From Candidatus Zixiibacteriota bacterium (lineage in GTDB: Bacteria; Zixibacteria; MSB-5A5; UBA10806): a DNA stretch of 33,883 nt. Each line of letters starts with the position of its first letter. Position 1 is the stretch's first letter. The stretch lies in assembly GCA_020348065.1 (NCBI GenBank), contig CP070742.1, forward strand, positions 3,181,648 through 3,215,530, given 5' to 3'. A program made the translations under genes and the position numbers. The notes beneath the pieces were generated by a model. That model was given only the letters and a program-made list of their open reading frames with translations, searched no databases and was not told the origin of the DNA. Positions 1-33,883 of this stretch are shown piece after piece.

Positions 1-185
1 GGTATTCGTTCGGCGAGGAGCGGTTGGGTCAGGGACGAGACAACTCCATCGCCTATCTGACCGAAAACCGCGACATCGCCAAAGAGGTCTATTCGAAAAT
101 CCGGATGAAACTGGGGCTTGACAACGGCTCGAAAAAAGAGAAATCCAAAGAAGAGCCGAAACCGGAGAAAACGGCCAAAAAATAA
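1..185 (+). CDS. recA: RecA recombinase, C-terminal end (partial, 5' end outside window)
   Basis: The open frame entering from the left edge (reading from base 3) ends at a TAA at 183-185. Its residues include [13 protein letters not shown] and [14 protein letters not shown], the end of the RecA core, followed by a lysine/glutamate-rich tail ([17 protein letters not shown]). RecA forms the recombination and SOS filament on single-stranded DNA. An acidic/basic variable tail after the last core helix is normal for the family. Gene identity is also supported by recX directly downstream, 21 nt away. Only about 60 residues are visible, so the ATPase core cannot be checked here. Confidence 0.93.
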
Positions 186-206
186 CGGATTCCAACCAAT
201 ATTGAC

Positions 207-857
207 GTGGCCGAACTAATTATAACAGGCCTCGAGCCGGTCAAACGGAAGAAAGGATGGTTTGAACTTGTTGCCAGGGGCAAACCTCCTTTCTATATTT
301 ACGAAGAAACGATCTATAAAAATAGCCTGAAGGTCGGGGATATACTCTCCGAATCGCGTCTGAAGCAGATAAAGGAACAGGCCGACAGGGCCTGGCTCAA
401 ATACCGGGCTTTCCAGATCCTCTCCCGTCGCACGGTTCCGGAAAGGGAGCTCCGTCGAAAACTTACGGCCGAGAGAAAATCGTCGGGCTTGAGAGATGAG
501 GTTATATTATGGTTGAAACAATACGGATACATAGATGATTTCAGGTATGCCTGCGCTTATATAAGATCTCAAAGTTCGGGCGGAGGCAAGTCCCGGTTAT
601 ATCTTAAGAAAAAGCTGTTTGAGAAAGGGATAAACGGCGACACCTCGGAACTTGCTCTCGACACCGAGCTGGTTAACTATGATGAAGACTCAATCGTACT
701 GGAGCTCAGCCGTAAAAAACTGAAAAGCCTTAAGGATGAAAAACCGCTCAAGGTAAAGCAACGCCTTTCGACTTTTCTGCGGAGCCGGGGATTCGGCTGG
801 GATTCAATTAATAAAACCATATCGACCCTCATTAACGACAATCCGGATCTTGATTGA
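207..857 (+). CDS. recX: Regulatory protein RecX
   Basis: This 216-residue protein starts at GTG 207, 21 nt after recA, with no strong Shine-Dalgarno, which suggests expression as part of a recA-recX transcript. RecX caps and destabilises RecA filaments and inhibits RecA activity. Visible family traits are the three-helix RecX repeats: RAFQILSRRTVPERELRRKL (about residues 68-87), then VILWLKQYGYIDDFRYACAYI, then KSRLYLKKKLFEKGI, and a last repeat ending RSRGFGWDSINKTI. The first ~60 residues form a beta-rich region (ELVARGKPPFYIYEETI), common in longer RecX proteins. Its stop TGA shares its A with the ATG of the next gene. Confidence 0.93.
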   Translation: MAELIITGLEPVKRKKGWFELVARGKPPFYIYEETIYKNSLKVGDILSESRLKQIKEQADRAWLKYRAFQILSRRTVPERELRRKLTAERKSSGLRDEVILWLKQYGYIDDFRYACAYIRSQSSGGGKSRLYLKKKLFEKGINGDTSELALDTELVNYDEDSIVLELSRKKLKSLKDEKPLKVKQRLSTFLRSRGFGWDSINKTISTLINDNPDLD

Positions 858-1669
858 TGCCGTTTTATGACGCCGGCGACGCGGCGATCTTTTACGAGAT
901 TCATGGTGACGGCTTGCCCCTTATTCTGCTTCACGGCTACGCCTTGAACAGCGCCATGTGGGAGTTCCAGGTCCCGGCGCTTTCAAAACATTTTAAAGTA
1001 ATAACAGTTGATCTGCGCGGATTCGGACAATCGTCCTGCGGCAAAGAATGGTCCGGCTCCGCTATGGCTACCGACGTAATCGGCTTAATAAAAGAAATGA
1101 AACTTAAAGATGTTGCCGTTGCCGGTTTCTCCCTGAGCGGCGGGAGCGCCGTCCGGACGGCCTACGAATTACCTGATGTTGTAACAAAAATGATCCTGGT
1201 ATCGTCTATTTTGCCCAGTCGCGGCAAACCTCGTCCCAAAAAGGAGGAGGAGTACCAGGCAAAAGAGGAAAGCATATTGCGCCTTCGCGGCGTGGAGGCC
1301 TGGGCCGACGCCATCGGTTTGCGCAAGGGAAAGCTGGTGGACAACATCTTCAAACGCAATCCCGACGCCCGCCCGGTCTGGGATAAAATCATCGCCCGGC
1401 ACAATCCCGATTTTCTTCTGCAGATGATGGAAGCGCGAAAAAACAGCCAATCTCTGATCGATTGGCGATCAAAATTAAAAGAGATAAAGCAAAAAACTCT
1501 GCTGCTTTTCGGCGCCCGGGATAAGCAGTTCATCGACAGCGCCTACCATCTGGATATGGCCATACCCGACACCAGGTTAATTATCATAAAAGGCGCCGGG
1601 CATATGGTAAATTTGGAGAAGCCTGCCGAATTTAATAACAAAATTATGGAGTTTTTAAAGGAGGATTAA
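857..1669 (+). CDS. Alpha/beta-hydrolase fold esterase-like protein
   Basis: A 270-residue alpha/beta hydrolase of unknown substrate. The oxyanion-side HG motif (LILLHGYALNSAMW), the DLRGFGQSS loop, the nucleophile elbow GFSLSGG, an acid in LLLFGARDKQF and the catalytic histidine in GAGHMVNLEKP are all present in the right order, so the Ser-Asp-His triad looks intact. No signal peptide, so probably cytoplasmic. ATG 857 overlaps the recX stop by one base, giving translational coupling to recA-recX. A TTG at 854 would add one residue and is less likely. The 3' end overlaps the convergent ClC gene by 4 nt. The family includes haloperoxidase-like and 3-oxoadipate enol-lactonase-like enzymes; the substrate cannot be read from sequence. 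Confidence 0.88.
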   Translation: MPFYDAGDAAIFYEIHGDGLPLILLHGYALNSAMWEFQVPALSKHFKVITVDLRGFGQSSCGKEWSGSAMATDVIGLIKEMKLKDVAVAGFSLSGGSAVRTAYELPDVVTKMILVSSILPSRGKPRPKKEEEYQAKEESILRLRGVEAWADAIGLRKGKLVDNIFKRNPDARPVWDKIIARHNPDFLLQMMEARKNSQSLIDWRSKLKEIKQKTLLLFGARDKQFIDSAYHLDMAIPDTRLIIIKGAGHMVNLEKPAEFNNKIMEFLKED

Positions 1670-3453
1670 CCTCTCTCCCCTCTCTCCACCATCCTTCTCA
1701 TCAACTGCTTGTTATAATAATTGATGAGATCATCCTTGTAGAGAACCCCCATAATCGAGGAGGGATCGGCCCGGGATACCACCGGCAACAGGTCGAAATC
1801 GCGCCTGCCGAACTTCTCCAGCGCCTGGTTGAGGTTCTCGTTCTCGGTTACGGCTACGACCTCGCGGCTGGCGATATCAGCCGCGATTATCAAAGGATCG
1901 ATCTCATGTTTGGTAAGCACCGTTCGCAGATCCTGAAACGATATCATCCCGTAGAGACGGCCGCCGGGCGTGACCACCGGCAGCGTGGTTTCCTTGGATT
2001 CCTCCAGATAATGATAAATCATGGCGAGGTTGGTATTCATGGGAATGGTTTTGAATTCCCTGCGCATAACCTCGCCTACCCTGAGAATGTCCAGAAGGTT
2101 GACATCGCGGCCGCCGCTTAAAGTTATCCCCCGGCGTTTTAGTTTCAGGGTATAGATCGACGGGCTCAAAAGCCGCCGCGCGACGAGTGTAGAAAAAACG
2201 CAGGCAATCATCAAAGCCAGCATGATCCGGTAGTCTTTGGTCATCTCGAAAACGATAAGGATCGACGTTATGGTGGCGTGGGTGGTGCCGGCCACCACCG
2301 CCGCCATCCCTACCAGGGCGTAGGCGCCGGGATGGGCGGTGACGGTCGGGAACAGCGAATGTGCGATATATCCGAAAAATCCTCCGGCCATAGCCCCCAT
2401 AAAAAGCGAGGGCGCGAAAATTCCTCCCGAATTGCCGGATCCCAGAGTAAGGTTTGTGGCCAGGATTTTTAACACCACCAGGGCAAGCATGGTGTACCAC
2501 AAACCCTCCCCCCCGAGTACGGAACTTATCGCTTCATAACCGTCGGAAAAAATCGCCGGGGCCGTAAGATGATGAAAGCCGGCGTAATTCAATCTGATCG
2601 CCAGAAGGCCGGTAAAACCGAGCAAAATCCCGCCCAGCGCCGGCTTCAAATAGCCGGGCAGTTTTATCTTATAATCAAAAACATCCTCGGTCATATAAAG
2701 GGTCTTTGTAAAAAGTACAGCCACTATCCCGGCAAAACCTCCAAGTATGATATAGAGCGGGATTTCCCAGGCGGAAACAAGTTCATAGGGGGGAACCACA
2801 AAGGCCGGCGTATCATGCAGAATCGTCCGCGAAACCACCGATGCCAAGACCGAAGAGAGTATTACCGGGGAAAAGGTCTTAATGGTAAAGTCGCCCAGTA
2901 TCACTTCCAGGGCGAATATCACCCCCGCTATCGGGGCGTTGAATACGGCCGATATCCCGCCGGCCGCCCCGCACCCGACCAAGATTTTCACCCTGTCACC
3001 CGACAGCCTGAAAATTTGACCGATAGTCGATCCGACTGCCGCCCCGATCTGGACAATTGGCCCCTCCCGGCCGGCCGACCCGCCGGAACCGATACAGATC
3101 GCCGAGGCCACTGCCTTGGCCACCGCCACTCTGGGCCTAATGACTCCCGATTTCAGCGCTACCGCGGACATAACCTCCGGTACGCCGTGTCCCTTGGCCT
3201 CGGAGGCGTAAAAATACACTATCGGACCCACAAGCAACCCCCCTGCCATCGGCACAAGAGGGATCAGCCATTCAATACCATGACCGAAAAACAGGTCGCG
3301 GAAGGAAAGAATCAACCATCGAAAAGCAACCGCCCCCATGCCGGTGGAAACCCCCACCACGAACGACAGGATTATCAGGTAGGTGTTTTCCGAGAATCGG
3401 GTCTTCTCGGCCGCTTTGTGGATAAACTCCTGAAAACGGTCCCTGTTTACCAT
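1666..3453 (-). CDS. ClC-family chloride channel/antiporter with C-terminal CBS pair
   Basis: About 595 residues from ATG 3453; a TTG at 3489 would add 12 residues. The start MVNRDRFQEF leads straight into the first membrane helix and fits the family better. It is an integral membrane ClC protein moving chloride, or exchanging it for protons. Signatures seen: GHGVPE (the anion-coordinating segment, usually GSGIP), GSGGSAGREGPIVQIG with the gating glutamate in GREGP, and GNSGGIFAPSLFMGA. Two CBS motifs follow in the last ~130 residues (GEVMRREFKTIPMN... LPVVTPGGRLYGMIS and ...DFDLLPVVSRADPSSIMGVLYKDDL). A His replaces the usual filter Ser, and an Asp (LHDTPAF) lies near the position of the E. 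coli proton-glutamate. It is convergent with the hydrolase gene, with a 4-nt tail overlap. Confidence 0.92.
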   Translation of the reverse strand: MVNRDRFQEFIHKAAEKTRFSENTYLIILSFVVGVSTGMGAVAFRWLILSFRDLFFGHGIEWLIPLVPMAGGLLVGPIVYFYASEAKGHGVPEVMSAVALKSGVIRPRVAVAKAVASAICIGSGGSAGREGPIVQIGAAVGSTIGQIFRLSGDRVKILVGCGAAGGISAVFNAPIAGVIFALEVILGDFTIKTFSPVILSSVLASVVSRTILHDTPAFVVPPYELVSAWEIPLYIILGGFAGIVAVLFTKTLYMTEDVFDYKIKLPGYLKPALGGILLGFTGLLAIRLNYAGFHHLTAPAIFSDGYEAISSVLGGEGLWYTMLALVVLKILATNLTLGSGNSGGIFAPSLFMGAMAGGFFGYIAHSLFPTVTAHPGAYALVGMAAVVAGTTHATITSILIVFEMTKDYRIMLALMIACVFSTLVARRLLSPSIYTLKLKRRGITLSGGRDVNLLDILRVGEVMRREFKTIPMNTNLAMIYHYLEESKETTLPVVTPGGRLYGMISFQDLRTVLTKHEIDPLIIAADIASREVVAVTENENLNQALEKFGRRDFDLLPVVSRADPSSIMGVLYKDDLINYYNKQLMRRMVERGERG

Positions 3454-3538
3454 CGCTGAAAATATTTGGGTGAAAGCGAAATTTGTCAACTTATCTATAA
3501 AATAAACATGGTAATGGATGGGCGGTAAAGATTTTTAA

Positions 3539-5002
3539 TTAGAACTTATCCAGGTAATTGGCATTATTGATATTATACTTGTCGCCGTCAATTATCCTGG
3601 TAACATTTATTCCCGATTCTTTGGAAAGATCGATTACCTTCACCTGGTCGAGTTCCAGCAATCCGCTTTCGTCAGCTACAATCTTGACCTTAGGATTTTC
3701 AGGATCCTTCGGATTGCTCCTGGTCACTATGCCGACCTGGTTTGACGATAGCGCCACCACCGTGCCTACGGGATAAATCCCCAGAGCGTTGATAAACACT
3801 TTAAGCAAAATCGGATCAAACGACGAGCCGGCCCTGTTTGCCATGTTCGTAATTACTTCATCGGGAAGATTTTTCTTGCGATGATAGACTCTTCCCGACG
3901 ACATGGCATTATAAGTGTCGGCGACTGCCACGATTCGCGCGAACAAGGTGGGAATACGTTTTTTTAAAAGCTGGGGGTACCCCGCTCCGTCATAAGATAT
4001 ATGATGTTCGTACACGGCCGAGGTTGCCCGCGCCGTTGTCTCTTCCACGCTGCGGGTTTTCAAGAGAAACTTTACGCCGTATATGGGATGCCTGCGCATA
4101 AGCTCCCAATCGTACTCGTCATAAGAATCAGGTTTGTTCACCAGATCGATGGGGAGCTTGGTTTTGCCTATGTCATGTATCAGCGCTCCGACGCCGAGGT
4201 TGGAAAGGCGTTTCCGATCAAGGCCCAGATTATGCCCCAGGATCAGCGAGAGCACGCAGACATTAACCGAATGAACGTAGGTATAATCATCAAAACTGCG
4301 GAGCGCCGTCATCTCCATCAGCGCCGACTCATCCTCAATTATTACATCTATTAGCTGCTGCACCACTCTCTTGGTTTTGGCAATATTCACCGAATTTTGG
4401 CTTTTCGCCTGGTTCATGGTATTATGTACAACCGAAACCGCCGAGAAAAACGTCTTTTTCGCTTTCGCCCGAATCGCTCTGTATTTATCCGCATCCTCCG
4501 GTTCTTCGGCTTCCTGCGAATATCTCGAGGGGATAATATTCTCGATGCCCAGCTCGATAAGCCTGCTCTTTATGGCGTCATAGTTTTCTTCCCTGTTCTC
4601 CCCGCTTTCGAATCCTGTCATGAAAAATATAAATTTATCAAGCTCCCGCGGATCCAGCCCGCTCGTTAACGTTAAACCCGATATGCCCAGCTCCGGCCAG
4701 CGTTCGAGAAAATAGGTCATCGCCACCTCGCTCTCGCGGTCGGCTTTCAACCTGACGCCGTTCAGGTACATATAACCACCCTTTATGGCCAGCGAAAAAT
4801 CGGCCTCATCATCGAAAATCTGCTTTAATATACCCCTTAGTTTTGACGCTTGCTCGATATAACGGTTGTTGTTGGCCTCATACATTCCCGCCACCTTGAA
4901 CGTAGCATGCAGTAGATTTACCAGATGCCGCCCCTGCTCGTCCAGAAGGGCTTCTATAAGTTCATTTTTATCTTTGAGTTCATTTATGGAATTGTTAAGC
5001 AA
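3539..5002 (-). CDS. HD-GYP domain protein, probable cyclic-di-GMP phosphodiesterase
   Basis: A 487-residue cytoplasmic protein. Residues ~25-160 form an uncharacterised N-terminal domain. The HD-GYP domain follows at ~240-405 with H244, the HD pair in GALIHDIGKTKL (276-277), HH (333-334), DGAGYP (338-343) and D362 (ADTYNAM), so every metal and GYP position I can check is intact. A small beta domain (VALSSNQVGIVTRSN) closes the protein. HD-GYP enzymes hydrolyse c-di-GMP to pGpG/GMP. The start is TTG 5002, preceded by GGGAG with 7-nt spacing, and lies inside the end of the upstream HEAT gene (8-nt overlap), so the two are translationally coupled. Pilins are a common output of c-di-GMP, and the pilin cluster lies upstream on the same strand. 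Confidence 0.92.
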   Translation of the reverse strand: MLNNSINELKDKNELIEALLDEQGRHLVNLLHATFKVAGMYEANNNRYIEQASKLRGILKQIFDDEADFSLAIKGGYMYLNGVRLKADRESEVAMTYFLERWPELGISGLTLTSGLDPRELDKFIFFMTGFESGENREENYDAIKSRLIELGIENIIPSRYSQEAEEPEDADKYRAIRAKAKKTFFSAVSVVHNTMNQAKSQNSVNIAKTKRVVQQLIDVIIEDESALMEMTALRSFDDYTYVHSVNVCVLSLILGHNLGLDRKRLSNLGVGALIHDIGKTKLPIDLVNKPDSYDEYDWELMRRHPIYGVKFLLKTRSVEETTARATSAVYEHHISYDGAGYPQLLKKRIPTLFARIVAVADTYNAMSSGRVYHRKKNLPDEVITNMANRAGSSFDPILLKVFINALGIYPVGTVVALSSNQVGIVTRSNPKDPENPKVKIVADESGLLELDQVKVIDLSKESGINVTRIIDGDKYNINNANYLDKF

Positions 5003-6776
5003 TTTCTTTCTCCCTCAATCGTTTATTGATGGCGCGCCTCGCGGCATCAGCCAGCCTTTTATTCCTGGATTTGGAAATTTTGTCCAGAACCTGATAGGCC
5101 GGGGGACTGAATATGCATCCCAGGGCCATGACCGCGTAATATTTTATCCTGTCCTCTTTTTCGGACGGTATCAATATTGTGCGAGTAGCCATCTTCTTCA
5201 GCTGCTCAAACGCCTGTTTTCCGCCTAATCTCGCGTACGCTTCCAGAATCTCTTTTATCTGGTCTGTGGGGCGATTTTTAAACTTCTTGTCCTCGATCAT
5301 ATTTTCCACGTGCACAAACGCCTTTTCCGATTTCCTTCTCACCAGTTCTTTTAGCGAGAGAGTCTGGAGACTCTCGCTTTCATCTTTAAGCGCCATTATC
5401 AAGAAGTTGGCGGATTGTTCATTGTCAATTCTGGCCGCGGAGACTATTGTCTCTTTTCTTACCCTTATATCCGAATGAGTTATCGTCCTCTGAAAATAGT
5501 TCAGGGCCTGGGGGCTGGCGATCCTGCCCAGAATCATTACTACATTCCGCACCACATACCACCTCGGATTTTCAGTCCCTTTTCCCAGAACTTCGACATG
5601 ATCGGCGGCAACGGTCTCCAGAGACTGGCATACCGCCCTTCTCGCGGGATAATGACTCAACTCCCCGAGAGCCCAGATAAGAGGGGTCACCGCCTCCCAG
5701 GATAGCATGGCCAAATATTCGGTAACCTCGGAATAATTGATATCTTTAGAGTTGTTCAGCGTGTCAACCAAAATCCTGATCCTCTCCGAGGCTCCGAAGC
5801 CCTTTATGAATTCCTCGATTCTTTTCTCTTTCTCGTCTCCAAGTGTCTTAAGGGCCTCTCGCAATTCCTTGGTCATCTTAAAAATCGTTATCGCCGATCT
5901 CAAATCCTCGGCTTTTATAAAATCATCCCTGACTTTGGAGATCAAATCCAGCGTCTCGTTATAACTGGCGTTATCTCCCTCGGCCCCCAAAATTTCAAAC
6001 AAAATGTCTATTATATACTGCTTGCATTTGAAATTATCATCTGCCTGCAACATCTCGGCGATTGCCGATTTTTCCGAATCATCATACTCCGTTAACCTTT
6101 TTATATAGTCCGCCACGTTGTCCGGCACATTTTTATACCCGGCGGGTAATTTCCTGGCTTTGTTCTTGTCCGAATCGAGATTGAAATCTTCCTCGGTTAA
6201 CCCGAGTTCGCTGTTTTCCAGAATCATTTTCCTGTAATCGATTCCGGACGATTTAAGCGGCGTCTTAATCTTGGAGGTCCCGTATTCAAACGTCTCTATA
6301 TCAAGAGAATCATCCATGAGTTTATATGAAATTTTCTCAAAGCCGATCTCCCACAAAAGGGTGGCGAGATCGTCCTCAACATGCGCCGATCTTGTGACAA
6401 GCGCCAGGATATCGACAAACCTGTCGAGTTCCTCAAAGGGCAGACCTTTATAAAATTCCAGCTCTACTATACCATCACGGAAAAAAGGATGAGCGAAATT
6501 CTCGGCTTTGTTTTTCGCCCTATATATGATTTGATCGCTGAATAGAACGGCGTCGGTTTCGATCTTCAATTTTAATTTGTCCATTTCGCCTAATACCGCG
6601 GTGAAATCGGAATTGAGTTTTTCCATAAATTGCTGGGGAAGCTTGGATGATGACGGATATACGAGTTTAGCTTTGACTGTTTTTATCAGCTGGTTGAATA
6701 CCTCGGCTACGCTTCTGATCTGTACTTCATCGATTTCAATAAAATCAGACTCATCTATTTGAATCATTTCCGGCAT
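4995..6776 (-). CDS. HEAT-repeat protein, partner of the HD-GYP gene
   Basis: A 593-residue soluble protein without signal peptide or membrane helices. The first ~160 residues look homologous to the N-terminal domain of the neighbouring HD-GYP protein: both have an extended strand pair (KIETDAVLFSDQIIYRA / LAIKGGYMYLNGVRLKAD), then GLPFEELDRFVDIL / GLDPRELDKFIFFM, then an E-x-G-x-E-x-I helix. A charged helical linker follows, and from about residue 355 there are HEAT-like helical hairpins (e.g. PRWYVVRNVVMILGRIASPQ, SDIRVRKETIVSAARI). HEAT arrays bind proteins, so it is probably a scaffold or regulator of the phosphodiesterase; that is inference. ATG 6776 has an AAGGGTGA ribosome site. Confidence 0.78.
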   Translation of the reverse strand: MPEMIQIDESDFIEIDEVQIRSVAEVFNQLIKTVKAKLVYPSSSKLPQQFMEKLNSDFTAVLGEMDKLKLKIETDAVLFSDQIIYRAKNKAENFAHPFFRDGIVELEFYKGLPFEELDRFVDILALVTRSAHVEDDLATLLWEIGFEKISYKLMDDSLDIETFEYGTSKIKTPLKSSGIDYRKMILENSELGLTEEDFNLDSDKNKARKLPAGYKNVPDNVADYIKRLTEYDDSEKSAIAEMLQADDNFKCKQYIIDILFEILGAEGDNASYNETLDLISKVRDDFIKAEDLRSAITIFKMTKELREALKTLGDEKEKRIEEFIKGFGASERIRILVDTLNNSKDINYSEVTEYLAMLSWEAVTPLIWALGELSHYPARRAVCQSLETVAADHVEVLGKGTENPRWYVVRNVVMILGRIASPQALNYFQRTITHSDIRVRKETIVSAARIDNEQSANFLIMALKDESESLQTLSLKELVRRKSEKAFVHVENMIEDKKFKNRPTDQIKEILEAYARLGGKQAFEQLKKMATRTILIPSEKEDRIKYYAVMALGCIFSPPAYQVLDKISKSRNKRLADAARRAINKRLREKEIA

Positions 6777-6807
6777 ATTTCACCCTTATACAGGCAAATG
6801 TTAAATC

Positions 6808-6821
6808 CGCGATAAATCGCG
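6808..6821. promoter_or_regulatory. 14-bp palindrome upstream of the HEAT/HD-GYP operon
   Basis: CGCGAT AA ATCGCG is a perfect 6+2+6 inverted repeat 32 bp upstream of the HEAT gene start, in the 154-bp gap after murQ. The surrounding DNA is AT-rich (TATAAG-like hexamers at ~6830). It could be an operator or a small leader hairpin; no T-run follows, so it is not a normal terminator. Confidence 0.35.
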
Positions 6822-6930
6822 AAAACGCCTTATAAATAATTTCGGATGAAAGACAGTTTGTTGTTAATGAAAATGGCGGTTATTTTTCAAAATGAAACCC
6901 TGAAGCGGGAAAAATCGTTAAAAAATCGGC

Positions 6931-7902
6931 CTACTCGGCTCTTTTGGCCGATTTCCTTAACGCCTTATAAATCAATCCATCGGAGGATTTGATAAGTTTT
7001 CCGGATTCCGCCCTGGATAATCCCGTTTTACTCATTATAATGGCGAGTTTGACCGATCTCCCCGCTTTTTCAAGCAATTCCCCCGCACTATCGTATTCTA
7101 AACCACAAACATCCATGAGTATTTTTTTCGATCTCTCCCTCAACTTTTCCGATGTGGCCATCAGGTCCACCATGCGGTTTCCATAAACGCGCCCGGTTCT
7201 GATCATAGCCGCGGTGGAGATCATATTCAATGTCATCTTCTGGGCGGTTCCCGCCTTCATCCTCGACGATCCCGCAATAATCTCGGGCCCGACCACAAGA
7301 CAGATATTCAGATCGAAATCTTTCGGCGCTATTTCCCTGGGATTGCAGGATACAAATACGGTTTTCGCTCCTCTTTTCTTTGCGATTCGAAGACCTTCCA
7401 GCACAAACGGGGTCCGTTTTGAGGCCGTAATCCCTATCGCCACGTCGCGTTTTCCTATTTTTCTCCGTTTGACCTCCTTAACAGCAGCCTCGATATCGTC
7501 TTCGACTCCTTCCCTGGAACGTATCAGGGACGGGGACCCGCCGGAAATAATGCCCTGTATCAATTCGGGATCGGTCCCGAATGTGGGAGGGCATTCCGCC
7601 GCGTCCAGGACACCCAGGCGGCCGGAGGTTCCCGCGCCTATATAGAAAAGTCTTCCTCCCGACCTGAATGCCTCTACAACCATATCAACCGCCCTCCCGA
7701 TATATTTAATCTCATGGGCAACGGCATCTGCCACAATTCTATCCTCTTTGTTTATTAATCGGAGTATGGATCTCGTGGAAAGCCGATCAATGTTTTTTGA
7801 CGATGGATTTAAGCTTTCGGTTAAAAGTCCCGACAGTTCGTCGAAAACGTCGCGCCCTCGTGGAGCCGATCTATTTTTATTTTTGCCGGATCTATTCTTC
7901 AA
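6931..7902 (-). CDS. murQ: N-acetylmuramic acid 6-phosphate etherase MurQ
   Basis: A 323-residue cytoplasmic SIS-domain enzyme that cleaves the lactyl ether of MurNAc-6-phosphate to give GlcNAc-6-phosphate and D-lactate in peptidoglycan recycling. Family motifs: GAGTSGRLGVLDAAECPPTFG with the first catalytic Glu, REGVEDD with the second, GITASKRTPFVL, CNPRE, GPEIIAGSSRMKAGTAQKM and GNRMVDLMATSEKL. The start is TTG 7902, which overlaps the TGA of the upstream lipoprotein gene (TTGA), so translation is coupled. The N-terminus has a basic stretch (KNRSGKNKNRSAPRGRD) longer than in E. coli MurQ. No murP, anmK or nagA neighbour is present, so the source of MurNAc-6-P is not shown here. Confidence 0.96.
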   Translation of the reverse strand: MKNRSGKNKNRSAPRGRDVFDELSGLLTESLNPSSKNIDRLSTRSILRLINKEDRIVADAVAHEIKYIGRAVDMVVEAFRSGGRLFYIGAGTSGRLGVLDAAECPPTFGTDPELIQGIISGGSPSLIRSREGVEDDIEAAVKEVKRRKIGKRDVAIGITASKRTPFVLEGLRIAKKRGAKTVFVSCNPREIAPKDFDLNICLVVGPEIIAGSSRMKAGTAQKMTLNMISTAAMIRTGRVYGNRMVDLMATSEKLRERSKKILMDVCGLEYDSAGELLEKAGRSVKLAIIMSKTGLSRAESGKLIKSSDGLIYKALRKSAKRAE

Positions 7903-8645
7903 AAAACGACTCTGATAGAATCGATGGGAGCGATTGTCCCGTAACCCGCGGTCCCTGACGGTTCCGCGAGCGGTCTTACAGGCACATCATCCGGAAGCGG
8001 AAATTTCAGACCCACGTAGGGTAGAAAACCTCTGTTAAAGGCAATAAGGTAAACGTAATAGGTTCCGAAGATCTCATCTCCGATACCATCCTCAAAGGTT
8101 TGTGCGGGAATGGTATACGACCTGGCAGTGCCGCCCAGTAAAATGCTGAGAGGAATCGAACCATCATCGGGCGAATACAGGGTCGATACTCCCAGTATAT
8201 AGGCGGTGGCGCCGTCGGCGGCCGACCACTCAACAAATACATCGCTGGAAATAGCCATCTCGGAGGGGGTCATGTTGGTCACTCCGAAACTATCGGGCAG
8301 ATTCAGTATCAGGGTATCGAGATAATCGTCGACATCGCTTTCAAACGTAATAGTCGCCAACCCGGTGTTAAGCGGGGCAAAGAGCGTATCGAAATAAATG
8401 CTGCCGCCGGCATTCTGGATGACTATGCCGTTAACCTTTATCACCGCTTCCGAATACGGAACCCCCTCCCTGAAAAACTCGATATCCGCCCTGTTTCTTC
8501 CGGTAGAGTAATCTTTGATAAGAGACAACTCCGTCGAAAACGAGAGCTCGTCTATCGCCCTGCTGGTGGAACTCCTGCGATCGCAGCCCGTTAAAAGCGC
8601 CAGACAAAATGCGCCACACAATATTAAAGCCGATTTCCAATTCAT
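7899..8645 (-). CDS. Lipoprotein with a fibronectin-III-like domain
   Basis: A 248-residue predicted lipoprotein: MNWKSALILCGAFCLALLTGC has a lipobox (LLTGC) with the acceptor Cys at residue 21. The next ~80 residues are beta-rich and unrecognised. Residues ~130-215 resemble a fibronectin type III fold (DVFVEWSAADGATAYILGVS ... SYTIPAQTF ... TYYVYLIAFNRG). Likely an envelope adhesion or binding protein; no enzymatic motif seen. It is the first gene of a two-gene unit with murQ (4-nt overlap), an odd partnership that may hint at a cell-wall-related role. The gene could not be assigned to a named family. Confidence 0.7.
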   Translation of the reverse strand: MNWKSALILCGAFCLALLTGCDRRSSTSRAIDELSFSTELSLIKDYSTGRNRADIEFFREGVPYSEAVIKVNGIVIQNAGGSIYFDTLFAPLNTGLATITFESDVDDYLDTLILNLPDSFGVTNMTPSEMAISSDVFVEWSAADGATAYILGVSTLYSPDDGSIPLSILLGGTARSYTIPAQTFEDGIGDEIFGTYYVYLIAFNRGFLPYVGLKFPLPDDVPVRPLAEPSGTAGYGTIAPIDSIRVVF

Positions 8646-8666
8646 CTTAATACCATCCGTATAATA

Positions 8667-8695
8667 TCAATATTATTGTTTCATCCGCCTGTCAA
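8667..8695 (-). promoter_or_regulatory. Candidate sigma-70 promoter for the lipoprotein-murQ unit
   Basis: On the minus strand TTGACA (8690-8695) is followed, after 17 nt, by TATTGA (8667-8672), ending 21 bp before the lipoprotein start. The -35 is perfect and the -10 is poor. It is the best promoter-like arrangement in the gap after the small membrane gene. Confidence 0.35.
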
Positions 8696-8811
8696 CATAG
8701 TTAATCCATCCGACTTAAAACAATCCCTACCGGATTTTAAGTTTCACAAGTTGCAATCTCCTGCAAAATCAACAAATTATGATTTTTCTTGACGTAACCG
8801 CCGCGCCGGTC

Positions 8812-8964
8812 TTAACTCTTGCGCATTCCCCTGAATATTATCGAGATACCGATTATGATGAAAGCCAGAGGCCATACAAAATCCCACACATCAATCCGGA
8901 TAATATCCAGGTTTCTCAAAAGAAACAGGATCCCGAACAGGATAAGACCCAGCGCAACCGGCAA
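8812..8964 (-). CDS. Small two-helix membrane protein of the LiaI/LiaF-like (DUF5668) type
   Basis: A 50-residue frame starting at TTG 8964 directly after AAAGGAGGAATT, a near-perfect Shine-Dalgarno at 4-nt spacing, and ending TAA at 8812-8814. The protein has two hydrophobic helices, PVALGLILFGILFLL and VWPLAFIIIGISIIF, joined by RNLDIIRIDVWDF. This is the same pattern as the second half of the membrane region of the 233-residue LiaF-like protein at 14622-15323 (GILFLLDNFYLIRFGFRELWPIVIILIGVAIL), so it appears to be a free-standing single unit of that repeat. Role unknown; proteins with this unit often act in envelope-stress sensing. It lies 94 nt downstream of the last pilin gene. Confidence 0.7.
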   Translation of the reverse strand: MPVALGLILFGILFLLRNLDIIRIDVWDFVWPLAFIIIGISIIFRGMRKS

Positions 8965-9058
8965 AATTCCTCCTTTTTAAGGATAATCTATATATTCTTT
9001 AAGATAAATAAAAGCTTTTTCGTGAAGACGGTCCTTATTACAAGACCTTGGTCTCGAA

Positions 9059-9865
9059 TTAAAGGTCGAGGTTTCTTACTTTGACCCTCAATGTGAAATT
9101 CCTGGCGCGATAATCGGTAATGAAATCGTCGTCAGACAGATCGGTTCTGCCCACAACATCAATCTCGACCATTCGTATATTTTCGGGCGTCGAAGTTTGC
9201 GTAACAATAGAGCCATCCGCCATGAAATACCTGAAATTAAGATCGATTATATTTTCCGCGAAAACCTCGGGGTTGGAGCCAAAGCTCTGAAGCATGAGGT
9301 TGGCATGTTCGGAAATTGACCGGTCGATGAAGAACCTTACCCTATTCATACTGATAATTATGCTCCCGGCCGGATATATCCTTGAAAGAGGATTGGCGGG
9401 CCTGATCCGCGATGGCGCCGTCATGGTCCGGGACGCAAGGAAAAACTCGCCCACATTGGCCAGCGTGTCGTATATATATACCGAAGCGTTTTCCGGCAAA
9501 GCCGATAGATCATGATCCTGACAATTCAAATCGGATGAGGTTTGCGGCATAGCCTGTTCAAGTCGAACGTTTACCAGCTTGCCGGAATCGTATGTTATCA
9601 CTATCGTATCGGGATTCGAATTATGGGTCTCAATTGCGGATAACCCCCCCAGGATGTTGTACCCCGCATTACGAACGGCCCTGGCTATTACTTCAGTGGC
9701 CGCCCTGATATTGCTTTGCATATCAGCTATCTGCTCTTGAACGATTATCTGTTTATGTTGAGAGATGTATAAAGACATCGCGGCGTACATAACAACAGAT
9801 CCCGCAATTAAACCCACTAATAGTTCAACGACGGTAAGGCCTGACTGTGACTTTTTTCTTACCAT
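9059..9865 (-). CDS. Type IV minor pilin, PilW-like (copy 3)
   Basis: A 268-residue prepilin-like protein. The class III signal peptide is KKSQSG|LTVVELLVGLIAG, with Glu at +5 after the cut and a hydrophobic helix for membrane storage and pilus assembly; Leu at +1 is slightly unusual. The conserved SLYISQHKQ...QIADMQSNIRAATEVIARAVRNAGYN segment and the C-terminal DLNFRYF...IRMVEIDVVGRT...RVKVRNLDL match the other two copies in this window, closest to the one at 10083-10886. It probably primes or decorates pili or a type II-like pseudopilus. ATG 9865 lacks a clear Shine-Dalgarno. It is separated from copy 2 by 217 bp, so it may be transcribed on its own. Confidence 0.85.
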   Translation of the reverse strand: MVRKKSQSGLTVVELLVGLIAGSVVMYAAMSLYISQHKQIIVQEQIADMQSNIRAATEVIARAVRNAGYNILGGLSAIETHNSNPDTIVITYDSGKLVNVRLEQAMPQTSSDLNCQDHDLSALPENASVYIYDTLANVGEFFLASRTMTAPSRIRPANPLSRIYPAGSIIISMNRVRFFIDRSISEHANLMLQSFGSNPEVFAENIIDLNFRYFMADGSIVTQTSTPENIRMVEIDVVGRTDLSDDDFITDYRARNFTLRVKVRNLDL

Positions 9866-10082
9866 GGTAATGTGCCATAATTACATAACACGTTATATAA
9901 TCTCTGGTTATTAAAGAATCGGGACGATAAACATATACAATTACGCGGGACTCCAAAAAAAGTATACGTCAATCCAAATTGTCTCTATTTGAAACAATCA
10001 AAGGAAGGCTATAAGGCATTGTTATTCTGAAGGTTATAAAAATCGAGCCCTTGTTGCCGCTCAAACACTGCCATGTATAAAA

Positions 10083-10886
10083 TTAAAGATCGAGATTTCT
10101 AACTTTGACCCTCAAATTGAAATTCCTGGTGCGGTAAGCGGTAAAGAATTCGTCATCAGGATCGTGGGTTCGTCCCACAACATCGATCTCCACCATCCTG
10201 ATCAATTCCGGTGTATTAGTCTGGGTAACAACTGCACCGGTTGCAAGATAATACCTGAAATTAAGATCGATTATGTTTTCGGCGAACGGCTGCGGTGATG
10301 TATTGATCGTCTCTATCATTAAAGTGGGGTGGTCCGGATTCGATTGATCCACATAGAATTTTACGTGGTTCATCTTAACCACCTTGCTGCCGGCCGGATA
10401 TAACCGCATGGTGGGCATAGTGTTATGCTGGAGATGATCGGAATATTGAACGTGGGTTACCTGCAGGAATTCTCCTGCGTCGGCGTAAGGGTCATATAAA
10501 TAAATCCAGTCATTTTCTTCTACCGCGGATAAATCGTGCCCGTCGCATCTGAGCTCGGAGGACGTCGTCGGCATCGTAACTTCAATCTGGACGTTATGCA
10601 GCTCCCCGGAATCGTACATCACCGTAATGGAATCCGGGTTCGTGTCAGCGGTGCCTATGGCAGCGCTTCTTGGCGCGTTCATCCCCGCTTTTTTAACCGC
10701 GTTGGCGATAACTTCTGCCGCAGCCCGGGTATTGGCCTGCATGTCGGCTATCTGGTCCTGGACAATCATCTGCTTATGCTGGGTTATATAAAGCGACATG
10801 GCCGCGTAGGTTACGATGGAGGCCATCAGAACGCCTATTAAAAGTTCAATGAGCGTAAAACCCGACTGTATTTTCGAATTCGCCAT
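10083..10886 (-). CDS. Type IV minor pilin, PilW-like (copy 2)
   Basis: A 267-residue prepilin from ATG 10886, preceded by AAGGGTGGT; an upstream frame extension to 11051 is rejected because it would put 55 residues before the prepilin signal. Cleavage is expected at KIQSG|FTLIELLIGVLMAS. The rest is highly similar to copy 3: QIADMQANTRAAAEVIANAVKKAGMN and DLNFRYYLATGAVVTQTNTP. The mature part carries a predicted beta-rich domain with YDPYADAGEFLQVTHVQ. A UUCG-loop terminator lies between pilX and this gene, so it has its own transcription start or depends on read-through. Role in pilus biogenesis is inferred from family and neighbours. Confidence 0.86.
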   Translation of the reverse strand: MANSKIQSGFTLIELLIGVLMASIVTYAAMSLYITQHKQMIVQDQIADMQANTRAAAEVIANAVKKAGMNAPRSAAIGTADTNPDSITVMYDSGELHNVQIEVTMPTTSSELRCDGHDLSAVEENDWIYLYDPYADAGEFLQVTHVQYSDHLQHNTMPTMRLYPAGSKVVKMNHVKFYVDQSNPDHPTLMIETINTSPQPFAENIIDLNFRYYLATGAVVTQTNTPELIRMVEIDVVGRTHDPDDEFFTAYRTRNFNLRVKVRNLDL

Positions 10887-11065
10887 TATTAACCACCCTT
10901 GTCGAAAAAATGCATATATAGTATTAGCCTTATATTCTAAATCGGATAATGTTAAACGGCGCTTATGCAAAAATGCTGTAAGAACATTCAATGATTGATA
11001 TTGTTGCGATTTGAAACGGAGAATGCAACTCGCACTTAACTTTGCTTTCAATCCGTAATAATAAA

Positions 11066-11083
11066 GGCGGCCCGAAGGCCGCC
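11066..11083 (-). terminator. Intrinsic terminator downstream of pilX
   Basis: On the minus strand a perfect 7-bp GC stem, GGCGGCC TTCG GGCCGCC, with the extra-stable UUCG tetraloop, is followed by TTTATTATT. It sits 40 nt past the pilX stop and closes the pilV-pilW-pilX unit. Confidence 0.8.
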
Positions 11084-11122
11084 GAAAATTCGATAAATAA
11101 TTATAATTTCTTCACGCCGAGA

Positions 11123-12805
11123 TTAGTAGATATCGCCTCCGTATTCAACCGTGAAATTGGAGAAATCATCAAGCACGGTCTGGTTCCATCCCGTTTTCAT
11201 AATCACGTTAACCATCGGAGTTCCCGGCGGAAGATAGGCTGCGTCGAGAAAGTCGGTATCAAATCCCCAATCTCTGACGGGGGGATTGTAATATGTCATA
11301 CCATAGGGTGATATGGCCTGTCTTGAATACCAGAGGCTTACGGCGGAACCTTTCCAGGTAAAAGTTACGCCGTTCCAGTTTTCTAAGAATCTCGGCAAGT
11401 TTTCCAATCCACCACTATAATCATGACCGGGTGAACCGGTCTCGGTGTTGCCGGTTATGTAAGCCGCATTCACCGTCGTAGCCGAGGCTGCTCGGGCGCC
11501 AATCCCAAGCCCGCTGCTGGCGTCATCCCAGCTATTTGATAATATCGTGATCGCGTCCGCCATTAAAGACGCCGGCCGTTTATTGACGGAATTAAAATCG
11601 CCGAGCGTATAAAGGGGATTATTGGTTGCCACGGTCAACCCGGATGGGAGCTGGGAGCCGTTAGTCAGCCTTATGGCCGTTATATTCCCGACCATTTCGG
11701 GCTGCGAGGAGTAGATTATTCCATTCGGAGGATAATACCCGGATGCCGCAAGCAGAGACACATCGAGATCGAGAGACAGTACGTTTTGACCCTCTCTCTC
11801 GTCGTAAAAGGTACTTGCAGATATAGTACCGTCCGCAATTAACAATCCGGTAACGTCAAGCCAGGTCCCGTCAATCTGGCGATATAACGCCTGACCGTCA
11901 ACGAATTTTAAACCGGCTAGATTTTCATAGCTGTCGGGATTACTCTCGGCTCTATCAATCATATCAACGGGATTACCGGCGCCTGCGATAGGCATATAAA
12001 GGTCCGTTATACCATGATTATGATCTTCGACTGTATTGCCCCATCTCGAAATCGAACTGTTAACCCAGTCAGGATCGGTGGCGTCAAGATAGGTCCCGTC
12101 ACCGTTCCTCATATTCTGGTAGTTGCCGTTTCCATCTTTGATAAGGATATTACCGGTGCCCGGCGAATCTCCGGATCCCGGGGCAGTTCCATAGTATATG
12201 TTCCCTGCGGAGGATAGTTGATCCATAAAAAGGTTACTTCCCGCCTCCACATATGTATCGGAGTTACTGTGTAAACGACCCGAAACAGTCATATCAGGTC
12301 CGGGGCCTATTTCGAGCAGGTTCTCGTAAAACACGGCAAATTGATAAACCGGGATGAGAGCGTCCTCAATATCCATTTCAATTTCGACGCCTGCCTCGAG
12401 ATTATTGTCCACGCCTTGTGAGATTATCTCGAAGGATTTAACCGTGGCGTAAAGACCGTTATATGAGCCATAAGTCAATGTCCTGCCGGCCGCGGGGCCC
12501 AGATCGCTTACATAATAATAATATCTGTAATTGTTCATCGTTTCCAGCGCTGTGGGCAACGGGCTCGGCGGGGCGCCGGTATTCTCGTAGCTGGTGATGA
12601 TTTCCGACGTCGCTTTCTCCAGGCCCGCCTCGGCCGCGTAAAACGCGCCGGTGCTGCTCATCTCGTTACCCGCCACCTGCATCTCGCTGTTGGACGTCGT
12701 AATGGACGCTATCCCGATCAGCGAAAGCATAAGCAGAATTATCATGCAGACGATCAGGACGACTCCCGACTCGCTATTTCCTGCCGTTTTTGATATCCTG
12801 TACAT
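11123..12805 (-). CDS. PilX-like pilus assembly protein with a large extracellular domain
   Basis: About 560 residues from ATG 12805, chosen because TGGAGGATAAA precedes it at ideal spacing; an upstream start at 12835 lacks this. The N-terminus has the PilX pattern SGVVLIVCMIILLMLSLIGI with TTSNSEMQVAGNEMSSTGAFYAAEAGLEKA right after the helix. Known PilX proteins are usually around 200 residues; here ~400 additional residues form a beta-rich, Asn/Gly/Ser-rich domain (GNILIKDGNGNYQNMRNGDG and similar) that would be surface-exposed, possibly an adhesive tip domain. It is third in the pilV-pilW-pilX unit and is followed by a terminator. Confidence 0.85.
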   Translation of the reverse strand: MYRISKTAGNSESGVVLIVCMIILLMLSLIGIASITTSNSEMQVAGNEMSSTGAFYAAEAGLEKATSEIITSYENTGAPPSPLPTALETMNNYRYYYYVSDLGPAAGRTLTYGSYNGLYATVKSFEIISQGVDNNLEAGVEIEMDIEDALIPVYQFAVFYENLLEIGPGPDMTVSGRLHSNSDTYVEAGSNLFMDQLSSAGNIYYGTAPGSGDSPGTGNILIKDGNGNYQNMRNGDGTYLDATDPDWVNSSISRWGNTVEDHNHGITDLYMPIAGAGNPVDMIDRAESNPDSYENLAGLKFVDGQALYRQIDGTWLDVTGLLIADGTISASTFYDEREGQNVLSLDLDVSLLAASGYYPPNGIIYSSQPEMVGNITAIRLTNGSQLPSGLTVATNNPLYTLGDFNSVNKRPASLMADAITILSNSWDDASSGLGIGARAASATTVNAAYITGNTETGSPGHDYSGGLENLPRFLENWNGVTFTWKGSAVSLWYSRQAISPYGMTYYNPPVRDWGFDTDFLDAAYLPPGTPMVNVIMKTGWNQTVLDDFSNFTVEYGGDIY

Positions 12806-12853
12806 TTTATCCTCCAGAATTACTTTGCGTTCCAATTCATTTTAATCTTTATC

Positions 12854-13687
12854 TTAACTGCCCAGGTTACGTACCTTGACCCTGGTATCCAATCCGCGTG
12901 TTCTATAGTCGGTATGGAATTCCAGATCCCGCTTATCCGTACGGGCGTCGATTGTTATAACAACCTCGCGGACCATATCCTCGTCCACGAACGTATCCAC
13001 AATCTGCCCGCTGGCAAGAACATACTGGAAATTCAAATCGGTTATATTCTCAGCAAAAACCTGCGGTCCCGTTCTATGTGTCCATGCAATTAAATTGGGA
13101 TGATCCGGATTGGAATTATCAATATAATACTTAAACTGGTTCATCATAATTACCTGGCTTCCCACGGGATATATCCGGCTTAACGCCATCGTGTTATGCT
13201 GAATATGCGATGCATCCACCTGAACCTGCGTTACCAGGAAAAACTCGCCGGTTCGAGTAAAGGGGTCATAGATAAATACCCAGTCGTCATCCTGAAGAGG
13301 GCTCACGTCATGACCATCGCAGCGAAGCTCGGAGGAGGGTTGGGGCATGGGATGCTCAACCGTTACGTCCTCAAAACCGCCGGAGTCAAAGGTTATGGTT
13401 ATGGTATCCGGGTTAGTATTGCTCGCTTCAAGCTTGGGAATCCCCTCCGGCACTTTATAACCGGCCATGCGGATTTTTGATGTTAGTTCGACCGCCGCGG
13501 CCCTGATGTTGGCCTGCATATCGGTAACCTCGTCCTGCACGATCAGCTGCTTGTGCTGGGCAATGTATATACCCATGGCCGCCGATGTCACAATCGCCGC
13601 TAAAAGCACCGCTATCAAAAGCTCGATCAGCGTGAAACCCGCCAATCTGAATCGCCTTATTTTTAAATCTCTATTTATTCTCTTCAT
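12854..13687 (-). CDS. pilW: Type IV minor pilin, PilW-like (copy 1, in the pilV-pilX operon)
   Basis: A 277-residue prepilin from ATG 13687, preceded by AGGTAGGT. Signal: RRFRLAG|FTLIELLIAVLLAAI with Glu +5. It shares IYIAQHKQLIVQDEVTDMQANIRAAA and DYRTRG..TRVKVRNLGS with the two other copies but is the most divergent. It starts 7 nt after the pilV stop and ends 48 nt before pilX, which is the normal order of minor-pilin operons, so this is the likely ancestral copy. Confidence 0.88.
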   Translation of the reverse strand: MKRINRDLKIRRFRLAGFTLIELLIAVLLAAIVTSAAMGIYIAQHKQLIVQDEVTDMQANIRAAAVELTSKIRMAGYKVPEGIPKLEASNTNPDTITITFDSGGFEDVTVEHPMPQPSSELRCDGHDVSPLQDDDWVFIYDPFTRTGEFFLVTQVQVDASHIQHNTMALSRIYPVGSQVIMMNQFKYYIDNSNPDHPNLIAWTHRTGPQVFAENITDLNFQYVLASGQIVDTFVDEDMVREVVITIDARTDKRDLEFHTDYRTRGLDTRVKVRNLGS

Positions 13688-13694
13688 TTCGCAC

Positions 13695-14048
13695 CTACCT
13701 CTTTGACATGTATGACGTAACTGTGTTGTTATGCGCTCTGCCGTGACGATCAGTCCAGGATATGTTAACATCAAGCTGATAAAGATTATTGCCCATATCC
13801 GTTACGGTCCATGTCCGGGCTACGGCGCTCACCGTATCGACACCCGAGGTCGGCAGGGCCGTATTCTTAAGATCCTCCATCTTGTCTTTAATAAGCATGG
13901 ATGCCTCCGTGGAGCCGCGGGCGAAATCGTTGGCCTGCATGGAGGTTACCATCATGGGAAGAAGAAGCAATAGCCCCAAAGCGATAATAACCATTCCCGC
14001 CATTACTTCTATTAGCGTGAATCCGCTCTGTCTTTTTCTATTTTTCAT
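13695..14048 (-). CDS. pilV: Type IV minor pilin, PilV-like
   Basis: A 117-residue prepilin from ATG 14048, with GAGGAGATAAAG directly upstream; longer starts are rejected because the prepilin leader must be short. Processing is expected at RKRQSG|FTLIEVMAGMVIIALGLLLLLPMM. The ALGLLLLLPM..TSMQAN..A..STEASMLIKDKMEDLKN pattern is typical of PilV. The C-terminus has a short beta sheet ending in TVTSYMSKR. It is the first gene of the minor-pilin unit; no fimT, pilE or pilY1 gene is visible nearby. Confidence 0.85.
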   Translation of the reverse strand: MKNRKRQSGFTLIEVMAGMVIIALGLLLLLPMMVTSMQANDFARGSTEASMLIKDKMEDLKNTALPTSGVDTVSAVARTWTVTDMGNNLYQLDVNISWTDRHGRAHNNTVTSYMSKR

Positions 14049-14222
14049 CTTTATCTCCTCGTTTTTCCTATTTTTCTGCATTCTATTCAAGCAACTGCCA
14101 TACCCTGAGGACAAAAAGAAAAAGATATAATGGGGCGCGCTTTATCCTGTTGAATAATAATGGATTGCGCGGAAAGCTTTTTGGCGGGTTTACATAATAT
14201 CCCTCAAAATAGCGCTATGAAG

Positions 14223-14240
14223 TATGGGGAGAACCCCATA
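14223..14240. promoter_or_regulatory. Strong 7-bp hairpin in the pilV upstream region
   Basis: TATGGGG AGAA CCCCATA is a perfect inverted repeat in the gap between the Smr gene end (14332) and pilV start (14048). It has no T-run on the minus strand, so it is more likely a leader structure or operator for the pilin unit than a terminator. The rest of the gap shows no coding frame I can support. Confidence 0.35.
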
Positions 14241-14331
14241 TTTATGGTTGATGGAGTTTACATATTATCAGCGGAGGTAAGCCAGCCATTCTCCCGTCGG
14301 TCAGGGCAAACCGCGAGCCGTCGTAATAAAT

Positions 14332-14616
14332 TTACTCTCTTCTCAAATCCACAACCGTCGCCCCCCAACCACCGCCCGAGCTCCCCTCATGGCCATAACC
14401 CTTTACCGCCGGATGCTTTTCCAGCACGCTCTGAACGATACGCCTTAACGTGCCGGTCCCCTTGCCGTGGATAATGCGAATCTGATATATCTCTTTTTCA
14501 ATGCAGGCTTCGATATAATCTTTTACCAGGTCTTTCACCTCGGATGGTTTGAAGGTATGCAGATCGAGCGTGCCATCTATGGGAAATTCTACCGGCTCAT
14601 TGTCGGAATCGCGCAT
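14332..14616 (-). CDS. Small Smr-domain (MutS2 C-terminal-like) protein
   Basis: A 94-residue single-domain protein. GTLDLHTFKPSEV matches the LDLH motif and IRIIHGKGTGTLRRIV the HGKGTG motif of the Smr nuclease/RNA-binding fold; GGGWGATVVDL is the usual C-terminal strand. Stand-alone Smr proteins are reported as nicking endonucleases or ribosome-associated RNA cleavers; which applies here is unknown. ATG 14616 lies 5 nt after the LiaF-like stop, so the two are co-translated. Confidence 0.9.
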   Translation of the reverse strand: MRDSDNEPVEFPIDGTLDLHTFKPSEVKDLVKDYIEACIEKEIYQIRIIHGKGTGTLRRIVQSVLEKHPAVKGYGHEGSSGGGWGATVVDLRRE

Positions 14617-14621
14617 ACAGT

Positions 14622-15323
14622 TTAATTTTTGATCTCGATTGCTCCCATGAAGGCGGTACCCTTCACAAGAAGTTTTTTACCCTGCGGCGACAGCTCCTTA
14701 CCCGCCTGCCTCCGTGATGTTTTATTACTCAAGCCGCCCATTAACGGAAGACCCCGCATGGTTACCTGCCAGCTTTCGGGGACTTTTATCTCTACACCGC
14801 CCATCATGGCGAATATGTCGATAACCATTTCATCGCCCTGGATATCCGCTTCCCTCAGATCCACCTCGCATCCCCCCATAAAGGCAAATAACTTTCCGCC
14901 CTTCAATGTCTTTGAGATATAATTGTATTCTCCGCCACCAAGAACCGCGCTGTGATCTATATAGTCGACGTCCGTGGAACGGCCTTTTGATGCACCGTAA
15001 CCATGCTTCAAAATGGCAACGCCGATTAAAATTATGACGATCGGCCACAACTCCCTGAACCCGAACCGGATCAAATAAAAATTATCCAGAAGAAAAAGGA
15101 TTCCTATCGCGGTGAAAATCAATCCGAACCACAGGTTACGGTATTCGGGCGGCTGAAAAATCCTGCTCAACCCGATGAGTACCAGTATAAGGGGCCAGTA
15201 ATCCCACAGGTCGATATCGATATCGTATCCGAGGTTCATCAAAAGGGCGACCGCCCCCACCGCGATAATAACCAGCCCGATGATCAGCCTCACATTGAAA
15301 TAAATACGTCTGTCCTCTCCCAT
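14622..15323 (-). CDS. LiaF-like membrane protein (DUF5668 repeats plus beta C-domain)
   Basis: A 233-residue protein. The first ~105 residues hold four hydrophobic helices in two similar units (LIIGLVIIAVGAVALLMNLGYDIDIDLWDYWPLILVLIGL and LWFGLIFTAIGILFLLDNFYLIRFGFRELWPIVIILIGV; each is split here only by its linker). The C-terminal half is the LiaF-type beta domain: DHSAVLGGGEYNYISKTLKGGKLFAFMGGCEVDLREADIQ...DIFAMMGGVEIKVPESW. Such proteins sense or damp envelope stress in other bacteria. AAGGAGGAGAG precedes ATG 15323. It is the middle gene of an AGCS/LiaF-like/Smr unit, 37 nt after the symporter stop. Confidence 0.86.
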   Translation of the reverse strand: MGEDRRIYFNVRLIIGLVIIAVGAVALLMNLGYDIDIDLWDYWPLILVLIGLSRIFQPPEYRNLWFGLIFTAIGILFLLDNFYLIRFGFRELWPIVIILIGVAILKHGYGASKGRSTDVDYIDHSAVLGGGEYNYISKTLKGGKLFAFMGGCEVDLREADIQGDEMVIDIFAMMGGVEIKVPESWQVTMRGLPLMGGLSNKTSRRQAGKELSPQGKKLLVKGTAFMGAIEIKN

Positions 15324-15360
15324 CTCTCCTCCTTATAAGAATATATTAAAGCCGCGCCTG

Positions 15361-17157
15361 CTAAAACAGTCTTATTTTTTTGCTGTACGGCTCCTGCCTG
15401 CGTGAGAAATACTCTTTGGTCATCTTTTTGAGGGATTTGGATAGAAGCAGAATCGCTATCAGGTTGGGTATGGCCATGAGTCCCAGCCCCACGTCGCCGA
15501 ATCCCCAGATATCCTCCAGCTTGCTGGTAGCTCCGATAAAAAGCACAATACAATATATATACCTGTAGGGCATAATCGCCCCGTCGCCAATGAGATATTG
15601 AATGGAGCGGTCGCCGTAATACGACCAGCTTATCATAGTGGAAAGAGCGAACAGGAAAACGGCCAGGGTTATAATATAATTTCCCCAGTTGCCCAGCATC
15701 GATAACCCGGTCTTAAATCCCCAGGCGGTCAGAGGCGACCCGTTTTGATATATGTCACCCTCAACCGTAAGCGCCTCCGGCCCGCCCTCGATTACGGTGA
15801 TGGATTGGCCCTTCGGCGACCCTGAACCGGTTATTTTTATTACGCCGGTAAACGGAACGCCCGCTCCCATAAAACGCGCATTCTCCACAAATCCATGATT
15901 TCGTACCAGCGCCAGCGTATACAATGTATCACTTACCAGCTCATCCGGATAATCCGGCCTCGAGGTTAGTTTGATAGATTCAATTTGTCCGCTCCAGACA
16001 TTTACGGTACCGTCGAATTCCGGTAACCCGAATTTCATCTCACGGCCTCTATTATATTTTCTCATCTCCGTATTCATCCAGTCGTCGTCATAGTCTATCG
16101 GAACCGTATGAAAATCGAAAGTATGATGGTTCAAATCGCGGGTTTCGGTCATTTTCCTATTGAAGACGCCGGTGGTAATTATCACAAGCCCGGTCAGCGA
16201 ACAGATTAACAACGTATCGATATAGGGGCCGAGCATGGCCACGGTTCCCTCGCGGACAGGCTCTTTGGTTTTGGCGGCGGCATGCGCGATGGCGGCGGAA
16301 CCCTGTCCCGCCTCGTTTGAGAATAATCCCCTCTTTACTCCCCAGATCATGGTTTTAACGAAGACGATTCCGGCGAAGCCTCCTAAAAAACTCACCGGCG
16401 TGAACGCCGATTTGAATATCAGGCCGAATGTCCCGGGCAGTTTATCGATATTGGCGAGAAGCACAACCACCGCGCCGGTAACATAAATAATGGCCATTCC
16501 GGGCGCCAGAATAGCGGCTACTTTCCCGATACGCTTTATACCTCCGATAATCACCAGTCCCACAAGTAACGCCAGGCCCAACCCGGTTATCCATACCGGT
16601 ATCGAAAAATCGGAATTAAGCTGATCCGCCACGGTAAATGCCTGGATACCGTTTCCGGTGCCGAAGGAACATAGAACGGCCGCGGCGGCGAAGAAGATGG
16701 CCAGCGGTTTTAATCTCAATCCCTTCTCGATATAATACATCGGCCCGCCCGACGCGGAACCGTCGGGATTGATATTACGGTAATGCATGGAGAGAGTGCA
16801 TTCGGCATATTTCAAAGATGTTCCCAGTATCCCGGTGACCCACATCCAGAACAAGGCCCCCGGGCCGCCGTAGTGTATCGCGGTGGCTACGCCCGCTATA
16901 TTGCCGATACCCACCGTCGCCGAAAGCGCCGCCGACAACGCCTGAAAATGCGTGATATCACCGGCGTCGGCGGGATTATCATATCTGCCCGAGGTCACTC
17001 CCAGCGCGTGCGCAAAATACTTAATCTGCGGCCATCCCAGCCTGAAGGTTACGAAGATTCCCGTCCCCACCAGAAGAACGATCATAAAAGGAACGCTGCT
17101 CGGCGTCGCCCAGATCAGGTTACCTGCTTTTCCGATTAAATCGATAATGAAATCCAA
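15361..17157 (-). CDS. Alanine/glycine:cation symporter (AGCS family) with a ~140-residue insert
   Basis: A 598-residue inner-membrane transporter importing small neutral amino acids with Na+ or H+. Family marks: FQALSAALSATVGIGNIAGVA (70-91), SGGPMYYIEKGL, and the signature GLFSNEAGQGSAAIAHAA (278-294). The usual length is about 450. The difference is an insert at about residues 333-475 that separates LICSLTGLVIITTGVF from LTAWGFKTGLSML, which are adjacent in ordinary members. The insert is polar and beta-rich (FDGTVNVWSGQIESIKLTS, FTGVIKITGSGSPKG). The start is TTG 17157, with GGAGG 4 nt upstream. First gene of a unit with the LiaF-like and Smr genes. Confidence 0.92.
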   Translation of the reverse strand: MDFIIDLIGKAGNLIWATPSSVPFMIVLLVGTGIFVTFRLGWPQIKYFAHALGVTSGRYDNPADAGDITHFQALSAALSATVGIGNIAGVATAIHYGGPGALFWMWVTGILGTSLKYAECTLSMHYRNINPDGSASGGPMYYIEKGLRLKPLAIFFAAAAVLCSFGTGNGIQAFTVADQLNSDFSIPVWITGLGLALLVGLVIIGGIKRIGKVAAILAPGMAIIYVTGAVVVLLANIDKLPGTFGLIFKSAFTPVSFLGGFAGIVFVKTMIWGVKRGLFSNEAGQGSAAIAHAAAKTKEPVREGTVAMLGPYIDTLLICSLTGLVIITTGVFNRKMTETRDLNHHTFDFHTVPIDYDDDWMNTEMRKYNRGREMKFGLPEFDGTVNVWSGQIESIKLTSRPDYPDELVSDTLYTLALVRNHGFVENARFMGAGVPFTGVIKITGSGSPKGQSITVIEGGPEALTVEGDIYQNGSPLTAWGFKTGLSMLGNWGNYIITLAVFLFALSTMISWSYYGDRSIQYLIGDGAIMPYRYIYCIVLFIGATSKLEDIWGFGDVGLGLMAIPNLIAILLLSKSLKKMTKEYFSRRQEPYSKKIRLF

Positions 17158-17189
17158 ACCGCCTCCGATCGATTTCTGATTTCAAAGAT

Positions 17190-17219
17190 AAACCGTCCCA
17201 TAAATAAAGCGGACGGTTT
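17190..17219 (-). terminator. Intrinsic terminator after the DUF2007 gene
   Basis: A perfect 9-bp stem, AAACCGTCC ... GGACGGTTT with a 12-nt loop, lies 57 nt past the stop of the 17276-17506 gene. On the minus strand the stem ends GGTTT and is followed by ATCTTTG. The T-tract is modest, so efficiency is uncertain. Confidence 0.6.
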
Positions 17220-17275
17220 GATTTCTGGTTTTGCAATAGTATGATATTTGTATTTGAATGTAAAGAGCTAATTGA

Positions 17276-17506
17276 TTATCCCGATTGATCGTCGTTGAAC
17301 GATTCGAGTATTTCCAGCGCTCTGTCAGCCGCCTCCGCAATTACCATCAGCTTAACTCCGCCGGTATGCATAACCAGATCCGGCCGCATACCGCCGGCGT
17401 CGTCTGCCTGGATCATCGCCCCTATTCCGTAAGATTTTAATATCTCAACCGCCCGCTGGGCCTGGTGACGGTAATTGTAAACCTTTACACATACCGGACC
17501 GGGCAC
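17276..17506 (-). CDS. DUF2007-like small protein (putative signal-transducing domain)
   Basis: A 76-residue protein from GTG 17506, chosen because GAAGGAGAG sits just upstream; the longer open frame to 17782 would run through the divergent promoter region. CVKVYNYRHQAQRAVEILKSYGIGAMIQADDAGG...GVKLMVIAEAADRALEIL matches the beta-alpha-beta pattern of DUF2007, in which an element-by-element helix tracks a shelled-out ligand or partner of unknown identity. No function can be assigned. Divergently transcribed from the lipoprotein at 17655, with a shared 148-bp promoter region. Confidence 0.72.
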   Translation of the reverse strand: MPGPVCVKVYNYRHQAQRAVEILKSYGIGAMIQADDAGGMRPDLVMHTGGVKLMVIAEAADRALEILESFNDDQSG

Positions 17507-17654
17507 TGTTTCTCTCCTTCGTCTGTCATCATAATTATTTAAATCTAAAAGACCGTTTTTGCGTTCCCAAGAAAAATCTTGTATTCTTATATGGTTAACG
17601 ATATTTATTAATACGGGATTGAACTCAACTAACCGCGCGATAGGAGGAGAGAAA

Positions 17655-18308
17655 ATGAAAATCACAACCCAGGGGGAATTTTCGGTTTTATTCATAATGG
17701 CGACAGCCGTCCTTTTATACTCATGTTCTTTCAAACCGTCGCCAAAAAAGATTGTGGAAGATATGATCAGCGTTAAAAACACTCACCAGGTAACCGCCTC
17801 GCTGGAGTATTTTGCCGATGACGCGCTTCTGGAAATACCCAAAATGGGGATAAAGATGGAAGGCAAAGAGGGCAGAAGGGCGATCGCCGAATACGATTCT
17901 GTTCTGAACACGATCTTGGCCCCGTCCAATTTCGCTATCAGCGGCGATACCGTCTTCTGCTCGGTTACAGAGCATAACGACTGGATCGAGGCCGCCGAAA
18001 TCCCCGACGCCTATTACCCCAGAGTTATGTTCGTGGTAAAGGATAATAAAATATCTTATAACTTCGCTGAACTGGCTGATTCCAGCAAGGAGAATTTTGA
18101 GCGAGTGCTCGATCATTTCGTGTTCTGGGGCAATGATAAATACCCCGAAAAGATGAAAACGATGGCGCCTGAGGGGGATTTCATCTACAACGCTGAAAAC
18201 GGCATTATGGTGGTCGACATGCTCCGCGAATGGAAAGCCGAACAGAAACAGGGAAAGCGGGAACCGGTCTCCGGCCGAATGCCTAAGAGACTGGATAAGA
18301 ACAAGTAG
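17655..18308 (+). CDS. NTF2/SnoaL-like domain lipoprotein
   Basis: A 217-residue lipoprotein from ATG 17655, preceded by TAGGAGGAGAG; upstream in-frame starts are rejected. Signal MKITTQGEFSVLFIMATAVLLYSC has a lipobox LYSC. Residues ~30-150 fit an NTF2/SnoaL-like cone fold: PKKIVEDMISVKNTHQVTASLEYFADDALLEIPKMG... (given in part) and SGDTVFCSVTEHNDWIEAAEIPDAYYPRVMFVVKDNKI. Such domains bind small hydrophobic ligands or act as isomerases; the ligand is not predictable. The C-terminus is a charged tail (EQKQGKREPVSGRMPKRLDKNK). TTGCGT (17559) and TATTCT (17582) at 17-nt spacing are a weak promoter candidate. Confidence 0.75.
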   Translation: MKITTQGEFSVLFIMATAVLLYSCSFKPSPKKIVEDMISVKNTHQVTASLEYFADDALLEIPKMGIKMEGKEGRRAIAEYDSVLNTILAPSNFAISGDTVFCSVTEHNDWIEAAEIPDAYYPRVMFVVKDNKISYNFAELADSSKENFERVLDHFVFWGNDKYPEKMKTMAPEGDFIYNAENGIMVVDMLREWKAEQKQGKREPVSGRMPKRLDKNK

Positions 18309-18684
18309 TAATATAAATCGTTGGGCCGAATTGATATTCGCCCCGAGGTTATAGGATTACCAGGCAGGCGCTTGGTAACCAGATTCTTAACCCCGCCCTG
18401 GCGGGAAAAAACCCGACAATAACCTGCGCCGTCGGGAACCCTTTCCCGACGGTTCTTGTGGTCACGAAATCCCGCTTTGCGGGACTGACCGCGCCTGTGG
18501 GTTACCAGGCAGGCGCTTGGTAACCAGTTTTATGTGGAGTCAGGTGACCTCACCTGATGCTTTTTCTATCAGACAACGGGGGTCGGGTCGGGTGACCCAA
18601 CACCACAGTAAAAATACGAGCAGGTTGGGTTTCGAGCGTAGCGAGAAACCCGACATAAAAATCTAACAGCAGCTCGCTGACAAT
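18309..18684. repeat. Hairpin-dense intergenic block with two identical 26-bp repeats
   Basis: No coding frame is supported in these 376 bp. Two identical 26-bp copies lie at 18357-18382 and 18502-18527; each can fold (TTACCA...TGGTAA, extended to GGTTACCA...TGGTAACC in the second). Between and after them are further inverted repeats: 18392-18405 (CCCGCC..GGCGGG), 18429-18452 (10-bp stem), 18471-18483 (CCCGC TTT GCGGG), 18541-18556 (CAGGTGA CC TCACCTG), 18585-18598 (GGGTC..GACCC) and 18624-18654 (GGGTTTC...GAAACCC with wobble extension). This looks like a cluster of REP/MITE-type palindromic units at the 3' side of two convergent genes. Confidence 0.75.
18429..18452 (+). terminator. Possible terminator after the NTF2-like lipoprotein gene
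   Basis: CCGTCGGGAA CCCT TTCCCGACGG is a perfect 10-bp stem with a 4-nt loop, followed by TTCTTGTG. It is 121 nt past the lipoprotein stop. It may be only one member of the surrounding palindrome cluster. Confidence 0.4.
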
Positions 18685-19095
18685 TTATTCCTCCAAAAAC
18701 CGCTTTATCCTATCTCGTATCTGCCGGTAAATCTTCTCGAAAAATGTGAGCTTCTCCTCGCGGGTTCCCTCGAACGCCGCCGGGTCATCGAAGCCCCAAT
18801 GTAAAACCGTGGTTTTTTTCGGCCATATCGGGCACAACTCCCGGGCACTGTCGCAGACGGTTACCACGATATCGAGATCTTTATCGAGAAACTCGCTCAA
18901 CGGTTTCGAGCGGATACCGGCTGTTTTATGGCCATGAGCTTTCAATATCTCGATGGTTAGGGGATTGACCTCCCCCGTTGGTTTCGCCCCGGCGGAAAAA
19001 GCCCGGTATCCCCCGTCCCCCAATTCGTTCATCAACACTTCCGCCATCACGGAGCGCGCCGAGTTGCCGGTGCAGATAAAGAGAATTGTTTGCAT
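18685..19095 (-). CDS. arsC: Thioredoxin-coupled arsenate reductase (LMW phosphatase family)
   Basis: A 136-residue cytoplasmic enzyme from ATG 19095; an upstream extension to 19164 would begin inside the neighbouring gene's terminator. The P-loop is C8-TGNSAR-R14-type (ICTGNSARS), with the redox cysteines C81 and C88 (VTVCDSARELCP) and the DDPAAF general-acid loop. The three cysteines match the thioredoxin-dependent ArsC class (C10/C82/C89 in S. aureus), which reduces arsenate to arsenite. No arsR, arsB or acr3 is adjacent, so export must be encoded elsewhere. A plain tyrosine phosphatase is less likely because both resolving cysteines are conserved. Confidence 0.9.
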   Translation of the reverse strand: MQTILFICTGNSARSVMAEVLMNELGDGGYRAFSAGAKPTGEVNPLTIEILKAHGHKTAGIRSKPLSEFLDKDLDIVVTVCDSARELCPIWPKKTTVLHWGFDDPAAFEGTREEKLTFFEKIYRQIRDRIKRFLEE

Positions 19096-19138
19096 CGTTG
19101 AAATATTAATTGTAAATGATGGGATTGACAAACAAAAA

Positions 19139-19162
19139 GCCCCGACCATATCAAGCCGGGGC
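19139..19162 (-). terminator. Intrinsic terminator after the propeller-protein gene
   Basis: On the minus strand GCCCCG ... CGGGGC, a 6-bp GC stem with a 12-nt loop, is followed by TTTTTGTTTG. It starts 31 nt past the stop of the gene at 19193-21088 and separates it from arsC. A run of T also lies on the other side. Confidence 0.75.
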
Positions 19163-19192
19163 ATCTTTTTGCTTTTATATAAAATCCGAAAG

Positions 19193-21088
19193 TTATTTCA
19201 AAAACATCATCTTGCCCGTTCCCGAACGACCGTCGATTGATACACGATAGTAATAAATTCCACTCTTCAGAGTATGCTCATTCGCGGCAGGCCAGGCGTA
19301 CTTATGGTTTCCGGCGTAAAGATATCCGGAGAAGAGTCTGCTCACCTGTCTGCCCAGAACGTCGTATACTGTAACGTCAACATTTCCCGCTTCCTGCAGG
19401 CTGAAACTTATCATGGTGTTCCCGTTGAACGGGTTGGGGTAGTTGGTGAGATTTAAATCCCGGGCGAGAGGAGGAATCTCCCCTGAGAACCCGGTATCTG
19501 TCTGCTGCTGGAATAAACCATAAACGCATGCCGTGTTTATTTCCGCCTCATAGTTGAGTTCCACCACGTCCATCTGGTTCCCTTCAACCAGATATATTAC
19601 CACGCTGCCTTCAACGTCACCCATGCTCATGGTAACGGTGAGTATATCGCAATAATTCTCGCGGTTCATTCCGGCGTCCATATCCTTTATGGACACTCTT
19701 ACATCCGATGGATCGCCGTTTAATATTTTGAGGAATACGTTGAGCTTATCCTGTTTGTATCTATAGATGGTTCTGCCGCCGACGGTATCGCCGTTCACGA
19801 AATCACCGAAGGGAACCGAAAAGCTATAAAGCTCGCCGGCGTCCGATTCCAGCCTGTAGGATATGATATCGTCGTCTGCCAATTCCGGCGCGCCGGTAAC
19901 GTCCATGGTTGTAAATATCCGCTCTACCGGCCTGTTGTTATAGAAAAAGATAAACATACGATCGACATCGATACCGAGAGTATCGGGTGGCGGTTGCGGT
20001 ATCGAATCCAGGAATAATGACGCCATGCCGCCGCCATAGGCCGAAACCCATACATTACCAATTGAATCAAAGGCAATATCGGAATAGAACTGACCCCAGA
20101 TAAAATTGTTCGCGTTGGCAATATAACTTCTCCAGTCGCCGTCGTCCTCCAGCACCCAGACGCCGTAACCGGTGCCGATCCAGAGTTCATCGCCCGATGG
20201 TTTAACGCCCAGAGAAGCGATGAAGTTGTCGGTAAAGGGTGAATTCGCGCTGTTATACACCGTCCAGTTATTGCCGCTCAATACGGCGACTCCAAACCCT
20301 GCGGTGCCAAAACTTACGTCGCCGTTGACCCGGTTCACTTTGATGGACCAGAGTTGATTTGAGGGCAATCCGCTGTTGCCCATATTGAAGGTTTCCCAAC
20401 AACCTCCGATTTTTCTAACCGCACCGCCGTCCGCGGTGGCAAACCATACCGCGCCCGCAGGTTCGTATATGTCCATGGCCCTGATGTAGTCGCTTGGCAG
20501 GTACATTCCGGGACGTACGTCGAATACCTGAAGACTGCTGTCGGAATAACGGAATTCGGTCCTGGTATCGTATCTATACCGTATCCAGCCGGAATCGCTG
20601 TAAACCGTTACCCCCCCGCCATAGGTGGATACGTACCGCAGGGTATCCTCGAAGATTATCCCCGTAACTATTTGATTTACTTCAATACCATGATTCACCA
20701 TCGACCACGTAGAGTCGATAGCATCCAGACGCGCCACGCCGAAACCGTAAGGCGATGAATCAAGATTTCCCGATGCCGCCGCGAGCCAGAGGTTGTTATC
20801 ATTATCGCGGACCGAGAGCCGTACGGCGTTAATGGGAACGCCGGTATTGGACCGGTTCCAGATGGTCCATGCCGAATTCCTTACATGAACAGCGCCACCG
20901 CCGGTCGTGCCAACATATTGATCACCATTATCGTCAAAATCAATTGAGTTAACATAGTCGGTGGGAAGAAGAGAATTCGACATCGTATAGGCCGTCCAAA
21001 CCGAATCGGCGCATGCGTTTTGATACGCAAATACAAGCGATGTAAAGACTATCGCAAAGCCGAGTACTTTTTTGATTGAACCTGACAT
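19193..21088 (-). CDS. Exported beta-propeller protein with T9SS type A-like C-terminal sorting domain
   Basis: A 631-residue secreted protein. A signal peptide (KKVLGFAIVFTSLVFAYQNACA) is followed by repeated propeller blades of the two-component-regulator-propeller type, each with a pattern like NSIDFDDNGDQYVGTTGGGAVH, RAMDIYEPAGAVWFATADGG or WSIKVNRVNGDVSFGTAGFG (~residues 30-350). A beta-sandwich region comes next. The last ~85 residues form a sorting/FlgD-Ig-like domain: NLTNYPNPFNGNTMISFSL, VTVYDVLGRQVSRLFSG and an end in GIYYYRVSIDG...GKMMFLK. This implies outer-membrane export by a type IX-like route or anchoring by a similar domain. AAGGAGAGAAT precedes ATG 21088; the terminator is at 19139-19162. 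Confidence 0.88.
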   Translation of the reverse strand: MSGSIKKVLGFAIVFTSLVFAYQNACADSVWTAYTMSNSLLPTDYVNSIDFDDNGDQYVGTTGGGAVHVRNSAWTIWNRSNTGVPINAVRLSVRDNDNNLWLAAASGNLDSSPYGFGVARLDAIDSTWSMVNHGIEVNQIVTGIIFEDTLRYVSTYGGGVTVYSDSGWIRYRYDTRTEFRYSDSSLQVFDVRPGMYLPSDYIRAMDIYEPAGAVWFATADGGAVRKIGGCWETFNMGNSGLPSNQLWSIKVNRVNGDVSFGTAGFGVAVLSGNNWTVYNSANSPFTDNFIASLGVKPSGDELWIGTGYGVWVLEDDGDWRSYIANANNFIWGQFYSDIAFDSIGNVWVSAYGGGMASLFLDSIPQPPPDTLGIDVDRMFIFFYNNRPVERIFTTMDVTGAPELADDDIISYRLESDAGELYSFSVPFGDFVNGDTVGGRTIYRYKQDKLNVFLKILNGDPSDVRVSIKDMDAGMNRENYCDILTVTMSMGDVEGSVVIYLVEGNQMDVVELNYEAEINTACVYGLFQQQTDTGFSGEIPPLARDLNLTNYPNPFNGNTMISFSLQEAGNVDVTVYDVLGRQVSRLFSGYLYAGNHKYAWPAANEHTLKSGIYYYRVSIDGRSGTGKMMFLK

Positions 21089-21371
21089 ATTCTCTCCTTA
21101 TTTTTCCATAGAAACCGTGCAAAATTGTTGCCGTATGGAACAGTTTGTAACAATGATTCACAGATAAATTTAAAGGACCGTTAACGTCATTAAATATATA
21201 GGATTACGGATAAAAAAAAATGAAGAAACGGAGTCTCTTTAATAATAATGATATCTATGTAAAACCCATATGATAAAAATATTGCACAATATTTAATCTC
21301 CATGTTCAATAGATGAACAACGATCCTCTAACCTTAGAAAAAACCGTAACCGAAATATACAGAAGAAAATG
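21089..21371. other. Intergenic region between divergent propeller gene and sorting-tail relic
   Basis: AT-rich, with no coding frame I can support. It contains the inverted repeat AAATATT GCAC AATATTT at 21277-21294, a candidate operator or promoter element about 80 bp ahead of the small frame at 21372. No clear -35/-10 pair stands out. Confidence 0.4.
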
Positions 21372-21545
21372 ATGAAAAAATCGCTATTGGTTTTTACTGA
21401 CCTGCCTTTTCCAGCCCTTGTTTTCGCCTATTCCGGAGAATACGCTGTAAACTTGAACGCCGATAATCTGCCGTCGGAATTATATTTCTATAAATTTTCG
21501 GTTGGGAATTTAAATTCGACCAAAAAGATGACGTTAATAAAATAA
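21372..21545 (+). pseudogene. Relic of a secreted protein: signal peptide joined to a T9SS sorting tail
   Basis: A 57-residue frame. The first ~20 residues (MKKSLLVFTDLPFPALVFA) look like a degraded signal peptide. The next 37 (SGEYAVNLNADNLPSELYFY, then KFSVGNLNSTKKMTLIK) match the last strands of type A sorting domains, which usually read GxY/HxVxxxAxxLxSGxYFYRLxxGxxxxTKKMxLxK. The Gly after SG positions is replaced by Glu (PSELYFY). Everything between signal and tail that a normal cargo would have is missing, so this is best read as an internal deletion of a once-large gene. A deliberately minimal secreted peptide is possible but less likely. It has only a weak AGAAGAAA ribosome site. Confidence 0.62.
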
Positions 21546-21577
21546 GACCATCGCATCAATAACCGAATCACCGTCAA

Positions 21578-21603
21578 AAAACGGGGCCCAATGGCTCCGT
21601 TTT
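21578..21603. terminator. Bidirectional terminator between the sorting-tail relic and miaB
   Basis: AAAACGGGGCC CAAT GGCTCCGTTTT is an 11-bp stem with one G-T wobble and a 4-nt loop, flanked by A and T runs so that it can act in both directions. It lies between 21545 (+) and the miaB stop at 21615 (-). Confidence 0.8.
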
Positions 21604-21614
21604 CCATTATTTTA

Positions 21615-22964
21615 TCAAACCGACTTTCCCTTCAATGTATTGGCGGTGGCGCCGGTAATTTCAATGCGCACATAATCCCCGGCCTTCTGGTCGGTTCGGG
21701 GAAATACCGCCATCTTATTGCCATCGGTGCGGCCGAACCATTCATTCGGGTCGCGCTTGCTCGGTCCCTCCACCAGGATCTCTAAAACCCGCCCTATATG
21801 CTTTCGATTTCTCTCGATGTTTATCCCCTTCTGGATCTCATTCAGCCGAATGATCCTGTATTTCTTCTCCTCGGGAGGAACATCATCCTCCCACCTGCGA
21901 GCGGCCACCGTACCCTTCCGTTCGGAATAGTTGAATATAAACGCCGAATCGAACCCGACTTCCTCGACTATATTGACCGTTTCCTCATACTCTTCCCGGG
22001 TCTCAGAGGGAAAACCGAGGATAATATCGGTAGTTAGAACAAGATCGGGGATACAGTCCCTAATTCTCTCAACAAGCCGAACATAACCGTCCGCGGTATA
22101 ATCTCTATTCATCATCTTGAGGATTCTATCCGATCCGGCCTGTAATGGCAGGTGAATATGTTTGCATACCTTCGAATTCATAGCTACACAATCGATAAGA
22201 TCATCGGGGAAATCCTTGGGGTGAGGCGAGGTGAACCTAATACGTTTCAATCCTTCCACTTTCGAAACGGTGTTCATCAGGTCGGCAAAAAAGCGGCCCT
22301 CATGGGAATAGGAATTGACGTTCTGCCCCAGGAGCGTAACCTGGGTGTATGCCTCTTCGACAAGCCTGCGTGTTTCATCGGCTACCGATTCCACGGAGCG
22401 GCTCCTTTCCCGCCCGCGGGCATACGGTACGATACAGAAGGTGCAGAAATTATCGCAGCCTCTCATCACTGCGATCCAGGCATTGACTCCTTCGAGGCGA
22501 GCCGGGTAAATATCGTCATAAGTCTCGAACTCCGATAGATCTATAGCGGATACTTTCTCCGATCCGTACAATGATTCCCTTATCATCTCGGGCAGGCATC
22601 GGTAGCTGTCGGGACCCGCTATAAGATCGACATATATGGAGTTTTCCAGAAGCTCCATCTTCAGGCTCTGCGCCATGCACCCCAGCACCCCGACCGCCAC
22701 TTTTCCGCTTTTTGCCCTGAGTTTATCGAGAGACTGCAGCCTTCCGAAAACCCGGTTATGAGCGCTCTCCCTGACAGAACAGGTGTTCAATAGGATAACG
22801 TCCGCCTGATCCGGAGCGGCAGTTTCATCAAAACGGTTTTCAAGCAGAATAGACCTCACCAGCTCCGAATCGTACTCGTTCATCTGGCAGCCATAGGTCT
22901 CGATATAAAACCGTAATCTCTCTCTTCTTACCGGCTTCGAGGCCGTATTGTTTTTTACTTTCAT
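21615..22964 (-). CDS. miaB: tRNA-2-methylthio-N6-isopentenyladenosine synthase MiaB
   Basis: A 449-residue radical-SAM methylthiotransferase that adds a methylthio group to i6A37 of tRNAs reading UNN codons. The N-terminal UPF0004 cluster cysteines are C26 (YGCQMNEYDSE), C62 (LNTCSVRESA) and C96 (VLGCMAQS). The radical-SAM cysteines are C170, C174 and C177 (RGCDNFCTFCIVPYARGRERSR). The C-terminal TRAM domain is present (ILVEGPSKRDPNEWFGRTDGNKMAVF). The GCDNFCTFC...RGRERSR form and the NEYDSE start favour MiaB over MtaB or RimO. Start ATG 22964. Transcribed alone, with the terminator at 21578-21603. Confidence 0.95.
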   Translation of the reverse strand: MKVKNNTASKPVRRERLRFYIETYGCQMNEYDSELVRSILLENRFDETAAPDQADVILLNTCSVRESAHNRVFGRLQSLDKLRAKSGKVAVGVLGCMAQSLKMELLENSIYVDLIAGPDSYRCLPEMIRESLYGSEKVSAIDLSEFETYDDIYPARLEGVNAWIAVMRGCDNFCTFCIVPYARGRERSRSVESVADETRRLVEEAYTQVTLLGQNVNSYSHEGRFFADLMNTVSKVEGLKRIRFTSPHPKDFPDDLIDCVAMNSKVCKHIHLPLQAGSDRILKMMNRDYTADGYVRLVERIRDCIPDLVLTTDIILGFPSETREEYEETVNIVEEVGFDSAFIFNYSERKGTVAARRWEDDVPPEEKKYRIIRLNEIQKGINIERNRKHIGRVLEILVEGPSKRDPNEWFGRTDGNKMAVFPRTDQKAGDYVRIEITGATANTLKGKSV

Positions 22965-23050
22965 TTTAAATTTCTGCTGATATTATCCAATTCCCGGCTA
23001 AATATCGGCTTCTGTTCCGAATCGTCAAGACTAATCTTTCCGACAAAAAA

Positions 23051-23072
23051 AGGCCGGCTGGTGTGCCGGCCT
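23051..23072 (-). terminator. Strong intrinsic terminator after the esterase gene
   Basis: On the minus strand AGGCCGGC (complement side) forms a perfect 8-bp stem with a 6-nt loop (23051-23058 with 23065-23072), followed by TTTTTTTGTCG. It closes the TPR-OMPP1-esterase unit, 24 nt past the esterase stop. Confidence 0.9.
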
Positions 23073-23095
23073 TAAATCCGTTTCCGGTGAATAGA

Positions 23096-24295
23096 TTATT
23101 GCTCCAAATCGGGTTGGAAAGACTCATTATGAAATCTCAGAACGTTTCTTAGTCTGTCGCCTATGTACGTTATGTGATCTGCTTGAAGGCTATTGCCGAA
23201 ACCCGAGTAGATTTCATAATAGTCGATAACGTCGGCCGCATAAATACGGAAAACCTGCGACTGTTGATTAAAATAAAAATCGTCCTGATCGCCCGCATCT
23301 ACATAAAGATCTATTACTGCGAAAATATCGCCACTACCAGCCCTGAACATAGTGGACACGTCATTGAGCATCCAATAGTTCCAGACCGTTGTATCAACCA
23401 GACCATTAACATCGAAGGGCAAATCGATTTTTCCTCTAAATCCTGTAAGCGGATTGACAAATGAATGCGCAAATGATGTATCAGGATTTGCAGGGTCATG
23501 AGGGGTGAATGCGGCTCCCATGGCAAACATCATATTCGTCAATGGCTTATTGGTTCCTGGAGTCATCGAATAGAAAGCCGCCGTATCTCCAGGCGTAAAA
23601 TCATTTTCTGCGAATACGACGGGGAACAAACTTACGAGTCCTAAAAATGTGGTATCATTCGGAAAACCACCATAAAACGATAACGGACCCGACATCGACG
23701 ACGCCGAACCGAAAAAATACGATTCCATGGCAAGCCTGATGGCGCCATAACCGCCCATGGAATGGCCTGAAATCCCCGTATATCGCCAATATGGAATTGT
23801 ATGATAGCTGGTGTCCACCAGTAAAACCACCTCTTCAATGAAATCGGCCCATAATCCGCCAAAAGATTGCCCCGGATAGCCCGTAAGCGTATCCGGCGAA
23901 TTTGTGTAAAAACTTCCTCCCAGACCGTTTGAAGCGTCCGGAGTAACGACGATCATGGGATCGATTTCACCTGAATTGATCATTTCATCCATTGTCTCCG
24001 CCAGGCCGTAGAGCCCCCTGTAATAATTGTGGTCGCCGCCAAATCCGTGTAGCAGATAAAGAACCGGATACTTGGTTCTATGATCATAAGTATCATATCC
24101 CGGCGGCGTATAAACGAGGACTTCTTTACCGGGAAACTCCTCCATAACATTATCCTCGAGCGACGGCCAAACAAAACCAAGGCTGTAATACAAACCAGCC
24201 GGTTCCTCCGCGTCGACCGGGAGCTCACGATCGGAACAGCTTACAAACGCCAGCGAAAGCGCTAAAATCAATGCCAATCCTGTTACTTTTTTCAT
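23096..24295 (-). CDS. Esterase-D-like (PF00756 type) lipoprotein hydrolase
   Basis: A 399-residue exported esterase. Signal MKKVTGLALILALSLAFVSC has a lipobox (FVSC), so it is a predicted lipoprotein. The fold is that of the esterase D / S-formylglutathione hydrolase / mycolyltransferase family: EVLVYTPPGYDTYDHRTKYPVLYLLHGFGG, the oxyanion region MIVVTPDASNGLGGSFYTNS, and the nucleophile elbow SGHSMGGYGAI. Probable acid and base are in YVDAGDQDDF and LQADHITYIGDRL. The substrate is unknown (feruloyl or acetyl-xylan ester, or another carboxylic ester). It starts 15 nt after the OMPP1 stop in the same unit. Confidence 0.88.
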   Translation of the reverse strand: MKKVTGLALILALSLAFVSCSDRELPVDAEEPAGLYYSLGFVWPSLEDNVMEEFPGKEVLVYTPPGYDTYDHRTKYPVLYLLHGFGGDHNYYRGLYGLAETMDEMINSGEIDPMIVVTPDASNGLGGSFYTNSPDTLTGYPGQSFGGLWADFIEEVVLLVDTSYHTIPYWRYTGISGHSMGGYGAIRLAMESYFFGSASSMSGPLSFYGGFPNDTTFLGLVSLFPVVFAENDFTPGDTAAFYSMTPGTNKPLTNMMFAMGAAFTPHDPANPDTSFAHSFVNPLTGFRGKIDLPFDVNGLVDTTVWNYWMLNDVSTMFRAGSGDIFAVIDLYVDAGDQDDFYFNQQSQVFRIYAADVIDYYEIYSGFGNSLQADHITYIGDRLRNVLRFHNESFQPDLEQ

Positions 24296-24310
24296 TTTCT
24301 TACCTCCCGG

Positions 24311-25789
24311 TTAAAACCTGTAGGTTATTAAAAGGTGAGAGGCATGCAGATCGGTTTTGTATAGGCCCGGGTAATTATCATATGTACCGTCGCCATTTAC
24401 ATCCGAAAGCGTCGCAATGTTTCTGTCTTCAAACATGAGGTACTCATAATTATAAGATATCTCAACGCCTCCGAGGGTCAGTGCCGCCCCTATATTGAAC
24501 GAGTTTTTGTCGCCCAGATCGGGGATAATCGGAGAGAAGGTGCTGTCGGGTATGGGGCTGGGATCGAAGTAGTAACCGAATCTCAGGGCCAGGGGATCGG
24601 CTATCTTATATTCGGCGCCCAGCGAAACTCTCGTTATATCATCCCACAAAAACATAATTGTGGAATTTTCGGCCGGGCTCCCGGAGGGATCGAAACCATC
24701 CAGCTCAATCACCACAGAGTCGAGCGCCGACCAGAACGTGACCGCGACTTCGCCCGTGAAGGTTAATTTCTCATTTGCCTTAATGGCCACGCCGACTCCG
24801 ATATCCCCCGGCAACTTAAGATCCGCTTTCGCATTGGGTTCTGCTGTCATGTTTTCCAACGCGAACAGCGAAAATATCTGCAGCGATTCCGCGCGGGTAA
24901 AAGCGTTGCCCAGAAGCATATCTCTCAAATACTCATTATTCAACGTATACAGCTCCTGGGCCGCGGTACCCTCCAGGTTCAGGGTGACCGGAAGTTTTCC
25001 GGAGATCCCCATCTGGAAATTTTCGGAGAATTTATAAAGCGCTCCGAAGTTGGCTCCGAATCCCCAGCCATCGCCCTCAAGCCTCGTATCAATCAAGAGG
25101 TTCTCGTGAGGAATGGGAATTCCCGATGGTGTCAGATAGGCCTTCTGATATATTATGTCGCCCCAGATTATCGAAATCCCCGCACCGAGGCTCAGCTTCT
25201 CTTCCATAAAAGATCGGGCAAGGGAGGGGTGGATATCCAGTACGGTTAATTTCCCGATATGATCGAATCTGGGATATTGATTCCTGATATCCATCGCGGG
25301 CGTGGGATTATATAAATCCCATTCGCTGTAGAGGCCTGCCGGTATGAATACCGCGACGCCGAAAGTATAATCCTCAAATGCATCAAGTTTTAAGAACCCT
25401 CCAAAATCAGGAATAACAATCGTCTCCGTCTTCGTGTAGGTAAGCCGGTCATTTCTGTACCCCACATCGATACCGCCGTAACTTATATCCGGCGTGTATT
25501 CCGGCCTGGGGCTTAAAAATACCAGCATCCCGGTTAACTGCGACTCCTCGAGCTGAGTGAGGCCGGCGGGGTTCCAGTACGCCGCGCTCCAGTCGTCAGC
25601 GAGGCCCCTGAAGGCGCCGCCCATGCCGATCGCTTTCGATCCCACTCCCGAAAGAGCAAATCCCCCGGCGTATAGCTCTCCGGTATGAAACAAAAAGCAC
25701 AATACGGCCAATAGTAAAGTTACCCCGGTTAACACCCCGAACCACCCAGAAACCCTGGAAGATCCGGCACACCAAAATTTTTTAACCAT
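24311..25789 (-). CDS. OMPP1/FadL/TodX-family outer-membrane protein
   Basis: A 492-residue outer-membrane beta-barrel transporter for hydrophobic compounds. After a long N-terminal signal (LTGVTLLLAVLCFLFHTGELYA) comes the family start GGFALSGVGSKAIGMGGAFRGLADDWSAAYWNPAGLTQL (quoted in part), the plug-like hallmark. Alternating beta strands follow, e.g. KLPVTLNLEGTAAQEL, VGVAIKANEKLTFTGEVAVTFW and RVSLGAEYKIADPLALRFGYYF, and the protein ends in an aromatic residue, LLITYRF, as barrels do. ATG 25789 follows GGGAG. It lies between the TPR gene and the esterase, so it may import the esterase product. Confidence 0.93.
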   Translation of the reverse strand: MVKKFWCAGSSRVSGWFGVLTGVTLLLAVLCFLFHTGELYAGGFALSGVGSKAIGMGGAFRGLADDWSAAYWNPAGLTQLEESQLTGMLVFLSPRPEYTPDISYGGIDVGYRNDRLTYTKTETIVIPDFGGFLKLDAFEDYTFGVAVFIPAGLYSEWDLYNPTPAMDIRNQYPRFDHIGKLTVLDIHPSLARSFMEEKLSLGAGISIIWGDIIYQKAYLTPSGIPIPHENLLIDTRLEGDGWGFGANFGALYKFSENFQMGISGKLPVTLNLEGTAAQELYTLNNEYLRDMLLGNAFTRAESLQIFSLFALENMTAEPNAKADLKLPGDIGVGVAIKANEKLTFTGEVAVTFWSALDSVVIELDGFDPSGSPAENSTIMFLWDDITRVSLGAEYKIADPLALRFGYYFDPSPIPDSTFSPIIPDLGDKNSFNIGAALTLGGVEISYNYEYLMFEDRNIATLSDVNGDGTYDNYPGLYKTDLHASHLLITYRF

Positions 25790-25860
25790 CTGCGTCTCCC
25801 GTATATTTTTTCCTTTTCTCCTTCAATTCCATCTCCACCATAATTAAATATACTATTAAA

Positions 25861-26622
25861 TCAATTTTTATCCATTTCAGCCAGACTTTTTTTCGCCTCC
25901 CCCTGATATTTTTTATCCAGGGGTCCCAACGCGACCATATCCAGGCACCTGCGGTACTCAGAACGGGCCAGATCGTACATCCTATATCTGCAATAGGTAT
26001 TTCCCATCTCAAGGCGATGATTTATATTTTCAGGGTTAATCTCAAGCGCTTTCTGCATAAACGCTAATGCGTCCTTTTTATTGGCCGCTCCCAATCCCAT
26101 GGGGATTCTAAGGATTTTCGGCTTCTTGCCCACCTCCCGATGCCATCTGCCAAGTATATGCCAGGCGCCGTCATGAAGCGAATCTATCTCTAGCGCCCTC
26201 CGGCATTCATCTCTAACCTGCCTGGCCAGGGACGCTGATTTAAAAACACCCTTAAACAGGGCTATCTTTCCGAGCGCCCGGGCCAGCTGGAAATGAGCAT
26301 CCGCGTGATTTTCGTCCAACGACAAAGCGCGGTTTTCGACATCCCGCGCTTCCTCGAATATCGCCAGCCTCGAATCTCTTTCAACTGTCTCACCCTTGAG
26401 GTTCAAGCTTCTTCCCAATTTCCAGAATGCCTCGAAGCTGTTGCTATCCAACAAACAGGCGGTACGATATTTCTCTATGGATCCCTCATAGTCATAAAGC
26501 TCATATAGACTATCGCCGTTCACAATGAAATCCTCAACCGTCTGAGCCGAAACCGCCACGGCCGCAATCAAAATGATCAGAAAGAATATCCCCGAAATCT
26601 TAACTGCACTTTCAATTATCAT
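25861..26622 (-). CDS. Exported TPR-repeat protein
   Basis: A 253-residue periplasmic protein from ATG 26622; a TTG at 26691 would bury the signal peptide behind 23 polar residues. Signal: AVKISGIFFLIILIAAVAVSAQ with cleavage at VSA-Q. Tetratricopeptide units follow: SLYELYDYEGSIEKYRTACLLDS, FEAFWKLGRSLNLKG, ADAHFQLARALGKIALFKG, HDGAWHILGRWHREVG and KDALAFMQKALEINPENINHRLEMGNTYCRYRMYDLARSEYRRCL (in parts). TPRs bind other proteins. It is the first gene of the TPR-OMPP1-esterase unit; 71 nt separates it from OMPP1. The promoter lies in the divergent gap with dnaA. Confidence 0.85.
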   Translation of the reverse strand: MIIESAVKISGIFFLIILIAAVAVSAQTVEDFIVNGDSLYELYDYEGSIEKYRTACLLDSNSFEAFWKLGRSLNLKGETVERDSRLAIFEEARDVENRALSLDENHADAHFQLARALGKIALFKGVFKSASLARQVRDECRRALEIDSLHDGAWHILGRWHREVGKKPKILRIPMGLGAANKKDALAFMQKALEINPENINHRLEMGNTYCRYRMYDLARSEYRRCLDMVALGPLDKKYQGEAKKSLAEMDKN

Positions 26623-27065
26623 CCCGATACTGTCCCATCCTCTTCTTCGGAAAGCGGCCGAACCCAATAAATCGGAACAAACCGAGCTCAAAATTACAAA
26701 ATTCGTATGCGCATGTCAATAGAGACCAAGATTAAATTATTCCAATAATCACATATCCATGTCAAATACTCTGCTAAAACCGAAACGGTTCTCATAACTT
26801 AAATTGTTTGGAAACCGGATTAAAAATATCATTGCCGTAAGATACCTCAATATTGAAGAGTTACGATTTTTAAAAATTACCGCGAGTTTTGTTCTTGCTT
26901 TTTCAGATCAAAACAAATTTAATTACCTCACATTTTAGCCGGCTGTTTTGGAAAAGATCAACAACTGATCTTACAGCATTTTTTGTCAATTGACCCTTAA
27001 TTATTAGAAAACTGCGTTGTAAAATTGAAAGGCTCAGCGAACTGCAATCCGGTTCTCTTAACGAT
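26623..27065. other. Divergent intergenic region between the TPR gene and dnaA
   Basis: 443 bp, AT-rich, no coding frame supported. On the dnaA side there is a 7-bp hairpin AAGATCA ACAAC TGATCTT (26954-26972) followed by ACAGCATTTTTTG, and a perfect palindrome GTCAATTGAC (26985-26994) within TTGTCAATTGACCC. The ATCAACA core of the hairpin resembles a relaxed DnaA box. I see no perfect TTATCCACA. These may autoregulate dnaA; not proven. Confidence 0.4.
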
Positions 27066-28448
27066 ATGCCAATAGAATCTTCTCCCCCGCCCGATCAGCT
27101 GTGGTCGGATGCGAAAGATATAATTAAATCCGAGATCTCACTTCAAAATTTCAACACCTGGTTTAATTCCTCTTCCGGAGTGTCTCTCGACAATGAAACG
27201 TTCAAAGTATCCGTTCCCAATAAATTTACGGCGGAATGGTTAAAAAACAGGTTTAATCATACCATTATAAAAGCCGTAGCATGTCGCCTTGGAGCATCCA
27301 GAAAAATCGAATATGTAATAGAAAATTCAAACGAAAGCATTGCGCCCGTCGATAATTACCCTGCTAAAGATGAAACCGATTTAGATTCTGGACGCTCCGA
27401 AACCGCAAAAACCGGCATGCCCGGATTGGTATCCAACCTTAACATCCGATACCTCTTCGATAACTTCGTTGTGGGCGATTCCAACCAGTTCCCCCATGCC
27501 GCCGCCAAAGCGGTCGCCGAGGCCCCCATGCAGACCAAATATAATCCTCTGTATATTTACGGCGGAAGCGGCCTCGGGAAAACTCACCTGGTCCAGGCCA
27601 TCGGAAACGAGGTGATGACAGGCTTCTCCAATCTCAAAGTACTTTACGTAACATCGGAAAAATTCACCAACGATTTTATCGACGCTATTGCCCAGAAGAA
27701 AACCCTCGAGTTCGCCAGGTTCTATAGAAGCGTGGACCTGCTCCTTCTCGATGATATCCAGTTTTTTACCGGCAAGGAAGCGACGCAGGAACAGTTCTTT
27801 CACACTTTCAACGCATTATACCAGGCCGGGAAACAGATAGTCCTCACCTCCGACAGGCCTCCCCGTGAAATAAAAGGGTTGGAGGAACGTCTGTTATCTC
27901 GATTCCAGTGCGGCTTGGTTACCGATATCCAACCGCCTGATCTGGAGACGAGGACCGCCATTCTGAACATGATTATTAAACTGCAGGGACTTTCAATTCC
28001 ACCGGAGGTCGTCGCCTACATCGCCAACAATGTAACCAGGAATATACGCGAGCTCGAAGGCTCGATTATTCGCCTCAATGCTTTCGGATCCCTCAACGGC
28101 AAAAAAATCGATATTCACTTCGTACAGGAAGCCTTAAAGGGTACTTTTACTTCCGGCAAAGAAATATCCATAAAATCCATTACCGAAAATGTGTCCGATT
28201 ATTATAAAATCAATCCGGACCTTTTGAAATCGAAAAGAAAGACCGCTGAACTCGTAAGAGCCCGCCAGGTGGCAATGTTTCTGTGCCGAAAGTATACCTC
28301 GAACTCTCTAAAAAAAATAGGGGAGAATTTCGGGGGCCGGGATCATTCGACCGTTATTCATGCCATCTCGACAGTTGAAGATAATCTCGATACAGATTTT
28401 AACCTGAAATCGGCAATAGAAAATATAAAAGCGGCCATAACAGGCTGA
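27066..28448 (+). CDS. dnaA: Chromosomal replication initiator DnaA
   Basis: A 460-residue AAA+ initiator that binds DnaA boxes and melts oriC. Domain I, residues 1-90, has the LWSDAKDIIKSEISLQNFNTWF helix set (quoted in part). A short linker is domain II (90-120). Domain III holds Walker A GGSGLGKT (166-173), Walker B LLLLDD (to 230) and sensor VLTSDRPP. Domain IV carries the box-binding signature GGRDHSTVIHA near the C-terminus. The length is normal. The start ATG 27066 has no clear Shine-Dalgarno; the next Met is far inside. Its neighbours dnaN and recF are in the classical order. Confidence 0.97.
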   Translation: MPIESSPPPDQLWSDAKDIIKSEISLQNFNTWFNSSSGVSLDNETFKVSVPNKFTAEWLKNRFNHTIIKAVACRLGASRKIEYVIENSNESIAPVDNYPAKDETDLDSGRSETAKTGMPGLVSNLNIRYLFDNFVVGDSNQFPHAAAKAVAEAPMQTKYNPLYIYGGSGLGKTHLVQAIGNEVMTGFSNLKVLYVTSEKFTNDFIDAIAQKKTLEFARFYRSVDLLLLDDIQFFTGKEATQEQFFHTFNALYQAGKQIVLTSDRPPREIKGLEERLLSRFQCGLVTDIQPPDLETRTAILNMIIKLQGLSIPPEVVAYIANNVTRNIRELEGSIIRLNAFGSLNGKKIDIHFVQEALKGTFTSGKEISIKSITENVSDYYKINPDLLKSKRKTAELVRARQVAMFLCRKYTSNSLKKIGENFGGRDHSTVIHAISTVEDNLDTDFNLKSAIENIKAAITG

Positions 28449-28640
28449 CCCTCACATCGACAGTATGCTTATAAAAATTGTATTTCCGCAACTGCCGGTA
28501 GTTTTTGGTATCCCCTCAGCCGCCTTACGCCGCCACTTACCGCCATGTAGAAATCGCGGTCATGGACAGTTGAAAACCATCCCATTTCCGGACAGCTTTC
28601 AACAAAAGATGTCCCCTGAAAACCGGCAACTCAATTTTTG

Positions 28641-28669
28641 TTGACACAAAAGACCCCTACTCATATCCT
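28641..28669 (+). promoter_or_regulatory. dnaN: Sigma-70-type promoter for dnaN
   Basis: TTGACA (28641-28646) is followed after exactly 17 nt by TATCCT (28664-28669). It is the best promoter-like pair in the gap and points at dnaN, about 200 nt downstream. Confidence 0.5.
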
Positions 28670-28708
28670 TCCACATGCCGATTCAGTGAAAACTCGGCTT
28701 TGGATATG
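28662..28708 (+). promoter_or_regulatory. Nested inverted repeat in the dnaN leader
   Basis: CATATCC (28662-28668) pairs with GGATATG (28702-28708), and inside it GCCGA (28677-28681) pairs with TCGGC (28694-28698). The outer arm overlaps the -10 hexamer, so as DNA it may be an operator or cruciform; as RNA only the inner part and 3' arm would be transcribed. A second imperfect inverted repeat (TTAGAG...CTCTAA) follows to 28755. Confidence 0.35.
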
Positions 28709-28871
28709 GTGTTAGAGGAGGGAAACGGCGACTGTCAACATTTCCTCACCCTCTAATACTAATAATATTTTAAATATGGTTTAACTAATAATGGCTCCGG
28801 TTCTCAAGCCAGGACGCCTTTTGGAAACTGCCTTTTTTGCGGACCGCGAGTAATTTACCGGGAGGAAATAA

Positions 28872-29987
28872 ATGAAATTTAAAACCGATAGAGCAACCCT
28901 TCATAACGCCTCATCGAAGATTTTAAGCATAGTTCCTCCGAAGACGACTCTGCCTATACTTTCGAACTTGCTGTTTGAACTGGAGGAGGGAAAGCTATCA
29001 CTTAAAGCCACAGATCTCGACGTTTCCATGACCTCGACCGTCGATGTAGATGCTCAGAAATCGGGTTCCATCGCCGTGCCGGCCAAAGTCTTTTTTGAAA
29101 TAGTTAGAGAATTGCCTGATTTCGATCTGGAGATTTCTACTTATGAAAATAGAATGGAAGTAAAATGCGGTTCAGGCATTTATAAGGTGTCGGGATTCCC
29201 GGCCGAAGATTTTCCCAAACTCCCGGATGTACATGTCGCCAGGCAGGTTAAACTTGACGGCAAGGTTCTGGTCGGGATGATAAGAAAGGCTCTGTTTGCG
29301 GTTTCCAGGGATGAAACACGGCCGGCCTTGAACGGCGTTTACTGGCATACGAAAAATGATAATCTGAACATGGTTTCCACCGATGGACATAGACTGGCCA
29401 AAGTGAGCAGGAAGGATCTGAAAATCGGCGGCTACAGCAAGGACATTATCGTACCGCCCAAGGTGCTCGACAATCTGGTACGACTTCTCGGAGACGAGCC
29501 GGGGGAGGTCGGCGTTATTATTAACGAAAGCTCTATTGTGTTCATGCTTGAGAACGTGATTTTGACATCCAGGCTTCTGGAGGGACCATATCCCAATTAC
29601 GATCAGGTTATCCCCAAGGATAATAATAAGATAATGACCGTGGACCGGGAGATTTTAAACGCCGCTGTCAGAAGAGTGGCGATATTGTCAAACACTCTTA
29701 CTCACCAGGTGAAATTCTCGCTGAAAATGGACGAGCTCGAGCTGTCGGCCACGAATTTCGATCTCGGAGGAGAGGCCAGAGAGAATCTGAAAGTGGAGTA
29801 TAAAAACGAGGAAATGGAGATCGGATACAACTCCAATTATATCATCGATATACTAAAGCATGTCGAGGGTGATGAGGTCAGTTTTGAGCTGAATACCCCT
29901 ACCACGGCCGCTATTATCAAATCCTTCACCTCAACTAAAGACGAGGAATACTTTTTTCTTGTAATGCCCTTACGTCTTCTGGATTAG
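28872..29987 (+). CDS. dnaN: DNA polymerase III beta clamp
   Basis: A 371-residue sliding clamp, forming a dimeric ring that tethers Pol III and repair polymerases to DNA. It has the three-domain clamp pattern: KTTLPILSNLLFELEEGKLSLKATDLDV (in part) in domain 1, SRDETRPALNGVYWH and STDGHRLAKV in domain 2, and the C-terminal hydrophobic-cleft end VMPLRLLD (family VMPMRL). GGGAGGAAATAA precedes ATG 28872. It ends 20 nt before recF. Normal length and no disrupted region. Confidence 0.97.
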   Translation: MKFKTDRATLHNASSKILSIVPPKTTLPILSNLLFELEEGKLSLKATDLDVSMTSTVDVDAQKSGSIAVPAKVFFEIVRELPDFDLEISTYENRMEVKCGSGIYKVSGFPAEDFPKLPDVHVARQVKLDGKVLVGMIRKALFAVSRDETRPALNGVYWHTKNDNLNMVSTDGHRLAKVSRKDLKIGGYSKDIIVPPKVLDNLVRLLGDEPGEVGVIINESSIVFMLENVILTSRLLEGPYPNYDQVIPKDNNKIMTVDREILNAAVRRVAILSNTLTHQVKFSLKMDELELSATNFDLGGEARENLKVEYKNEEMEIGYNSNYIIDILKHVEGDEVSFELNTPTTAAIIKSFTSTKDEEYFFLVMPLRLLD

Positions 29988-30007
29988 TAGACTTCGCGGA
30001 TGCCACT

Positions 30008-31116
30008 ATGTATATCGAGAAAATTATATTAAAAAACTTCAGAAATTTGAAAAACCAGAGCATCGGGCCTTTCACGGAAAATATTAATCTCGTAGTGGGC
30101 CCGAACGGGAGCGGCAAAACCAATGTTCTCGAGGCCCTGGGGCTTTCGGCTATCGCCAGGTCCTGTCGGGGAGCTCAGAGCCGGGAGATGGTCGGATTCG
30201 GTTCCGAGTCTGCTATTGTCGAGGTTGAAGGAATTTCCGAAAAAAAAAAGCCGTTATAAAATTTTCCATATCCAGGTCGGGCAGAAAAGATATTATAGGG
30301 AATTTCGGGAGAGCCATGAGAGTTTTGGATGCCGTCGGCACTTTCGCCATGGTATTTATCCTTCCGGAGGACCTAAACCTGACATCGGGCTCGCCCCGGT
30401 TTCACAGGAGCTTCATGGATATCTACCTGAGCCAGTTCTCCAGGGCCTATTTGCTGAATTTAATGGAGTACCAGAGAATATTAAAGCAGAGAAATTCGCT
30501 CTTGAAGGCCATGAAGGACGGCGAGAAGAAAAGCGGCGCCGCGGAACTCGATGCCTGGGATAAAAGCCTTATCGCGGCCGCTATAAAAATAATGGCGGCC
30601 AGGCAGAACTTCTTGCGGGAGATAGAGTCAAACGTTGAGAAAATTGTCCTGGGACTTTCCGGCTCCAAGGAAAAAGTCAAAATTGCATACAGGCCGAGAA
30701 TAGAGAAAGGGGATCTTGACGATCTGTCTACAGCACTGGATTTTTTTCAAAAGTTCCGCGCCAGCGATAAAAAATACGGCACCACGCTGGTGGGTCCGCA
30801 CCGCGATACCATAGAGATTATGATGAACCATAAACCTTTAAGAGAATTCGGTTCTCTGGGTCAGAGAAAGACGGTGATGATAGCTATGAAACTGGCGGCC
30901 CTGGAAGTTATGTCGAATCATTTAAAAGATAACGCTATCCTGGTGCTGGATGAGGCCTTTGCGGAGTTCGATAGAATTCGAACAAAATCGCTTTTGGACT
31001 TGCTTTCGGGAAGGGGTCAGGTATTTTTAGCCAGCGCTGATGAGAGGGGACTGAGCGGCGTTTATGACGATATCCGAGTCTTCAAAGTAGACGGCGGGAT
31101 GGTAACGGAGAATTGA
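30008..31116 (+). CDS. recF: RecF, reading frame broken by -1 shift at an A10 run
   Basis: RecF loads RecA at gaps and belongs to the SMC-like ABC ATPases. The first frame, from ATG 30008, has MYIEKIILKNFRNLKNQSI (19 residues) and Walker A GPNGSGKTNVLEAL, but stops at TAA 30257-30259, after GISEKKKPL. The homology continues in the -1 frame: AVIKFSISRSGRKDIIG, then VILPEDLNL-like VFILPEDLNLTSGSPRFHRS, LKQRNSLLK, the ABC signature FGSLGQRKTVMIAMKLA and Walker B ILVLDEAFAEFD, ending at 31116. Joined by a -1 shift at 30244-30250, the protein would be 369 residues, the normal RecF length. The alternatives are a real frameshift mutation, an assembly error in the homopolymer, or programmed slippage. 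The stop overlaps the start of coaX. Confidence 0.85.
30228..30250 (+). promoter_or_regulatory. Candidate programmed -1 frameshift signal in recF
   Basis: In the first frame the codons read A AAA AAG at 30244-30250, the canonical bacterial slippery heptamer, within a run of ten A (30240-30249). A Shine-Dalgarno-like AAGGA (30228-30232) ends 11 nt before it, the stimulatory spacing known from E. coli dnaX. The zero-frame stop follows at 30257. No convincing downstream stem is visible. Confidence 0.5.
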
Positions 31117-31118
31117 GC

Positions 31119-31895
31119 GTGTTTCTGGCGATAGATATCGGTAATACGACCACCATGATAGGATTTTTCGAGGGGAGCAGGATCCTGGGAAGTTTTCGCA
31201 TCGAGTCGTCCCGGGCCGGCACTCCCGACGAATGCGGCATATTGGCTCATCAATTGTTGGGATATCACGTCGGAGATGATAAAGCCGTCGGGAAAATAGG
31301 GATATGTTCCGTTGTGCCTCCATTGACGCAGATTTACGTTTCCATGGCGAAAAAATATTTCAATACTGTCCCCTTGTTGCTCGATCATAATTCGAGGCTC
31401 GACTTTAAGATTCTTTACGATGTTCCCGAACAGGTGGGAGGGGATCGACTGGCCAACGCCGCGGCGGCAAGGGTTCTTTACGGATACCCGTGCATAATCG
31501 TGGATCTGGGCACCGCCACCACCTATGACGTGATAAACTCCGACGGCGATTATGCCGGAGGTTTAATCAGCCCGGGCCTGTGGACGTCCGCCTCCAATCT
31601 GTTCAAAAAAGCGTCAAAACTGTTTCCGGTGAAAATAGAGAAGCCTGATAAAGCGATAGCTACGGACACCGCCAATTCAATCAAGTCGGGATTATATTAC
31701 GGTTTCATCGGCCAGATGGAGTATCTGGTGAACCTGATAAAAAGAAATATGAAAGCTGAAAATATAAAAGTTATTGCCACGGGCGGATTTTCCGATATAT
31801 TTACAGAAAGCGATACAGGCGTGGTCGACCACCTGGAACCGTCGCTTACATTGAAAGGTCTTCAGATCGTTTTTGACGGCGGCCAAAATGTTTAA
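31119..31895 (+). CDS. coaX: Type III pantothenate kinase CoaX
   Basis: A 258-residue cytoplasmic ASKHA kinase that phosphorylates pantothenate in the first step of CoA synthesis. GTG 31119 is chosen because GGAG sits 8 nt upstream and the protein then begins MFLAIDIGNT as in the family; a TTG at 31113 is too close to the ribosome site. Motifs: DIGNTTTMIGFF (phosphate loop), EQVGGDRLANAAAA, IIVDLGTATTYDVI and YAGGLISPGL. The final ATGGFS matches the adenosine-site strand. The recF stop lies at 31114-31116, so recF and coaX are coupled. Placement after dnaA-dnaN-recF is unusual but not unique. Confidence 0.94.
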   Translation: MFLAIDIGNTTTMIGFFEGSRILGSFRIESSRAGTPDECGILAHQLLGYHVGDDKAVGKIGICSVVPPLTQIYVSMAKKYFNTVPLLLDHNSRLDFKILYDVPEQVGGDRLANAAAARVLYGYPCIIVDLGTATTYDVINSDGDYAGGLISPGLWTSASNLFKKASKLFPVKIEKPDKAIATDTANSIKSGLYYGFIGQMEYLVNLIKRNMKAENIKVIATGGFSDIFTESDTGVVDHLEPSLTLKGLQIVFDGGQNV

Positions 31896-31907
31896 AAAAA
31901 AACTTGC

Positions 31908-31933
31908 TATGGTGTTCTATTGAACATACCATA
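31908..31933 (+). promoter_or_regulatory. Imperfect hairpin ahead of the 31972 gene
   Basis: TATGGT GTTC TATT GAAC (AT) ACCATA folds with a 2-nt bulge in the 76-bp gap after coaX. TTGCTA (31904) and TACCAT (31927) overlap it at 17-nt spacing, so it may be promoter plus operator. No T-run follows, so it is not a normal terminator. Confidence 0.3.
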
Positions 31934-31971
31934 CCCGATATTTTTAATTCGCAACAGGAGGAACTTCCTGA

Positions 31972-32472
31972 ATGAAGCACGATCAGGTTAAAATTGATAA
32001 AAGCTCCTGGGATGAGATCCATGTAGACGGTTGGTTCAAAGGATTGATTCCCCCGGAGTGGGAAATAGAGGATGATGACGAGGTCATAATTTACGATCCG
32101 GCCGGGTTCGGCGAACTCAGGCTAAATATGTTCGTCAAAAACAACAACAGGAGCAGGAAGCAGAGAGCCTTCGATGTAGTCAACGAATGGGCAAAAGAGC
32201 TGGGATCGTCCTACGAAATAGAGGTCTCTTTCTTCAAACGCAGCCGCGGCCTTATAGCGTTATCTGCGGAGTTTGTCGGAAGCGAGCCGGACGGCGAAAT
32301 GATTTTCTGGAGAATATTCCCGGTTGTCGGCGAAAAACTGTCCCTGGATATCAGCTACAGCTGTTCACTCGAGGATCGTAATCGTGAAGAAACGGTAATC
32401 GAAAACATCATCGATTCGATTACTCTATTGGAAACGGCTGAAAATAAAATAAAAGTGCCGCTGACGGATTAA
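31972..32472 (+). CDS. Unrecognised 166-residue cytosolic protein
   Basis: ATG 31972 is preceded by CAGGAGGAACTTCCTG, where the Shine-Dalgarno sits in the loop of a small CAGGA/TCCTG stem. No signal peptide, membrane helix or cofactor motif. The N-terminus is acidic (WDEIHVDGWFKGLIPPEWEI, EDDDEVIIYDPAGFGELRL), followed by a basic stretch (KNNNRSRKQRA), a helix (FDVVNEWAKELGSSYEIEV) and a beta-rich second half (GLIALSAEFVGS, EMIFWRIFPVVG, LSLDISYSCS). The overall strand/helix/strand order is reminiscent of a PsbP/Mog1-type fold, but that is a guess. Possible unit with the next gene, 56 nt downstream. Confidence 0.6.
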   Translation: MKHDQVKIDKSSWDEIHVDGWFKGLIPPEWEIEDDDEVIIYDPAGFGELRLNMFVKNNNRSRKQRAFDVVNEWAKELGSSYEIEVSFFKRSRGLIALSAEFVGSEPDGEMIFWRIFPVVGEKLSLDISYSCSLEDRNREETVIENIIDSITLLETAENKIKVPLTD

Positions 32473-32528
32473 TATTTCCGATCCGTATTTAATTGAAATC
32501 ATCCCGAATATAATCTAAATTGATTTAT

Positions 32529-32876
32529 ATGGATTTCGAAAGATTCTGGGCTGTCGGCATAAAAACATTGAGGGATTGCGTCGATGGTTGCAGCGAGGAA
32601 GAGAAATATTTCGTGAAGCGCTGGTGTGTGCATACGGAAGATACCGGGCAGATGTTCCCCCTCGTGGAGGCCAATCCCCGAGAAATAAAATGTCTGTCCA
32701 TCAACGCCTCCAGGAGCATCTCAATACCCAAATCGGATATGAAAAAACTGTACGAAATCTGGGATGACTATATTGACGGCAAGGTATCCAGGATGCAGAT
32801 TATCGAGAAGGTTCCCCGCCCCACCTACTGCGTATCTTTGATGAAGTATCTCAGGGATAAGGTTTCATTTGAATAG
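32529..32876 (+). CDS. Unrecognised 115-residue cytosolic protein
   Basis: ATG 32529 is used; a TTG at 32520 would add three residues and neither has a clear Shine-Dalgarno. Sequence features: MDFERFWAVGIKTLRDCVDG, a Trp/Cys-bearing WCVHTEDTGQMF, LVEANPREIKCLSINASRSI and a helical C-terminus (KLYEIWDDYIDGKVSRMQII). Three or four cysteines (DCVDGC, RWCVH, IKCLS, TYCVS) are scattered and do not form a recognisable metal site. No function can be assigned. Confidence 0.55.
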   Translation: MDFERFWAVGIKTLRDCVDGCSEEEKYFVKRWCVHTEDTGQMFPLVEANPREIKCLSINASRSISIPKSDMKKLYEIWDDYIDGKVSRMQIIEKVPRPTYCVSLMKYLRDKVSFE

Positions 32877-32904
32877 TTTTAACGTTCGTAAAATACTGTA
32901 GGGG

Positions 32905-33375
32905 TCAGGCACGGGGAGCATCGATAGACATGGCGGCGGCTATCATGGCGTTTTTCAAGAGACGCCGTGAATCGCAGAGAAGCAGGGCCGCCTCCGAGGT
33001 CACCATCTGGGAACCGTTCATGAGCCCCAGGCCCTCTTTATATGATAGTTGGATCGGTTTGATTCCGGCTTTTTTCATGGCCCCGCGCACCACGTCCTGG
33101 GGCTGAGGATCGCCGGTACCGGCAGCGTGGTTGTAGATGATGTTTTTCTGAAGCTGCTCCCCCTGCTCGGGGCTGACCCGGATGCGGGCGAACTCCCCGA
33201 TGCCGGTGGTGACCCCGTAGATCGCCACGTTGGAGTCCACCATCTTCTGCGCCACCTCGCGGCAGCGGCCGATTTTGGCCCTGGCGTCGTCGGAATAGGT
33301 GACCTCGGCGTTCTGGCGCGCGATCTCTTCGGTCTTTTCGATTGTAAGCGTTTTGCCGTCTATTAAAACAGTCAT
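32905..33375 (-). pseudogene. Histidine-ammonia-lyase-family relic lacking the MIO segment
   Basis: 156 residues resembling the start of the HAL/PAL family: VLIDGKTLTIEKTEEIARQN, then VAIYGVTTGIGEFARIRVS and LQKNIIYNHAAGTGDP. At about residue 102 (VVRGAM|KKAGIKPIQL) it jumps directly to the KEGLGLMNGSQ region, which in whole enzymes lies ~75 residues further on. The skipped part includes the ASG motif that forms the MIO cofactor. The frame then ends at SIDAPRA followed by TGA, where family members continue for ~300 more residues. The catalytic centre cannot be formed. Third codon positions are GC-rich relative to neighbours. Confidence 0.82.
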
Positions 33376-33531
33376 AATATCTACTTTTAAAGTCCCTCGA
33401 GCCCCGGCCGGTCAGCCCGCCGGGGGCGCAAGGGCCGGTAATATGCAGAATTTAAGGCAAAAGCGCACGGGGGGAGGGGGGAGAAATAATGGGTATGATC
33501 GTAAAGGACGGACTTTTGCTTGTAATCGAAT
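33376..33531. other. GC-rich intergenic spacer after the lyase relic
   Basis: 156 bp without supported coding. It has GC-rich complementary runs (GCCCCGGCCGG with CCGCCGGGGGC, ~33402-33428) and a G-run (GGGGGGAGGGGGG, ~33470-33482). The lyase start at 33375 lies on one side and the stop of the TPR-like gene at 33532 on the other. It may be what is left of a larger segment. Confidence 0.35.
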
Positions 33532-33883
33532 TTAATAAGGTAAGCCTTCAAATAAGCGTTTATAAAACAAGATATTTCTATCATCCAAAATATGTCGATA
33601 TTTTTCATAATAATCTTTCGCCTTTTCAGGCCTTTCAAAGTTTTTACATAACTTAAATATATTGTTGAACATAGCCTGAGGTTTTCTTTCCTTCTCCGGT
33701 TTTGTTTCCTTAAGGAATGTGTCAAATGCAAATAAACATTTTTCTGGCTGTCTTGTTTTATGATATATGGAGATCAATTCGGCCATTGCAAAAAAACTTC
33801 TTGATTCAATTTCTATTAATTCCAGTAATACTTTCTCAGCCTCTTTGAATCTTTTCTGCTGCTGATAGATTCTGGACAACTCG
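33532..33883 (-). CDS. TPR-like protein, C-terminal part (5' end outside window)
   Basis: The frame is open to the right edge (it begins ...ELSRIYQQQKRF at 33883 on the minus strand) and ends at 33532. 116 codons are visible. Helical pairs fit tetratricopeptide repeats: RIYQQQKRFKEAEKVLLELI, FFAMAELISIYHKTRQPEKC and MFNNIFKLCKNFERPEKAKDYYEKYRHIL (in part). The sequence is AT-rich compared with the lyase relic next to it. Likely a protein-protein interaction domain of a larger TPR protein; the rest cannot be seen. Confidence 0.7.
   Translation of the reverse strand, partial: ELSRIYQQQKRFKEAEKVLLELIEIESRSFFAMAELISIYHKTRQPEKCLFAFDTFLKETKPEKERKPQAMFNNIFKLCKNFERPEKAKDYYEKYRHILDDRNILFYKRLFEGLPY

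Follow-up and report, generated by a model that had tools for sequence, protein, structure and literature searches.

Introduction

To our knowledge, few cellular bacterial genes, neither mobile nor viral, are subject to conserved recoding; prfB and dnaX are the chief examples, and there are a few others. Frameshifting in Escherichia coli dnaX is stimulated by an SD sequence and a stem-loop. E. coli possesses a sole tRNA-Lys, and the occurrence of two tRNA-Lys species has been put forward as a possible reason why dnaX of Thermus uses polymerase slippage (PMC5009743). In Thermus thermophilus this transcriptional slippage takes place at an A9 run and gives rise to short and long products (PMC1088944). 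The dnaX genes of Chlorobium and related genera consist of two ORFs joined by a -1 shift at A7-A10 runs, mostly A10, and the long product needs the shift; a constant shift direction among orthologues is held to predict ribosomal frameshifting (PMC3711429). In Citrobacter rodentium tssM1 a stop lies just after an A11 run and slippage of about 20% restores the full length, with no SD or stem (PMC4256274). Transcript insertions in E. coli and Buchnera climb exponentially with the length of the A/T run, and 80% of them add one base (PMC5574713).

The recF gene described here shares with Thermus thermophilus dnaX a probable slippage on an A run in the presence of two tRNA-Lys species (PMC1088944, PMC5009743), the Thermus run being an A9 in a replication gene. 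The gene is a different one, however, and whereas in Thermus the unslipped product is long and the slipped one short, recF needs slippage for its long product. Like the Chlorobium dnaX, recF comprises two ORFs joined by -1 and depends on the shift for its long product, although the short product of Chlorobium is a known type of subunit and the RecF stub has no known role. As in C. rodentium tssM1, a premature stop is located just after the A run and neither an SD nor a stem is conserved; tssM1, however, is a secretion gene studied by experiment in one species and a Yersinia relative, whereas recF is a core repair gene whose putative slippage site is kept throughout an order. The heptamer of E. 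coli dnaX, A_AAA_AAG, is found in recF in identical form and phase, but the SD and stem of recF are not conserved, tRNA-Lys(CUU) occurs in the genome and the A run extends beyond the heptamer. Finally, the disruption of a conserved gene's frame at poly(A) recalls the rescue of poly(A) tracts in Buchnera and Blochmannia. Those are AT-rich, reduced genomes full of A runs, whereas the present genome (G000) has 3.74 Mb, a GC content near 45% in those stretches that were sampled, and three runs of at least ten A.

Results

The window, i.e. the whole stretch of 33,883 nucleotides that was analysed, represents positions 3181648-3215530 of the single-contig genome G000, and in it the genes dnaA, dnaN, recF and coaX follow one another in this order (Table 1). 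An earlier note on this DNA held that the Walker A half of RecF and the half with the signature and Walker B lie in different frames (-1), and both the DNA and its translation agree. The zero frame, starting with ATG, carries the Walker A motif GPNGSGKT and reaches its TAA (30257-30259) after 83 codons, which is also the zero-frame output that had been given; the -1 frame, from GCC at 30250 onwards, carries the rest of RecF. The zero-frame codons at the join read GAA (30239) AAA AAA AAG (30248) CCG TTA TAA. Ten A (30240-30249) are thus followed by a G, and the split falls exactly where it had been placed, on A_AAA_AAG at 30244-30250 within the A10 run and in the canonical X_XXY_YYZ zero-frame phase. 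The AAGGA upstream (11 nt before the heptamer) and the zero-frame stop just past it (6 nt between) are present as described.

Table 1. Positions in the window of recF, its recoding site and the neighbouring genes
Feature	Position	Strand	Profile match	Remarks
dnaA	27066..28448	+	TIGR00362, 534 bits	upstream in the recF gene block
dnaN (sliding clamp)	28872..29987	+	TIGR00663, 323 bits	directly upstream of recF
recF, zero frame	30008..30259	+	TIGR00611, 75 bits	81 codons of the N-terminal part, including Walker A, followed by two further codons and TAA
AAGGA, SD-like element	30228..30232	+		not conserved
Slippery run A10-G with in-phase A_AAA_AAG	30240..30250	+		kept in relatives
recF, -1 frame	30250..31116	+		C-terminal part with signature GSLGQRKT and Walker B ILVLDEAFAEFD
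coaX (type III pantothenate kinase)	31113..31895	+	NF009855, 253 bits	overlaps the recF stop

Read through in -1, the product has 369 residues, a normal length for the family as had been stated, and in a profile search it scored 297 bits against TIGR00611, for which the curated RecF cut-off is 172 bits; the 83-residue zero-frame piece on its own remains far below this value. Walker A, the signature and Walker B are all present, spread over the two frames, and the best PDB matches of the fused product are the RecF chains 5z67, 8a8j and 2o5v.

Three runs of at least ten A exist in the whole G000 genome, and that of recF is the only one inside a gene; the other two are intergenic, one being the T-tail of a terminator-like hairpin. 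About 40 A9 runs were also counted, and among those near ORF ends that were examined no second split gene was found, the boundaries there being ordinary. One A9 run of the window (31894-31902) overlaps the stop codon of coaX and leaves the reading frame undisturbed, and an A8 run (28310-28317) lies inside dnaA near the 3' end of this full-length gene. Elsewhere in G000, near 3366500, a masked stretch of N falls within an ORF resembling a response regulator. In other split genomes several A10 runs are situated inside single-frame ORFs; an A10 within a gene is therefore rare, but outside G000 it is not unique to recF. The dnaX gene is in a single frame in the split genomes, and that of G000 lacks A runs of at least eight.

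The fused RecF protein was searched in 132 genomes of the same class, to which the systematic sampling was directed; a search of the whole phylum covered these same 132. Matches to recF were obtained in 98, of which about 80 have the gene in one open frame, while in a few it is truncated by a contig end or masked. In four members of the same family (G001, G002, G003 and G004), two of the same order (G007 and G008) and one of another family (G010), the search gave two matches lying in different frames, so that every other recF found in the family and order is split (6/6), plus one from another family. The named relatives, CP070813.1 and JAHEDG010000048.1, are Candidatus Zixiibacteriota. Apart from a differently placed case in G024, the split was thus seen in one order of the uncultured phylum Zixibacteria and in one more distant family. 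In the seven split genomes of families f1 and f2, recF is always immediately preceded by a dnaN-like ORF, and a coaX-like ORF comes after it; G010 has a recF without adjoining dnaN in the stretch read, yet with the same slippery site.

Reading of the DNA revealed that the codon and phase of the split are identical in all eight genes. The shift needed is -1 in each, the fused proteins have 361-378 aa, and the zero-frame stop lies 0-8 codons past the join. Heptamer and phase, which the earlier note had singled out for comparison, are kept in all seven relatives; the heptamer in zero-frame phase is A_AAA_AAG in seven of the eight genes and A_AAA_AAA in the other. The run itself is A10-G in G000-G004 and G010, A9-G in G007 and A11-T in G008. 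These observations bear on a homopolymer error of sequencing or assembly, once regarded as a live alternative. G000 is a single contig, possibly derived from long reads, in which an A10 can be miscounted. The same run and phase recur, however, in seven further assemblies, the eight together comprising two single-contig and six fragmented ones. Among them is a genome of 100 contigs, in which the split recF is carried by JAHEDG010000048.1 under a SPAdes-style NODE name at a coverage of 4.9. Such an error is thus extremely improbable.

Long A runs are mutable, and RecF might also be switched on and off within a population if replication slippage changed the length of the run. Random switching would give in-frame cases, but all eight genes occupy one out-of-frame phase despite lengths of A9, A10 and A11 (a comparison between species, not strains), which makes phase variation highly improbable. 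A contingency locus would have on and off phases through lengths that differ modulo 3 between strains; the phase seen here is the same in 8/8.

Both halves of recF are under purifying selection. The comparison of G000 with G001 gives a dN/dS of about 0.1 for either side of the join (dN 0.12; dS 1.0 and 1.3), and synonymous sites are saturated in comparison with G003 and G004 (pS 0.75-0.8). A pseudogene, or a recent frameshift mutation that left the gene without function, might be considered given that RecF can be lost, as the genomes G005 and G006 without a recF match indicate, but it is very improbable in view of these ratios and of a split common to deeply diverged genomes.

In the eight-gene codon alignment, one codon is kept in only 5 of the 61 degenerate columns in which the amino acid is invariant, and K79 and K80 are two of these. 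The longest invariant nucleotide block consists of nine A, opening with the wobble position of codon 78 and closing with the second position of codon 81, and the next longest has 5 nt (n = 8); within family f1 the block extends to 12 nt. Codon 78, which lies outside the heptamer, ends in A in all eight genes (CAA, GAA or CTA), although the genome codon sample shows a preference for CAG over CAA. The chance of this pattern is about 1e-4 if the lineages are independent, a value based on approximate and partly guessed codon frequencies and on a codon sample biased to loci picked for A9 runs or tRNAs. As families f1 and f2 make up a single clade, the split genes do not amount to eight independent observations. 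The constant A of codon 78 indicates that the length of the run is kept, not just A_AAA_AAG. Lys-Lys-Lys at the join was seen in split genes only, about 27 single-frame relatives having unrelated residues in that loop, and the RecF protein therefore has no need for it.

It is also conceivable that RecF is made as two pieces that assemble, the C-terminal part being translated from an internal start such as ATG 30316, which has GGGAG upstream and opens an ORF of 266 aa. This ATG, however, is missing in G003, G007, G008 and G010. Run and ATG are separated by 21 codons that would be untranslated under such a scheme but are kept as -1-frame protein (identity within f1, 12-14 of 21 residues), and the invariant A run would be left unexplained. 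We consider a two-piece RecF distinctly unlikely.

Discussion

The A run of recF is almost certainly a conserved recoding site, be it for the polymerase or the ribosome: the two halves are out of frame in the DNA where some ten A stand in a row, and full-length RecF can therefore be made only if one or the other slips. Slippage by RNA polymerase is probably the main mechanism. The polymerase would slip on the run, adding one A in a fraction of the transcripts or, less often, losing two, and the slip would thus occur during transcription and not translation. Slipped transcripts would be read straight into the -1 frame to give full-length RecF, whereas unslipped ones would yield an 83-residue stub with Walker A and without the signature motif or Walker B. 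The likely role would be to keep RecF, encoded downstream of dnaN, at a low dose, a small share of what the dnaN-recF messenger yields.

Transcriptional slippage is expected at an A/T run of about nine or more that is kept in orthologues, and runs of A9-A11 were found in 8/8. The conserved unit is a run of nine or more A that goes beyond the heptamer, which favours the polymerase; the earlier note had named this possibility second for the A10, and it fits better, as the kept run extends upstream of the heptamer. The lack of a conserved SD or downstream structure counts in the same direction, by the argument used for Citrobacter tssM1, as does the presence of both tRNA-Lys UUU and tRNA-Lys CUU in G000, a situation similar to that in Thermus. 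Slippage allows a varying direction, but among the split orthologues, though largely one clade, it is always -1, and under the rule for orthologues (PMC3711429) this constancy counts against the polymerase.

The same constancy is in favour of programmed -1 ribosomal frameshifting of the dnaX type, with or without a share for the polymerase, in which two lysyl-tRNAs would re-pair one base back on A_AAA_AAG. We regard this as a real possibility but lean against it. The canonical phase of the heptamer is kept in 8/8, as the dnaX-type reading first proposed would have it, the zero-frame stop is 0-8 codons away, and SD-like sequences are found upstream in G000, G001, G003 and G010. They are absent, however, from G002, G004, G007 and probably G008. 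The anti-SD dG ranges from -7.4 to +0.3 kcal/mol across the eight genes, so this stimulator is not conserved, and the AAGGA of G000 is probably incidental. The earlier note had tied its case to conservation of both the run and the SD-like element; the run is kept in 8/8, the element in about half. A conserved downstream stem was not found in a search for stems, shuffle z-scores being about 0 in most genes and below -3 only in G004 (60 nt). In addition, G000 has a tRNA-Lys(CUU), which should pair firmly with AAG, and the kept bases include ones that the ribosomal mechanism does not need. Polymerase slippage is accordingly the reading we prefer, and the two types of slippage may act together.

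A further suggestion concerns the role of polymerase slippage at recF. It could serve as a valve on the dnaN-recF messenger that sets the dose of RecF according to the state of the cell (e.g. ATP level or polymerase speed), while the abundant stub with Walker A might have an effect of its own, such as restraining RecF dimers. We think this proposal unlikely as it stands; a stable or active stub and a regulated yield are speculation within it.

No report of recF recoding or of frameshifting in Zixibacteria was found in the literature searched, the coverage of which was incomplete and excluded supplements. Recoding on A runs is already known, and it is recF as its gene that appears to be new, judging from that literature. 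If true, a core DNA-repair gene with a sole full-length product dependent on slippage would join the short list of recoded genes. The retention of such a gene through synonymous saturation would suggest a benefit in controlling how much RecF is made. In automated annotation the split recF would be called broken, and RecF would consequently be scored as missing, wrongly, in these genomes. The natural A9, A10 and A11 variants could be used for telling polymerase from ribosome slippage.

The RecF tree unites families f1 and f2 in a single clade with good support (100/99). Close to this clade, with unsupported branching, stand G010, G024 and f5, a family with single-frame recF, and both a single old origin of the split with loss in f5 and two origins are therefore allowed. 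The partners of RecF exist in the split genomes, recO being present in 8/8 and recR in 6/8. Overall, recO was found in 10/10 genomes searched and recR in most. No recF match was obtained in G005 and G006 (family f2, same order) or in several other families of the class; G005 (97% complete) and G006 do have recO and recR matches. Loss of RecF seems to have occurred repeatedly in the class.

Two other broken recF genes were observed. In the single-contig genome G024 (family f13) recF is split by -1 at another place, ATT TTT TTT TAA just after Walker A, on a T9 run with an in-phase T_TTT_TTT at about 788-796 of G024:C1:275000-277500; this genome is without a family-mate for comparison, and its split may be a homopolymer error. 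In G091 (G091:C62), one genome only, recF is broken by a single in-frame TAA between two open parts.
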